Shown here: positions 1 to 64,000 of the stretch, piece after piece
Layout: each line of letters begins with the position of its first letter
How positions within the stretch are numbered: the first letter of the stretch is position 1
Origin: an uncultured Pelagibacteraceae bacterium
Lineage (GTDB): Bacteria > Pseudomonadota > Alphaproteobacteria > Pelagibacterales > Pelagibacteraceae
DNA length: 64,000 bases
Reading direction: 5' to 3'
NCBI GenBank assembly: GCA_902563575.1
Contig: CACEXV010000001.1
Span: forward strand, 124,001 to 188,000
Made by a program: the position numbers and the translations under genes
The notes under the pieces: generated by a model
Told to the model about the DNA's origin: nothing
Databases searched by the model: none
Seen by the model: the letters and a program-made list of their open reading frames with translations, nothing else

Positions 1-318
1 AATTGGTAAGCCATTAATACCAGGTACAGCACTAACTGTAATATCTAACTTTTTTTTTAAATTAAAATTTATAGCTGAGTTATGCATATTTGTATGCTTA
101 TAATTTTTTGATTTTAATTTTTTATATATCTTAAAATTTGTGACTATGAAATTCTTTGGTTTAAAGATTCTAATTTGTTTTTTTATTTTTGAATAATTGG
201 TATGAGCTACAAGTGTATCAATTATAAATCTATCCTTTTTTTTTGAAATAATTTTAAGTGTGCTTTCACCAATTGACCCTGTTGAACCTAGTATTGCTAT
301 TCTTATTTTTTTTTGCAT
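1..318 (-). CDS. dxr: 1-deoxy-D-xylulose 5-phosphate reductoisomerase, N-terminal part (cut by window edge)
   Basis: Second enzyme of the MEP isoprenoid pathway: it converts DXP to MEP with NADPH in the cytoplasm. Only the first 106 codons are inside the window; the frame is open to base 1. The start at 318 gives MQKKIRIAILGSTGSIGEST, with the Rossmann NADPH-binding motif GSTGSIG at residues 10–16. The last visible residues (DITVSAVPGINGLP) match the conserved second segment of the NADPH domain. It lies 6 bp after cdsA and is the last visible gene of the rpsB–tsf–frr–uppS–cdsA–dxr operon, so isoprenoid supply, undecaprenyl phosphate and phospholipid synthesis sit together. The family call is secure; the C-terminal catalytic part cannot be seen. 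Confidence 0.93.
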   Translation of the reverse strand, partial: MQKKIRIAILGSTGSIGESTLKIISKKKDRFIIDTLVAHTNYSKIKKQIRIFKPKNFIVTNFKIYKKLKSKNYKHTNMHNSAINFNLKKKLDITVSAVPGINGLPI

Positions 319-324
319 ATCATT

Positions 325-981
325 TTAAATCAAAAAATAAAACAATTCATTGCCAATTGGTAGTCCAATTAAAATTCCGTCAAATCTATCTAAAACACCA
401 CCATGCCCTGGTAATAAGTTGCCTGTGTCTTTAACCTTAGCTTTTCTTTTTAAGTATGAAAAAAGTATATCCCCGGCTTGAGATAAAAGAGATATAGAGA
501 CTGTTAAAATAAATAGTTTATAGAATGGTATTCCATAGTCATATAAATTTACAAAAATAAATAAAATTATCAAACTGGATATTATTGATCCAGCTGACCC
601 AGATATAGTTTTATTTGGACTAATAGATGTAAGTTTAGGACCTTTAAATGTTTTTCCAAAAATCAATCCTCCTATATCTGAAAAAATACAAATCAATAAG
701 ATAAAGACTGTAATAACTTTAATTTCTTTACCGTGGTTCAAATTATAAAAAATTAATAAAGAAAAATATAGAATGTAAACAATAAATATTGAGACATATA
801 AGAATTTTAGCACAATATTTGAATTTATTTTTTTTAGTAAATTAGTAAATTCTAAGATTGATATAGTCCCAAACAAAATTATACAATAAATCAATATAAA
901 ATTATAATTCAGCAACAACGCAAGAATTGTAAATAAAATAATTGATGTAATTAATCTCTTTTTAAGGTTTCCATCTATCAT
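325..981 (-). CDS. cdsA: Phosphatidate cytidylyltransferase (CDP-diglyceride synthase)
   Basis: Integral membrane enzyme that makes CDP-diacylglycerol from phosphatidate and CTP, the branch point of phospholipid synthesis. The 218-residue product is largely hydrophobic with several membrane segments. It ends in the CDS signature at about residues 167–202: SQAGD, then KRKAKVKDTG, then PGHGGVLDRFDG, which carries the catalytic acidic residues. It is shorter than many family members (about 270 residues), mainly at the N-terminus. The ATG at 981 overlaps the uppS stop by 4 bp, implying translational coupling. Confidence 0.93.
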   Translation of the reverse strand: MIDGNLKKRLITSIILFTILALLLNYNFILIYCIILFGTISILEFTNLLKKINSNIVLKFLYVSIFIVYILYFSLLIFYNLNHGKEIKVITVFILLICIFSDIGGLIFGKTFKGPKLTSISPNKTISGSAGSIISSLIILFIFVNLYDYGIPFYKLFILTVSISLLSQAGDILFSYLKRKAKVKDTGNLLPGHGGVLDRFDGILIGLPIGNELFYFLI

Positions 982-1652
982 ATTGATCCGAAATTTCTTT
1001 TTGTTTTTTTATATTTATTTATAATCTTTCTTAAGTCAGATATCTTAAAATCAGGCCACAACTTATCTAAGAAGAAAATTTCGGTATAAGCAAGTTGCCA
1101 CAGCATAAAATTACTTAAACGTTTTCTTCCTCCTGTTCTTACTAATATCTCTGGTTCTGGAACATTTTTTGTAAAAAGATTAGATGTTATCGCTTTTTCA
1201 CTAATTTTATTAACATTTTTTATCTTTTTAATAGTACGAATTATTTCATCCCTAGAGCCGTAATTCAAAGCAAGATTAACGTTAATCATTTTATTTTTAT
1301 TTGTTTTTTTTTCTACGTTTTTTAATAATTTTTTTAATTTTGATGGTAATGGATTAATGTTGCCGATAATTGAAATTTTTATTCCATTTTTAATAACGTG
1401 CTTAAGTTCTTTAGTGAAATATAAAAAAATAAGTTTAAATAAATATTTTATTTCTGATTTTGGTCTTTTCCAGTTCTCAGTTGAAAAAACATAAAAAGTT
1501 AAATGTTTTATCTTAAATCGAATTGAGCCTTCAACAACTTTCTTTACTGTTTCTACACCTTTTAGGTGACCATAATTTCTTCCTCTTTTTACTTTTTTTC
1601 CCCATCTGCCATTGCCATCCATGATGAATGCAACATGGCTTAGTTTATTCAT
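978..1652 (-). CDS. uppS: Isoprenyl transferase (undecaprenyl diphosphate synthase)
   Basis: cis-Prenyltransferase that condenses FPP with IPP to make undecaprenyl diphosphate, the lipid carrier for peptidoglycan and surface polysaccharide. The catalytic motif MDGNGRW is at residues 11–17. The C-terminal IPP-binding signature begins RTGG at residue 172 and continues RLSNFMLWQ. The position normally held by Glu in RTGGE is Arg here (residue 176). The length of 224 residues is slightly short for the family. The start at 1652 overlaps frr by 4 bp. Function follows from motif and operon context; the effect of the substitution is unknown. Confidence 0.94.
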   Translation of the reverse strand: MNKLSHVAFIMDGNGRWGKKVKRGRNYGHLKGVETVKKVVEGSIRFKIKHLTFYVFSTENWKRPKSEIKYLFKLIFLYFTKELKHVIKNGIKISIIGNINPLPSKLKKLLKNVEKKTNKNKMINVNLALNYGSRDEIIRTIKKIKNVNKISEKAITSNLFTKNVPEPEILVRTGGRKRLSNFMLWQLAYTEIFFLDKLWPDFKISDLRKIINKYKKTKRNFGSI

Positions 1653-2209
1653 ATTTGTAATATCTCTTTTTCTTTTTCTTGAATAATTTTGTCGATTTGG
1701 GCAATAAATTTATCAGTCATATTTTGTATATTTTTTTCGAACTTACCGTTTTCATCCTCAGAAATTTTCTTATCTTTTAATTTAATTTTTAATTCGTCGT
1801 TTGCCTCTCTCCTGATATTTCTAATTGACACCTTTGATTTTTCACCCATACTCTTAAGAATTTTAATAAGTTCTTTTCTTCTTTCCTCTGTCAAATCTGG
1901 AATTCTGATTCTTATAATTTGTCCGTCAACTTGTGGATTTATTCCAAGATCTGATTTTTGAATTGCACTATCTATTAAAGAACAATTTGATTTATCCCAT
2001 ACTTGAATTGATATCAGCCTTGATTCTGGAACTGTTATTGTGGCTAATTGATTAATTGGCATTTGCTGTCCGTATACATCTACTTTAATTTTATCTAGCA
2101 TGGCTGCGTTGGCTCTTCCGGTTCTAAGTGTCATTGTATCTTTATTAAAAGATATTAGTGACTTATCCATTTTCAATGAATAATTGTTTTCATCAAATTG
2201 GTCGCTCAT
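1649..2209 (-). CDS. frr: Ribosome recycling factor
   Basis: RRF splits post-termination ribosomes together with EF-G. The 186-residue length is normal, and the family pattern is clear, for example the LRTGRANAAMLDKI segment near residues 28–41 and the C-terminal helix rich in Lys and Glu. The start ATG at 2209 directly abuts the stop codon of tsf. In most bacteria pyrH sits between tsf and frr; here it is missing. Confidence 0.97.
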   Translation of the reverse strand: MSDQFDENNYSLKMDKSLISFNKDTMTLRTGRANAAMLDKIKVDVYGQQMPINQLATITVPESRLISIQVWDKSNCSLIDSAIQKSDLGINPQVDGQIIRIRIPDLTEERRKELIKILKSMGEKSKVSIRNIRREANDELKIKLKDKKISEDENGKFEKNIQNMTDKFIAQIDKIIQEKEKEILQI

Positions 2210-3064
2210 TTAAACACCTTCTCCAATTTTCAATCTTTTAAAGTCTAAAATTTTTAAACTATTATCAGTCTCTTTTAAGATTTCGCTTAATTTCTTTTTT
2301 GGATCCATAACCCAACCTTGAGACAAAAGTGAACTATCTTCTTTAAATTTAGATAATTTACCTAAGCTTATTTTTTCGATTATATTATCTGGTTTTCCAG
2401 AATTCTTTAACTCTTCAATTATTAACTCTTTCTCCTTTTTAATTATATCTTCATCTATTAAATCCGACGAGAGAGCTAGTGGATCCATGGCAGCAACATG
2501 CATACTTATTTGCTTTCCTATTAAATCAATCTTTTCATCAAATTTTGACGCTTCAAGACAAATTATTACACCTAATTTTGATAGATTATCTTGCACAATT
2601 GAATGGTGATAAGAGTAAATTTTACCGGAATTAGCTTTAATAGTTTTATTTCTACCTAAAGAAATTTTTTCACCTATCTTAGAAATTAATGCGACAAGGT
2701 TTTCCTCAACTGATTTATTGTTTTTCATCAAAGTTGAATTTAACTTTTCTTTTCTGGAGTCTACCTTGTTATTTATTTCACCAACTTCTTTTGCAAAATT
2801 AACGAAATCTTGATTTTTCGCAACGAAATCTGTTTCACAATTTATTTCTAATATTGAAGATTTATCCTTGTCACCACATATTACAACAATTCCCTCATTT
2901 GCTGTTCGTGCCATTTTTTTGGATGCTTTTGATATTCCTTTTACTCTTAATATTTCAAGAGCTTTATCTAAATTTCCTTTAGCTTCATTTAAAGCTGATA
3001 AACAATCCTTGAATCCCGCACCGGATAATTTCCTTAGTTTTTTTACTTCTTCAATATTGCTCAT
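2210..3064 (-). CDS. tsf: Elongation factor Ts
   Basis: Guanine-nucleotide exchange factor for EF-Tu. The N-terminal UBA-like domain (residues about 5–45: [19 protein letters not shown]) is followed by the EF-Tu contact motif [13 protein letters not shown] near residue 75, equivalent to the TDFV core that expels Mg-GDP. The 284-residue length is normal. It lies 6 bp downstream of rpsB and immediately upstream of frr in the same operon. Confidence 0.97.
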
Positions 3065-3070
3065 TTAAAA

Positions 3071-3829
3071 TTATTTTTTATCAGATACCTTTTTGTCTGA
3101 TTTTGTAGAAGATATTTTTTTTTCTTTTTCCTTAAGATTTGAAATATTTTTTTCAGCGTCCTTGATTGTATTTTTTAATAAATCGCAATATAAATTTATT
3201 GACCTTCTTGCATCGTCATTCCCGGGAATAGGAAAATTAATATCAGTAGGATCGGAGTTAGTATCAAGTATTGCTATTATAGGTATGTTTAATCTCTTTG
3301 CTTCATTAACCGCCAAAGACTCTATGTTTGTATCTATTATAAAAATCAAATCCGGTAACTTCTTCATCTCAGAGATCCCACCAAGCGATCTTTGAAGCTT
3401 ATCCCTCTCTTTTCCAAATTTTAAAATTTCTTTTTTTGTAAACCCAGTGTCTTCTTTAGCTAATTGATCATTTAATTTTTTCATTCTTTTTATAGAATTT
3501 TGGATGGTATTCCAATTAGTCAGCATTCCTCCTAACCATCTAAAATTTACAAAATACTGGCCAGTCTCTTGAGCTAAACTGCTTACTTGTTCTGCAGCTT
3601 GTTTTTTTGTGGAGACTATCAAAATTTTTCCTCCACTGGATATACACTTATGAACTTGTACTAATGCATTTTTTAAAAAGTTAACAGTTTGTGTAAGATC
3701 AATGATATGTATTGAATTTTTTTCCCCAAAAATAAATTTCTTCATTTTTGGATTCCATCTTAAAGTTTTGTGGCCGAGATGAACACCAGCCTCTAACAAT
3801 TGTTTTATATTTACTTCAGGTACGTTCAT
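3071..3829 (-). CDS. rpsB: 30S ribosomal protein S2
   Basis: Small-subunit protein S2. The N-terminus [20 protein letters not shown] and the downstream [20 protein letters not shown] and [10 protein letters not shown] segments are diagnostic. It has 252 residues with a Lys/Ser-rich C-terminal tail (last ~25 residues) of the kind seen in streamlined alphaproteobacteria. It is the first gene of its operon, with its own promoter-like site and a structured leader upstream. Confidence 0.97.
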
Positions 3830-3836
3830 AATTTTT

Positions 3837-3874
3837 CCGGTTCTTCCACCACAACTATTCCATTTCTGGACCGG
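3837..3874 (-). promoter_or_regulatory. Hairpin in the rpsB leader, candidate S2 autoregulatory element
   Basis: On the minus strand the leader folds through CCGGT (3870–3874) pairing with ACCGG (3837–3841), extended by a CCA/TGG pairing just inside. The stem closes about 8 nt before the rpsB start codon, so it could restrict ribosome access. It is unusually GC-rich for this genome. S2-responsive leaders are known upstream of rpsB in other bacteria; that this is one is inference. Confidence 0.45.
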
Positions 3875-3913
3875 TTGACAATTAAGCCATTTGTTGTGTG
3901 CGTAATAGATGAC

Positions 3914-3942
3914 TAAATATATACAAAATTTAGTAAAATCAA
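3914..3942 (-). promoter_or_regulatory. Candidate sigma-70 promoter of the rpsB operon
   Basis: Minus-strand TTGATT (3937–3942), a 17-bp spacer, then TATTTA (3914–3919), with an overlapping alternative TATATT two bases upstream. It lies just after the dnaE stop codon, so the rpsB operon need not depend on read-through from the block upstream. The expected transcript would begin near 3907 with a leader of about 78 nt. Confidence 0.45.
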
Positions 3943-3946
3943 GTTT

Positions 3947-6900
3947 TTAAAATGATATTTTTTTTACGTTTTTTGTGTTTTTTAGGTTATCTAACATGAT
4001 CATATTAAATTTTCTCGTATTTTCTAATTCGTAAACAACTTTTTTATCATTAACTGGTATAATGAATTTTACGAGTGTTTTTCCCTTTTCTGACAAGAGA
4101 GATTTAAAATCCTCAAGGTTGTTAGTATTTAATAATTCAATCGTAACCTTATCAAAAGATTTTTTCATTAATTCATCTATACTTAAAATACTTTTTACAT
4201 TTACTCTCAAACGATTGTTAGTATTTGAGATGTCTTTTTGTAATGTAAAAACAAACGACTCGGATTCTTTGAGTTTATCTCTATTTTTTACTAAGTTTTC
4301 AGAAAATAAAAATATTTCGAATTCTCCATCAAGATCACTTAGTTTCAAAATTGCAAAAGGTGTACCTTTTGAACTTTTCTTCTCTTGTAGGGACATTATA
4401 GTTCCGGCTATGTTTGCTTCTTTTAAACTTTTATTTTCCATAAATTTTTTGTGTGAAATTATGTTTAATCCAGAAAAGATAGATTGATAGTCACCCAATG
4501 GATGATCAGAGATATAAAATCCTAAAGATTTGAACTCTTCAAGTAATAACTCTTTTTTTGACCATGGTGTTACTTTGTTTAATACTAAGTCATTATGATC
4601 TTCTTTATTCTCTTGAAAAAGATTAGATTGCTTATTATCCTTATCTTCATTTATCGCTTTATTATATTGAATTATGTATGGAATTGCATTGAACAATCGA
4701 CTTCTACTCTTTTCAAGATCATCAAAAGCACCAGCTTTTACAAGTCCCTCCAATTGTAATTTATTAATGTCTCTGGAATTAGCTCTTTGCACAAAATTTG
4801 ATAAGGACTTAAATGGCCCATTCTTTTCCCTCTCATTAATCAAATTTTCGATGGCAGATCTTCCAACATTTTTTATAGCACTTAAACCATAATAAATTTT
4901 TCCAGTGCCTGCTTTAAAATCGGTGAAGCATGTATTTATATTTGGACGAATTAATTTAACATTTAGTCTTCTAAGTTCTTCGGCAAATTCTCTTAATTTA
5001 CTTGTATTGTTTAATTCGTTGGACATTGTTGCGGCTATGAATTCCTCTTTGTGAAATGTTTTTAAATAAGCTGTCTGATAAGCTATCAAGGCATAAGCCG
5101 CTGCGTGACTTTTGTTAAAACCGTATTCCGCAAATGGTTCTATTTTTGTAAATATATAATTTGCTAAATCTTTCTTAATGCCTTTACTTGTTGCACCGCT
5201 TATAAATCTCTCCTTTTGTTTCTCTAATTCAGCTCTCTTCTTTTTTCCCATTGCCCTTCTTAGAATATCAGCTTCGCCAGCTGTAAATCCTGCTAAAACT
5301 TGAGCAATCTGCATTACTTGCTCTTGATAAATAATTATTCCATAAGTTGGTTTTAAAATTTTTTCTAAAGATGGGTGAATATAGTCAGGAGTTTTTAAAC
5401 CGTTTTTACACTCGTTATAAATTGGTATATTATTCATTGGCCCCGGCCTATAAAGAGCCACTAAAGCTATTATATCATCAAATTTATTTGGTTTCATTTG
5501 TTTAATAGCTTCTCGCATTCCAGTGCTCTCAAGTTGAAATAGTCCTGTGGTCTCTCCAGTTGATAAAGCTGAGAAAACTCTTTCATCTGACAAATTTATT
5601 TTTTTGATGTCTATTTTTTTTCCCTTAAGATTTAGCATTTTAACAGTTTTATCTATTACTGATAAAGTTTTTAGACCTAATAAATCGAATTTTACTAAGC
5701 CCGCATTTTCTGATGAGTACATATCAAACTGAGTTGATGGTAATTGTAAGTTAGATGTATGATCTTTATAAAGAGGTACTTGTTCTGTCAAATTATGACC
5801 CGCTATTACTACTCCAGCAGCGTGAGTTGCCATATTTCTATTTAGCCCCTCTAATTTCAATGATAATTCAATTAGTTTATCGACTCTTTTATCTTTTTTA
5901 ATTTCATCTTTAAATCTAGGCTCTCTATTAATGGACTCTTGAAGTGTTAAAGGTCTAGAGGGATCAAATGGTATCATTTTGCATATCCTATCTACATGAC
6001 CGTAAGATAGTCCTAGAACTCTACCAACATCTCTTAAGGCCATTCGTGCTTTAAATTTTCCAAATGTAATAATGTGGGCAACGCCTTCTTTATATTTCTT
6101 TTTAAGATATTCAAAAACTTTGTCTCGTTTTTCCTCGCAAAAGTCTATATCAAAATCTGGCATTGAAATTCTGTCTGGATTTAAAAATCTTTCAAATATT
6201 AAATCAAATTCTATTGGATCAAGGTCTGTTATCTCTAGACAATATGCAACCAATGAGCCGGCCCCGGAGCCCCTACCAGGACCAACTGGAATTGAATTTT
6301 CTTTAGACCACTTGATGTAGTCTGAGACAATTAAAAAATAACTAGAATACTTCATTGAATTTATAATATTAATTTCATGTTGAAGTCTATCGAAATAAAT
6401 CTCTTTTACATTTTTTTTTGGCTTATCGGGGTATCTACTATAAATATAATTATTAAGTCTTTTCTCTAATCCTAGTTCAGCTTCTAACAAAAGTTTATTT
6501 TGAATCGATTGACTATTACTTGTTTCAATTTTCGGTAGATTAGGTTCATTTTTATTTATCTTAAAATGAAACCTGTATGGAAAATTGTAATTATTTTCAA
6601 GTGCCTCTGGAATATCAGAATATAAATTTTTAAGCTCCTCTTGTTTTTTTAAATAATGTTGATCGTTATATTTTAGCCTATTGATGTCAGAAATGAACCT
6701 TTTTTCACCAATACATATTAAAGCATCATGTGCTTCATGCATGTTTTTATTAATATAAAAAATTTCTTGCGATGCGATTAAAGGAATATCAAGTTTTTTT
6801 GAAGTTGCAATTAAATAATCTTCAAAAGCTTTTTCATTATCTTCATTATGCCTTTGAATTTCTAAATAAAATTTATCTTTAAAATAGTTATTAATTTTTT

Positions 6901-7363
6901 TAAGAAGATCCTCCAATTGTTTAAGTTTATTAAGTTTAAATAAACCTCCAAAAAAATCTCTAAAACCTCCCGAAAGTACAATTACATCAGTATTATACTC
7001 CAACAAATCATCAAATAAACAATGAGGACTCTCACTAGGTTTGATTTCCAAAAAACTTTTTGAGGATAATCTGCTTAAATTTTTAAACCCCTTTTCAGAA
7101 GTTGCGAATAGTGGCAATTTAGAAATGTAATCTTGAAATCTAAAATTTATTTGAGTGCCAATTATTGGTTGTGTTCCTGTTTTACTAATTTTTTCAGAAA
7201 ATTCTAGAGCACCACATAAATTAAAGCTATCGCAAATTCCTATAGATTTTAATCTATTTTCCTTACAGAATTCTGCCAAGTCATCAATTTTAATTGCACC
7301 TTCGCAAATTGAAAATTGGGTATGTACTTTGAAATTATTGAATTGTTTTTCATCTTTTTCCAT
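3947..7363 (-). CDS. dnaE: DNA polymerase III alpha subunit
   Basis: Replicative polymerase, 1138 residues, the usual DnaE1 length. The N-terminal PHP domain (KVHTQFSICEG at about 13–23) has lost several metal-binding His residues (KVH, CDSF, EIFYI), as in E. coli, so proofreading is expected from a separate DnaQ. The catalytic aspartates are in PDFDIDFC (about residue 400) and KFDLLGLKTLS (about 557). A clamp-binding motif QSNLF is near residue 911, followed by an OB-fold and a C-terminal tau-binding region. The start overlaps the lolD 3' end by 14 bp. It is the last gene of the long block that begins at nuoA. Confidence 0.97.
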   Translation of the reverse strand: MEKDEKQFNNFKVHTQFSICEGAIKIDDLAEFCKENRLKSIGICDSFNLCGALEFSEKISKTGTQPIIGTQINFRFQDYISKLPLFATSEKGFKNLSRLSSKSFLEIKPSESPHCLFDDLLEYNTDVIVLSGGFRDFFGGLFKLNKLKQLEDLLKKINNYFKDKFYLEIQRHNEDNEKAFEDYLIATSKKLDIPLIASQEIFYINKNMHEAHDALICIGEKRFISDINRLKYNDQHYLKKQEELKNLYSDIPEALENNYNFPYRFHFKINKNEPNLPKIETSNSQSIQNKLLLEAELGLEKRLNNYIYSRYPDKPKKNVKEIYFDRLQHEINIINSMKYSSYFLIVSDYIKWSKENSIPVGPGRGSGAGSLVAYCLEITDLDPIEFDLIFERFLNPDRISMPDFDIDFCEEKRDKVFEYLKKKYKEGVAHIITFGKFKARMALRDVGRVLGLSYGHVDRICKMIPFDPSRPLTLQESINREPRFKDEIKKDKRVDKLIELSLKLEGLNRNMATHAAGVVIAGHNLTEQVPLYKDHTSNLQLPSTQFDMYSSENAGLVKFDLLGLKTLSVIDKTVKMLNLKGKKIDIKKINLSDERVFSALSTGETTGLFQLESTGMREAIKQMKPNKFDDIIALVALYRPGPMNNIPIYNECKNGLKTPDYIHPSLEKILKPTYGIIIYQEQVMQIAQVLAGFTAGEADILRRAMGKKKRAELEKQKERFISGATSKGIKKDLANYIFTKIEPFAEYGFNKSHAAAYALIAYQTAYLKTFHKEEFIAATMSNELNNTSKLREFAEELRRLNVKLIRPNINTCFTDFKAGTGKIYYGLSAIKNVGRSAIENLINEREKNGPFKSLSNFVQRANSRDINKLQLEGLVKAGAFDDLEKSRSRLFNAIPYIIQYNKAINEDKDNKQSNLFQENKEDHNDLVLNKVTPWSKKELLLEEFKSLGFYISDHPLGDYQSIFSGLNIISHKKFMENKSLKEANIAGTIMSLQEKKSSKGTPFAILKLSDLDGEFEIFLFSENLVKNRDKLKESESFVFTLQKDISNTNNRLRVNVKSILSIDELMKKSFDKVTIELLNTNNLEDFKSLLSEKGKTLVKFIIPVNDKKVVYELENTRKFNMIMLDNLKNTKNVKKISF

Positions 7364-8039
7364 TAACCTTTATTATCTTAGAATTCTGAATTCTTAAATT
7401 ATAATCCGCCTTGTTAGCAAGTTCTCTATTGTGAGTTGCAAAAATTATTGCCTTATTTTTTCTTTTAAGCTTTTGAAAGTAACTAAAAATGTCTAAAGAC
7501 GTTTTTTGATCAAGATTTCCGGTTGGTTCATCTGCAAGCACCAATTCAGTATTTGATATAAGTGCCCTAGCAATTGCTACTCTTTGTTGTTCTCCTCCTG
7601 ATAAATCAGAGGGAAAATGATTTGCTCTCTCTGATAATTTTACGTCTTTTAGTATATTTTTTGCTTTTATTGTTGCTGTTATATGATCAGTTCCTTTTAT
7701 ATATAGTGGCATTAATATGTTTTCAATTGCCGTAAAATCATTCAGCAAATTATTGTTTTGAAATATAATAGAAATCGATTTTTTTCTAATATCATCTTTT
7801 TGATTCTCTTTAAATTTTCCCACTTCTTCATTTGATATCAATAATTTGCCAGAGGTAGGTTGCTCTAACAAAGCTAATATATGTAATAATGTTGATTTTC
7901 CAGAGCCAGATGGTCCAGTTACTGCGATTAGATCTCCTTTTTTTATTTTAAAATTTACATCATTAAATAACGATATTTTTTTGTTAGCACTAACAAACGA
8001 TTTTGAGATATTTTTAGTTTCTAATAAATAGTTATTCAT
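7350..8039 (-). CDS. lolD: Lipoprotein-releasing ABC transporter ATP-binding protein
   Basis: ATPase of the LolCDE machine that extracts lipoproteins from the inner membrane for LolA. The 229-residue product has Walker A GPSGSGKSTLL (about 40–50), the ABC signature LSGGEQQRVAIARAL (about 143), Walker B LVLADEPTGNLD, and the switch His in ATHN. The close MacB/FtsE-like subfamily is separated by context: lolC lies directly upstream (8-bp overlap). The 3' end overlaps dnaE. Confidence 0.93.
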   Translation of the reverse strand: MNNYLLETKNISKSFVSANKKISLFNDVNFKIKKGDLIAVTGPSGSGKSTLLHILALLEQPTSGKLLISNEEVGKFKENQKDDIRKKSISIIFQNNNLLNDFTAIENILMPLYIKGTDHITATIKAKNILKDVKLSERANHFPSDLSGGEQQRVAIARALISNTELVLADEPTGNLDQKTSLDIFSYFQKLKRKNKAIIFATHNRELANKADYNLRIQNSKIIKVNGKR

Positions 8040-9261
8040 ATTTTAATGAGCTTAAGATATTATTTTTAGAAATTGACCTGACTGGCAAATAAGATGAGAG
8101 AGCTGTTATAACTAATGAAAAGAAAAAAATTAAAAAAATTGAATTAAGATTTATTTCACTAGGTAGTTTTTCCAATACATATACATCGGCAGGGAAAATA
8201 TTTATATTAAAAACTGTGGAGAGAAACAAACGAATTTCTTCAATATAAATTGAAAATATTACTCCTATTATTATTCCGGTTACAGTTGCAAAAAAACCAA
8301 TAACAAAACCAGTCAAAAAAAAAGTTTTTTTTATAGATTTGTTGCTTAAACCTAAACATTTTAAAATTGCAATTTCTTTTGTTTTATTTTTGATTAAAAT
8401 AGTGAGTCCCGAGATAATATTAAAGGCTGCTACTACAATAATTAAAGTCAAAATTATAAACATTACATTTCTCTCAACTTTCAAAGCAGAAAAAAAAGAT
8501 TTATTTATGTCTGACCATGTATAAATATAGAAATTTGAATTAACACTTTGTATCTTAGCTTTATATTTGTTTGCCTCAAGCGGATTCTTTAAATAAATTT
8601 CTAAATTGATTTTTTTTTCATTTTCGCTAAATAATGTTAAAGCATCTTGCTTATTTAGATAAATTAATTTTTTGTCAAATTCATAAAATCCACTATTAAA
8701 TATTCCCGAAATTGTAAAAATTTCTTGCTTTGGCAGTGAACCTATCGGGGTGCTTATAAAGGATGGGGACATTAGAGTTAAGTTATCGTCGACTTTGACA
8801 TTTAAATCAAACGCTAGCTCCGCTCCTATTATAATTTTATTTTTACTTAAATCTTTTTTGGATCCATCTACTAATTTATTTGATATATTATTTTTTTTAA
8901 AATCGCTGTTCGAAATACCTTTGACTAAAACTCCAAGAGTATTATTATTACTAACAATTATTCCCTCTCCATTTACTATTTCAGCGTATTCGAATTGAGG
9001 GTATTTTTTTATTAATTCACTAATGTATTTTTTTGGTATTTTTTCTCTTGAATGTTCAATGACAATATGCGGGTTAAGTCCTAGTATTTTATTAGTAAGG
9101 TCAGTTCTAAACCCGTTCATGACTGACATAACTATAATTAAAACTGCCACTCCAAGACTAATCCCAAGAAAAGAGAATAAAGATATTACTTTGAGGAAAC
9201 CCTCTTTTTTTTTGGGCCTCAGGTTTCTAAATGATACAATTCTTTCTACTCGATTAAACAA
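8032..9261 (-). CDS. lolC: Lipoprotein-releasing ABC transporter permease (LolC/LolE family)
   Basis: Inner-membrane permease with one N-terminal membrane helix (about 24–46), a large periplasmic domain (about 50–265) and three C-terminal helices (FtsX fold). The start is TTG at 9261: no ATG lies near, and the resulting N-terminus (MFNRVERIVSFRNLRPKKKE) aligns with the family start. Only one LolC/E-type gene is present here, so it may act as a homodimer with LolD, as proposed for other single-permease systems; that is inference. It starts 4 bp after the proS stop codon. Confidence 0.92.
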   Translation of the reverse strand: MFNRVERIVSFRNLRPKKKEGFLKVISLFSFLGISLGVAVLIIVMSVMNGFRTDLTNKILGLNPHIVIEHSREKIPKKYISELIKKYPQFEYAEIVNGEGIIVSNNNTLGVLVKGISNSDFKKNNISNKLVDGSKKDLSKNKIIIGAELAFDLNVKVDDNLTLMSPSFISTPIGSLPKQEIFTISGIFNSGFYEFDKKLIYLNKQDALTLFSENEKKINLEIYLKNPLEANKYKAKIQSVNSNFYIYTWSDINKSFFSALKVERNVMFIILTLIIVVAAFNIISGLTILIKNKTKEIAILKCLGLSNKSIKKTFFLTGFVIGFFATVTGIIIGVIFSIYIEEIRLFLSTVFNINIFPADVYVLEKLPSEINLNSIFLIFFFSLVITALSSYLPVRSISKNNILSSLKYE

Positions 9262-9265
9262 TTTA

Positions 9266-10576
9266 TTATATAAGTTTAGATTTTATTTCTTCCAATGAAA
9301 TAATTGAACTAACATCTTTATCATTTTTATATTCAAATTTATCAGAAGTTGATTTAGATCCAATTATTATTTGGTTTGGTATTCCAATTAACTCATGCTT
9401 AGTAAATTTACTTGACATACTTTCATCAGTGTCATCCAATAATGCGTCAATATTTTGTTTTTTAAGCTCCTCATAGACTTTTTCTGCTTTTTTGAGATTT
9501 TCTGTATTATTTTTATTAAAATTTGGGATGATTACAACATCAAATGGTGAAATAGACTTGGGCCACTTCATTTTATTATTTAGAAACTTAGCTTCGATTA
9601 TCGCTGCAACAAGCCTGGAGACACCAATCCCGTAAGATCCCATTTTTATACTTGTTTTCTTCCCGTCTTTGGTATCAACGAAACAATTTAATGGTTTTGA
9701 ATATTTATCTGAAAAATAAAATATATGACCAACCTCTATACCTTTCGTTATCATCTGATTGTCTTTTTTAACCTTTTTATCGAATTCTTTTTTACTAAAC
9801 TTTTCATCTGTAACCGCATAAATTTCAGAAAATTCATTTCTCATTTTTTCTAGTGAGGATTTGTCCTCGTTATATTTTTCTAATTTTATTTTTAAAATAC
9901 TTTTATCTGCAAATATTTTACTTTCTCCTGTGTCTGCCAAGATAACAAATTCATGAGATAAGTCTCCGCCAATTGGACCTGTGTCGGCTGCCATGGGAAT
10001 AGCTTCGAGACCTAATCTTTTAAAAGTTTTTAAGTAAGCATAAAACATTTTATTATATGATATTTTTGCACTTTCATCATCAACATCAAAAGAATAAGCA
10101 TCTTTCATGTAAAACTCTCTGCATCTCATCACTCCAAATCTTGGTCTGATTTCATCTCTAAATTTCCATTGAATATGATAAAGAATTTGAGGAAGAGATT
10201 TATAAGATTTAATACTAGATCTAAATATATCTGTTATCAGCTCTTCATTAGTTGGGCCGTAAAGAATTTCTCTACCTTGTCTATCCTTAATTCTCAACAT
10301 TTCCTCACCGTAATCATCGTAACGGCCGCTTTCCTTCCAAATTTCTGCTGATTGTATTGTCGGCATCAGTAATTCCTGTGCACCTATCTTGTTTTGCTCC
10401 TCTCTAACAATTTGCTCAATTTTTTTCATTACTTTAAATCCAAGGGGCAACCATGAATAAATTCCTGCAGCAGATTGTTTTATCATCCCAGTCCTTAACA
10501 TTAATTGATGAGATTTAATTGTTGCATCTGAGGGTAAGTCTTTAGTTATTGGTAAAAATAATTTTGATAATCTCAT
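9266..10576 (-). CDS. proS: Prolyl-tRNA synthetase, short form without insertion domain
   Basis: Class II aminoacyl-tRNA synthetase. Motif 2 is in FRDEIRPRFGVMRCREFYMK (about residue 143) and motif 3 in GSYGIGVSRLVAA (about 345). At 436 residues it lacks the large editing insertion domain found in about 570-residue bacterial ProRS; many alphaproteobacteria have this short form and clear Ala-tRNA(Pro) with a separate deacylase, not seen in this window. The C-terminal anticodon-binding domain is present. Start and upstream stop overlap by 1 bp. Confidence 0.96.
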   Translation of the reverse strand: MRLSKLFLPITKDLPSDATIKSHQLMLRTGMIKQSAAGIYSWLPLGFKVMKKIEQIVREEQNKIGAQELLMPTIQSAEIWKESGRYDDYGEEMLRIKDRQGREILYGPTNEELITDIFRSSIKSYKSLPQILYHIQWKFRDEIRPRFGVMRCREFYMKDAYSFDVDDESAKISYNKMFYAYLKTFKRLGLEAIPMAADTGPIGGDLSHEFVILADTGESKIFADKSILKIKLEKYNEDKSSLEKMRNEFSEIYAVTDEKFSKKEFDKKVKKDNQMITKGIEVGHIFYFSDKYSKPLNCFVDTKDGKKTSIKMGSYGIGVSRLVAAIIEAKFLNNKMKWPKSISPFDVVIIPNFNKNNTENLKKAEKVYEELKKQNIDALLDDTDESMSSKFTKHELIGIPNQIIIGSKSTSDKFEYKNDKDVSSIISLEEIKSKLI

Positions 10577-10830
10577 TAATTAAAAAAACTCCTTAAATTT
10601 AAAAATTCACTATTAACCATATAATATATTCCAATAAAAAGAACGCTAGTTAAGATTGTTGTATAAATAAATTTTTTTCCAATATTGGGATTTTTTGGTG
10701 ATCCGGGATCAGCTCCTCTTATATCTTCAGTAAATTTTCTATTATCATGTTTTATACCTATAGGCAAAAATGAAAAAAAAACAATCCACCAAATAATAAC
10801 ATATACAACTATTGATCCAGTTAACGACAT
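10576..10830 (-). CDS. DUF1467 family small membrane protein
   Basis: An 84-residue protein with two predicted membrane helices (about 6–25 and 54–70) joined by a polar loop containing the family's DIRGADPGSPKNP-like segment. DUF1467 proteins occur in alphaproteobacteria next to rnj and proS, exactly as here; function is unknown. Overlaps of 1 bp on both sides suggest tight translational coupling. The family assignment is from memory of the motif and context. Confidence 0.8.
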   Translation of the reverse strand: MSLTGSIVVYVIIWWIVFFSFLPIGIKHDNRKFTEDIRGADPGSPKNPNIGKKFIYTTILTSVLFIGIYYMVNSEFLNLRSFFN

Positions 10831-12491
10831 TATAATCTCGCGATATTTATATTGGTATAAGGTTTTTTCCCTGTTTTATCTTTTATAAGTCTTCTACAAT
10901 TGTTTTTAATACTTTCTATCAAATTTTTTTCATGTTTTTTATTTTCTAGAGAAAAGGATTTACAAACTTTATGAATTTCTCCTTCCATGTCGAAAATTAT
11001 ATCATCTACATCTTCCTCTTTATTTGGGATACCCTTGAAGGAAATTATTGGTTTTGTTAACTTTCCTGAGTCTGATATTATGATTGTTACTTCAAGATAT
11101 CCATTAGATGCTAAATTTCTTCGCTCTTTTATAGATCGAGATTCTGAATTTACACTTACTTCGCCATCTAAATACATTTTTCCAGAAGGTGCTTTATCCA
11201 CTATTTTTGCATTTTTCGAAGGTATTAATTTAATTATATCCCCATTTTCAACTTGTAATGAGTATGGTACCTGCATTTCTTTTGAAAATGATATGTGTTC
11301 TTTCATATGCCTGTGTTCTCCATGAACTGGGATAACACAATTTGGCTTTACCCATGAATACATATCTTTCAAATCGTCTCTGTTAGGATGACCTGAAACA
11401 TGAACAAAAGCATTTTCCTCAGTTATCAAATTAATATCTTTTTTTGTAATTAAATTTTGTAATTTATAAAGCTTCTTTTCATTACCAGGGATCATTTTTG
11501 AAGAAAAAATTATTGTATCTCCTGCCTCTATATATACGTCTGGATGAGTGTCATTTATTACTCTATTCGTTGCGCCCATTGGCTCACCCTGACTACCGGT
11601 GCAAAGAAAAATGATTTCCTCACGCGGTATTTTATTTGAGTCTTTAACGTCAATTGGTTCCAACAAATTTCCTAGATACCCGCATTGTCTTGCTGCCTTA
11701 TAAATTCTTAACATTGATCTACCAACTAAACATATTTTTCTATTAGTTTTTTTTGCACAATAAAAAACTGTTTCCATTCTTGCAACATTAGAGGCAAATG
11801 ATGTGACTATAATTTTTTTTTTTTGTTTTTCTATTATGTTTAATAAACTATCACGAACATCTGATTCTGAACCAGCTCTACCCGGATATAAAACATTTGT
11901 AGAGTCGCAAATCATTGCGATAACCCCTTTTTTTCCTATCTCAATTAATTTTTGTTTATCAATATTATTACCAATGAGAGGGTTGGGGTCAATTTTCCAG
12001 TCGCCTGTATGAAGAACTGTACCTAGTGGAGTATTAATACTAAGACCATTAGGTTCAAGAATAGAATGAGTTAATGTCACAAAATCTATATTAAATGGAC
12101 CAAGCTTTAAATTACTGTTTAATTGAACAATTTTTATTTTACTGCTAATGTCAATTTTTTTTTCTTTGAACTTTTCCTGAACTAACACAGCGGTAAATGG
12201 AGTAGCATAAATATTACAATTTAGTTGCGGCCATATATGAGCTATGGCACCTATATGGTCTTCATGCGCATGGGTCAAAACTATTCCCAGTAAATCTTTT
12301 TTTTTATCAATTAGGAAACTCGGGTCTGGAAATATCAAATCAATGCCTGGTATTGAGTCGTCTGCAAATGTTACACCCATATCTACCACTATCCATTTCC
12401 TATTTTCCTCATTTCCATAGGCATAAAGATTCATATTCATCCCTATCTCACCTGAGCCTCCTAGCGGACAAAATAAAAGTTCATCTTTCAT
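10830..12491 (-). CDS. rnj: Ribonuclease J
   Basis: Metallo-beta-lactamase/beta-CASP nuclease with 5'-3' exo- and endonuclease activity on RNA. The metal-binding motif THAHEDHIGA is at about residues 72–81, followed by HTGDWKID, CDSTNVLYPGR, the beta-CASP segments, and the C-terminal HVSGHPNRDD and PVHGEHRHM motifs. The 553-residue length is normal. The window also carries an RNase E/G, so both RNA-decay enzymes coexist, as in several other alphaproteobacteria. It abuts coaX and overlaps the DUF1467 gene by 1 bp. Confidence 0.96.
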   Translation of the reverse strand: MKDELLFCPLGGSGEIGMNMNLYAYGNEENRKWIVVDMGVTFADDSIPGIDLIFPDPSFLIDKKKDLLGIVLTHAHEDHIGAIAHIWPQLNCNIYATPFTAVLVQEKFKEKKIDISSKIKIVQLNSNLKLGPFNIDFVTLTHSILEPNGLSINTPLGTVLHTGDWKIDPNPLIGNNIDKQKLIEIGKKGVIAMICDSTNVLYPGRAGSESDVRDSLLNIIEKQKKKIIVTSFASNVARMETVFYCAKKTNRKICLVGRSMLRIYKAARQCGYLGNLLEPIDVKDSNKIPREEIIFLCTGSQGEPMGATNRVINDTHPDVYIEAGDTIIFSSKMIPGNEKKLYKLQNLITKKDINLITEENAFVHVSGHPNRDDLKDMYSWVKPNCVIPVHGEHRHMKEHISFSKEMQVPYSLQVENGDIIKLIPSKNAKIVDKAPSGKMYLDGEVSVNSESRSIKERRNLASNGYLEVTIIISDSGKLTKPIISFKGIPNKEEDVDDIIFDMEGEIHKVCKSFSLENKKHEKNLIESIKNNCRRLIKDKTGKKPYTNINIARL

Positions 12492-13229
12492 CTAATTCCT
12501 TGTTAATTTTAATAGACCCTTTATTGTAAGATCTTTATCAACTTTAGTTTTATACTTTAAAGATTTTCTAAACAAATGAGAAAATCCACCAGTTAAAATT
12601 ATATTAAAGTTTTTTTTGTATTTTTCTATAATCAGTCTAATTATATTGTTAATTAAACCAATATAACCCCAATAAAATCCAGATCTTACTGCTTCTTTTG
12701 TATTTTTTCCAACAATAGACTTAATTTTTTTAAGACTAAGAGGTTTTATTAGAGAGGCTTTAGTTATTAATGTATCTAAAGACAATCTTACTCCCGGTGC
12801 AATTACTCCTCCCATATATTGATTTTTTATAATAACATCAAATGTAGTAGCTGTTCCAAAATCTATAATAATAAAATTTTTTTTCAAATCGGCAACACTC
12901 AAAGCATTAGCAAGTCTATCTGAGCCAACTTGATATTTATTAATTTTGATCTTTATTAATTTATTCAAATTCTTTTGTTTAAGTTCAATAATGTTACAAT
13001 TTATCTTTTTTTTAAAAAATCTTTTTAAATTATTGAGTAAATTGGGGACGACACTACTACAAATAATCGTGTTAATTAAAATTTTTTTATTATCAAGAAA
13101 TTTAAGTTTTTTATTGAGATAATTAAAATTTAATCTATCTGAATTTAATTTAATTTTTTTTGTAAATTTTTTTTCATATAAATAAAATTTTGTTTCTGTG
13201 TTCCCTATATCAATTAATAATATTTTCAA
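12492..13229 (-). CDS. coaX: Type III pantothenate kinase
   Basis: First step of CoA synthesis, phosphorylating pantothenate. Family motifs are DIGNTETKFYLYE (about 6–18, phosphate binding), GSDRLANALSVA, IDFGTATTFDVI, GGVIAPGVRLSLDTL and ILTGGFSHLF. It has 245 residues. The start is TTG at 13229, placed where the family normally begins (next residues KILLIDIGNTE) and preceded by GGAGC; it overlaps birA by 4 bp. No other pantothenate kinase is visible in the window. Confidence 0.93.
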   Translation of the reverse strand: MKILLIDIGNTETKFYLYEKKFTKKIKLNSDRLNFNYLNKKLKFLDNKKILINTIICSSVVPNLLNNLKRFFKKKINCNIIELKQKNLNKLIKIKINKYQVGSDRLANALSVADLKKNFIIIDFGTATTFDVIIKNQYMGGVIAPGVRLSLDTLITKASLIKPLSLKKIKSIVGKNTKEAVRSGFYWGYIGLINNIIRLIIEKYKKNFNIILTGGFSHLFRKSLKYKTKVDKDLTIKGLLKLTRN

Positions 13230-13750
13230 TTAAAGCTCCTTAAACTTTTTAGATATTTTTTTTTTATAATATTATATATATCGTTCTTTTTAATTTTTTT
13301 TTTTGTGTAGTTAGATAAATGTGAAGTTGGGTAATTGTCGATTTTCGGGCTTTTAATCAAGTTTAGACCAATTCCAACAATTAAAAATCTTCTTTTCTCC
13401 CTTGTAATGATCTCTTGTAAAATGCCACAAACTTTTTTTTTATCTATAAGTAGATCATTGGGTGGTTTTATATAAATTTTTTTTTTTATGATATTACCTA
13501 AAGCGCTTTTTATAATTCTACAATTTTTTTTTGTTATCTCATTTATTTTTAATCTCTTATTTATTTCAAAGAAGATGCTCATAAAGATATTGCCCTTCAG
13601 AGAAATCCACTTATTCCCGTACCTACCCCTACCTCCTGTCTGAATATTAGAAACTATAATTGTTGGGCTAAAAATCTTATTTTTTAAAAGTTTTACAGCA
13701 TAATTATTAGTGCTGTCTACTTTATTTAGTTTGATTAAATTGAAGTTCAT
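13226..13750 (-). CDS. birA: Biotin--[acetyl-CoA-carboxylase] ligase, short catalytic form
   Basis: Transfers biotin to the Lys of the AMKTMN motif in AccB (encoded at 56.3 kb). Residues TGGRGRYGNKW (about 38–48) form the biotinyl-AMP loop, followed by KPPNDLLIDKKKVCGIL (canonically KWPNDL) and IVGIGLNL. At 174 residues it has neither the N-terminal DNA-binding domain nor the usual C-terminal SH3-like domain, so it should be a monofunctional ligase and not a repressor. It lies between coaX and nuoN with 4-bp and 1-bp overlaps. Confidence 0.9.
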   Translation of the reverse strand: MNFNLIKLNKVDSTNNYAVKLLKNKIFSPTIIVSNIQTGGRGRYGNKWISLKGNIFMSIFFEINKRLKINEITKKNCRIIKSALGNIIKKKIYIKPPNDLLIDKKKVCGILQEIITREKRRFLIVGIGLNLIKSPKIDNYPTSHLSNYTKKKIKKNDIYNIIKKKYLKSLRSFN

Positions 13751-15162
13751 TAATTCATAAATATTGGTTCTATGATATTATTTAATACTGAAGGATATAT
13801 AAAATAAGAAATTAATAATAAACAGCTTATAAAAATAATAGATGATGTTTGTAAATTTTTAATTTGGTCAAGTTTTGTCTGTTCCTCATCAAAATAGATA
13901 ATTTTTATCACTTTCAAATAATAAAAAGCTGATATTACTGTAGTTACTAGACCTACCACAGCCAAAGTATAAAGTTCACTTTTAATGACTGAAATAAAGA
14001 CATAGAATTTGGCAAAAAAACCTCCGAGTGGTGGTATTCCTGCCAAAGAAAAAAATATAATTAAAAAGGAAAAAGCTAGTATTGGTTTACTTTTAGATAT
14101 TCCAGCAAGATCATTTATTTTTTCTGTGTATGAGCCATTAAATTTCAATAAGTACAAACATGAAAATGCACCTATATTCATTACGACATAAATTACTAAA
14201 TATACTAAGGAAGAAGCGTAGCCATTTTGTTGACCTGTTGCAATTCCAGCTAAAACGTAACCGATATGACCGATTGAGCTATAAGCTAATAATCTTTTAA
14301 TATTTTGTTGACCGATGGCAGCGACTGCTCCTAAAATCATAGAGGCTATGGATAAAAAAATTACTATTAGCTGCCACTCAGATAAAATATTTTTAAAAGG
14401 TATATCCATAAATCTAATTATCACTGCTATACCTGCAATTTTTGGTACGACAGCAAAAAAATTAGTGACAGACGTCGGTGATCCCTCATAAACATCGGGT
14501 GTCCACATGTGAAAAGGAACTGCTGATACCTTAAATGCTAAACCTACTAAAATGAACACTATAGAGAACAAAGCTCCTATATTATCTGAATTTAACTCCA
14601 TTTGTATTACATCAAAATTAGTGGAGCCCGTAAATCCATAAAGTAGTGAACATCCATATAACAATAAACCGGAGGATAGTGCGCTAAGCACAAAATATTT
14701 CATGCCAGACTCAGTTGATTTTATATTATTTCGATCTATTGATGCCAGTATGTACAAAGCAAGAGATTGCAATTCGAGACCTAAATAAAAAAGAATAAGA
14801 TCATTAGAGCTTACCATGAAAAACATACCTAGAATTGATAATAAAACTAAGATTGGATACTCAAATTTTGAAATTTTCATATCTTTTATAAAATTTTGAG
14901 AGGCAAATAAAACAAACAAACTACTGATAAGAATTAAAATTTTTATAAAATTAGAGAATTTATCTCTAATAAAAGAATCTAAAAATATTTTTTCTAAAGT
15001 TTCGTTAGAGTAAAATACCAAAAAACCGGTGCATATAATTATTAAAACACAAATTTTATTTACTAAGCTATAGGTATTTTTTAAGAATACACCGACCATC
15101 AAAACTACAAAAATGCTTAATGTCAAAAAAATTTCTGGAAATATTACTTCTAAGTTAGTCAT
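13750..15162 (-). CDS. nuoN: NADH-quinone oxidoreductase subunit N
   Basis: Antiporter-like proton-pumping membrane subunit of Complex I. It has 470 residues with about 14 hydrophobic helices. The proton-channel signatures SSALSSGLLLYGCSLLYG, FHMWTPDVYEGSPT and KRLLAYSSIGHIGYVLAG are conserved. It is the last nuo gene, 2 bp downstream of nuoM. Confidence 0.96.
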   Translation of the reverse strand: MTNLEVIFPEIFLTLSIFVVLMVGVFLKNTYSLVNKICVLIIICTGFLVFYSNETLEKIFLDSFIRDKFSNFIKILILISSLFVLFASQNFIKDMKISKFEYPILVLLSILGMFFMVSSNDLILFYLGLELQSLALYILASIDRNNIKSTESGMKYFVLSALSSGLLLYGCSLLYGFTGSTNFDVIQMELNSDNIGALFSIVFILVGLAFKVSAVPFHMWTPDVYEGSPTSVTNFFAVVPKIAGIAVIIRFMDIPFKNILSEWQLIVIFLSIASMILGAVAAIGQQNIKRLLAYSSIGHIGYVLAGIATGQQNGYASSLVYLVIYVVMNIGAFSCLYLLKFNGSYTEKINDLAGISKSKPILAFSFLIIFFSLAGIPPLGGFFAKFYVFISVIKSELYTLAVVGLVTTVISAFYYLKVIKIIYFDEEQTKLDQIKNLQTSSIIFISCLLLISYFIYPSVLNNIIEPIFMN

Positions 15163-15164
15163 AA

Positions 15165-16655
15165 TTATCTAGAGTTTACCTCAACACTTGCTAAATTATT
15201 TTGATAATTACTTATTAGACTATTAACTGAAGTGTCTACAGTGTTTAAAATTAAATTTGGGTAAAATCCCAAACCAATAGTCAGTAATGCTAATATAGCA
15301 AGTATTGCAAGCTCTGATTTGTTTACATCAGTAAGTTTAGTCACACTCTCATTTGTAACTTTTCCAAAAATTACTCTTTTGGCTAGCCAAAGCATATATG
15401 CCGCTCCTAGGACTACTCCAAAAGTCGCTAATACTGCCGCCAAATAATTTTTAGTAAATGTACCAACTAATACCAAAAACTCACCGATAAAACCTGTTGT
15501 CCCAGGTAAGCCAAGAGATGCTAGTGTAAATATAATAAATATTAAAGAAAATTTAGGCAAATAATTTACAACCCCGCCATAAGATCTTATGTCTCTTGTC
15601 TGCATTCTATCATATAAAACTCCGACGCATAAAAATAACGCTGCAGAAATTATTCCGTGACTTATCATTTGGAACATTCCACCTTCAATTCCTTGTTTTG
15701 TAAAAGTGAAAATACCTAATGTTACATATCCCATATGAGCTACTGAGGAATAAGCGATAAGTTTTTTCATATCATCTTGCATCAAAGCTACCAGTGAAGT
15801 GTAAAGAATTGCAATTAAACTCAATGTAAAGACTAGAGGAGTAAAGTATTCAGAACCATGAGGAAACATACCTATTGAAAATCTCAAAAAACCATAACCT
15901 GCCATTTTTAACAATATTGCTGCTAAAATTACAGAGCCAGCTGTAGGGGCTTCCACGTGTGCATCTGGTAGCCAAGTATGGACAGGCCACATTGGCAATT
16001 TTACAGCAAAAGAACTGAAAAAAGCCAGCCAAAGAATATTTTGATATTGAATTGGAATTTTAATTTCATAGATTTGTGTAACATCAGTTGTTCCAGTCAA
16101 TGTATATATTGCAATGATAGCAACGAGCATTAAAACGGAACCGAGTAAAGTGTAAAGAAAAAACTTATAAGCTGAGTAAACTCTTCTCTTTCCACCCCAT
16201 ATTCCGATTATTAGAAACATTGGAATTAAACCTGCTTCAAAAAATAAATAAAAGATAACTAAATCTAGTGAGCAAAAAACTCCTATCATGAATGTTTCTA
16301 AAATAAGAATGGCTATCAAAAATTCTCTCAATCTATTTTTAATTGAATTTACACAAGAGATTATACAAATTGGAGCGATAAATGCTGTTAGAACTATGAA
16401 TAAAACTGATATTCCATCTATACCTAATTTAAATTTGATAAAACCACTTATCCAATTTTTTTCTTCTAAAAATTGAAATCCATCAAATAACGGATCGAAC
16501 GACCACCAAATAAATAAAGATAAGAAAAAATTAGCAATACTAGTGAAGAGAGAAATATAAACCACACCAGTATTATTTTTGGGTTTAAATATCATAATAA
16601 ATAGCGCACCCAACAGTGGTAAGAAAATTATTGATGATAAAATAGGAAAATTCAT
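15165..16655 (-). CDS. nuoM: NADH-quinone oxidoreductase subunit M
   Basis: Antiporter-like membrane subunit of Complex I, 496 residues, about 14 helices. Conserved features are FYLFFEAGLIPMFLIIGIWG (key Glu in helix 5, about residue 140), LPDAHVEAPTAGSVILA and KKLIAYSSVAHMGYV. The start overlaps the nuoL stop by 1 bp. Confidence 0.96.
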   Translation of the reverse strand: MNFPILSSIIFLPLLGALFIMIFKPKNNTGVVYISLFTSIANFFLSLFIWWSFDPLFDGFQFLEEKNWISGFIKFKLGIDGISVLFIVLTAFIAPICIISCVNSIKNRLREFLIAILILETFMIGVFCSLDLVIFYLFFEAGLIPMFLIIGIWGGKRRVYSAYKFFLYTLLGSVLMLVAIIAIYTLTGTTDVTQIYEIKIPIQYQNILWLAFFSSFAVKLPMWPVHTWLPDAHVEAPTAGSVILAAILLKMAGYGFLRFSIGMFPHGSEYFTPLVFTLSLIAILYTSLVALMQDDMKKLIAYSSVAHMGYVTLGIFTFTKQGIEGGMFQMISHGIISAALFLCVGVLYDRMQTRDIRSYGGVVNYLPKFSLIFIIFTLASLGLPGTTGFIGEFLVLVGTFTKNYLAAVLATFGVVLGAAYMLWLAKRVIFGKVTNESVTKLTDVNKSELAILAILALLTIGLGFYPNLILNTVDTSVNSLISNYQNNLASVEVNSR

Positions 16656-18556
16656 TATTTTATTATAAAATAGGTTATTAATAGTGATAGGCCGATTAGC
16701 ATTACAAAAGCATAATCATATATAAAGCCGCTTTGAAACTTTGTCGCTTTATTTGACAAATTTTTAATTAATCTAGATACTCCATCAGGTCCAAATCTGT
16801 CGATTACTCCAACGTCCCCTTTTTTCCAAAAAAAATATCCAATCTTTTTTATAGGCCGAACTATTAAGCTTTCATATAACTCATCAATATACCATTTGTT
16901 AAGTAAGAAATTATATAAAGGGTAATTTGTTTTTTTGAAGCTTACTAATATTTCTGGTTTTTTGATAAAATAAAAATAAGATACTGGAATTGCGGTAGTG
17001 ACTAAAATAGGTGTTGTAAGCAAAAACCAAAGCGGGACAGTATGTTCATCTTTTAAATTTAAAAAGAAAATAGAATCTTGCCAAAATTTTGAGCTTAACC
17101 CGATGAATAAATCTTTAAAGATATATCCAGAAAATAATGCTCCAAGCGACAATGCCATTAAAGGGATTAACATAACCATTGGTGACTCATGAATTGTATC
17201 TATTTTTTCTTTTCCTTTGTAATCTCCGAAAAAAGTTTTAAAAAAGAGCCTCCACGAATAAACAGACGTCAAGAAAGCAGTTATTATTCCAATAAAAGCT
17301 GCATAAGACCCTACTTTTGTACCGCTAATATATGCATATTCAATTATTGCATCCTTTGAATAAAAACCTGATAAAAAAGGAAAGCCTGTTAATGCCAAAG
17401 TTCCGATCAACATTAAAGCACAAGTCATTGGAATTTTTTTCCAGACACCTCCCATGTTCCTGATGTCCTGTTCGTCGTTGAATGCATGTATTACAGATCC
17501 TGCTCCTAAAAATAGTAAAGCTTTAAAGAAAGCGTGAGTGAATAAATGAAACATAGCTACTTGGTAAGCTCCAACACCAGCAGCGAAAAACATATATCCA
17601 AGCTGACTACATGTAGAATAAGCGATTATTTTTTTAATATCATTCTGAACTAAAGCTATTGATGCAGCAAAAATGGCGGTAATCATTCCTACGACAGCCA
17701 CAAAATTTAGTGCTTGAGTAGAATATTCGTAAATTGGCGAGCATTTTACTACCAAGAACACACCTGCTGTCACCATAGTTGCGGCATGGATCAGTGCCGA
17801 GACTGGCGTGGGTCCCTCCATAGCGTCTGGAAGCCATGTGTGTAAAAGAAATTGTGCGGATTTTCCCATCGCACCAATAAAAAGGGAGAAACAAATAACC
17901 GTGATTAAGTTAATTTTAACCCCTAAAAAATCGATTGTTTCGCTTTTAAATTCAGGTATGAGAGTGAAAACCTCGTTATAATTAATTGTTCCGAAAAAAT
18001 AAAATATTAGAAAAATGCCAATTGCAAGGCCGAAATCTCCAATCCTATTAACGATAAATGCTTTAATAGCAGCATTATTTGCAGTCTCTCTCTTGTACCA
18101 AAAACCAATTAACAAATAAGAACATAATCCTACACCCTCCCAGCCAAAAAATAATTGAAGAAAATTGTCAGATGCCACAAGCGTCAACATTGCAAAAGTG
18201 AATAAAGACAAATATGACATGAACCTTGGTTTATGCGGGTCACTACTCATGTAACCAATTGAGTAGATATGTACTATTGCAGAAACGGATGTGACAACCA
18301 CCAACATGACTGAACTTAAAGGATCAATGTTTATTGACCAGTTAGCGATAAATTCCCCCGATCTAATCCATTCAAATATTATATGATTATCGTACTCATT
18401 AAAAACTAAACCTCTATAAAAAATTATTACTGATATTACTGCAGACACCGTAATTAAAAAACTTGAAAAAACTTGTGAAAATTTATTTCCTAAAAACTTT
18501 CCGAAGTAAGTTACCAGTGCGCTTATTAATGGCAAAAAAATTAAAAAGTAAGGCAT
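16655..18556 (-). CDS. nuoL: NADH-quinone oxidoreductase subunit L
   Basis: Distal proton-pumping subunit, 633 residues, about 16 membrane helices with the long C-terminal lateral helix expected of NuoL. Diagnostic segments are FFGWEGVGLCSYLLIGFW (about residue 137), TWLPDAMEGPTPVSALIHAA and KKIIAYSTCSQLGYM. It abuts nuoK directly. Confidence 0.96.
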   Translation of the reverse strand: MPYFLIFLPLISALVTYFGKFLGNKFSQVFSSFLITVSAVISVIIFYRGLVFNEYDNHIIFEWIRSGEFIANWSINIDPLSSVMLVVVTSVSAIVHIYSIGYMSSDPHKPRFMSYLSLFTFAMLTLVASDNFLQLFFGWEGVGLCSYLLIGFWYKRETANNAAIKAFIVNRIGDFGLAIGIFLIFYFFGTINYNEVFTLIPEFKSETIDFLGVKINLITVICFSLFIGAMGKSAQFLLHTWLPDAMEGPTPVSALIHAATMVTAGVFLVVKCSPIYEYSTQALNFVAVVGMITAIFAASIALVQNDIKKIIAYSTCSQLGYMFFAAGVGAYQVAMFHLFTHAFFKALLFLGAGSVIHAFNDEQDIRNMGGVWKKIPMTCALMLIGTLALTGFPFLSGFYSKDAIIEYAYISGTKVGSYAAFIGIITAFLTSVYSWRLFFKTFFGDYKGKEKIDTIHESPMVMLIPLMALSLGALFSGYIFKDLFIGLSSKFWQDSIFFLNLKDEHTVPLWFLLTTPILVTTAIPVSYFYFIKKPEILVSFKKTNYPLYNFLLNKWYIDELYESLIVRPIKKIGYFFWKKGDVGVIDRFGPDGVSRLIKNLSNKATKFQSGFIYDYAFVMLIGLSLLITYFIIK

Positions 18557-18868
18557 TTAACCTTTCATCTCGTTTATATCCTCAACTCTTATAGATCCTC
18601 TGTTTCTGAAATAAACAACTATTATCGCAAGACCTATTGCAGCTTCAGCAGCTGCTACTGTTAAAGTAAGCATAGTAAAAATCTGCCCCAGTATATCCCC
18701 AGAAAAAATTGAGAATGAAATCAAATTAATGTTAACAGCTAAAAGAATTAATTCTATTGACATTAAGATTACTATCACATTTTTTCGATTTAAGAAAATT
18801 CCTAATGTTCCCAAAAAAAATATGATTGCACCTAATGACAAATAATGACCTAAGCCTACTTCAATCAT
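18557..18868 (-). CDS. nuoK: NADH-quinone oxidoreductase subunit K
   Basis: Small three-helix membrane subunit of Complex I with 103 residues. The buried Glu residues of the family are in [11 protein letters not shown] and [11 protein letters not shown] prefer the ATG at 18868 over the TTG one codon upstream. It overlaps the nuoJ end by 8 bp. Confidence 0.95.
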
Positions 18869-19490
18869 CAATTTTTACCCCTTTATCAAACGAAACTTCT
18901 TTTATTTCAACAGCAGATGACCTTTCTCTCGAAATTTGATTAAAATAACTTTGCCTTTTAATGTTTTCTCTTTTTCTATAAGTTAAAATAATTGCACCTA
19001 TCATGGAAAGCAAAAGTATTATTCCTGATATTTGAAAGTATAAAACGTAATCTGTATACATTACTGATCCAATTTCATGAGTGTTAGAAATTTTTTTATC
19101 CATATTTAGTGTTGAACTTGTCATCAAATTTTCTTTGTATTTCCAGCCTCCAACCACAACTAAAAGTTCTAAAAAGATTAATACACTAAACAACAATCCA
19201 ATCGGAATATGTGTAGATTTTTTTCCCATAAACCATGATTGTTTTTGTTCAGCTACATTTAACATCATGACAACGAATAAAAAAAGAACAGCTACAGCAC
19301 CAACATATACTATTAATAAAATCATTCCTAAAAACTCTGCTCCAACCATAATAAAAAGACAACCAACTGAAATAAAATCAAGTATTAAAAAAAAAACTGA
19401 ATTTATTGTACTTCTGGAAGTGATTACCATGAGTGCTGAAAAAATTGCAATAAATGAAAAAAAGTAAAAAAAGAATGCGTGAGTGTACAT
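18861..19490 (-). CDS. nuoJ: NADH-quinone oxidoreductase subunit J
   Basis: Membrane subunit of Complex I with five helices, 209 residues. The conserved third helix region ([20 protein letters not shown], about 55–74) forms part of the E-channel and pi-bulge. The C-terminal 50 residues after the last helix are charged and probably cytoplasmic. It starts 1 bp after the nuoI stop. Confidence 0.95.
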
Positions 19491-19491
19491 T

Positions 19492-19977
19492 TTACCTAAA
19501 AATTTTATCTAGTTTGATATTTTTATCTAAAACAGGTTCCCATCTGTCTCCATTATCTAAAAGTTTTTCTTTGTTATAGTAAAGCTCTTCTCTAGTTTCA
19601 GTAGCAAATTCAAAATTAGGCCCTTGAACTATAGCATCAACAGGGCAGGACTCTTGACACAATCCACAATAAATACATTTCAACATATCAATATCATATC
19701 TGGTTGTTTTTCGACTACCATCACCTCTTTCCTCAGACTCGATGGTAATGGCTTGTGCCGGACAAACAGCCTCACAAAGTTTACAGGCTATGCATCTTTC
19801 CTCACCATTAGGATATCTTCTTAAGGCATGCTCGCCTCTATATCTTGGGCTTATCGGGCCTTTTTCAAAGGGATAGTTTATCGTTTTTTTTGGTTTAAAA
19901 ATTTCTTTAAAAGCTTTTAAAATTGCCTGGGCAAATTCTACCAAAAAAATTGTTTTAAAAAATCTATTTAAATTCAT
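19492..19977 (-). CDS. nuoI: NADH-quinone oxidoreductase subunit I (two [4Fe-4S])
   Basis: Ferredoxin-like subunit carrying clusters N6a and N6b. The two motifs are [16 protein letters not shown] (about 62–77) and [16 protein letters not shown] (about 101–116). An N-terminal amphipathic segment anchors it to the membrane arm. The 161-residue length is typical of alphaproteobacteria. The start overlaps the end of nuoH by 4 bp. Confidence 0.97.
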
Positions 19978-20984
19978 AATGCTCCTGCTTTAGGCAATAA
20001 ATCAAAGTACATTAAAAAACTTGCAGTTAAAACCACATATATCAATGAAAACGGAAGAAATATTTTCCAACCTAGTCTCATTAATTGGTCATATCTGTAT
20101 CGAGGTACTATTGCTTTTATTATTGCGAACAAAAAGAACAAGAATAAAATTTTTAGAACCATCCAGATAGGTGATGGTAATAAATTAAACGGAAAAATGT
20201 CTATCGGAGGCAACCAGCCACCTAAGAATAGTATAGAACCTAGCGCGCACATTAATAATATATTTGCATATTCTCCTAACCAAAACATAGCGTACATCAT
20301 TCCAGAATATTCTGTCTGATAACCCGCAACTAATTCAGCTTCAGCTTCAGGCAAATCAAATGGTGGTCTATTAGTTTCGGCTAATGCAGAGATAAAGAAA
20401 ATGACAAACATTGGAAATAATGGCACCACAAACCATAAATTTTGTTGGGCCATTACTATATCTTTGAGATTAAGTGAGCCGACACACAAAAGGACATTAA
20501 TTATTATTATACCGATTGATACTTCATAAGAAACCATCTGCGCAGCTGATCTAATCGCCCCGAGGAAGGGATACTTTGAATTAGAGGCCCATCCACCCAT
20601 TATAATTCCATAAACTCCTAGTGAAGAAATAGCAAATAAATATAATATACCCACATTAATATCGGCTAGAACAAAATTTTCACTCATCGGAATAACTGCC
20701 CATGCTACTAAGGCTAATGTCATCGTAATAATTGGCGCTAAAATAAAAATAGTTTTATTTGCACTTGAAGGAATGATAATCTCTTTAAAGAAGTATTTTA
20801 ATGCATCAGCTAAAGTTTGAAATAATCCAAATGGACCCACAACATTTGGACCTTTTCTTTTTTGCACCAATCCCCAAACTCTCCTATCAAACCAAACAAT
20901 CATAGCAACAGATACCAAAACTGGGATTAAAACGAACAAAATCCTGTATATTTCACCAAATAGAAAATTAATACCCTCTATCAT
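19974..20984 (-). CDS. nuoH: NADH-quinone oxidoreductase subunit H
   Basis: Membrane subunit that forms the quinone-access channel with NuoB and NuoD, 336 residues, eight helices. Conserved loops are [20 protein letters not shown] (about 29–48), [14 protein letters not shown] and [20 protein letters not shown]. It overlaps nuoG by 4 bp. Confidence 0.97.
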
Positions 20985-23029
20985 CTGGCTACCCCATTAA
21001 TATTACCATTTGTTCTTATGTTTCTACATTCGCTCATTGTTTTAGAAGACCTAGAAATACTATTAGTATAGTAGTAATCAATTGGCTCAATCACAATTTT
21101 TTCAGAGTGGAATAATTTATTTACTTTATCATTTTTCATTTTCATTTGTTTTGGCAACGATCCAATTTTTTCGAAATCTGTAAGATGTCCTAAGACCTCT
21201 TTTCTAATCTCATTGAAACTGTCATAAATATTTTTTTGTATCAGTTTTTGATTAAGTAAATTAAATATCTTATAGTCTTCTTTAGCTAAGCCTGGTGGAT
21301 AGGATGCTTTCCTACATTCTTGTATTCTTCCCTCAACATTGGAAAACAATCCATTATGCTCTGTGTAAGCGGGGCTTGGCAAAATAACATCTGCCATCTC
21401 AGCTCCTTTATCTCCATGGCTACCTTGATAAATCACAAAAGTATCTCTTTTATCGAATCTTAAATTTTCAGATCCAAGCAGGTACAAGAATTTAAATTTA
21501 CCTGATAATAAATCATCAAAAAAATTACTTGATTTAGAATTCAAAATTTTTAAATCCAAGGCCCCTACTGTGGATGCTTCTTTATGTAAAATACTTAATG
21601 CATTCCATTGATCATTAATAAAGTTATTTTTAAATAAGTAATCTTTAATTTCTTCAAAAATGAAACCGCCGCTTTTAGTTTCTAGCGCTGTTTCACCTAT
21701 GATAATTATCGGATTTTTTGAATTTTTTAGAATTTTTGAAATTTTACTATTACCTTCGATAATATCTTTAATATCATCAGTTTTTTCTCCGATTAGCTCA
21801 TAATCATACGTCAAGTCTCCTGGGTCACCTATTGAAAAGATATTTAAGTTTTTATTTTGTAATTTAGCTTTTCTTATTCTTGCATTGATCATTGTGGCCT
21901 CGTGTCTTGGATTAGTCCCAATAAGTAAAATTAAGTCCGCTTTTTCTATATTTTTTATCGATGAATTAAATAGATAGTTTGGTCTTTGATTATAATTGTA
22001 ATATCTTTCTTTATTTCTAAAGTCTATATTTTTGCTCCCGATTGTATCAAAAAATTTTTTAAACGCTAAAATTGTTTCCATGCTTGACATTTGCCCTATA
22101 TGACCTGCAACTTCCTCTGGCTTCAGTTCTGTAATCTTATCAGAAATTATTTTTAAAACATCATCCCAATTTGATTTAACAAGGCGGCCTTCATGTTTGA
22201 CATAAGGAGTATCCAGTCTTTGGTTAAGCAATCCATCACAAGCGTATCTTGTTTTATCTGAAATCCATTCCTCATTAATTTCTTCATTTAACCTTGGCAA
22301 TACTCTTTTGACTTCCCATCCATAAGTATCGACACGAATATTTGAGCCAACAGCGTCCATAACGTCTATACTTTCAGTTTTTTTCAACTCCCAGGGTCTC
22401 GCTTCAAAAGCATAAGGTTTTGATGTCAACGCTCCAACAGGACATAAGTCTATTACATTCCCTGACAATTCAGATACCATTGATTTTTCAAGATACGTAG
22501 TTATTTCTGTATTTTCACCTCTTCCTATTGCGCCAATTTCAGAAACTCCAGCTACCTCAGTTGCAAACCTAATACATCTGGTGCAATGAATACACCTTGT
22601 CATATGAGTTTTGATAAGTGGACCCATATATTTATCTTTTACTGATCTCTTATTTTCAACAAATCTTGATTTATCAACTCCATAATAAAGTGATTGGTCT
22701 TGTAAATCACATTCTCCTCCTTGATCGCATACAGGACAGTCTAAAGGGTGATTTGCTAACAAGAATTCCATAACCCCTTTTCGAGCTTTCTCTACTAATT
22801 TAGTATTAGTTTTAATATTCATACCTTCAGCAGCTGGCATTGCGCAAGATGCAATCGGCTTTGCTGATTTTTCCATCTCGACTAGACACATTCTACAATT
22901 TCCAGCGATTGATAGTCTTTCATGATAACAAAATCTTGGTATCTCTACGTCAGCCAGTTCGCATGCTTGTAAAACTGTCATGCCATTCTCAAATTCTATT
23001 ATTTTTCCATTAATTGTAATTTTAGGCAT
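20981..23029 (-). CDS. nuoG: NADH-quinone oxidoreductase subunit G
   Basis: Large Fe-S subunit of the NADH-oxidising arm, 682 residues. The N-terminal [2Fe-2S] ferredoxin domain has [20 protein letters not shown] (about 34–53) and a fourth Cys in ASCAMP. The His-ligated cluster motif [17 protein letters not shown] follows near residue 94, then [18 protein letters not shown]. The C-terminal part is the degenerate molybdopterin-oxidoreductase fold, without catalytic cofactor function in this family. It overlaps nuoF by 8 bp. Confidence 0.96.
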
Positions 23030-24353
23030 TGTCTTTTTCCAATAAATGTTGATCTACTAAATATGGCACATCAATTTTCTTTTTAATAATTGGGTCACCA
23101 GCACATTTTTTTTCTATTTCTTTTCGGAAATGACGCAATAAGCCTTGGACCGGCCAAGCTGAACCCTCACCAAATGCACAAATTGTGTGACCTTCTATTT
23201 GTTTAGTTACATCAGCTAAAAGGTTAACATCGCTAATATTTGCATCTCCATTTGAAATTCTTTTTAAAATTCTCCACATCCAACCAGATCCTTCTCTACA
23301 AGGTGTGCATTGTCCGCAGCTTTCATGCTTATAAAATCTGGCTATCCTAGTCATACATTTTAAAATATCTTGATCTTTATTAATTACTACTACTCCAGCA
23401 GTACCAAGTCCGCTTTTGTTTTCGATTAATGTGTCAAAGTCCATTCTTAAAGTATCACAGACTTTTTTAGGTAATAATGGCATTGATGAACCTCCAGGGA
23501 TCACTGCAAGCAGGTTGTCCCACCCCCCAACAACTCCACCAGCATGTTTTTCAATAAGATCTTTTAAAGGGACTCCCATTTCTTCCTCAACATTACACGG
23601 ATGATTTACGTTTCCTGATATGCAAAAAATTTTGGTTCCTGTATTTTTAGGCTTACCTAATGACGCAAACCATTTTGCTCCTCTTCTTAAAATTGTCGGT
23701 ACCACAGCTACTGTCTCAACATTATTTACAATTGTTGGACACCCATATAACCCCACTAATGCAGGGAAAGGAGGTTTAAGTCTTGGTTGACCTTTGTTGC
23801 CCTCAATACTTTCAAGCAAGGCGGTTTCTTCACCACAAATGTATGCACCAGCTCCAAAATGGATATGAATATCAAAGTCCCAGCCAGTATCACATGCATT
23901 TTTACCAAGAAAGTTCTTTTTGTAAGCTTGATCGATAGCTTCTTGTAGTCTTTGGCCCTCGTTATAATATTCGCCTCTAATGTAAATGTAACAGCTGTGG
24001 GCATTAACAGCAAATCCTGCAACAAGGCACCCCTCAATCAATTTTTGTGGTTCAAATCTTAATATATCTCTATCTTTACATGTGCCTGGTTCAGACTCGT
24101 CTGCATTTATTACAAGGTAATGAGGTCTGGTACCAACTTTTTTTGGTGCAAAAGACCATTTTAAACCTGTTGAAAAGCCTGCACCGCCTCTACCTCTGAG
24201 CTCTGATTTTTTAACCTCGTCTATTATCCAATCTCTCCCTTTGGAGATAATTTCTTTAGTATTTTTCCAATCATCCCTTTTAAGAGAACTGTCTAAATCC
24301 CAGCCTAAATCATTGTAAAGGTTTTTAAAAATTTTATTTTCATCTTTAAGCAT
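23022..24353 (-). CDS. nuoF: NADH-quinone oxidoreductase subunit F
   Basis: NADH- and FMN-binding subunit with cluster N3, 443 residues. The NADH/FMN site is in [15 protein letters not shown] (about 54–68) and [13 protein letters not shown]; the [4Fe-4S] motif is [12 protein letters not shown] (about 347). It passes hydride electrons to NuoE and NuoG. The start overlaps the nuoE stop region by 8 bp. Confidence 0.97.
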
Positions 24354-24951
24354 GTTTATCTCCTTTGTAATCTTTATTTCTTTCTGGAGCTGTATTTTTT
24401 CTCCCTCGATATGAACCTGGTTTTAGTGGCTTATCATTCATAAACGAGTCTATAATTTTTACAGTATTTTTTTCATCTAAATCTTCATAATAGTCATTGT
24501 TAACTTGCATCATTGGTGCACTCACACAAGCGCCGAGACATTCAACCTCTGTCCATGAGCATCTTCCATCCTCTGTCACCTTATTCTCTTTTTCCGATAT
24601 TTTTTCCTTACAAATTTTGACTAATTTATCAGCTCCCCTGATTAAGCATGGACTTGTTGTGCAGACTTGAACAAAATATTTTCCAACAGGAGATAAGTTA
24701 TACATTGAGTAAAAAGTAGCTACCTCATAAACATTAATATAGTTAATTGACAGGTATTTGGCTATGTACTTCATAGCTGCGAGTGGTATCCAATTTTGAT
24801 TTTGTCTTTGAGCTAAATATAATAATGGCATAACGGCACTTTTCTTTTTTCCCTCAGGATATTTTTTGAGAATCTTTTCAGCAACAACAAGATTTTCTTT
24901 GCTAAATTTAAAATCTTTTGGTTGGTTTTGTGCAACTTTTTTTAAACTCAT
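24346..24951 (-). CDS. nuoE: NADH-quinone oxidoreductase subunit E
   Basis: Thioredoxin-fold [2Fe-2S] subunit (cluster N1a), 201 residues. Ligands are in [12 protein letters not shown] (about 97) and [15 protein letters not shown] (about 137). The C-terminal tail is Lys/Arg-rich. It overlaps nuoD by 4 bp. Confidence 0.96.
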
Positions 24952-26123
24952 CTATCAACTTCTCCAAATACAATATCTAATGAGCCAAGCACAGCTGGAA
25001 CATCAGCCAGCATATGTCCTTTAATTAAATAATTCATTGCCTGAAGATGTGAAAAACCTGGAGCTCTTATTTTACATCTATAAGGCTTATTACTCCCATC
25101 AGAGATTAAGTAAACCCCAAACTCACCCTTTGGTGCTTCGACTGCAGTGTATACGTCTCCAGCAGGAACTCTAAAACCTTCTGTAAATAATTTAAAATGA
25201 TGAATTAACGCTTCCATAGACTGTTTAAGATCATCTCTTTTTGGAGGGGAAATCTTTCCATCGACTGATTTAATTGGACCTTTTGGTAATTTTTCAATAC
25301 ATTGAATTATAATCTTTAAACTCTCTCTCATTTCTTCAACTCTGCAAAGATATCTATCATAACAATCGCCATTACGACCAACTGGTATTTTGAAATCTAA
25401 ATCTTTATAACATTCATATGGCTGTGATTTTCTTAAATCCCATGGAACCCCTGATCCACGTAACATAACTCCTGAGAAACTATGATCCAAAGCTTCTTGT
25501 TTACTTACGATTCCAATTTCAACGTTCCTTTGTTTAAAAATTCGATTGTCAGTAAGTAAATCTTCCAGATCGTCTATTATTTTTGGAAAAGATAAACAAA
25601 ATTTATGTATATCTTCAATTAATTTAGTGGGTAAATCCTGGTGAACACCACCAGTTCTGAAATAGTTTGCGTGTAACCTTGAGCCAGATGCTCTTTCATA
25701 AAAAGTCATTAAAGTTTCTCTTTCTTCAAATCCCCAAAGCGATGGAGTAAGTGCACCAACATCTAATGCTTGAGTAGTTATGTTTAATATGTGGCTTAAT
25801 ATTCTGCCAATTTCACAGAATATTACTCTTATGTATTTTGCTCTTATCGGCACTTCCAAATTTAAAAGTTTTTCAGTTGCAAGAGCAAACGCGTGCTCTT
25901 GATTCATTGGAGCCACATAATCTAATCTATCAAAATATGGTAAAGCTTGAGTATAGGTTTTGTGTTCAATTAATTTTTCTGTGCCTCTATGTAAAAGCCC
26001 AATATGTGGATCTGCCTTCTCGACAACTTCTCCATCAAGCTCAAGAATCAATCTTAAAACACCATGAGCAGCTGGATGCTGGGGGCCAAAGTTTAAATTG
26101 AGTGTCTTAGTTTTTTTTGTCAT
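24948..26123 (-). CDS. nuoD: NADH-quinone oxidoreductase subunit D
   Basis: 49-kDa subunit that forms the quinone-reduction site with NuoB; related to NiFe hydrogenase large subunits but without the Ni-binding Cys. It has 391 residues, with [20 protein letters not shown] at about 11–30 (quinone-site His) and the C-terminal [12 protein letters not shown]. The 5' end overlaps nuoC by 17 bp; nuoC and nuoD are separate, unlike the fused nuoCD of E. coli. Confidence 0.97.
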
Positions 26124-26724
26124 TTTTATTTTCTTTATTTATTTCCTTAATATATTGAGTTCCTTCCCAGGGACTTGAAAAGTCAAAATCTCTGTAACTT
26201 TGCTCCAACTTAACAGGTTCATAAATTACCTTTTTATCTTTTTCGCTGTACCTGACCTCATTAAAACCCGTTAAAGGAAAGTCTTTTCTCAACGGATGAC
26301 CTTTGAAATTATAGTCTGTCAGTATTCTTCTCAGGTCGGGATGATCTTTAAATCTAATTCCATACATATCAAAAACTTCTCTTTCCATCCAATTAGCAGA
26401 TGAGAAAAGCTTTGTTATTGATGAAATTTTCTTTTCAGTTTCAAAATTTATTAAAATTTTTACTCTTAAATTAAATTCGTGTGACAGCAAAAGATAAATT
26501 AAACTAAATCTTTTAACCTCTGAAGGTTTATCGACACCAGCTATATCTATTAGTTGTCTAAATTTACATCGATCATCTGATTTCAAGAATTTAATTACAT
26601 TGTTTAATTCATCGGACTCCACTTCAATTTTCAATTCTTCATTTTCTATTTTTGAAGATATTATTTTTGAGGTTAATTCAGAGTTTACTATTTTTTCTAA
26701 CTTATTTAATTCATCAATTAACAT
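26107..26724 (-). CDS. nuoC: NADH-quinone oxidoreductase subunit C
   Basis: 30-kDa hydrophilic subunit of the connecting module, 205 residues, no cofactor. The conserved region is [20 protein letters not shown], then [20 protein letters not shown] (about 133–172). The gene lies 4 bp after nuoB and overlaps nuoD. Confidence 0.96.
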
Positions 26725-26728
26725 TGGT

Positions 26729-27253
26729 TTATCTAGCCGTATTCCCTTCTCTTCTTATTTTTTTTTGTAATTGAAGTATGCCATATAGCAACGCTTCAGC
26801 AGAGGGTGGGCAACCTGGCACATAAACATCTACTGGCACAATTTTATCGCATCCTCTAACAACAGAATAAGAATAATGATAATAGCCACCGCCATTCGCA
26901 CAGCTTCCCATCGAAATTACATATCTCGGTTCTGGCATCTGATCGTAAACTTTTCTTAAAGCTGGTGCCATTTTATTCGTTAACGTGCCAGCAACAATCA
27001 TAACGTCAGATTGCCTAGGTGAAGCCCTAGGTGCTGCTCCAAATCTTTCTAGGTCATATCTTGGCATAGATGTCTGCATCATCTCGACAGCGCAACAAGC
27101 CAATCCAAACGTCATCCAGTGTAATGAACCTGTTCTTGCCCAATTTACTAAGTTGTCCACTGAGGTTGTTACAAATCCTTTTTCAGCAAAGTCTTTGGCT
27201 ATCTCTTTAAATTCTTCAGGTATTTGTTTTTGTTTATCCTCTAATATTTTCAT
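26729..27253 (-). CDS. nuoB: NADH-quinone oxidoreductase subunit B ([4Fe-4S] N2)
   Basis: Carries cluster N2, the direct electron donor to quinone. Ligands are in the CCAVEMM pair, [20 protein letters not shown] and [13 protein letters not shown] chose the ATG at 27253 (174 residues): the frame is open further upstream to 27316, but that extension runs inside nuoA and is not family-like, while 27253 sits 4 bp after the nuoA stop. Confidence 0.96.
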
Positions 27254-27257
27254 ATTA

Positions 27258-27626
27258 TTATTCCCAGTCCAAAGCTCCTTTTTTCCACTCGTATATAAAA
27301 CCAATTGTAAGTACACCTAAAAAAATCATCATTGACCAAAATCCGTATAGCCCAATACTTCCTAATGAAATTGCCCAAGGAAATAGGTATGCTATTTCAA
27401 GATCGAATATGATGAACAATATAGCAACTAAATAAAATCTAACGTCAAACTCCATTCTTGAGTCATTAAAAGCCTCGAAACCACATTCATAGGCTGATAA
27501 TTTTTCTGAGTCTGGGTTGTTAGGTGCAGCTATGAAATTAAGTACTATAAAACCAATACTTAAGCCAATGGCTATAAATAAAAAGATAATTATTGTTAAA
27601 TAGTCTGATAAAAAGTTATAAATCAT
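27258..27626 (-). CDS. nuoA: NADH-quinone oxidoreductase subunit A
   Basis: Three-helix membrane subunit of Complex I, 122 residues. The conserved loop [20 protein letters not shown] (about 41–60) carries the Cys of the quinone-site gate and is followed by [22 protein letters not shown]. It is the first of the 14 nuo genes, which appear in standard A–N order without inserted ORFs. Confidence 0.96.
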
Positions 27627-27782
27627 TTTTATTAATACCTACTCTAATACTCATGGTTTAGAGATTCTTATATTAATGGGTTAGTTATAACATTTTCGAA
27701 GTGTGTGTACAGAACAAGATGGTAGCAGTTTTTTTGAAAACTAGAGCCATTTTTATTCATATTGAAAATCATTATCAACTAG
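27627..27782 (-). promoter_or_regulatory. nuo leader / spacer downstream of tRNA-Asp
   Basis: About 155 bp without a gene between tRNA-Asp and nuoA. On the minus strand a weak promoter-like pair TTGATA (27773–27778), 17 bp, TAAAAA (27750–27755) lies just after the tRNA. No stable hairpin or known riboswitch pattern was recognised by eye. The nuo operon could start here or be read through from the tRNA genes. Confidence 0.3.
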
Positions 27783-27860
27783 TGGCGGGAGTGACGGGAC
27801 TCGAACCCGCGGCCTCCTGCGTGACAGGCAGGCGCTCTAACCAAACTGAGCTACACCCCC
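27783..27860 (-). tRNA. tRNA-Asp (anticodon GTC)
   Basis: The minus strand gives a full cloverleaf: acceptor GGGGGTG pairing with CACTCCC, D arm with AGCTCAG, anticodon stem CCTGC/GCAGG around loop CTGTCAC, and T arm with GTTCGAGTC. Discriminator G and an encoded CCA end are present. Confidence 0.96.
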
Positions 27861-27875
27861 AATTTTATCAACTTA

Positions 27876-27951
27876 TGGTGGGCGGTAAAGGACTCGAACC
27901 TATGACCCTCTCGGTGTAAACGAGATGCTCTACCAACTGAGCTAACCGCCC
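27876..27951 (-). tRNA. tRNA-Val (anticodon TAC)
   Basis: Minus-strand cloverleaf: acceptor GGGCGGT pairing with ACCGCCC, anticodon stem TCTCG/CGAGA around loop TTTACAC, and T arm GGTTCGAGTCC. Discriminator A and an encoded CCA are present. It lies 15 bp upstream of tRNA-Asp and probably shares its transcript. Confidence 0.96.
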
Positions 27952-27966
27952 ATCAATAAGGAAATC

Positions 27967-27995
27967 CTTATACCAACACTTTTAGAAAGATGAAA
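27967..27995 (-). promoter_or_regulatory. Candidate promoter of the tRNA-Val–tRNA-Asp transcript
   Basis: Minus strand: TTTCAT (27990–27995), 17-bp spacer, TATAAG (27967–27972), placed about 16 bp before the mature tRNA-Val 5' end. The fit to sigma-70 is moderate at -35 and good at -10. Confidence 0.4.
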
Positions 27996-28051
27996 GGTTT
28001 TAAATAAAGAAATTAGGTAATTAATAGGGATAATTATCATGATTTTAAGAA

Positions 28052-28079
28052 TTGCCGGTTATTTAAATAGCTGTAATAT
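28052..28079 (+). promoter_or_regulatory. Candidate sigma-70 promoter of the zinc-ribbon protein gene
   Basis: TTGCCG (28052–28057), 16-bp spacer, TAATAT (28074–28079), 29 bp before the start codon at 28109. Good spacing and -10 match. Confidence 0.45.
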
Positions 28080-28108
28080 TTTAAAATAATGATTTAATGT
28101 AGATCGAA

Positions 28109-28606
28109 ATGATTATTATATGTAAATCTTGCAATAAAAACTTTAATGTTCCTCAAAATGCAATACCAAAAGAAGGGCGACTAGTTCAGTGCAGTTCTTG
28201 CGGAAATAAATGGGTTCAGTTTCCTGAAGTAAGTAAAAAAGTAGATATAAAAAAAAGCATTAAGCCTGTTTCTGTAAAAAAAACACCTAAAAAACGAACT
28301 GTAAAAAGATCAGGGCCAACAATATACTCTAGCGAATATTTGGAAAAAAAACATGGCATCAAAATAAAAGATACATCAAACACTTCAAAAACACGAACTG
28401 CTAAAAAAGAGGTAAAAACATCATTAGGTTTTTATAGCGTCTTTCTAATAACGATAATTTTTTTAACTGCTTTTTTAGGAGTATTAAATCTCAATAAAGA
28501 ATTAGTAATTTCGACTCTACCTGTGACTGAAAAATATATTAATTATTTGTTTGAAAATATAAATATTATTTGGATAATATTTAAAGATATTGTCACTATT
28601 TATTGA
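28109..28606 (+). CDS. MJ0042-type zinc-ribbon protein with one membrane helix
   Basis: A 165-residue protein. Residues 5–37 form a two-knuckle zinc ribbon (CKSC and CSSC, about 20 residues apart) of the MJ0042/zinc_ribbon_5 type. A Lys-rich linker (about 45–108) follows, then a single hydrophobic helix (about 113–131) and a short tail. In alphaproteobacteria such proteins are common and mostly uncharacterised; the membrane-anchored zinc finger suggests a sensory or regulatory role, but no function can be assigned. It converges on lon with 7 bp between stop codons. Confidence 0.75.
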   Translation: MIIICKSCNKNFNVPQNAIPKEGRLVQCSSCGNKWVQFPEVSKKVDIKKSIKPVSVKKTPKKRTVKRSGPTIYSSEYLEKKHGIKIKDTSNTSKTRTAKKEVKTSLGFYSVFLITIIFLTAFLGVLNLNKELVISTLPVTEKYINYLFENINIIWIIFKDIVTIY

Positions 28607-28613
28607 CCCACAC

Positions 28614-31001
28614 TTAGTGTTGACTTAAAGTTTCAGTTTTATTCTTACCTTTTGAACCTAATGGATCAATTTCTACCCAGTCTACTCTTTTGAGATTTTT
28701 TGTTAAAGCTATTTTTAACACCTCTTCAACATTTTGAACTGGAATAATTTCAATATTTTTTTTTATTGTTTCAGGTATTTCAGTAAGATCTTTTTTATTC
28801 TCGAACGGTATTAAAACTTTTTTAATTCCTGCTCTGTGTGCAGCAAGAAGTTTTTCTTTTAAGCCTCCAATTGGAAGTACTACGCCCCTTAGAGTGACTT
28901 CGCCAGTCATCGCAACATCTCTATTTACAGGTATCTCCGTAATAGCTGATACAATAGAAGTAACCATGGCAATACCTGCTGATGGTCCATCTTTTGGAGT
29001 AGCGCCTTCGGGAACGTGAATATGAAAATCTTTTTTTTCAAAAATTGGCGGTATAATTCCAAAATCTAAACTTTTAGATCTAATATACGATTTAGCAGCT
29101 TTAACAGACTCTTGCATTACATCTCCCAATTTTCCTGTAATTTGCATTTTTCCTTTACCTGGCATTATTACTGTCTCAATCTTTAATATTTCGCCTCCAA
29201 CTTCTGTCCATGCCAAACCAGTTACAACACCAACTCTGTTATTTTTTTCTATTTCACCGTGTGTAAACTTCTCAATGCCTAGGTAATCATTTAAATCTTT
29301 TTCTAGTATGGGATTACTTACTTTTTCTTTTGCATCAATTTTTTTAACTACTTTTCTTGCTATTTTAGATATTTCTCTCTCAAGATTTCTAACGCCTGAC
29401 TCTCTTGTGTAGCCTCTAATAATTTTTCTATTTACTTTTTCGTTAATATTCCACTCATCGTTTTTTAGACCATTATTTTTTGACTGTTTGGGTATTAAAT
29501 ATTTTTGAGAAATATTCACTTTCTCATCTTCTGTGTAACCTGATATTCTTATCACTTCCATCCTATCCAAAAGAGGCGGGAGAATATTTAATGTATTTGC
29601 AGTAGTGACAAACATCACATCTGATAAGTCGTAATCAACTTCTAAATAATGATCATTGAATTCTTTATTTTGCTCTGGATCCAATGCTTCTAATAATGCA
29701 GAGGATGGATCGCCTCTATAATCGTTTCCAACTTTGTCAATTTCATCTAATAAAAACAATGGATTCTTTGCGCCAGCTTTTTTCATCATCTGAATAATTT
29801 TTCCAGGTAAAGAACCAATATAAGTTCTTCTATGACCTCTGATCTCTGCTTCGTCTCTTATTCCTCCTAAAGACATTCTTATAAATTTTCTATTAGTTGC
29901 CTTTGCTATTGATTTACCTAATGAAGTTTTACCAACTCCTGGAGGGCCAACCAAACAAAGTATAGGTCCTTTCATTTTTTGAATTCTTTTTTGGACAGCT
30001 AAAAATTCGATTATTCTTTCTTTGACTTTTTCTAATCCATAATGATCTTCGTCTAAAATTTTTTGTGCATTTTTAAGATCGGTATTTATTTTTGTCTTTG
30101 CTGACCAAGGTATCTCTGTCATCCAATCTAAATAATTTCTTACAACTGTGGCTTCGGCTGACATAGGACTCATTGACTTAAGTTTTTTTAGTTCAGAAAA
30201 ACATTTCTCTTGCGCACTTTTTGGCATTTTTGCTTTGTTGATAGCTCTAGAAATGTTAGTAATTTCGTCTTTACCATCATCAATCTCACCAAGTTCTTTT
30301 TGAATTGCCTTTAATTGTTCGTTTAAGTAATACTCCCTTTGAGTTTTCTCCATCTGGTTTTTTACTCTTCCCCTAATTTTTTTCTCGACTGAGATTAAAC
30401 TTGTTTCTTTTTCAATATAAGTATTTAATTTTTCAAGTTTGCTTCTTGCATCTCCAATCTCAAGCAATTCTTGCTTTTCAAAAATTTGAAGATTTAAATT
30501 TGAAGCAATATTATATGCAATTTTCAGGGGCTCTTTGAAAGACTTTAAATTTCCGTAGCTTTCATTGAAATCTTTTTTATTTAAGACTGTAAGCTTCTCG
30601 AATTTTTTCAATAAACCTTGAGCATATAACTCTAGATCTTTACTATCAGAATTTTCATCCGTAATTTCAATTTCGCAACTCAAATATTTTACATTTTGTT
30701 TATCTATTGAGTTTATCTTAACTTTCTTTTGACCTTCGATTAATACTTTCACTGTTCCATCAGGCAATTTTAATAGTTGAAGAATTTTACTCAAACATCC
30801 GTAGCCATATAAATCTTTTTCTTCTGGGTCGTCAATTTCAGAATTTTTTTGCGCAACTAAGATAACAGATTTATCTGTTTTCATAACTTCTTGTAATGCG
30901 TTTATAGACTTCTCTCTGCCTACAAAAAGAGGGACTACCATTGTTGGGAAGATTACAATGTCTCTAAGTGGCAATAATGGTTTTGTATCCTTTAGACTCA
31001 T
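28614..31001 (-). CDS. lon: ATP-dependent protease Lon
   Basis: Homo-hexameric AAA+ serine protease that removes damaged and regulatory proteins. It has the N-terminal LAN substrate domain, Walker [13 protein letters not shown] (about 350), Walker [10 protein letters not shown], and the catalytic dyad: Ser in [11 protein letters not shown] (about 676) and Lys in [14 protein letters not shown] (about 719). The frame is open to a TTG at 31019, but I choose the ATG at 31001 (795 residues), which begins [19 protein letters not shown] as in the family. Its promoter would place transcription start almost at this ATG. Confidence 0.96.
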
Positions 31002-31007
31002 AATTAA

Positions 31008-31038
31008 GTTATATGGCAATTATGAAGTATATTTCAAG
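31008..31038 (-). promoter_or_regulatory. Candidate lon promoter, sigma-70 or heat-shock sigma-32 type
   Basis: Minus strand TTGAAA (31032–31037), 18 bp, TATAAC (31008–31013) fits sigma-70. The overlapping CTTGAA (31033–31038), 15 bp, GCCATAT (31011–31017) resembles the RpoH pattern CTTGAA/CCCATNT. Both would start transcription within a few bases of the lon ATG. Confidence 0.45.
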
Positions 31039-31051
31039 ATACAAATTTAGT

Positions 31052-32305
31052 TTATGCGACAGATGTTGACTGTTTTTTGCCAAATGTTACAATTGGGTCA
31101 GTTTTGCCTCTAACTGAAGACTTATCAACTGTCACTTTTATGACGTCTTCCATGTCTGGAAGCTCAAACATAGTCTTTAGTAAAATATTTTCTAAAATAG
31201 ACCTTAGTCCTCTAGCGCCTGTTTTTTTACTTATAGCTTTTTTAGCAATTTCAGTCGTTGCGTCATCGTTAAACTCAAGTTCAACATTCTCAAATTCAAA
31301 AAGTCTTTTATATTGTTTGATTAAAGAGTTTTTTGGTTCCTTTAAAATTTTGATTAAAGATTTTTCATCTAATTCATCTAATGTTGCAATAATTGGCATT
31401 CTTCCAATAAACTCAGGTATTAATCCATATTTTATTAAATCTTCTGGTTCTAGAGATTTCATTACTTCAGATAAAGGGAGTGATTTATAATCTTTAACTT
31501 TAGCTCCAAATCCTATTGAGCTGCCTTTTCCTCTTTGATCAATAATCTTATCTAAACCAGCGAATGCTCCTCCACATATAAATAAAATATTAGTAGTATC
31601 AACTTGTAAGAATTCTTGCTGAGGGTGTTTTCTTCCTCCTTGTGGCGGCACGCTCGCAATCGTTCCTTCCATAATTTTTAAAAGCGCTTGTTGTACTCCC
31701 TCTCCTGAAACGTCTCTTGTGATAGATGGGTTTTCGGATTTCCTACTGATCTTATCCACTTCATCTATATAAACAATTCCTCTTTGTGCCTTTTCGACAT
31801 TATAATCAGCGGCTTGTAAAAGTTTTAGAATTATGTTTTCAACATCTTCTCCAACATAACCAGCTTCTGTTAATGTAGTGGCATCTGCCATTGTAAAAGG
31901 TACATCTAATATTCTTGCTAAGGTTTGTGCAAGAAGAGTCTTACCACATCCAGTGGGGCCTACGAGTAAAATATTAGATTTTGATAATTCTACCTCTTTG
32001 TTATTTTTGGTTTGATGATTTAATCTTTTATAATGATTATGAACTGCTACAGACAAAACTTCTTTAGCGAATTTTTGACCAATCACATAATCATCCAAAA
32101 CATTGCATATTTCTTTTGGAGTGGGAACTCCGTCTTGATGTTTATTTACTAAAGAAGATTTATTTTCCTCTTTGATTATGTCCATACATAACTCAACACA
32201 TTCATCGCAAATAAAAACTGTGGGACCTGCGATTAATTTTCTAACTTCATGTTGGCTTTTGCCACAAAAAGAACAGTATAAAATATTTTTATTATTTTCT
32301 GACAT
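31052..32305 (-). CDS. clpX: ATP-dependent Clp protease ATP-binding subunit ClpX
   Basis: AAA+ unfoldase partner of ClpP. The N-terminal zinc-binding domain has CSFCGKS and CDECVELC (about 11–40). Walker A is [15 protein letters not shown] (about 116), Walker B is [12 protein letters not shown], the ClpP-docking loop is IGFGAKV, and sensor 2 is in GARGLRSIL. The 417-residue length is normal. It lies between clpP and lon with its own promoter. Confidence 0.97.
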
Positions 32306-32321
32306 ATCGAATCAATAAGTA

Positions 32322-32350
32322 ATATTAATTCCCTTAAAGATTGTTATCAA
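32322..32350 (-). promoter_or_regulatory. Candidate sigma-70 promoter of clpX
   Basis: Minus strand TTGATA (32345–32350), 17-bp spacer, TAATAT (32322–32327): near-consensus hexamers and ideal spacing, about 17 bp before the ATG. The mRNA leader would be only about 10 nt. Confidence 0.55.
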
Positions 32351-32383
32351 GTTGAAGTTGAATAAAAACCTATATCTTGTGTG

Positions 32384-32995
32384 TTATTTTCTCTTTTCTA
32401 CCACAGAGTCAATTAATCCAAATTTTTTAGCCTCTTCTGCAGTCATAAAATAATCTCTTTCGAGAGCTTTAGAAATTTCATCAACAGATTTACCTGTATG
32501 CTTCGAATAAATTTTGTTCAACTTTTCTTTTAAAGACAAAATTTCTTTTGCATGAATTTGAATATCTGTTGCTTGACCTTGAAAACCTGCTGATGGTTGA
32601 TGAACCATTATTCTTGAATTAGGTAAAGAATATCTTTTTCCTTTTTCACCCGCAGCAAGTAAAAACGATCCCATTGATGAAGCTTGACCAATGCAAAGAG
32701 TTGATACTGGGGAATTTATATATTGCATGGTATCGTAAATACCTAAACCTGCTGTGACCAAACCTCCTGGACTATTAATGTAAAAACTAATTTCTTTGTT
32801 TGGATTTTCACTTTCCAAAAAAAGTAATTGAGCAGTAACAAGCGAGGCAACGGTATCATTAACTGGACCTACTAAAAAAACTATTCGTTCTTTTAAAAGT
32901 CTTGAATAAATATCGTAAGCTCTCTCTCCCTTACTCGTTTGTTCAACGACCATAGGTATTAAGCTATTCATTTTTTCATCTAGCGTACGACTCAT
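32384..32995 (-). CDS. clpP: ATP-dependent Clp protease proteolytic subunit
   Basis: Serine protease that forms the double heptameric chamber used by ClpX. The catalytic triad is visible: Ser in [11 protein letters not shown] (about 102), His in [15 protein letters not shown] (about 126) and Asp in [11 protein letters not shown] (about 176). It has 203 residues. It follows tig by 23 bp and is probably cotranscribed with it. Confidence 0.97.
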
Positions 32996-33018
32996 ATCAA
33001 GCGTTATACAACTATTGG

Positions 33019-34395
33019 TTACTTTTTGCTAATTTTTTTTGATTTGGCTCTAGATTTTTTTACCTCTTCTAACTTTTCTGAATTAGATTTTTGAGGATTT
33101 TCCAAATTATTGAAATTTTTAATTAAACTTTCAGCTTCTTTATCTGTGATTTCCTTTTTTGTTAATTTTGTTTTAAGTTTAATTGAATTAATTATTTTTT
33201 CTTCATAGAGGCTTCCTTTAATAGACTGTAATGCCATTGGATTTTTTTTATAATATTCCAAGATAAATTTTTCTTGACCCTGCATTCCTCTAACTTGCTT
33301 ATTAATCTCGTTTTGTACCTCGGCTTCACTAACAGTTAAATTATTTTTTTCGCCATACTCATTTAATATTAAACCTAGTTTAATTCTTGATTTGGCTAAT
33401 TTCTCATTTTGTTGCCTATGTTTTTTTTTATCTTCTTCTTTAATATTTTGGGTCATTATATTTAGTTCATGATCTACCAAATTTTTTGGTAAATCAATTG
33501 TATGATTTTTTTCAAGCTGATCTAAAATTTGTTTTTTAGTTATTGCTTCTAGGGCTTGCTGATATTGATTAACTATTTGTTTTTCTATTAAAGATTTTAA
33601 ATCCTGCAAATCTTTTGCACCAAATTTTTTTGCAAATTCGTCATCTAGTTTACTTTTTTCCCCTATTTTTACATTTAAAATTTTACAAACAAAATTAGCA
33701 TTTTTATTTGCTAGGCTTTTTTGAGGAAAATTTTCAGGCAGTTTGACTTTTACGTTTTTAATATCATTCTTTTTTACGCCAACTAGTTGAGCATCAAAAC
33801 CTTTTATAAAGAGATCTTTGCCCAATTCTAACTGAATACCTTTGCCTTCTCCATTTTCAATTTTTTTCCCATCAACAGAAATTTCATAATCAAAGATAAC
33901 CTGATTGCCAGTGTCTGCTTTTTCTGAATTTTTTTTATCAATAAAATTTTTATGTTCACTAGCGATTTCATCTAATTTTTTTTCAACAATTTTTTTTTCA
34001 ATTTGAACTTTGTATTCTATAACTTTAAATTTATCTAATGATTGAAGTTTTATATCTGGCAAAGCATCAATTTGTAATTCGTAATTTAAATCTTTTCCCT
34101 CACCAAACGTTTTTAAATCAATTTTTGGCTGCCCGGCAATTTTTATTTTTTTTTCAGCAATGGCTTTTGAAGATGTCTCTTTCAGAATAGCGTCAATTAC
34201 TTCTCCGTATACTGCTTTGCCAAACTGTTTTTTAATTAATTCTGGAGGCACCTTTCCTGGTCTAAAACCCTTTAGGTTTACTTGAGTTTGAAGCTCCACT
34301 AATTTTTCTTTTATTTTTTCTTCAATGGATTTTTTATCAACGAAGACAGACAAAATCGTTCGAAGACCTTTCCTTGACTGTAGTTCAACCTTCAT
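33019..34395 (-). CDS. tig: Trigger factor
   Basis: Ribosome-bound chaperone and peptidyl-prolyl isomerase. The N-terminal ribosome-binding loop [17 protein letters not shown] is at about 42–58, the FKBP-type domain near 150–235 ([29 protein letters not shown]), then the helical C-terminal arms and a basic tail. The length of 458 residues is normal. It lies first in the tig–clpP–clpX–lon order typical of proteobacteria. Confidence 0.95.
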
Positions 34396-34429
34396 AATTA
34401 TTCTTAAACTTAACTTTTTTTCTTATTAT

Positions 34430-34514
34430 TGGTGGGCAAGAAGAGACTCGAACTCTTAAGCCTTGCGGCACTAGTTCCTAAGACTAGCGCGTATACCAAT
34501 TCCGCCACTTGCCC
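34430..34514 (-). tRNA. tRNA-Leu (anticodon TAG)
   Basis: Minus-strand class II tRNA with acceptor GGGCAAG/CTTGCCC, D arm, anticodon stem CTAGT/ACTAG around loop CTTAGGA, variable arm TGCCGCAAGGCTT and T arm AGAGTTCGAGTCTCT. Discriminator A and an encoded CCA are present. Only 13 bp separate it from the upstream gene, so its promoter must lie inside that gene or further up. Confidence 0.95.
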
Positions 34515-34527
34515 GTAAGATAATGAT

Positions 34528-35601
34528 TTATATATTAATTTGATTTTTTGTAAATCTATAAAGTCTAAAGTAAAAAATTACATAAATAATTAATGTAAAT
34601 AAAAACCAAAATTTACAAAATAATCCATTTTCTTTTAAAACTAGAGCGGGAATTATAAGTGTTAGGTAAGATATATTTATTACTATAGAGTTTAAATAAT
34701 TACAATCTTTGTTTTGAAATTTTGTCTTAAGAAATTTGTAAGTTATCATATGCAAATGAATATTGTCTGGTTTCAATGGTGATCTATTTAAGAGCAACTT
34801 TCTAAAAAAAGAAAAAAAGACTTCAAAGAAGAGATAAAATAACAATATACAGAAGAAAAAAGATGATATTTGATTATTAAGGCCATCAGTATTAATAACA
34901 TTTAAAGCTGTAATAGATCCATGTAAGTATGCGCCACTGTCCCCTAAAAAAACTTTTGCTTTTGGAAAATTAAACAATGTGAAAACTAGAAGAATAATTA
35001 TTTGTGAAATAATTAGCACAGAATAATCTAAGTTTTTACTCTCAAGATTTATATACAATAAAATTAAATTAATTATAATTAAATGTATGCTTAATAGCCC
35101 GTTAAATCCATCGACTAGATTAGCGCCATTAACAACAAATAAGAAACACAAAGTTAAAAAAATATTTAAGAATAATTTGTTTTCCAGTAAATTTTGTAAA
35201 AAGATTAAATCTATTTGACTTAATGAAAGTGGAAATAGATTAACTCCAAGTGAGAGCGCAAATATCATTAATGCTAGTCTTGTTTTTGGAGAAAGATTAT
35301 ATTTAATGTCGTCTATAAAGCCTATTGAAAATAAACTAAACCCAATAAATATATAGTCTAGATAAGAATGATTAAATATATAATGATGTAAAATAAAGAA
35401 TACAATAAAGCAAACAAAAGATGCTAAACCTCCGCTTCTTGGAATTGGTGAATCATGAAATGACTGGGGTTTAGTGAAGTTGTCATCAATCAATAGTCCA
35501 TTAGCTATTTTATTCGAGAACTTAATAATAATCAAAAATATAAAAAAGGATAAAAAAGAAAACAAAGATAAAAAATTTAATTCAATAGAGCTTTCTTGCA
35601 T
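34528..35601 (-). CDS. Polyprenyl-phosphate sugar-1-phosphate transferase (WecA/MraY superfamily)
   Basis: Integral membrane enzyme of glycosyltransferase family 4 that attaches a sugar-1-phosphate to undecaprenyl phosphate. The 357-residue protein has about 10–11 helices. Cytoplasmic-loop motifs are IPRSGGLA (about 53), GFIDDIKYNLSPKTRL (catalytic DD, about 93), NGANLVDGFNGL (about 158) and FLGDSGAYLHG (about 218). It looks more like WecA/TagO enzymes than MraY, because it lies outside the mur/fts cluster and has FLGDSG; the sugar is unknown. It lies directly after the DMT exporter gene. Confidence 0.85.
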   Translation of the reverse strand: MQESSIELNFLSLFSFLSFFIFLIIIKFSNKIANGLLIDDNFTKPQSFHDSPIPRSGGLASFVCFIVFFILHHYIFNHSYLDYIFIGFSLFSIGFIDDIKYNLSPKTRLALMIFALSLGVNLFPLSLSQIDLIFLQNLLENKLFLNIFLTLCFLFVVNGANLVDGFNGLLSIHLIIINLILLYINLESKNLDYSVLIISQIIILLVFTLFNFPKAKVFLGDSGAYLHGSITALNVINTDGLNNQISSFFFCILLFYLFFEVFFSFFRKLLLNRSPLKPDNIHLHMITYKFLKTKFQNKDCNYLNSIVINISYLTLIIPALVLKENGLFCKFWFLFTLIIYVIFYFRLYRFTKNQINI

Positions 35602-35602
35602 T

Positions 35603-36487
35603 TTAAACCAAACCCTTATTATTTTTTTTTACAATATAAATTCCTAAAATAATTATAGCCAATGAAATTAATACTCTTATGGTAATAACTTCTTTCATTA
35701 AAAAATAACCAAAAAAAACACCAAATATTGGTATTAAATACGCCACTTGAGTCTGAAAAACCAAGCCATTTACGGTTAATATTCTAAATCTTACCAGCCA
35801 AGCTAACCCTGTGGCTACTGTACCTAAATATAAAAGTGAAATTGTAGAACCAAAAGTCGGACTTGAGTTCCATGGTTGCTCTAGAATTAAAGAAAATGGA
35901 AGTAAAAATATTATAGACCATAAAGTTGTAGAAGTAGTCACGTTTTCGTTTCCTTTGTCTTTAATTTTAAGTGTAAGCAATCCTCCAATAGAATAGAAAG
36001 TTGAGCCTAATATTGTTATTAATGCATATATATAATTGCTTTCATTTATAACTATTTTGTCCAAAAATAAAAAAACTATTCCCGAAAATCCTGTTAAAAC
36101 TCCAATGGCCTTAAAAAAATTTATTTTTTCATCTCTAGTAAAAAAATGTGCTAAAATTGTTCCGCTTAAAGGAGTTGTGCTCATCAACATTGCTGCTAAG
36201 TAACTATTTATTTTGCTGGTGCCTAAGGCTATTAAGACAAATGGTATTGATATATTACAAAGTCCGATTAAAGCATAAGATCTCCAATCAGAGGAAAAAG
36301 CTTCAATTTTAATGTTTTTTATTTTGCACAAAATCAATAATGGGACTATTGCAAATATTACTCTAACTAAAGCTAATGTAATTGGATCGTAACTTAAAGA
36401 TGCTATTTTTATGTTAAAGAATGATGAACCCCATATAATCGCTAATATTAGGAGTAAAATCACATCGAATGAATTAGCTTCTCTCAT
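35603..36487 (-). CDS. EamA/DMT-family permease
   Basis: Predicted inner-membrane exporter with ten hydrophobic helices and two EamA repeats (about 8–138 and 150–288). Conserved cues are ILAIIWGSSFFNIKIA at the start of repeat 1 and TVATGLAWLVRFR in repeat 2. I use the ATG at 36487; the frame is open three codons further to a TTG. Substrate cannot be predicted; family members export amino acids or other small metabolites. It lies 1 bp from the next gene and faces away from glnA. Confidence 0.82.
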   Translation of the reverse strand: MREANSFDVILLLILAIIWGSSFFNIKIASLSYDPITLALVRVIFAIVPLLILCKIKNIKIEAFSSDWRSYALIGLCNISIPFVLIALGTSKINSYLAAMLMSTTPLSGTILAHFFTRDEKINFFKAIGVLTGFSGIVFLFLDKIVINESNYIYALITILGSTFYSIGGLLTLKIKDKGNENVTTSTTLWSIIFLLPFSLILEQPWNSSPTFGSTISLLYLGTVATGLAWLVRFRILTVNGLVFQTQVAYLIPIFGVFFGYFLMKEVITIRVLISLAIIILGIYIVKKNNKGLV

Positions 36488-36597
36488 AAACTGCAATCAA
36501 AAATTGTATTGATGTTAAAAGTGCATAGCTGATATCATCTTATTATATAACTTTCTAGACTATTTATTTGTTATACAACCTTTGAAAAAAAACAATT
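36488..36597. promoter_or_regulatory. Divergent spacer between the DMT permease gene and glnA
   Basis: About 110 bp of AT-rich sequence must hold the promoters of both genes. Toward glnA, TATAT and TTATAC boxes occur (around 36543 and 36573), but no -35 element of good quality is paired with them. I recognised no riboswitch or NtrC-type site by eye. The glnA start lacks a clear Shine-Dalgarno sequence. Confidence 0.35.
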
Positions 36598-38004
36598 ATG
36601 ACTGCGTCTAATATTAAAAAAATTATTAAAGAAAAAGAAATTGAGTACGTTGACCTTAGGTTTACAGATCCTAGAGGTAAACTCCAGCACTTGACTATGG
36701 ACGTAAATGTCGTCGACGACGAGATGTTAGAAAAAGGTGTGTTTTTTGACGGGTCATCTATCGCAGGTTGGAAAGCAATAAATGAGTCAGATATGATTTT
36801 AAAGCCTGATCTATCTAGGCCAATAATTGATCCTTTTAATTCACATCCAACACTAAACATTTTTTGTGACATAATGGATGCTGTTAAAAAAAATCCCTAC
36901 GAGAGAGATCCAAGAAGTACTGCAAAAAAAGCAGAAAAATATTTAAAAGACAGTGGAATCGGCGATAAAGCATATTTTGGGCCCGAGCCTGAATTTTTTG
37001 TTTTTGACGATGTAAGATTTAAAAATGACATGAACGAGACTAGTTTTTCAATTGATAGTTCAGAGGGTCCCTATAACTCAGGTAGAAAGTATGAGAATGG
37101 AAATTTAGCTCATAGGCCTGGCATTAAAGGAGGTTATTTTCCTGTCCCGCCAGTTGATAGTGCGCAAGACATGAGAGGTGAATATTTAAAAGCTCTAAGA
37201 GATATGGGTGTAAAGGTTGAAAAGCACCACCACGAAGTGGCACCCTCTCAACATGAGCTCGGAATGTATTTTGGTACTTTAACCAATATGGCAGATAATG
37301 TGCAACTTTATAAATATGCAGTTCAAATGGTTACTCATTCTTTTGGCAAGACTGCAACTTTCATGCCAAAACCTGTTAAGGGAGATAATGGATCTGGTAT
37401 GCATTGTCATCAATCCATATGGAATGGGAGCACCCCTTTATTTATGGGAAAAGAATATGCAGGTTTGTCTAAGACAGCTCTTCACTATATAGGCGGTATA
37501 TTAAAGCATGCTAAAGCAATTAATGCATTTTCTAATGCATCAACGAATAGCTACAAAAGACTTATTCCAGGGTTTGAAGCACCAGTAATTTTGGCTTACT
37601 CATCAAGAAATAGATCTGCATCGTGCAGAATCCCAATCACAATGAGCCCGAAAGCTGCAAGAATGGAAATTAGGTTTCCAGATGCTTCTGGTAACCCATA
37701 TTTGACTTTTGCTTCGATGTTAATGGCTGGACTTGATGGAATAAAAAATAAGATCGACCCTGGTAAGGCTTTTGATAAAGATCTTTACACATTAAGTGAA
37801 AATGAAGTTAAAAAATTACCAACAGTATGTGGATCATTAAGAGAAGCAATGGAAAATCTTGACAAAGACAGAAAGTTTTTGACAGCAGGCGAGGTTTTCA
37901 CTGACGACCAAATAGATGCCTACATTGACTTAAAATTTCAGGAAATTTATAAATTCGAGCATACACCTCATCCTATCGAGTTTGAGATGTACTACAGCCA
38001 GTAA
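36598..38004 (+). CDS. glnA: Glutamine synthetase, type I
   Basis: ATP-dependent ammonium assimilation into glutamine in the cytoplasm, as a dodecamer. The 468-residue protein has the N-terminal beta-grasp domain (VDLRFTDPRGKLQHLTM, about 18–34), VFFDGSSIAGW, the ATP/glutamate-site segments KPVKGDNGSGMHCHQS (about 260) and NRSASCRIP, and FPDASGNPYL. A Tyr at the adenylylation position is present in KDLYTLSENE (about 398), consistent with GlnE-type control. It is a single-gene unit on the plus strand, converging on the suf operon with 4 bp between stops. Confidence 0.97.
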   Translation: MTASNIKKIIKEKEIEYVDLRFTDPRGKLQHLTMDVNVVDDEMLEKGVFFDGSSIAGWKAINESDMILKPDLSRPIIDPFNSHPTLNIFCDIMDAVKKNPYERDPRSTAKKAEKYLKDSGIGDKAYFGPEPEFFVFDDVRFKNDMNETSFSIDSSEGPYNSGRKYENGNLAHRPGIKGGYFPVPPVDSAQDMRGEYLKALRDMGVKVEKHHHEVAPSQHELGMYFGTLTNMADNVQLYKYAVQMVTHSFGKTATFMPKPVKGDNGSGMHCHQSIWNGSTPLFMGKEYAGLSKTALHYIGGILKHAKAINAFSNASTNSYKRLIPGFEAPVILAYSSRNRSASCRIPITMSPKAARMEIRFPDASGNPYLTFASMLMAGLDGIKNKIDPGKAFDKDLYTLSENEVKKLPTVCGSLREAMENLDKDRKFLTAGEVFTDDQIDAYIDLKFQEIYKFEHTPHPIEFEMYYSQ

Positions 38005-38008
38005 TTAT

Positions 38009-38344
38009 CTAAGCTTTAAAAGATTCTCCGCAACCACATCTCTCAGTTTCATTCGGATTTTTGAATACAAATTGTGATGAAAATTTGTCTTGCTTATAGT
38101 CCATCTCTGTTCCGATTAAATATATTATGGCTTTAGGATCTATTAGAACTTTTACGCCTTTATCTTCAATAACTTCCTCATTTGGATTAATAGTCTTAGC
38201 ATATTCCATGACGTAACTCATTCCAGCGCAACCTCCTGATTTCACTCCAATACGCACGCCTATTGTTTCTTTATCAGCAGAAGACATTATTTTTTTTATT
38301 CTGTCGGCTGCACTACTACTTAATGTAATAATTCGATCTGTCAT
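38009..38344 (-). CDS. sufA: A-type Fe-S carrier (SufA/IscA/ErpA family)
   Basis: Iron-sulfur carrier that delivers assembled clusters to apoproteins. The three ligand Cys are in KSGGCAGMSYVMEY (about 38) and RCGCGESF (about 104–106). It has 111 residues. It is the last gene of the suf operon and overlaps the upstream DUF59 gene by 4 bp. SufA is named by context; sequence alone does not separate SufA from ErpA. Confidence 0.9.
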   Translation of the reverse strand: MTDRIITLSSSAADRIKKIMSSADKETIGVRIGVKSGGCAGMSYVMEYAKTINPNEEVIEDKGVKVLIDPKAIIYLIGTEMDYKQDKFSSQFVFKNPNETERCGCGESFKA

Positions 38345-38640
38345 ATATTTAATTCCAATTTAGCTGCCTCAGTCATCATATCTTTATTCCAAGGTGGATT
38401 CCAAGTGAGTTTTACTTCTACTGACGAAACATCTTTAATTTTCTCTATATTTTCTTTCACATCTTTTGGTAGCGAGTCTGCAACAGGACAATTAGGGCTT
38501 GTTAAAGTCATTTTAATGTCTACATGTTTATCTTTTACAGAAATATCATAAATTAAACCTAGATCATAAATGTTAACTGGGATCTCTGGATCGTATATTT
38601 TTTTTATTTCTTTTATAACTTCTTCTTTTAAATTACTCAT
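38341..38640 (-). CDS. sufT: SufT-type MIP18/DUF59 Fe-S maturation protein
   Basis: A 99-residue MIP18 family protein with the hallmark DPEIPVNIYDLGLIYD (about 17–32) and LTSPNCPVADSLP (Cys about 55). Related proteins help mature Fe-S enzymes under high demand. Position inside the suf operon, overlapping sufU by 8 bp and sufA by 4 bp, supports the assignment. Confidence 0.88.
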   Translation of the reverse strand: MSNLKEEVIKEIKKIYDPEIPVNIYDLGLIYDISVKDKHVDIKMTLTSPNCPVADSLPKDVKENIEKIKDVSSVEVKLTWNPPWNKDMMTEAAKLELNI

Positions 38641-39079
38641 TTTTCCCTTTTAACGCCTCTGATAATGTGTGCCAAGCCATTGTTGCGCATTTAACTCTCA
38701 TTGGAAACTCTTTAACACCAGAAAGAGACATCATAGTTGTTACCTGATCTTCGTCTAAACTATTAGTTTTCATTTTATCGTTTTTTTTAATCATCATTAA
38801 AAAATCGCTTATTATCCTTTCTGCTAAACTGTATTCTTTCCCTTTAACTACATCTGTCAAAATGGAAGCGGAAGCCAAAGAAATTGCACATCCTTCACCT
38901 TCAAAACTTAAATCTATAACTTTTTTTTCTTTATCAACTTTTGCATATATATGAACCTTATCTCCACACAAAGGATTATGCCCTTTTGCATCTACATTAT
39001 AATTTGTGCATTTGCCAAAGTTTCTGGGATTTTTGCCATGATCTAATATTATTTCTTTATATAATTCTTTTAATTCCAT
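38633..39079 (-). CDS. sufU: SufU-type NifU-like protein
   Basis: A 148-residue member of the IscU/SufU family. Zinc/cluster ligands are in NPLCGDKVHIYA (CGD, about 35), GEGCAISLASAS (about 62) and VKCATMAWHTL (about 131). In Gram-positive bacteria SufU accepts sulfur from SufS via a Zn site; in this operon it presumably takes the place of SufE, which is not encoded here. It lies 3 bp after sufS. Confidence 0.88.
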   Translation of the reverse strand: MELKELYKEIILDHGKNPRNFGKCTNYNVDAKGHNPLCGDKVHIYAKVDKEKKVIDLSFEGEGCAISLASASILTDVVKGKEYSLAERIISDFLMMIKKNDKMKTNSLDEDQVTTMMSLSGVKEFPMRVKCATMAWHTLSEALKGKNE

Positions 39080-39082
39080 AAA

Positions 39083-40297
39083 TTAGCTAAATAGTTTCTT
39101 ACATTTTCCAATAGCATTAATCAAAATATCAATATCTTCTTTATCATTATAAATGCCGATGGATGCACGTGCTGTTGCAGGGACTCCAATTTTATCGTGT
39201 AGAATTTGACAACAATGATGTCCAGCTCTAATTGCAACTCCATCGTCATCTAAAATTGTTGCAATATCATGGGGATGAATGCCTTTTAGAGTGAAAGAAA
39301 TAACTGATGCTTTATTTTTTGGTGTGCCAACAAGATTGATCGAATTGTCTTTGCTAAGCATTTCCAGTCCATAATTTAATACTTTATCCTCATGATCTTT
39401 TATTCTTTTTAAACCTATTTTTTCTAAAAGCTTAATAGACTCCCCAAATGCTACTACTTCGGCAGTCTGCATTGTACCTGCTTCAAATTTAGTTGGTGTC
39501 TCAGCGTAAGTAATATTATTTTTTTTAACTTCATCAATCATTCCACCTCCACCCTGATATGGATCAAATTGATCAAGCCATTTTTTTTTACCATATAAAA
39601 CTCCTAGGCCGTTTGGCCCGTATAGTTTGTGGCACGAAATAGCATAAAAATCACAATCAAGATCTAACATGTCTAGTTTCAGATGAGGCGCGCCTTGAGT
39701 CCCGTCTACGAGCACAGGAATATTTTTAGTTTTCGCTAGATCTATTATTTCTTTTAGTGGGGTAATACCGCCTGTAACATTAGATAAGTGTGTCAAAGCT
39801 ATAATTTTTGTTTTATTGCTAATTAATTTTTTTACCTCGTCAACATTGATTTGTAAATTTTCATCAAGTTTTACAAATTTTATATTAGCTTTTCTTTTTT
39901 TTCTTAAATAGTGCCAAGGTACATAATTAGAGTGGTGCTCTAACTCGGTTAATATAATCTCATCACCCTCATCTATAAATTTTTCACCAAATGAATTCGC
40001 AACCAAATTTATTGATTCGGTGGCACCTTTTGTGAATATAATTTCTTCTCTATGTTTGGCATTAATAAATTTTTGAACCATATCTCTTGTCTCTTCAAAC
40101 TTATTAGTTGCAGTGACAGCAAGAGAATGAACACTTCTACCGATATTTGAATATTCGTTTTCATAAAAATAAGTCATTCTATCAATTACTGTTTTCGGTT
40201 TTTGTGACGAATTTGCACTATCGAGATATACTAATTTTTTTCCATTAATTTTTGTTTTAAAAATAGGAAAATTATTTCTAATTTCATTAATTTTCAT
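39083..40297 (-). CDS. sufS: Cysteine desulfurase SufS
   Basis: PLP enzyme that takes sulfur from cysteine for cluster assembly. The PLP Lys is in AISCHKLYGPNGLG (about 225), the catalytic Cys in RAGHHCCQILHDKIG (about 361). It is a group II desulfurase of about 404 residues. I choose the ATG at 40297 (MKINEIRNNFPIF), which overlaps sufD by 11 bp; a TTG six codons upstream is less likely. Confidence 0.94.
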   Translation of the reverse strand: MKINEIRNNFPIFKTKINGKKLVYLDSANSSQKPKTVIDRMTYFYENEYSNIGRSVHSLAVTATNKFEETRDMVQKFINAKHREEIIFTKGATESINLVANSFGEKFIDEGDEIILTELEHHSNYVPWHYLRKKRKANIKFVKLDENLQINVDEVKKLISNKTKIIALTHLSNVTGGITPLKEIIDLAKTKNIPVLVDGTQGAPHLKLDMLDLDCDFYAISCHKLYGPNGLGVLYGKKKWLDQFDPYQGGGGMIDEVKKNNITYAETPTKFEAGTMQTAEVVAFGESIKLLEKIGLKRIKDHEDKVLNYGLEMLSKDNSINLVGTPKNKASVISFTLKGIHPHDIATILDDDGVAIRAGHHCCQILHDKIGVPATARASIGIYNDKEDIDILINAIGKCKKLFS

Positions 40298-41501
40298 AAA
40301 GTGTACTCTTTTCAATATGTTCTTCGACTACTTCTTTTAAATAATTAAGCTTGATTGTTTCAATGATCTCACTTAAGAAACCCTTAACTAATAATTGTAT
40401 AGCGTCCCCCTTTTCAATCCCTCTAGCCATCAAATAGTAAATAGCGTCTTTATCTAAATTTCCAGATGAGGAACCATGCGAACATTTTACATCATCTGCA
40501 TAAATTTCTAACTCTGGTTTTGCATTAAATTCTGCTGCATCATTTAAAATTAGAGCATTACTTAATTGGTATGCATTAGTTTTTTGCGCTCTTTCATTAA
40601 CAAATATTTTTCCTTGAAAAATACCCCTACTATTATCTCCAAGTATTTTTTTAATTTTTTGGTGGCTTTTACAATTCGGATCCTCATGATTTATTACAGT
40701 TTTAATTTCTTGATGCTCGTCTTTTTTTAGATAAGACGCTGAATAAATTTCACAATTAGACTTACTTCCATTTAAGTAAATTTCATTGTCGTCTTTTCTA
40801 AATTTTATACCTGAGGAGAGAATATAATATTTTAGCTCCGCATTATTTAGCTTTGATAAATTATTACTATAATTATATGATTGTGTTTTTCTATCATTGA
40901 TGAAGTAATAGTTTAAGGTGCCATTTTTTATAAAAATATTTTGATAAGTATTTTTTAAGTGACTTGTATTTGAGTCATCGAAATTATACTCTATAATTGT
41001 AGTTTCGGTGTTTTCTATATTTATAAAATTAAAACTATTGATCATTTTATCATTTAAATCTTTATTAAAAAAATTATAGATAACTATTGGTTTATCCATC
41101 TTTTTAGAAATTTTTATAGAGTACCCTCTATCAGTTAACATGCTATTTAATGTTTGCATTGAATTTTTATTTGTTTTGCTTATTGATTTATGAGATATTT
41201 GACTTGACTCACATCTATTTAAATTAAATGGAAAATCCTCAAAATAATCAACTAGATACCCGTTAAGTGTATAAACTGAATAATGGTCAAATTTTAATCT
41301 AAATTGTGTTTTAAAATTTTTCTTTTCAGTAAAGTTTGTAAGTTTATCAAAATTTATTTTTATTATTCTATCTAGATCAGTAAATTTCCAATCTTCATCT
41401 TTTTTATTTGGAAATCCTTTTTTTAAAAACAATTCATCAAAAATCTTTTTTTCGTAATTTATGAGTTTATTTTTGTTTTCTATGTTTAAATTAAATTCCA
41501 T
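40287..41501 (-). CDS. sufD: Fe-S cluster assembly scaffold subunit SufD
   Basis: Partner of SufB in the SufBC2D scaffold. The C-terminal beta-helix region carries the family pattern: AKPELEIYADDVKCSHGSSS (about 338), then YYLMARGI and the end region. The frame is open upstream into sufC, but the ATG at 41501 (404 residues), 4 bp after the sufC stop, fits. The N-terminal third is poorly conserved, as usual for SufD. Confidence 0.9.
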   Translation of the reverse strand: MEFNLNIENKNKLINYEKKIFDELFLKKGFPNKKDEDWKFTDLDRIIKINFDKLTNFTEKKNFKTQFRLKFDHYSVYTLNGYLVDYFEDFPFNLNRCESSQISHKSISKTNKNSMQTLNSMLTDRGYSIKISKKMDKPIVIYNFFNKDLNDKMINSFNFINIENTETTIIEYNFDDSNTSHLKNTYQNIFIKNGTLNYYFINDRKTQSYNYSNNLSKLNNAELKYYILSSGIKFRKDDNEIYLNGSKSNCEIYSASYLKKDEHQEIKTVINHEDPNCKSHQKIKKILGDNSRGIFQGKIFVNERAQKTNAYQLSNALILNDAAEFNAKPELEIYADDVKCSHGSSSGNLDKDAIYYLMARGIEKGDAIQLLVKGFLSEIIETIKLNYLKEVVEEHIEKSTLYEN

Positions 41502-41505
41502 TGAT

Positions 41506-42240
41506 TTAGTTAAATTTTGCGTATCCCGATTTCTCAAGTTCTTCACCAAGCTCGCTTGTACCTGTTTTAATTATTTTGCCTTTTGACAGGATATGAATAA
41601 AATCCGGTTTAATAAAATTAAGTAGTCTTTGATAGTGTGTAATTATAAGAAATGAGTTTTCTCTACCTTTATATGAATTAACACCATCTGCAACTATTTT
41701 TAGCGCGTCTATATCCAAACCAGAGTCTGTCTCATCAAGAATGCATAGTTTAGGTTTAAGTATCTTTAATTGTAAAATTTCATTTTTCTTTTTTTCTCCT
41801 CCTGAAAAACCAACGTTTAGTTGCCTGCTTAAAAATTTCTCATCAATTCCAAGTTCTTTTGATTTTTCTTTTACAATTTTCAAAAAGTTAATTGCATCAA
41901 TTTCTTTTTCTCCTCTAGATTTTCTTACTGAGTTTAAAGATGTTCTCAAAAAATTTCCCGTGTTAACACCTGGAATTTCAAGTGGGTACTGAAAAGCCAA
42001 AAAAATCCCTTTTTGTGCTCTCTCTTCGATTGGCACATCCAGTAAGTCGGATCCCTCAAATTTTAAATTTCCTGAAACTTCATATCCTGGTTTTCCAGAC
42101 AGAACATTTGCCAATGTGCTTTTTCCAGAACCATTTGGACCCATAATTGCGTGAACCTCACCTTTTTTGATTTCAAGGTTTAAGCCATTTAATATTTTTT
42201 TTTGATCAGTGGCTGCTTTTAAATTTTCTATTTTTAGCAT
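41506..42240 (-). CDS. sufC: Fe-S assembly ATPase SufC
   Basis: ABC-type ATPase of the SufBCD complex, soluble, with no permease partner. Walker [17 protein letters not shown] (about 35), Q-loop [15 protein letters not shown], signature [15 protein letters not shown] (about 147) and Walker [15 protein letters not shown] are all SufC-specific. It has 244 residues. The start overlaps the sufB stop by 1 bp. Confidence 0.96.
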
Positions 42241-43676
42241 TATCCAACACTCCCCTCTAAACTAATTGATACTAGCTTTTGAGCTTCCACGGCGAACTCC
42301 ATGGGAAGTTGTTGTAATACTTCTTTGCAAAAACCGTTTACTATTAAACTTACAGCTTCCTCTTGATTTAAGCCTCTTTGATTACAATAAAATAGTTGTT
42401 CGTCATTTATTTTAGAAGTTGTAGCTTCATGTTCAATTGTAGAGGTTGAATTTTTATTTTTTATATATGGAACTGTATGAGCACCACATTTATTCCCCAT
42501 TAATAATGAGTCACACTGAGTATAATTACGAGCATTTGTGGCTTTTTTATTTATATCAACAAGGCCCCTATAAGTATTATCTGCTTTCCCAGCTGAAATT
42601 CCTTTGGAAATAATTTTACTTTTTGTATTTTTTCCTAGGTGTATCATTTTGGTGCCGGTATCTGCTTTTTGAAAGTTGTTTGTAATTGCAATCGAATAAA
42701 ATTCACCTACGGAATTATCTCCTTGAAGTATGCAACTTGGATATTTCCAAGTAATTGCAGAACCAGTTTCGACTTGTGTCCATGAAATTTTCGAATTTTT
42801 TCCTCTACATGCTCCACGTTTAGTAACAAAATTATAGATACCTCCTTTACCTTCTTCGTCACCAGGATACCAGTTTTGAACAGTCGAATATTTTATCTCA
42901 GCGTCATCGAGGGCTACCAATTCTACATTAGCAGCATGTAGTTGATTTTCGTCTCTCATTGGAGCTGTACATCCCTCTAAGTAACTTACATAACTATTTT
43001 TGTCTGCGATTATAAGAGTTCTCTCGAATTGACCAGTTTGAGATGCGTTTATTCTAAAATAAGTAGAAAGCTCCATAGGACACCGAACATTAGGGGGAAT
43101 ATAAACAAACGAACCGTCCGTGAATACAGCTGAGTTTAATGTAGCAAAATAATGATCTGTCAAAGGGATTACTGAACCTAGATATTTTTTTACTAATTCT
43201 GGATGTTTTTGAATTGCTTCCGATATAGAACAAAATATTATACCTTTTTTTGTCAGTTCATCTTTAAAAGTAGTTGCAACGGATACTGAGTCAAAAACTG
43301 CATCAACAGCTACGCCGCTTAGTCTTTTCTGTTCATCCAAGGGAATACCAAGTTTCTTGTAAGTTTCAATTAGTTTAGGATCAACTTCATCTAAACTCTT
43401 AGGCTTTTCTTTAAAGTTTTTGGGAGCTGAATAATAATATAGATCTTGATAATCTATCTTAGGATATTTTGGTTTTTGCCAATTTGGTTCTTTAAGTGAT
43501 TTCAATCTATTGAAAGCCTTTAGTCTCCATTCTAATAACCACAAAGGTTCTTTCTTAATCTTAGATATAAATCTTATAGTATCTTCATTAAGGCCCTTTG
43601 GAGCTCTATAGCTATCTATATCGGTAGTGAAACCGTATTTATAATCCTTTAATTTATTTATTTCGTTGTTGTTCAT
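42240..43676 (-). CDS. sufB: Fe-S assembly scaffold SufB
   Basis: Core scaffold on which the cluster is built, 478 residues. Conserved stretches are [30 protein letters not shown] (about 199), [20 protein letters not shown] and [20 protein letters not shown] (about 423). The N-terminus overlaps the regulator gene by 23 bp, so regulator and scaffold are probably translated from one mRNA. Confidence 0.96.
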
Positions 43677-44085
43677 AATTTTCTTTTAATAAATCCTCTA
43701 ATTTCACATTTTCAAAAAAACCGTTAATATGATTATCTAGTCTGTCCCAAAGGTTGTGGGTTATGCATTTAACTGATTTGTTATTACACCCTCGTTTTGA
43801 ATCTTTTTTGCAATTTAACGTTCTTACCTCTTCTTCAACGGCATAAAAAATATTTGATAACTTAATCTCTGAAGCTGGTTTTTCCAAGGTGTAGCCTCCT
43901 CTTGAGCCTCTAAGGCCTTTCACAAGTTTTTTGCTTTTTAATTTGATAAAAAGCTGCTCAAGATAAGACAAAGATATATTTTGTCTTAATGATATTTCCG
44001 TCAAACTGACTGGTTTTTCATTAGAATGGTAGGCAAGATCTGCCATTGCCATGACTGCGTATCTTCCTTTGGTTGTCAATTTCAT
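43654..44085 (-). CDS. iscR: Rrf2-family Fe-S regulator (IscR-like)
   Basis: A 143-residue transcription factor with an N-terminal winged helix-turn-helix (about 1–65: [15 protein letters not shown], then [20 protein letters not shown]). The cluster-binding loop has three Cys and a His in the order C-x7-C-x6-C-x2-H (about residues 93–111), like the [2Fe-2S] ligands of IscR. As first gene of the suf operon it probably senses Fe-S status and controls its own promoter; the target sequence is inference. The name iscR is by family; RirA-like roles are possible in alphaproteobacteria. Confidence 0.87.
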
Positions 44086-44151
44086 AATTTTGTAAGTTTT
44101 ACAGCAGTTTCTTTAGAATTCCTAGTAGATTTGTATGATTTAAAAAAAAAA

Positions 44152-44179
44152 ATTTGACGCACAAATTCGTGTTATAAAT
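44152..44179. promoter_or_regulatory. Imperfect dyad upstream of the iscR–suf operon, candidate operator
   Basis: The 28-bp site has the form ATTT-N4-CAC-N6-GTG-N4-AAAT, with two-fold symmetry centred at 44165/44166. It lies in the spacer between the divergent iscR-like and hydrolase genes, on the far side of a T-tract from iscR. The layout resembles a dimeric winged-helix operator. Assignment to the Rrf2 protein is inference. Confidence 0.4.
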
Positions 44180-44214
44180 CTGAACTTTTTTTGAAAATAA
44201 TTATCATTATTAAT

Positions 44215-44871
44215 ATGAAACCAAAAAGTTCAGAAATATTTATACCAGGGCCTTCAGGAAGACTTGAGGGAAAATATTATAAAAACCCAAAATTTGGATC
44301 GCCAATAGCGATTGTCTTACATCCGCATCCGCAATATGGAGGAACAATGAATAATAAAATAGTTCAATTAATGTTTAATATATTCCTTAACAATGGTTTC
44401 TCTGTGATAAAATTTAATTTTAGAGGCGTAGGTAAAAGTGAGGGTATATTTGACAATGGACAAGGCGAATTGTCAGACGCAGCTGCTGCATTAGATTGGA
44501 TTGAAAGACAAAACTTGGATTACAGTCAATGTTGGGTTTCTGGTTTCTCTTTTGGTGCTTTGATATGCATGCAACTAATTATGAGAAGACCTGAGGTTAA
44601 TAATTTTATAGCTATATCGCCTCAGCCAAATGTTTACGATTTTTCATTTTTAGCACCGTGCCCTACCTCCGGCCAGGTTGTTTATAGTGAAAACGATGAA
44701 TTAGTAACAAATGAAAGTATTACTGAATTAGATAATAGGATTAAGAGTCAAAAAGGAGTTGAGGTATTATTTTCAAAAATTAAAAATGCAAATCATTTTT
44801 TCAAAGATAAAGAAAATGATTTAAAGTTAAATATTGAGAAGTATATAAAAGAAAAAACAGCTCTTATTTAA
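44215..44871 (+). CDS. Alpha/beta hydrolase (COG2945-like)
   Basis: A 218-residue serine hydrolase-like protein. Visible features are the oxyanion segment VLHPHPQYGGTMNNK (about 33–47), FRGVGKSEG, the nucleophile elbow GFSFG (about 114), an acid in SENDELV and a His in NANHFF. The ATG at 44215 is preferred over an upstream TTG at 44191. Substrate is unknown. It is transcribed away from the suf operon; its stop region overlaps anmK by 8 bp. Confidence 0.82.
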   Translation: MKPKSSEIFIPGPSGRLEGKYYKNPKFGSPIAIVLHPHPQYGGTMNNKIVQLMFNIFLNNGFSVIKFNFRGVGKSEGIFDNGQGELSDAAAALDWIERQNLDYSQCWVSGFSFGALICMQLIMRRPEVNNFIAISPQPNVYDFSFLAPCPTSGQVVYSENDELVTNESITELDNRIKSQKGVEVLFSKIKNANHFFKDKENDLKLNIEKYIKEKTALI

Positions 44872-46000
44872 AAGTTATTAACTTTCCACCTTTGCATTCA
44901 TCTTTTTTACAACCTGTCATCCATCTATAACTAATTGGTTGATTTATAAAAGAGCGTATAGCTAAAAAAGCAAAAGCTTGGGACTCAATAAAATCTCCAT
45001 CTAAATTATATTTTTCTATAGGATTGATATCACAGTTTATCTTTTTTTTTAAACGCTCTACAAGAAATTTATTTTTTCGGCCGCCTCCAGTTATAATCAA
45101 TTTTGTTTTGTTAGATAATTTTACACTTTCAAATTTTTTTTTTAAAAATGAATTTATTTTCCATGAAATTAATTCAGAGGTGTATTCCGTTAATGTTGCC
45201 GCGCCATCTTCAGTAGAAAGTCCTCGAACAAATCCTAAATCAAAATCATTGATGTCATATGATGAATTAATAGGCTTAAACTGTTCACTTTCAAGATTAT
45301 CTTGTAAAATTTGCTTATTTATTGTTCCGCGACTTGCAATAATTCCATTATCATCAAATTTAAAAGATGTATTTATTCTAATCCAATTGTCTATTAAGCA
45401 ATTACCTGGTCCAATATCCATTGCTCGATAGTCGTTGGGATTTTTTCCACAAAAGGTGATATTAGAAATTCCACCAATATTTAATATAAGCCAAGGAGGA
45501 ATTATTTTATTTTTTTTGGACAAAGCCAAGTGAAATAGTGGAGCTAAAGGTGCACCTTGACCCCCGTTTTTAATATCATTACTTCTAAAATCAAAAATTA
45601 TATTTTTTTTTGTTAGCTGGGATAATAATTTTGCATTACCAATTTGTTTAGTAATCTTTTTATTTGGATTATGAAAAATTGTGTGCCCATGAAATCCTAT
45701 CAAGTCAATTTGATATTTCTTTGAAAAAGTACCAGCAACCTTTGCGTGAAAAATTGTTATTAATCTTTCAACTTCTTTGATTTCATTGGAATAAGTTTTT
45801 AAGTCTTTCATTGTATTAACCTTATTTCTTAAAACATAAATTTTTTTAAAGATTGTCTGATCATACTCAAAATATTTATCTACAATAACCTCGTAGCTAT
45901 TATTTTCATTTAGACTGCCGGTTGACCTTATTAATGAAGCGTCTACTCCATCTCCTGAAGTGCCACTCATTAATCCTAAGGATAAATAGCTCTTTGTCAT
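44864..46000 (-). CDS. anmK: Anhydro-N-acetylmuramic acid kinase
   Basis: Phosphorylates anhMurNAc released during cell-wall recycling, giving MurNAc-6-P. Motifs are GLMSGTSGDGVDASLI (about 9–24), GFHGHTIFHNP, LNIGGISNITFCG, AMDIGPGNCLIDNWI and ITGGGRKNKFLV, all typical of the ASKHA-fold AnmK family. The 378-residue length is normal. It is divergent from tyrS across 56 bp. No other muropeptide-recycling gene is in the window. Confidence 0.94.
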   Translation of the reverse strand: MTKSYLSLGLMSGTSGDGVDASLIRSTGSLNENNSYEVIVDKYFEYDQTIFKKIYVLRNKVNTMKDLKTYSNEIKEVERLITIFHAKVAGTFSKKYQIDLIGFHGHTIFHNPNKKITKQIGNAKLLSQLTKKNIIFDFRSNDIKNGGQGAPLAPLFHLALSKKNKIIPPWLILNIGGISNITFCGKNPNDYRAMDIGPGNCLIDNWIRINTSFKFDDNGIIASRGTINKQILQDNLESEQFKPINSSYDINDFDLGFVRGLSTEDGAATLTEYTSELISWKINSFLKKKFESVKLSNKTKLIITGGGRKNKFLVERLKKKINCDINPIEKYNLDGDFIESQAFAFLAIRSFINQPISYRWMTGCKKDECKGGKLITFK

Positions 46001-46027
46001 ATTTTTATTTATTTATACAAAATTTCG

Positions 46028-46033
46028 TATAAT
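46028..46033 (+). promoter_or_regulatory. -10 element upstream of tyrS
   Basis: A perfect TATAAT lies 23 bp before the tyrS ATG. The region 17 bp upstream is only A/T-rich (TTTATT), so the -35 element is weak or absent. Confidence 0.4.
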
Positions 46034-46056
46034 AGTAGATTATTGATGTTGTATCT

Positions 46057-47298
46057 ATGAAAAGTAATTTTTTAGCAGAAATGAAGGACCGTGGCTATTT
46101 AAATCAATGTACAGATTTAGATGGGCTAGATGAACTTGCGAAAAAAGGTAAGATTTTGGCCTACATTGGTTTTGACTGCACTGCAGACTCATTGCATGTT
46201 GGTAGTTTATTGCAAATTATGGTTTTGCGATTATTACAAAAACATGGTCATCAACCAATAATTTTGTTAGGAGGTGGCACTACACTAATTGGTGATCCAT
46301 CAGGTAAAGATTCTACCAGAAAAATTTTAAAACATAACAATATTAAGAAAAATATTTTAGGTATTAAAAACAATTTCAAAAAACTGTTAGATTTCAAAAA
46401 TAAAAAAACTAAACCAATATTCGTAGATAATTTTAACTGGTTAGGTAAGTTAAATTATATAAAGTTTTTAAGGGAAATTGGCACACATTTTACAATTAAT
46501 AAAATGCTAACTTTTGATAGCGTTAAGTTGCGATTAGAGAGAGAGCAATCTTTAAGTTATATGGAATTTAATTATATGATTCTCCAAGCCTATGATTATT
46601 TACAGCTAAACAAAAAATATAATTGTATATTGCAGTTAGGTGGATCTGATCAGTGGGGCAATATTGTGAATGGAGTGGAGTTAATTAGGAGAATAAGTAG
46701 AAAAGAGTCTTTTGGTTTAACCACGCCACTCATTACTACGTCTTCTGGGTCTAAGATGGGTAAGACGGAAAAAGGTGCTGTATGGTTAGATAAAAAAAAG
46801 ATGCACCCTTATGACTATTGGCAATTTTGGAGAAATACGGAGGACGCAGACGTTGGTAAATTTTTAAATTATTTTACAGATTTAAAAGTTGATTTTATTC
46901 AAAATTTAATTCGGAATAATGCGGATATTAATAAATTAAAGATAACCCTAGCAAATGCTGCAACAGTTTTACTTCACGGAAAAAAGGCTGCTGAAAGTTC
47001 AGAGGCGACCGCTAAAGAAACTTTTGGAAAAGGAGGTTTGGGAAGAGACTTACCTTTAATAAAAATCAATAAATCTTTTATACTTAATAATGTTGAAATA
47101 TTAAGTTTTTTAAATGAAACGAAAATTTTTTCATCAAAAAGTGAAGCACGAAGAGCTATAGAAAATAAAGCTATAAAAATAAACGATGAATTAGTCCGTG
47201 ACTATAAAGATCATTTATCTATAAAAGATTTTGTAGATGAAAAAAGATTAAAAATTTCGTTCGGTAAAAAGAAACACTTTTTGGTAGAATTAAAATAG
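46057..47298 (+). CDS. tyrS: Tyrosyl-tRNA synthetase
   Basis: Class I synthetase charging tRNA-Tyr. The HIGH-type motif is in ADSLHVGSLLQI (about 45), the Tyr-binding QLGGSDQWGNIVNG near 202, and the KMSKS-type loop is SGSKMGKTEKG (about 230). A C-terminal S4 RNA-binding domain (about 345–413) is present. It has 413 residues, the TyrS short-insert type. It converges with the AsmA-like gene, leaving 1 bp between stops. Confidence 0.96.
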   Translation: MKSNFLAEMKDRGYLNQCTDLDGLDELAKKGKILAYIGFDCTADSLHVGSLLQIMVLRLLQKHGHQPIILLGGGTTLIGDPSGKDSTRKILKHNNIKKNILGIKNNFKKLLDFKNKKTKPIFVDNFNWLGKLNYIKFLREIGTHFTINKMLTFDSVKLRLEREQSLSYMEFNYMILQAYDYLQLNKKYNCILQLGGSDQWGNIVNGVELIRRISRKESFGLTTPLITTSSGSKMGKTEKGAVWLDKKKMHPYDYWQFWRNTEDADVGKFLNYFTDLKVDFIQNLIRNNADINKLKITLANAATVLLHGKKAAESSEATAKETFGKGGLGRDLPLIKINKSFILNNVEILSFLNETKIFSSKSEARRAIENKAIKINDELVRDYKDHLSIKDFVDEKRLKISFGKKKHFLVELK

Positions 47299-47299
47299 T

Positions 47300-49489
47300 T
47301 TATTTTTTTTTTATAGCTTTCTGTATAAATCTTGGTGTTATAGTTCGTAATGGGTTAACAGTTGTTTTAACTTTTCCTGGTAAACCTTTTATCTTAAAAC
47401 TAATTCCAAATAAACCCTCACCAATATCTTTTGGTATTATAATTTCACCTACCACAGGTATTTTTGAAATAATGGTATTTAATGTTTTTGCCGGTATCAT
47501 ATTTCCTTTAAAACTTACAAGACCACTCTTGTTGTCAATATATCCCTCCATTAAAATAGATACACTAGGACCTATAGCATACAGTTCATTTAATTCTATT
47601 TTGTCTTTTTGTTTTGTAAAATTTATTTGCAACTCATCAAAAGATACTCCATTACCTTTGGCGGCATCTGCTAAACCTTGTAAGTCCGCCAATGATAAAA
47701 GTTTTAAGAAACCCGGCGCATCTTTGATCTTAAATTTTTCAATTATCATTTGATTAGTGCTGGACCTTTGATCAAAACTACTCACAAACGTAAGTTTACC
47801 CCCTATGACACCTCGAAAAAAATCGTATTCTTTTATAAATGGATCTGGAATGTCAGAATATATTTCAAAAATTTTTAATGTATTTTCTTCATTTTTCTTC
47901 AGACTAATATCAAGAAATTTATTTTTACTAAACTCCCCTTTAGACGATAACTTTTCGAATTTTCCATTTTTAATTTTACCGATTAAATTAAATTTTTGGA
48001 TAATATTTTGATCTTTAAAACCAGTATTAATTTCATCTAAAGTGATATTTATATTTTTACTAAATTTGTCAAAAATACTTTTTCCATCGTTTTTGTTTAT
48101 TATTGACAATAATTTAGTGGCGTCAAATTTCTTTCCTTTTATTTCAATATTTTTTTTAATTTCTATCGTGAAAGCATTATTAGTTTTTTTATCTAATTTT
48201 GTATTTAACTCGATTTTTTCAAGTTTATTTATTTTGCCAGTCTTATCAAATTCTAAATTATGTATGTTAATAAAATCATCATTGTTAAGATAATTAATTT
48301 GTTTAAATAGAAGTTTGTTTTCTTTTTGTAAAATATTTGCCTTCACGTTTTGAGTCGTATCTGAACTGTTGTAATTTATTAAATCTATAAATAGTCTCTC
48401 ATCAAAATCTAAGTCTACAGAAATATTATTTGTTCCATTTGTTAGTATATTTTTAAATTTTAAAACATTATAATTTTTTCCATCGATACTATACTTCCCA
48501 TCAAAATCTGTTGAAAATTTTTCTTTATTAAATTTTATCTTTATTTTACTTTTATCTACATCAATAATTTCTATCTTTTTTTTTATCATATTTGACTCAA
48601 TTGGGTTCTTTAAAGATATCTTTGTTTTAGAAACATTGCCGATACCAGAAAAGCTATAGTCAGAAATTTGCCTTGTTTTATCAATTTTTATTTTTATTTC
48701 ATTTGTCAAATCGGAGTTAATGAAAAGATTTTTTAATTTATTATCTAGGTAATCTTTATTTTTTGGTAAAATTTTTTTAATATCCTTTAGATTTAATTTA
48801 ATAGATGTTTTGAAGTCCGATGCTATCTCAATCTCATCGCTTGATGATAAATTCAAACTTCCTTCAGATATAAGTAAATTATTTAAACTTCCCTTTAAAT
48901 TTTTTAAATCTAAGCTATTTTTTTCAACGAAATATAAAAAACTTGCATTTTCTAATTTAAGATTTTTATTAACTTTTGCCTGAAAATTTTTTACGTATCC
49001 CTCCGCTAAAAAATTAGAAATATTAAATTTATCATCGAATATCAGCTCGTAGTTACCTGTAATTTTTCCTTTTTCAAAGTGATTTAAGGCTATTCTTTTA
49101 AGATTAGATGGTTTAGATATTTTTAAAATTTTTTCAATGTCATTGTAGTCTACATTATTAATGTTTATTGAAACTTTTGTTATTAATATATTTTTTCTTA
49201 TTAAAGATTTTAAATCTATAAAACTTTTTAATTCTGTAATAGGAATTGAAACTTGGTTAAAGATGATATTTGGTTCTTTAGTCGATAAATAAAGTGTAAA
49301 ATCTCTAATGTTTAATTTAATTTTTATTTTTTTTATTTCTAAACTTAAATTATTGTTAAGTAATTTAATTCTCTCATAAATTAGATTATTAAATTGACTA
49401 GTTTGGTATCCAATGGTGCTTAAATAAATGATTATACCTATAATTAAAAATGATATTAAAAAAATTCCTCTAAGTAGTATCTTTTTCAT
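47300..49489 (-). CDS. AsmA-like / DUF3971-type envelope protein
   Basis: A 729-residue protein with one N-terminal membrane anchor (about 5–27) and a long periplasmic region of beta-rich, Lys/Asn-rich repeats. The C-terminal 150 residues hold the AsmA_2 pattern: KIKDAPGFLKLLSLADLQGL, LDNKSGLVSFKGNM-like text, SKIPVVGEII and GISFKIKGLPGKVKTTVNPL. Such proteins (YhdP/TamB superfamily) are thought to bridge inner and outer membranes for lipid transport. The assignment rests mainly on the C-terminal part; the middle is not recognisable. Confidence 0.78.
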   Translation of the reverse strand: MKKILLRGIFLISFLIIGIIIYLSTIGYQTSQFNNLIYERIKLLNNNLSLEIKKIKIKLNIRDFTLYLSTKEPNIIFNQVSIPITELKSFIDLKSLIRKNILITKVSININNVDYNDIEKILKISKPSNLKRIALNHFEKGKITGNYELIFDDKFNISNFLAEGYVKNFQAKVNKNLKLENASFLYFVEKNSLDLKNLKGSLNNLLISEGSLNLSSSDEIEIASDFKTSIKLNLKDIKKILPKNKDYLDNKLKNLFINSDLTNEIKIKIDKTRQISDYSFSGIGNVSKTKISLKNPIESNMIKKKIEIIDVDKSKIKIKFNKEKFSTDFDGKYSIDGKNYNVLKFKNILTNGTNNISVDLDFDERLFIDLINYNSSDTTQNVKANILQKENKLLFKQINYLNNDDFINIHNLEFDKTGKINKLEKIELNTKLDKKTNNAFTIEIKKNIEIKGKKFDATKLLSIINKNDGKSIFDKFSKNINITLDEINTGFKDQNIIQKFNLIGKIKNGKFEKLSSKGEFSKNKFLDISLKKNEENTLKIFEIYSDIPDPFIKEYDFFRGVIGGKLTFVSSFDQRSSTNQMIIEKFKIKDAPGFLKLLSLADLQGLADAAKGNGVSFDELQINFTKQKDKIELNELYAIGPSVSILMEGYIDNKSGLVSFKGNMIPAKTLNTIISKIPVVGEIIIPKDIGEGLFGISFKIKGLPGKVKTTVNPLRTITPRFIQKAIKKK

Positions 49490-50579
49490 TTAAGTATTTG
49501 TTACTCCTGACTCAATGAATTCGTCTAGTTCCCCGTTCAGTACAGCAGTCGGGTTAGTGCTTTCAGTTTTATTTCTTAAGTCCTTAACTAGTTGATAAGG
49601 TTGGAGCACGTAAGATCTGATTTGGTGACCCCATCCAATATCTGTTTTTTCTTCTACGGACTTCTTGGTCTCCTCTTCTCTTTTATTGATCTCATTTTCA
49701 TAGAGTCTTGATCTCAACATTTTAAAGCACGTCTCTTTATTTTTATGTTGTGATCTCTCATTTTGACATTGAACAACAATTTTTGTTGGTAGGTGGGTAA
49801 TTCTTACTGCACTATCGGTTGTATTGACGTGTTGGCCGCCGGCACCGCTAGATCTATATGTGTCAATTCTTAAGTCTTTGTCATCAATAATAATTTCAAT
49901 ACTATCGTCAACCACAGGATAAACCCAAATACTTGCAAAACTTGTATGTCTTCGTGCACCGCTATCAAAAGGCGAAATTCTGACCAGTCTATGAACACCT
50001 GACTCTTTTTTCATCAAGCCATAAAGGTACTCGCCAGAAACTTTTAAAGTGCAAGACTTAATTCCAGCTTCTTCACCTTTATGCTCACTAATAATTTGAT
50101 AATGAAATTTTTTTTTGTCAAACCATTTTAAGTACATTCTTCTTAGCATATTTGCCCAATCCTGACTTTCAGTTCCTCCTGCACCTGCGTGTATTTCTAA
50201 GTATATGTTCAAACTATCACTTTCACCTGAGAGAAAACATTTTGTCTCATTGAACTTTAAGTTTTTAATTAATTTTTTAATCTTAGATTCACACTCATTT
50301 AACACTGCTTGATCATTCTCTTCTATTGAAAGAGAATGTAAATCTTTTATATTTTCAAGTTCAATTTTGTTAATATCAAAATTATTTATTAATTCTTCGT
50401 AAAAGTTTTTCTTTTTTATTATTTTTTTTGCTTGAGTATTATCTTTCCAAAAGTCTTCTTTGGTAATTAACTCAGATAAGTTTTTGAACTCTTTATGTAT
50501 TTTATTTTTTTCAAAGATACCTCCAAATATTTTGAAGGATTTTGTTTGCGATGTTTATGTCTGTATTAAATGAGTTCAT
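49490..50579 (-). CDS. prfB: Peptide chain release factor 2, expressed by programmed +1 frameshift
   Basis: RF2 reads UAA and UGA. A zero-frame ORF of 22 codons starts at ATG 50577–50579 and ends at an in-frame TGA (50511–50513). The site is TGG AGG TAT CTT TGA, matching the classic RF2 recoding signal: an SD-like GGAGG, then the CTT slippery codon and the poor stop TGA. Skipping one base gives a 340-codon continuation to 49490, total 362 residues, the normal RF2 length. The codon-recognition motif is in RISPFDSGARRHTSF and the catalytic GGQ in SSGAGGQHVN. Taken as a plain ORF, the gene would be misread as starting at a GTG near 50305. It begins 1 bp after the pbp stop codon. Confidence 0.93.
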
Positions 50580-50580
50580 T

Positions 50581-52929
50581 TTAGTAAAATTTATTAAATT
50601 TGCTTAAAGTATCATATTCTTCTTTATCTGATAAATTTTTATTAGAAATATTGTTAATATCTTTAGTTTTAAATGCTTCAATAATTGAATTTTTTTGATC
50701 AAAATTACTTTTATTCCCGCTGTCATAATCCACAGGCGCAAAATAGATACCTTTGGGTATTGGAAAATTTTTAAATTCATCTTTATAGATGGATCTCTTA
50801 ACGAAATCTTTAAATATCGGTAACGCAGCTTTAGATCCTGTCTCATATTTGCCTAAGGTCTTTGGATTATCATACCCAACATAAACCCCAATAACTAAGT
50901 TAGAGGTGAATCCAATAAACCAAGCATCAAAATTATTATTAGTGGTGCCAGTTTTACCTGCAAGCGGAACATTTAGATCTCTTAATTTTTTTCCCGTACC
51001 TCTTTTAACAACGCCCTCCAAAATTGAAGTTATTTGGTATGCTGTTTGCTCTGAGACTATTTTTAAATTATCTTTTTTTATCGATGGCATTTCACCAGCA
51101 ATTATAAATTTATCACAACCAACGCATTTGCCTGACAAGGCAGGGACATAAATTGTTTTACCTCTCCTATCCTGAATTCTACTAATTAGGGTTGGATTTA
51201 CTTTTAATCCTCCATTTACAAAAGTAGAGTACGCAGATGTTAAATTTAGTAAAGTTGTTTCAGCAGAACCTAGGGAAATAGATAAAAGTTTTGGCAGGTC
51301 CTGATAAATATTTAAATCTTTTGATAATTCAATAATTTGCTTTAGGCCGATCTTTTGAGCTACCCTCACTGTCATTAAATTTCTAGAATACTCTACGCCT
51401 TTTCTTAAGGTAGAGGGTCCATAAAACTTTTTACCATAATTTTCAGGTTTCCAATCTTTTAAACCTATGCCTTGTTGTGCCACAAAAGGTGCGTCTAGAA
51501 CGATTGAATTTGAGGAAAATCCATTTTCTAAGGCAGCAGCGTAAACAAAAGGTTTGAAGGCTGACCCAGGTTGTCTTTTTGCTTGAGTGGCTCTATTAAA
51601 TTCGCTTGAACTATAACTGTAACCTCCTACTAAAGCTTTAACTTCACCTGTGTAAGGGTCCAAAACTACAATGGCTCCATTAACTTTAGGACTTTGCTTG
51701 ATTTTCCAATTGCCGTTTTCCATTTTTACAAAAATGAAATCCCCGGGTTTGAAAATTTCTTCAACTTTATTTTTTTTAATAATCCATTTTATAAACTTAT
51801 TTTTTATATTGCCTGTAGTTTTTTTTTTGTAAATGCTAAATTTAATTTCATTTTGATTTATTGAGATGACTTCAGCTACTTGCCAATTTAGTGACTTATC
51901 TAAGTTTAAATTATCTAATTTCTTTTTCCAGCTTACATCATTGTTTTTATTAGTTATTGGACCCCTATATCCTTTTCTTCTATCAAATGCCTCGAGACCA
52001 TTTCTCAAACTTTTAATAGCGTTTAATTGGTAATTGATATTTAATGGAGATTTGATTGTTAATCCTTCTGAGTATAGTTTCTGAAAACCATATTTATTTT
52101 TAATAGATCTTCTGATTTCCTCCGTAAAAGATACGGCTTCATTAACAATTACAATTTTTCGTTTATTTAATTTTATTGGTTTTTGTTTTAAATCTACTAA
52201 TTCTTTTTTGCTTATAAATCCATTCTCAGCCAAGTTATTTAGAACTAAGTTTCTTCTAAACTTTGCCTCGTCAGGGTACTTAAAAGGGTTATATTTACTT
52301 GGCGCTTTAGGAAGTGCTGCTAACATTGAAGCCTCTTGATAATTAAGCTCTTTAATTGATTTATTAAAATACTCTAAACTGGCTGCGGCTATACCATAAG
52401 TACCCTCACCTAAGTAGATTTGATTTAAATATAATTCTAAAATTCTTTCTTTCGAATAAGCTTTTTCAATTCTGAAAGCTAAAATGGCCTCTTTAATCTT
52501 TCTTTTAATGGAAACTTCGTTAGTAAGTAAAAAGTTTTTTGCAACCTGTTGCGTGATTGTTGAAGCGCCTTCAAGTCTTTTCTCTGACAATATATTAGTA
52601 ATGTTTTTAATTGATGCTCTCAAAATACCTTTTGCATCAACCCCAGGGTGATCAAAAAAATTTTTATCTTCGGCAGATAAAAATGAATTTATAATCTTAT
52701 CAGGTATTGATTTATAAGGTACAAATAGTCTTTTTTGTAAGGAGTATTCTGCAATCAAACTGCCATCTTCAGAATAAACTCTACTCGAAATAGGTGGTTC
52801 ATAATTAGATAATTTTTTGTAGTCAGGTAAGCCCGAAGAAAAATAAAAAAAGGCTGAGAAAATAATTAAAAGTAAAGTTATTGAAAGTATAAGAATAATC
52901 TTAATTATAGGATTAATAAATCTAATCAT
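50581..52929 (-). CDS. mrcA: Penicillin-binding protein 1A (bifunctional transglycosylase/transpeptidase)
   Basis: Class A PBP, 782 residues, with an N-terminal membrane helix (about 10–30). The GT51 domain has EDKNFFDHPGVD (catalytic Glu, about 87) and GASTITQQVAKN. An OB-like domain follows, then the transpeptidase with SAFKPFVYAAALE (SxxK, about 457), SRN, and KTGTTNN (about 658). It makes and cross-links peptidoglycan in the periplasm. Its gene is immediately upstream of prfB, and it faces away from the RNase E/G gene. Confidence 0.94.
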   Translation of the reverse strand: MIRFINPIIKIILILSITLLLIIFSAFFYFSSGLPDYKKLSNYEPPISSRVYSEDGSLIAEYSLQKRLFVPYKSIPDKIINSFLSAEDKNFFDHPGVDAKGILRASIKNITNILSEKRLEGASTITQQVAKNFLLTNEVSIKRKIKEAILAFRIEKAYSKERILELYLNQIYLGEGTYGIAAASLEYFNKSIKELNYQEASMLAALPKAPSKYNPFKYPDEAKFRRNLVLNNLAENGFISKKELVDLKQKPIKLNKRKIVIVNEAVSFTEEIRRSIKNKYGFQKLYSEGLTIKSPLNINYQLNAIKSLRNGLEAFDRRKGYRGPITNKNNDVSWKKKLDNLNLDKSLNWQVAEVISINQNEIKFSIYKKKTTGNIKNKFIKWIIKKNKVEEIFKPGDFIFVKMENGNWKIKQSPKVNGAIVVLDPYTGEVKALVGGYSYSSSEFNRATQAKRQPGSAFKPFVYAAALENGFSSNSIVLDAPFVAQQGIGLKDWKPENYGKKFYGPSTLRKGVEYSRNLMTVRVAQKIGLKQIIELSKDLNIYQDLPKLLSISLGSAETTLLNLTSAYSTFVNGGLKVNPTLISRIQDRRGKTIYVPALSGKCVGCDKFIIAGEMPSIKKDNLKIVSEQTAYQITSILEGVVKRGTGKKLRDLNVPLAGKTGTTNNNFDAWFIGFTSNLVIGVYVGYDNPKTLGKYETGSKAALPIFKDFVKRSIYKDEFKNFPIPKGIYFAPVDYDSGNKSNFDQKNSIIEAFKTKDINNISNKNLSDKEEYDTLSKFNKFY

Positions 52930-52975
52930 ATGATGAATATTATTAATAAATTAGGCTTTCTTATGGCATTTATGT

Positions 52976-53018
52976 ATTGCATATAAATTAGTGCAATTGC
53001 CTAAAAAAATTGTATAAT
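52976..53018 (+). promoter_or_regulatory. Promoter region of the RNase E/G gene with inverted repeat
   Basis: A perfect TATAAT (53013–53018) lies 59 bp before the start codon. Upstream is a 6-bp inverted repeat ATTGCA-N10-TGCAAT (52976–52997), with an internal palindrome GCAATTGC. No good -35 is paired with the -10. The repeat may be an operator; RNase E genes are often autoregulated through their 5' untranslated region, but no large hairpin is evident here. Confidence 0.35.
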
Positions 53019-53077
53019 AAGTATATGAGATCATTTTTTAATATTACACAAATTTCACAAAAAGGAATTCACTTAAG

Positions 53078-54892
53078 ATGGAAAAAAATTTATACATCGA
53101 TGCATCGCATCCAGAGGAAACTCGAGTTGTACTTAAATCAAAATCTTCAATTGAAGAATATGAGTTTGAAGACAAAAACAAGGTAAATTTTAAAAACAAT
53201 ATTTATCTTGGAGTGGTAAGTAGAGTTGAACCATCCTTACAAGCTGCATTTATTGACTTTGGAAGAATTAAACACGGTTTTTTAGCATTCAATGATATTC
53301 AATCGGACTATTATCAAATACCAGCAGAAGATAAAGAAAAATTAAAAGATATAGAGGAAAAAATTCGTGAAGATTTGAAAAATAAAACTTTGGATAATTC
53401 CTCATCTGAAGATGACATTAATCAAAATTACGAAAAGACTAAAACTATAGAGGAAAATAAAGATATAAAAAATAAACCAGAAAATGAAAATAATTATAGA
53501 GAGACACTAAAAAAATCATATGGAGTTAGAAGATATAGAATTCAGGAGGTAATTAAACCTGGTCAAGTAGTGCTAATACAAGTCCTAAAAGAAGAAAGAG
53601 GACAGAAAGGCGCCGCACTAACGACTTTTATTTCACTAGCAGGTAAATTTATAGTTTTAATGCCAAACACACCCAAGGGTGGAGGTATTTCCAGAAAGAT
53701 TTACAACTCAAATGAGAGAAGAAATATTAGAAATATATTAAATGAAATTGATATTCCAAAAAGTATGGGAGTGATAGTAAGAACGGCAGGCGCTAATAAA
53801 ACAAAAAATGATATAGAAAAAGATTTCAAGTTTACTTTAAAAACTTGGGAAGAAATTAGAGACAAGGCAATCAAGTCCAATGCTCCTTCACTAATTTATG
53901 AAGAGGGTGAAATTATCAGAAGAGCTCTTAGAGATATTTATGATAATGAAACTAAATATATTTATATTGACGGGAACGACGGCTACCAGAAGGCAAAAAA
54001 AATTATGAAGGAACTCATGCCAAGCAACGTAAAATTTATAAAGAAATATAGGGGAAAAATTCCTCTTTTTCACGACTCTGGAATTGAAAAAGAGTTGAAT
54101 AATATATTTGAACCAACTGTAAAATTAAAATCTGGAGGTTATTTGGTAATTAATCCAACCGAGGCTTTAGTCGCTATTGATATTAATTCAGGCCAATCAA
54201 CAAAACAAATGAATATTGAAAAAACCGCTCTCAATACAAATATTGAGGCCGCCGAAGAAATTTCAAGACAGATAAAGTTAAGGGATTTGTCTGGTCTTAT
54301 AGTGATAGACTTTATTGATATGGCCAACTTCTATAACAAACGGATAGTTGAAAAAAAGATGAAAGAAAGTATTAGAAAAGATAGAGCTAGAATACAGGTA
54401 GGAAGAATAAGTAATTTTGGTCTTTTGGAGATGACACGGCAAAGATTAAGAGAAGGATCTATTAAATGGGAAACTAATTTATCACTTGAGTCATTTTCTC
54501 AACAAATTATAAAAAAAATTGAAATGTTGGCTTTTACAAACAAGATAAAAATTGTGAAAGCACAAATACCAGAAAAAGCTAAAATTTATATTGAAAATAA
54601 GTTAGATAAAGAGTTGAATTATTTTCAAAAAAAATTTCAGTATAAAATAAATTTAATAGGAGATATTAGCATGATTATCCCGGAATATAAGATAGATTTG
54701 ATGAACAAAAATAATAAAATTTTAAAAACCTTCGAGCATTTAAGAAAAATATCTCTTAAAGATAAAATTATTGAAAAAAATATTAAAGATAAAACTAAAG
54801 GATTAGAATTAAAATCAGGTCAAAAAACAAAATTAGTTAAAAAGAAACAAGCTCCAAAAACATTGTGGGTTAGAAGAAAAAAAGCGAGTTAA
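53078..54892 (+). CDS. rng: Ribonuclease E/G, short form
   Basis: Endoribonuclease for mRNA decay and rRNA/tRNA processing. The S1 domain is split by a charged insertion (residues about 85–150, many Glu/Lys/Asn) as in RNase E. The DNase I-like catalytic core has [14 protein letters not shown] (metal Asp about 367) and [14 protein letters not shown] (Asp about 411). The zinc-link CPxC motif expected at about 458–468 is absent; the chain runs [19 protein letters not shown]. At 604 residues it lacks the long C-terminal degradosome scaffold; the tail is Lys-rich. Whether it should be called rne or rng is uncertain. Confidence 0.9.
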
Positions 54893-55662
54893 ATCAAACC
54901 TTTTTTTGGAGAACTTGCAATGCCAAAAAAATTCTTTTTCATTCTCCCAGCAAGAAATGATTTCCGTCCGGCCTTGACAGCATGTTTAAAGGATTTGGCC
55001 ATCATTGTAGGGTCTCGCGCCATGGCGATCGCGCTATTAATAAGAACGCCATCACATCCTAACTCCATAGCCACTGTTGCATCTGATGCTGTTCCTATTC
55101 CAGCATCTACTATGACTGGAACTTTTGACTTTTTTATAATTAATGAAATATTAATTTTATTTTGTATTCCAAGTCCAGAACCTATTGGGGAAGCGAGTGG
55201 CATTATAGCAGATGCTCCACAATCCTCTAAGATTTTTGCTTGAATAGGATCATCGCTACAATAAACCATTACTTTGAAACCCTCTTTAACTAATATTTTT
55301 GTTGAATTAATTGTCTCAATCATATTTGGGTAAAGAGTTCTTTTGTCACCAAGAACCTCCAATTTAACTAAATTCCAGCCTCCCATTTCTCTAGCAAGTC
55401 TTAGTGTTCTTAAAGCCTCTTTTGAATTATAACATCCCGCAGTATTTGGTAGATATAGATATTTTTTTGGACTCAAATAGTCAGATAACATGGGTTTTTT
55501 TTTATCAAGAATATTTACTCGTCTTACAGCTACTGTTACTATTTCTGCTCCTGATGAAGATATTGCATCACAAGTTTGCTTGAAATTTTTATACTTTCCA
55601 GTTCCAACGATTAAGCGAGATTTAAATTTTTTGTTGCTTATCTTTAAGTAATCTTTAATCAA
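54889..55662 (-). CDS. thiG: Thiazole synthase ThiG
   Basis: Makes the thiazole phosphate of thiamine from DXP, dehydroglycine and the ThiS thiocarboxylate. The 257-residue TIM barrel has [12 protein letters not shown] (about 15–26), [15 protein letters not shown] (Schiff-base Lys about 99), [20 protein letters not shown] and [10 protein letters not shown]. The start is TTG at 55662, preceded at 5 bp by GGAGG contributed by the last thiS codons. The stop codon overlaps that of the converging RNase E/G gene. Confidence 0.94.
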
Positions 55663-55663
55663 A

Positions 55664-55864
55664 TTAACCTCCGCCGATAAAATGAACTATTTCTATAATA
55701 TCTTTATCTTTTAACAATTGTTTATATTTTGCTTTAGGCAATATTTTTCCATTTAATTCAATGGCAACTGCTTTTTTTGTTAATTTGTATTTTTTCACCA
55801 ATTCTAATATAGAAATCGTATTTTTTAAATTAACTTTTTTCCCATTTATTTGTATTTTTGCCAT
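55664..55864 (-). CDS. thiS: Thiamine sulfur-carrier protein ThiS
   Basis: A 66-residue ubiquitin-like protein ending in the required Gly-Gly (IGGG), which is adenylated and thiocarboxylated before donating sulfur to ThiG. Its segment [11 protein letters not shown]-like text near the start and VHFIGGG at the end are typical. The adenylyltransferase ThiF and the glycine/tyrosine partner ThiO/ThiH are not in the window. Confidence 0.9.
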
Positions 55865-55897
55865 AATTAAGATAACTATTATTTCTATACCAATCTT

Positions 55898-56338
55898 ATG
55901 AAAAACAAAATAATTGTTATTAACGGACCTAACTTAAATCTTTTAGGTGAAAGAGAAAAGAGTAAATATGGAAATACAACTCTTAATAACCTAAAGGAAC
56001 AATGTGTAGATTATGCAAAAAAAAATGATTTGAGTGTTAATTTTTATCAATCTAACATCGAGGGTGAGATTGTTGAAAAAATTCAAGAAGCCAGAAATAA
56101 CATGGATGGACTAATAATTAATGCAGGAGGTTATACACATACTTCGGTAGCTATTCATGACGCTTTAAAAATATTAAAAATACCTATTATTGAGCTGCAT
56201 ATAACAAATATTTACAATCGAGAAGATTTCAGGCATAAATCACTAATAAGTGGAGTCGCTTCTGGTATAATTTGCGGATTTGGAATAAATGGTTACTTTA
56301 TGTCAATAGATGCATTAAAAGATATATTTAAAAAATGA
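55898..56338 (+). CDS. aroQ: 3-dehydroquinate dehydratase, type II
   Basis: Third step of the shikimate pathway, a small dodecameric flavodoxin-fold enzyme. The 146 residues contain INGPNLNLLGEREKSKYGN (catalytic Arg/Tyr loop, about 7–25), INAGGYTHTSVAIHDAL (about 76) and ELHITNIYNREDFRHKSLIS (catalytic His). The stop overlaps accB by 4 bp, so aroQ–accB–accC form an operon. It is divergent from thiS across only 33 bp. Confidence 0.96.
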   Translation: MKNKIIVINGPNLNLLGEREKSKYGNTTLNNLKEQCVDYAKKNDLSVNFYQSNIEGEIVEKIQEARNNMDGLIINAGGYTHTSVAIHDALKILKIPIIELHITNIYNREDFRHKSLISGVASGIICGFGINGYFMSIDALKDIFKK

Positions 56339-56763
56339 AAATCGATAAAAAAATAATTAAGGAGCTAGTAGACTATTTATCGGAATTCAATCTTACAGAA
56401 CTTGAATATCAGGACGGTGATAAAAAAATAAAAGTTTCTAAAGCAAGTAAAAACTTTGTTGGACAAAATGTATCAGACAAATTAGTTTCTTCTAACAAAG
56501 CAGTTCTTTCAGAACAGTCTGATGCTGAAGGTAATCGTATAAAATCTCCTATAATTGGAACAGCATATTTAGCGCCAGAGCCAGGTGGCAAACCTTTTGT
56601 AAAGGTTGGAGATAAAGTTAAAAAAGGTCAAACAATTATGATAGTTGAGGCGATGAAGACTATGAATCACATACCTTCTACTTCCGATGGCACGGTAAAG
56701 AAAATTATGGTAAACGATGGGCAACCTGTCGAATTTGGTCAGACACTAATCATAATCAATTAA
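56335..56763 (+). CDS. accB: Biotin carboxyl carrier protein of acetyl-CoA carboxylase
   Basis: Carries biotin between biotin carboxylase and carboxyltransferase in fatty-acid synthesis. The biotinyl domain is at about 65–142 with EAMKTMNHIP as the biotinylation site (Lys about 105). The N-terminal part is a helical segment, then a Ser/Lys-rich linker. It has 142 residues. It is coupled to aroQ upstream and abuts accC. Confidence 0.95.
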   Translation: MKIDKKIIKELVDYLSEFNLTELEYQDGDKKIKVSKASKNFVGQNVSDKLVSSNKAVLSEQSDAEGNRIKSPIIGTAYLAPEPGGKPFVKVGDKVKKGQTIMIVEAMKTMNHIPSTSDGTVKKIMVNDGQPVEFGQTLIIIN

Positions 56764-58101
56764 ATGTTTAAAAAGGTTTTAATCGCTAACAGAGGTGAAA
56801 TAGCTGTTAGAATTATTAGAGCTTGTAAAGAATGGGGAATCTCAACAGTTGCGGTTCATTCAGATGTAGACTCCGAGTCAATGCATGTGCGATTAGCTGA
56901 CGAGAGTGTTTGTATAGGTTCCCATCAACCTCAAAATAGTTATCTTAATATTTCCTCAATTATGTCTGCAGTAGATCTTACTGGAGCAGAGGCAATACAT
57001 CCAGGGTATGGCTTTTTATCAGAAAACTCCAAGTTTGCAGAAATAGTAAAAAAACATGGAATTAAATTTATTGGACCCAGTTCTGATATTATTAAAAAGA
57101 TGGGAGATAAAATTGAAGCTAAAAAAATTGCAAAAAAATATGGGCTTCCTGTAATAGAAGGGTCTGATGGAGGAGTAAGATCAATTGATGAAGCTAAAAC
57201 AGTGACAAAAAAGATAGGCTATCCGGTTTTGATAAAGGCTGCAGGAGGTGGTGGTGGTAAGGGCATGAAAATAGTTGATGATGAAAATAATTTGGAGGAA
57301 ATGTTTTTGACCGCTAAAAGCGAGGCAAAAAAATATTTTGGTAATGATGAATTATATATTGAAAAATATTTTAAAAATCCTCGTCACATAGAGGTTCAGG
57401 TCATGTCGGGAAAAAATAGAACTGTTCATATTGGAGAGAGGGATTGTTCAGTTCAGCGAAGACACCAAAAATTAATTGAAGAAACACCCAGCCCAGTTCT
57501 TAGCGATGAGCAAAGGAGGGATCTTCTTAATAAAACAGTTAAAATGGTAGAGCAGATAGGCTACGAAGGTGCGGGAACTGTAGAGTATATTTTTGAGAAC
57601 GGTAAATTTTATTTTCTTGAAATGAACACAAGAGTGCAAGTTGAACACCCAGTAACTGAAGTTCAAACAGGCATAGATATTGTAAAAGAACAGTTGTGGG
57701 TAGCATACTCAGGAGAAACAGCATTAAAACAATCTGATATCAATCCAAGAGGTCACTCTATAGAATGTAGAATAAATGCTGAAAATCCCGCACTCAATTT
57801 TCAGCCAAGTCCAGGTATAATTAAAGTTTGTCATCAACCATCTGGATTTAGAACAAGAGTAGATGGTGCTGTGTTTCAAGGGTGTAAAATTACTCCATAT
57901 TATGACAGTTTAATTGCAAAAGTAATTTGTAAAGGTCGAAATAGGACTGAAGCAATTCAAAGAACTTTGAGGTCGCTAGATGAGTTCGTTTTAGAGGGAA
58001 TAACAACAACAATAGACTTACATAAAAAAATTCTGAATCATAAGAAATTTGTAAACTCTAATTTTGATACTAATTGGTTAGAAAAAGAGAAATTTTATTA
58101 A
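56764..58101 (+). CDS. accC: Biotin carboxylase of acetyl-CoA carboxylase
   Basis: ATP-grasp enzyme that carboxylates the biotin on AccB. The 445 residues show KVLIANRGEIAVRIIRACKE at the start, GYGFLSENSKFAEI, the glycine-rich ATP loop KAAGGGGGKGM (about 158), ERDCSVQRRHQKLIEE and EMNTRVQVEHPVTE (catalytic region). The stop codon overlaps that of the converging DUF2155 gene (TTAA). Confidence 0.97.
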   Translation: MFKKVLIANRGEIAVRIIRACKEWGISTVAVHSDVDSESMHVRLADESVCIGSHQPQNSYLNISSIMSAVDLTGAEAIHPGYGFLSENSKFAEIVKKHGIKFIGPSSDIIKKMGDKIEAKKIAKKYGLPVIEGSDGGVRSIDEAKTVTKKIGYPVLIKAAGGGGGKGMKIVDDENNLEEMFLTAKSEAKKYFGNDELYIEKYFKNPRHIEVQVMSGKNRTVHIGERDCSVQRRHQKLIEETPSPVLSDEQRRDLLNKTVKMVEQIGYEGAGTVEYIFENGKFYFLEMNTRVQVEHPVTEVQTGIDIVKEQLWVAYSGETALKQSDINPRGHSIECRINAENPALNFQPSPGIIKVCHQPSGFRTRVDGAVFQGCKITPYYDSLIAKVICKGRNRTEAIQRTLRSLDEFVLEGITTTIDLHKKILNHKKFVNSNFDTNWLEKEKFY

Positions 58102-58595
58102 ACTTTCTTGCAGTCTATAAGCCATAAGTCATAAATGGCATGATCGAATGGATTTAAATTTTGATCCTTAGAAAATGTCCAGCCATTAAAAATAAAGACC
58201 TTATCTTGGTTTTTATCAGCCAAATCTTTAACTTGCATATAGGCAGCCAATTGTCGTTTATTTTCGTCTTCAACAATACCGCAGTTTAACACTTTAATTT
58301 CTAAAGACCCAAAAAATTTTGCTTGTCCTATTTTTAAATCAAATTCTTCTTTCTTTGCCGTGATCTTATCTAGGCCCATCATGATTATTGATGACTTTTT
58401 TGTAATATTGTTATCTGTCGATTTTTTTTCCTTAAGTTTTATTAAAGAATTGCTTATTTCATCTTCAGAGCCAGCTTCTTCAAAAGTAGGTTTTAATTCG
58501 TCTAAATTTATAATTTCAGTGGTATTAATCTTCTCTTCTGATAGCGAATTGGTTGAAAAAAAAATAAAAAAGATAATTAATAAATTTTTAATCAT
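58098..58595 (-). CDS. DUF2155 exported protein
   Basis: A 165-residue protein with an N-terminal signal peptide (about 1–19). The C-terminal 90 residues carry the DUF2155 pattern: AKFFGSLEIKVLNCGI, then AYMQVKD, FNGWTFSKDQNLNPFDH and YDLWLIDCKKV, with two Cys that could form a disulfide. In alphaproteobacteria DUF2155 genes commonly accompany the NDUFA12 gene, as here (8-bp overlap), but function is unknown. Confidence 0.8.
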   Translation of the reverse strand: MIKNLLIIFFIFFSTNSLSEEKINTTEIINLDELKPTFEEAGSEDEISNSLIKLKEKKSTDNNITKKSSIIMMGLDKITAKKEEFDLKIGQAKFFGSLEIKVLNCGIVEDENKRQLAAYMQVKDLADKNQDKVFIFNGWTFSKDQNLNPFDHAIYDLWLIDCKKV

Positions 58596-58935
58596 GCCAA
58601 GTTTTGTATTTTTTAATAGTTTTCTTTGAAATTTTACCAGGTTTGTATGCCTTTATCGATCCGGTCAAATTATGCTGATGATCTTTTTCCCAAGAATATT
58701 TTTTTTCCTCATTTGCAGGGACCTCGTTAGTGGTGTGATGAACCCAATGAAACCAATTTACTGGAATTTTTGAGGCATCTATTTCACCGCTGTATATAAC
58801 CCAGCGATCATTTTTTTTATTTTTGTAATATTTATTACCGAATTTGTCTTTGCCTACAAGTTTACCGAAAAAAAACGTCTTCAAAAAAGTTCCAAAAGTT
58901 TGTTTATGCCACCAGACAAATATTTGTTTTATCAT
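58588..58935 (-). CDS. NDUFA12-family Complex I accessory subunit
   Basis: A 115-residue homologue of the mitochondrial B17.2/NDUFA12 subunit. The conserved core is GKLVGKDKFGNKYY, RWVIYSGEIDASKIP and WFHWVHHTTNEVP, followed by HQHNLTGS. This is one of the supernumerary subunits shared by alphaproteobacterial and mitochondrial Complex I, so it probably docks on the peripheral arm encoded at 19–27 kb. Confidence 0.9.
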   Translation of the reverse strand: MIKQIFVWWHKQTFGTFLKTFFFGKLVGKDKFGNKYYKNKKNDRWVIYSGEIDASKIPVNWFHWVHHTTNEVPANEEKKYSWEKDHQHNLTGSIKAYKPGKISKKTIKKYKTWHD

Positions 58936-59023
58936 TTTTTAAGTCCACACAATTAATAAGTGTATAATTACGACTAGACACTTAAATTATTTTATATATC
59001 ATTATTAAAGATTCCTTTTAATT
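58936..59023. promoter_or_regulatory. Divergent promoter region with repeated ACAC/GTGT half-sites
   Basis: The 88-bp spacer between the NDUFA12 gene and the NrdJ-tail-like gene has ACAC (58947–58950), GTGT (58960–58963) and ACAC (58978–58981). AAGTGT/ACACTT (58958–58983) form a perfect 6-bp inverted repeat. A TATAAT (58963–58968) on the plus strand lies inside that repeat, so a bound protein would block polymerase. No strong -35 is seen. Confidence 0.4.
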
Positions 59024-59851
59024 ATGAAAAAATACATCGTTGAGACATATTATACTTGTAATTTCAAAACTGTACATAGGTTAGATAAATTAAGTGAAAA
59101 AGATTTATCTGAAATAGAAAATAGAGATGATGGAGAGGTTGAAGTTATTGAGGTAAAGTTAAATAACAGAAAAACTAAAACAATTGGTGATAAATCATCT
59201 ATTTCGTCTGCGACAACACCTCCAAAAGATTTTGCTGAAAAGGATATTACCAATAAAACAGCACCGATATCTAAGCCTTTAAAGGATAATTCATCTTCAC
59301 TTAAAAAATTTATAGGTAAAATTGGTGAAAGATTTAAAATGCCTGACAGAAGAAAAGGATACATTCAAAAAGCTTCCATCGGTGAGCATAAAATATATTT
59401 GCATACTGGTGAATATAATGACGGAAGAATTGGTGAAATATTTATAGATACAAATAAAGAGGGTGAGCTAGTGAAAGCATTAATGAATAATTTTGCGATT
59501 GCGATATCTTTAGGACTACAGTATGGAGTGCCGCTTGACGAGTTCGTGGATGCATTTATTGAAACAAAATTTGAGCCATCTGGAAAAGTTAATGGTAATG
59601 ATAGAATTTTAAGTGCTACATCAATTTTAGATTATGTTTTTAGAGAACTAGCAATTTCATATCTTGGTAAAGAAGAGCTCGCTCATACACCATCTATCTC
59701 TAGAAATAAAGAGCCTATCGAAAAACAAGAAGACGACAAATTTCTTAAAATAGTAAAGAACATTACATCCAAAGGGTTTGTTAGAAGTAATTACGAGGAA
59801 AAACTTGTAGATTTGAGTGATATACGACTTAATTTAAAAACGAAAAATTAA
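59024..59851 (+). CDS. Orphan NrdJ C-terminal-like (TSCPD domain) protein
   Basis: A 275-residue protein. Residues about 105–225 ([74 protein letters not shown]) closely resemble the C-terminal TSCPD region of alphaproteobacterial B12-dependent ribonucleotide reductase. The catalytic barrel, the radical-generating B12 domain and the terminal CxxC zinc segment are all missing. Residues 1–60 form a separate, unrecognised domain, then a Ser/Thr/Lys linker. NrdJ split into two chains is known in Pseudomonas; whether this is a true NrdJb or an independent regulator is open. Its stop overlaps that of aspS. Confidence 0.7.
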
Positions 59852-61641
59852 TCTTTTTTAATATTAATCTTTAAACCAAGTTCCTTTAATTGCTTTTCAT
59901 TAACTTCAGCAGGCGCGCCCATTAATAAATCTTGACCGTTTTGAGTCATTGGAAAAAGAGTTACCTCTCTTATATTTTTTTGACCAGCTAGTAACATTAC
60001 AATTCTGTCAATACCTGGCGCCATACCCCCGTGTGGAGGAGCCCCGTAAGATAGAGCTTTTATCATGCCTGAAAATTTTTTATCAATATCTTTTTTTTCG
60101 TAACCAACTTTTTTAAAAACTTTATACATATAATCTGGAAGATGATTCCTAATTGCTCCTGATGAAATCTCGTATCCGTTACAAACTAAATCGTATTGAT
60201 ATGCCAAAACTTTCAAAGGATCCATCTTATCAAACTCGTCTATATTTGCTTGAGGCATGGAAAAGGGATTGTGTGAAAATTCTAGTTTTTTCTCAACTTC
60301 ATCATATTGATACATAGGAAAATCAACTATCCAGCAAAAATTAAATTGATCTTCGTCTATTAGTTTTAAGTCTGTGCCAATTTTAGTTCTTACCAATCCT
60401 GCAAATTTTATTGCCTCACTATATTTATCACTAATGAAAAATATGCAATCGTTTGGTGATACATTGGCGTCTTTAACGAGTGAGTCTAGAGCATTTTGTG
60501 AAAAAAATTTTGCAATCGGTCCTTTGCTGATTATTTTGGTCTCATTCTTCTCAAAAGCAATATATGCTAAACCCTTAGCACCTGAGTCAATTGCCCAATT
60601 ATTTAAATTATCAAAAAAACTTCTTGGTTTATTAGAAATATTTTTAACAACAATACCCTTTACTACACCTCCGCTCTTAATATTTTTTTTAAATATATCC
60701 AATTTTACTTCATCACTTTTAAATAATTCAGTAAAATCTGTTATTTCAAGAGGATTTCTAAGATCTGGTTTGTCTGTTCCATATTTTCTCATCGACTCTT
60801 CAAAAGAAATTCTTCTAAAAGGAAACTTATTAATCTTTTTATTGTTTCCAAATTCAGTAAATAAATCAAAAAATATAGGCTCTACTGTTTTAAAAATATC
60901 TTCCTGTTCCACAAAAGACATCTCCATATCTAGTTGATAATGCTCACCCGGGCTTCTGTCTGCTCTACCATCCTCATCTCGGAAACATGGGGCGATTTGA
61001 AAATATCTGTCAAATCCTGCTATCATTATCATCTGCTTAAATTGCTGAGGAGCTTGAGGCAAAGCATAAAATTTCCCCTTGTGAACTCTACTTGGAACTA
61101 AAAAATCTCTAGCTCCTTCCGGACTAGAGGCTGTTAAGATAGGTGTTTGAAACTCAAGAAATTTATTTTTTATCATTATGTTTCTTAAGAAAGATAAAAT
61201 CTTAGATCTGAGAATTATAATGTCGTGCATTTCCTTTCTTCTCAAATCTAAAAATCTATAAGTTAATCTAATATCTTCTGGATACTCTTGGTCGCCAAAC
61301 ACCGGCATAGGTAAATCTTTTGCTTCAGATAAAAGTTTTACTGACTTTATATCAACTTCAATCTTACCAGTTTCCAATTCATTATTTTCGGTACCCTCTT
61401 GTCTTTTTACTACTTTACCAGAAATTGTAATTACGGACTCTGGCTTAAGCTTTTCTAATAATTTAAAATGTTCACTTTTGTTTTCTAACACACATTGTGT
61501 CAATCCAAAATGATCTCTGACGTCTACAAACAATAAATTTCCATGATCTCTTTTTCTATGTAACCAACCAGAAATAACAACATCATTCCCGATATCGTTT
61601 TCTCTTAATGAAGAGCAATCATGTGTTTTGTATTTATTCAT
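59848..61641 (-). CDS. aspS: Aspartyl-tRNA synthetase
   Basis: Class IIb synthetase of bacterial type, 597 residues, with an N-terminal OB anticodon-binding domain (about 1–105), the catalytic domain, and the inserted GAD domain (about 290–410). Motif 2 is in [20 protein letters not shown] (about 218), motif 3 in [18 protein letters not shown] (about 533). The start is inside the hda 3' end (8-bp overlap). The cell's tRNA-Asp gene is also in this window. Confidence 0.97.
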
Positions 61642-62290
61642 TTAAAAGTATTTTTTTTATTAATTTAATATTTATTGTTTTTCCAGAAGATAATGACTCA
61701 TTATCAACATCGTTAATAAATTTGATAATTTTTTCATATGAGCGGTCAATATGTTTAATAATATACTCAAAATTTCTTTCATTCAAATCTATTTGTTTGT
61801 CAGAAAAAGTTTTAGATATAATGATTCTTAATAAGTCATCATTTGGTAATCCTATCCCTATTTGAATGAAACTGCTTAAACGAGATTTCAGATCAGGTAG
61901 CTTCACTTTATATTCACTTATAGGTTTAGTTGAATTTATTATTAAATGCTTATTATTTTGGCTTAAATAATTTATAATAGTATAAAAAAATTTTTCATCA
62001 ATTTGGTTTTCAAAATCATCCAGAATTACACACTCTACTTTATCTATTTTACTTAATGTTTTTTCACTAATTAAATTTGATTTAATGATAATTAAGCTGA
62101 TCTTTTTATTTAATATATTTGCTAAATGAGTTTTTCCACACCCAGATGGACCATATAAATTGATTTTATTTCCTGGCCAATTTGGATAACTATCTATTAG
62201 TTTATAAGCTTCGTAATTACTCGAAGATACATAGAAATCCCTTTCAAGATAATTTTTTTTGAATGGAAATTTTAAATATAATTGACTCAT
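61634..62290 (-). CDS. hda: DnaA-related replication regulator (Hda family)
   Basis: A 218-residue AAA+ protein related to DnaA but without its DNA-binding domain. The N-terminus [10 protein letters not shown] looks like the QLxLxF clamp-binding motif of Hda. Walker A is [15 protein letters not shown] (about 45) and Walker B is [10 protein letters not shown]. Hda works with the beta clamp to promote ATP hydrolysis by DnaA after initiation. Position between aspS and the DUF2066 gene near purM matches the alphaproteobacterial arrangement. Confidence 0.85.
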
Positions 62291-63315
62291 TTGTCGAAAT
62301 TCAATTTCCAGTCATTATTTTTATATTTTAACGATAAATTCGATCTTCTTAAACTATTAGTTAATTTTTCTAATTTTCCGTAAAATTTTACCTTTATTTT
62401 TATGTAATCTTTATTTATCTCTTGGAACCTCAAATACTCAACTGTATCTATGTTATTAAAAACTTCTCTAACATAATATATCTCACTAGTTTTTTTTAAA
62501 TCTAATTGCGCATTTAAAAATGATGGTGTTTGTAAATCAATCATATTTTGAGTTTTGTAAATTTCGATAATTTCTGCGTCAATAAATTTTATAAGATTTA
62601 CTTTATTTTCTATTTCATTTTCAATTTCTATATCATAAATAAGATTTTTAATTATTGGTTTCCCCCCTATAAATCCCTTTAATAGTATCTTAGTTTTTTT
62701 GTCATTGATGTTAATTATAACAATTAAGTTATTTTGTAAGTTGTACTCTTCAAAAATGGTTTTAGTATCATAGTCGCCTATAGAATTATATTTTTTGATA
62801 TTCTCAATAAATTCTATACTTTCAACTGGTAAAATATATTCTATTTGAGTGTTATCAACTTTCCAATTTTCAAAAAAATAATTTTTATCAAATATATATG
62901 TCTTGTTATTCTCTATCAAAAGAGGAAAAAAAGTGATCTCGGTATCGTCAAAATCACAATAAGCAATTTTATTTTTAAAGAAAAAAGAATTTAGTTTTGA
63001 TCGGTCAAAAAAAATATTCGAGCTAATTGGGTCACTATTTTTTTTTGGTTCAATAATCTCATAATGAGATATTAAATTTTTAATTTCTTTTATGGATAAA
63101 CTCTGAAGTCTTTGATAATCTTTCTTTAGTAATATCTTCTTTGAAAGTTGATCAAATCCATCTTTAAAAAGATTATTAAAAAATTTATCTTTATTTTTAT
63201 AATATTTATTATCAATCTCTATATTATTCACATGAAAAATACTATTATTTGATAAAACATTTCCAGTTTTAAATAAAAAGAATATTATTAAAATTATTGC
63301 TGATATAAATTTCAT
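62287..63315 (-). CDS. DUF2066 family exported protein
   Basis: A 342-residue protein with an N-terminal signal peptide (about 1–22). No catalytic motif is evident. The N-terminal segment (NIEIDNKYYKNKDKFFNNLF, then QLSKKILLKKDYQRL) has the spacing seen in DUF2066 proteins, and position between purM and hda fits that family in alphaproteobacteria. It is rich in Ile, Lys and Asn. Start lies only 20 bp from divergent purM; the end overlaps hda by 4 bp. Function is unknown. Confidence 0.6.
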   Translation of the reverse strand: MKFISAIILIIFFLFKTGNVLSNNSIFHVNNIEIDNKYYKNKDKFFNNLFKDGFDQLSKKILLKKDYQRLQSLSIKEIKNLISHYEIIEPKKNSDPISSNIFFDRSKLNSFFFKNKIAYCDFDDTEITFFPLLIENNKTYIFDKNYFFENWKVDNTQIEYILPVESIEFIENIKKYNSIGDYDTKTIFEEYNLQNNLIVIININDKKTKILLKGFIGGKPIIKNLIYDIEIENEIENKVNLIKFIDAEIIEIYKTQNMIDLQTPSFLNAQLDLKKTSEIYYVREVFNNIDTVEYLRFQEINKDYIKIKVKFYGKLEKLTNSLRRSNLSLKYKNNDWKLNFDK

Positions 63316-63335
63316 ATTACAATTACGTTAATATA

Positions 63336-64000
63336 ATGAATAAAGCCAAAATAAGTTATAAAAAAAGTGGTGTTAATATACAACTTGCAAACAGGTTTGT
63401 TGATCATATAGCTAGTTTGACTAGTAAAAATGTCAAAAATAGGAATTCGAAAAATAAATTCAAAAACATAGGTTCATTTGGTTCTTTATTTGATTTAAGT
63501 GAATACAAGATTAAAGATCCGGTAATAGTATCTAGCACCGATGGAGTTGGAACTAAATTAGAATTAGCTAACTATTTCAAAAAGTTCGACACAATAGGTA
63601 TAGACCTTGTTGCAATGTGCGTAAATGACCTGATTGTTCTGGGAGCCAAGCCTCTTTTTTTTTTAGATTATATTGCGATAGGTAAAATAAATTTAAAAAA
63701 AGTGAAAAAAATCTTAGCTGGTATAGTAAGTGGATGCAAACAATCGGATTGTGAATTAATTGGTGGAGAGACAGCTGAGATGCCTGGGACATATGAAAAA
63801 AATAAATTTGATCTGGCTGGTTTTTCTGTTGGAATAATTTCCAAAAAAAAAATACTAAAAAAAAACAATGTAAAGAAGGGAGATATAATATTAGCATTTC
63901 CTTCAAGTGGGTTACACTCTAATGGCTATTCATTAGTCAGACATATTTTAAAAAATAATAAGATACCGAAATCTTTATCTAAAGAACTTTTGAAGCCAAC
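63336..64000 (+). CDS. purM: Phosphoribosylformylglycinamidine cyclo-ligase, N-terminal part (cut by window edge)
   Basis: AIR synthetase of purine synthesis: cyclises FGAM with ATP. The frame starts MNKAKISYKKSGVNIQLANR at 63336 and is open to the window end (221 complete codons visible). Diagnostic motifs are STDGVGTKLELA (about 67), MCVNDLIVLGAKPLFFLDY and GGETAEMPGTY (about 145), then FPSSGLHSNGYSL. The C-terminal third is outside. It is divergent from the DUF2066 gene with almost no promoter space between them. Confidence 0.94.
   Translation, partial: MNKAKISYKKSGVNIQLANRFVDHIASLTSKNVKNRNSKNKFKNIGSFGSLFDLSEYKIKDPVIVSSTDGVGTKLELANYFKKFDTIGIDLVAMCVNDLIVLGAKPLFFLDYIAIGKINLKKVKKILAGIVSGCKQSDCELIGGETAEMPGTYEKNKFDLAGFSVGIISKKKILKKNNVKKGDIILAFPSSGLHSNGYSLVRHILKNNKIPKSLSKELLKP

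Follow-up and report, generated by a model that had tools for sequence, protein, structure and literature searches.

In RNase E of the Pelagibacterales (SAR11), the zinc link is missing, and its position is taken by a short linker with one invariant Trp and one invariant Leu. All 175 Pelagibacterales loci whose sequence extends to this site lack the CPxCxGxG motif; they represent 138 distinct proteins from 10 genera and 2 families. W and L are present at every one of these loci and in all 10 genera sampled, and on the tree the linker has a single origin. The catalytic residues, the 5′ sensor and the small domain are retained. The zinc link is regarded as a conserved organizer of RNase E assembly; here a whole order, and an abundant one among the Alphaproteobacteria, lacks the motif but has an otherwise complete core. 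In a paper from 2025, CxxC is described as well conserved throughout the alphaproteobacteria (excerpt of PMC12510024), and the short RNase E of the Rickettsidae, Pelagibacterales included, has already been noted (excerpt of PMC5436854); the titles and abstract openings of the literature searched contain no report of zinc-link loss in SAR11 RNase E.

The RNase E gene and its protein

The window, i.e., the whole 64,000-nt stretch of DNA that was analyzed, holds one rne gene, whose parts are as follows.

53078..54892, +: rne, RNase E/G of 604 aa, an intact ORF with no cysteine and no zinc link (profile matches, translation)
53324..53521, +: charged S1 insertion, residues ~83-148 (sequence, AF2 model)
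53780..53785, +: R235-T236, the 5′-sensor pair, equivalent to E. coli R169-T170 (alignment)
54113..54451, +: DNase I-like subdomain, residues 346-458 (limits taken from the E. coli enzyme)
54179..54181, +: catalytic D368, equivalent to E. coli D303 (alignment)
54308..54310, +: catalytic D411, equivalent to E. coli D346 (alignment)
54452..54487, +: replacement linker, residues 459-470, at the site of CxxCxG in most other alphaproteobacteria read
54467..54469, +: W464, found in 175/175 SAR11 loci reaching the site
54479..54481, +: L468, found in the same 175/175 loci
54488..54745, +: small thioredoxin-like domain (PF20833), residues ~471-556, fast-evolving (Pfam match)
54746..54889, +: short basic tail, where many relatives have a long C-terminal region (sequence)

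The protein matches TIGR00757 with 464.7 bits (cut-off 325.95), PF10150 with E=1.4e-97 (326.8 bits, cut-off 25.5) and PF20833 with E=1.5e-6 (28.7 bits, cut-off 26.8). Taken alone, PF00575 scores 21.2, slightly below its cut-off of 22; the S1 domain and the 5′ sensor are present in the AF2 model, which aligns with Caulobacter crescentus RNase E (4oxp) over 196 residues with Z 24.8 and rmsd 1.9. The window protein is the only RNase E/G above the TIGR00757 cut-off in the window's genome, which is 83.7% complete. An earlier sequence-only reading held that both catalytic Asp motifs and the charged S1 insertion had been kept, and both statements stand: in the alignment to E. coli RNase E, D368 and D411 fall on AIDINS and IVIDFIDM, and the insertion is modeled as a long helix (83-113) with a low-confidence stretch at 119-136. 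The same reading saw the chain pass from TRQRLRE into a segment free of cysteine, with CPxC gone. The translation bears this out: TRQRLRE occupies residues 453-459, a cysteine-free stretch comes next, and none of the 604 residues is Cys, an outcome with a chance of 0.0017 at the 1.05% Cys of the window ORFs (a crude estimate for one protein).

The chain continues for about 48 residues beyond the small domain, and the long disordered degradosome scaffold is absent. C-termini of the form LW[VIFT]R[RK]K occur in the window's genus and in one further genus (g283), whereas the remaining four genera of that family have no Trp at this point. In the second family, five of the six proteins examined (L108, L114, L120, L123, L285) end in KKTGWW, a likeness to the GWW of Caulobacter RNase E, which binds PNPase. 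An opposite-strand ORF (54889-55662, −), presumably thiG, shares four bases with the end of rne, the two genes lying tail to tail. Elsewhere in the window, RNase J is encoded at 10830-12491 (−; TIGR00649 above cut-off); this SAR11 genome thus has both RNase E and RNase J.

Loss of the zinc link across Pelagibacterales

In an alignment with other alphaproteobacteria, RQRLR of SAR11 RNase E runs directly into the short linker; relative to alphaproteobacterial rows with CxxCxG, the change is an in-frame net loss of 11 residues. An RNase E frame was found at 180 SAR11 loci, five of which stop short of the site (L094, L098, L099, L101, L102). The remaining 175, some of which may come from identical genomes, include the complete single-contig genomes L196-L199. 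The locus counts exclude L002, L231 and L233, which have no usable RNase E frame, and L301-L304. The comparison that the sequence-only reading had proposed, of Pelagibacterales with other alphaproteobacteria, finds the motif lost at every SAR11 locus reaching the site and CxxC kept in 107 of 117 others. The loss is genuine and clade-wide, and of sufficient age for both sampled Pelagibacterales families to share it.

Two accounts that would have refuted the sequence-only reading were considered and rejected. An assembly error in a single genome is ruled out by the 175/175 loci without the motif. A zinc site rebuilt from cysteines elsewhere in the chain is ruled out as well: the window protein has no Cys, and CxxC occurs nowhere in the chain of any of the 180 SAR11 RNase E proteins.

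Profile searches give a coarser picture. The TIGR00757 match of the window protein ends at profile position 388 of 415. In the Pelagibacterales search, 132 of 147 genomes matched at E ≤ 1e-30 and no row reached position 409; the longest match (L281) extends to 405 and carries the W-linker. Among the matches listed for the class search (378 genomes matched), and likewise among those listed for the phylum sample, every row reached position 409-415. Class rows that end before position 400, re-inspected in 76 and 77 genomes, belong to SAR11, to one genome of family f119, to pieces or fragments, and to second matches that are short or score low; for a few of them, no other match exists in their genome. 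How far a match extends tells only roughly whether the zinc link is there, because four proteins of family f25 match to 414-415 although CxxC is absent. Conversely, the matches of L201-L204 end at 404-408, yet CxxC is present on reading. Rows reaching 409-415 do not prove CxxC; only the loci read do, and the term CxxC-type is used here as a sequence label, with no claim of zinc binding.

The 117 non-SAR11 alphaproteobacterial loci read correspond to 114 distinct ones (three genes were taken twice), 104 of them with CxxC; many were chosen for short matches or small genomes, so that 107/117 is not a random rate. The SAR11-type W-linker occurs in none of the 117, and its uniqueness to SAR11 rests on this set. 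The ten loci without CxxC comprise five short paralogs, four members of f25 and one of f119. In f25 (L223, L266-L268; 4/4 read), CxxC was lost without a deletion, and the site reads EEGIISGIRC or EDGIISGIRC; the small domain is recognized in L223, the one f25 protein scanned. In f119 (L200), another deletion (SITEMQGSEVSALEVL) removed CxxC; it is known from a single genome, in which X letters lie outside the linker. On the tree described below, both losses are separate from that in SAR11. Since the zinc link has been lost by separate routes in two other lineages, its absence need not mean one particular assembly. The short paralogs (L226, L228, L229, L230, L232) are second RNase E/G genes of alphaproteobacteria; four of the five end no more than 34 residues past the site and thus have no small domain.

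A replacement linker with invariant Trp and Leu

The SAR11 linker follows the pattern [RK][EQG]xx[IVL]xWxxxL. Among 101 SAR11 proteins below 90% identity, no position in residues 459-604 is fully invariant except W464 and L468. Trp fills the W464 column in 26/26 SAR11 proteins vs 0/59 aligned CxxC-type homologues; at the L468 column, 5% of CxxC-type rows have Leu too. Across the whole protein, only six columns reach 90% or more in SAR11 while staying at 10% or less in the 59 homologues. W464 is the sharpest of the six, and the four other than W464 and L468 (S48, K190, K241, N244) are mild changes or lie at variable sites. Six different codons encode L468 in 136 distinct SAR11 genes; the residue is therefore held at the protein level. 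Conservation of this kind marks the linker as a replacement with a sequence of its own, not a mere gap.

The W type forms one side of a branch with SH-aLRT 96 in a tree of 87 proteins, built by a quick method with the linker columns removed and with one f25 and one f119 row; on this tree, the three linker states need three changes. The W-type linker, as judged from this topology, arose once.

AF2 models were examined for the window protein (mean pLDDT 88.7) and for L108 of the second family, f2 (mean pLDDT 84.5); the two families are ~48% identical. In both models, isolated β-bridges fall exactly at W and L, i.e., at 464/468 in the window protein and 477/481 in L108, from which we infer a tight turn with W-L pairing. 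The bridge partners are unnamed in DSSP, and W may only anchor the linker within one chain. Against E. coli RNase E, the window model aligns over 385 residues (Z 32.7, rmsd 3.0) and the L108 model over 384 (Z 32.4, rmsd 3.3). The apo entry 2vmk_A aligns through the small domain to model residue 551, but with rmsd 15.2; among the top rows for L108, no structure match covers the small domain.

Assembly without the zinc link

In E. coli RNase E, DNase I faces dominate the hydrophobic principal dimer interface, and residues 401-414 hold CPxCxGxG, with one zinc common to two protomers (excerpt of PMC2631609). One protomer can cleave an RNA whose 5′ end is bound by its partner (excerpt of PMC3997798), and the 5′ sensor is kept in SAR11. 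The DNase I domain is the best-conserved domain in SAR11 (mean entropy 0.47), and its identity between SAR11 and CxxC-type proteins (65%) equals that among CxxC-type proteins (65%). A replacement dimer contact, which the sequence-only reading had offered alongside a different oligomeric state, is indirectly supported by this undiverged domain together with the invariant Trp/Leu linker.

The following reading is proposed. In the common ancestor of Pelagibacterales, the zinc knuckle (CPxCxGxG) that joins the large catalytic domain to the small one was deleted, and a short linker became fixed with its Trp and Leu four residues apart. The principal dimer would still form through the DNase I faces, while a β-turn clasp of Trp and Leu would take over the structural work of zinc by setting the exit of the small domain from the large one; the clasp may also pack against that of the partner. 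The enzyme would cut as usual, 5′-end sensing between two protomers included, with its assembly independent of zinc. For the core of this proposal, persistence of the dimer via DNase I faces with a Trp/Leu clasp in place of the shared zinc, we see even chances. A bolder version is put forward tentatively, as somewhat improbable: a metal-to-aromatic switch in which a hydrophobic Trp/Leu clasp replaced the shared zinc once, in the ancestor of the order, and keeps the same dimer, and through it the tetramer, together; what appears to be the only RNase E/G of the organism would then assemble independently of zinc.

Against the proposal, E. coli RNase E loses much of its activity when the zinc-link motif is absent. 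The small domain lends no argument for a tight tetramer contact, because it is poorly conserved: it evolves fast in SAR11, with 29% pairwise identity, and PF20833 is found at E ≤ 0.005 in nine of ten SAR11 proteins scanned, above the Pfam cut-off in five, with no match in the tenth (L123). An RNase E fragment from Caulobacter, with its CxxC, bound no zinc in vitro, as reported (excerpt of PMC12510024), so that what SAR11 replaced may never have bound zinc in alphaproteobacteria.

Alternative explanations

The W/L pair could instead be an intramolecular anchor that ties the shortened linker to its own large domain, in which case the enzyme would be a dimer or a monomer, would have lost the tetramer and would have gained no new contact. 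The AF2 bridges arise in single-chain predictions, as such an anchor would have it, and five of the six short alphaproteobacterial paralogs read lack CxxC, four of them the small domain also. In 2006 work attributed to Caruthers, a minimal E. coli peptide without the tetramer domain reportedly keeps core catalysis. SAR11 RNase E, however, retains the small domain, which is the dimer-dimer link in E. coli, and we hold the purely internal anchor to be unlikely, though worth serious weight.

SAR11 live in nutrient-poor water, and the motif could have been lost to save zinc or cysteine and sulfur, with the linker as a by-product. The absence of Cys from the window RNase E, vs a mean of 1.05% in the window ORFs, fits such thrift. 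Zinc saving is at odds with the retention in the window of the ClpX zinc finger (PF06689, E=2.3e-20), of the RNase J, which is of the metallo-lactamase family, and of a zinc-ribbon protein, and a by-product linker would not hold W and L invariant; we consider this account improbable. A general loss of zinc sites, considered separately, is unsupported within the 64,000 nt of the window, where these same three proteins are encoded.

Much less credible is a release from redox or copper control of the CxxC cysteines and the long scaffold: the tail of SAR11 RNase E is short, and copper oxidizes the Caulobacter CxxC cysteines, which affect RNase E condensates (excerpt of PMC12510024), but such a release accounts for the loss and not for the fixed Trp and Leu. 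Simple erosion of the motif during genome reduction, for which the absence of CxxC, with other letters at the site, from f25 (4/4 loci read) and f119 (1 locus) offers parallels, is the least credible account and is already weakened by the invariance seen in the 101 SAR11 proteins: erosion would not have left the same Trp and the same Leu fixed in two families that are ~48% identical.

SAR11 RNase E is a natural test of what purpose the tetramer and the zinc link serve. It also bears on whether a hydrophobic contact can stand in for zinc where subunits meet. The two further lineages with other losses allow their linkers to be compared.

Comparison with known systems

The closest structural reference is E. 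coli RNase E (PDB 2bx2, 2c4r, 2vmk), which has in common with the window protein the fold, the catalytic Asp pair, the Arg-Thr of the 5′ sensor and the small domain. The E. coli enzyme has CPxCxGxG with its shared zinc, whereas the window protein has no Cys, a W/L linker and no long C-terminal scaffold. Among alphaproteobacteria, the SAR11 linker is 11 residues shorter than that of CxxC-type proteins. Caulobacter crescentus RNase E, known from the 4oxp fragment, is alphaproteobacterial and has the S1 insertion, as does the window protein, but keeps CxxC; its residues 1-575 are tetrameric and its C-terminal region, 566-898, is disordered (excerpts of PMC4245959 and PMC12510024).

Short alphaproteobacterial RNase E/G paralogs (354-463 aa, six read) resemble SAR11 RNase E in that five of the six lack CxxC; most of them stop soon after the site, whereas the SAR11 enzyme continues into the small domain. 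Cyanobacterial RNase E presents the opposite pattern, with the zinc link kept and the small domain absent (excerpt of PMC10989914). Like the SAR11 enzyme, it shows that natural RNase E can do without parts of the assembly region.
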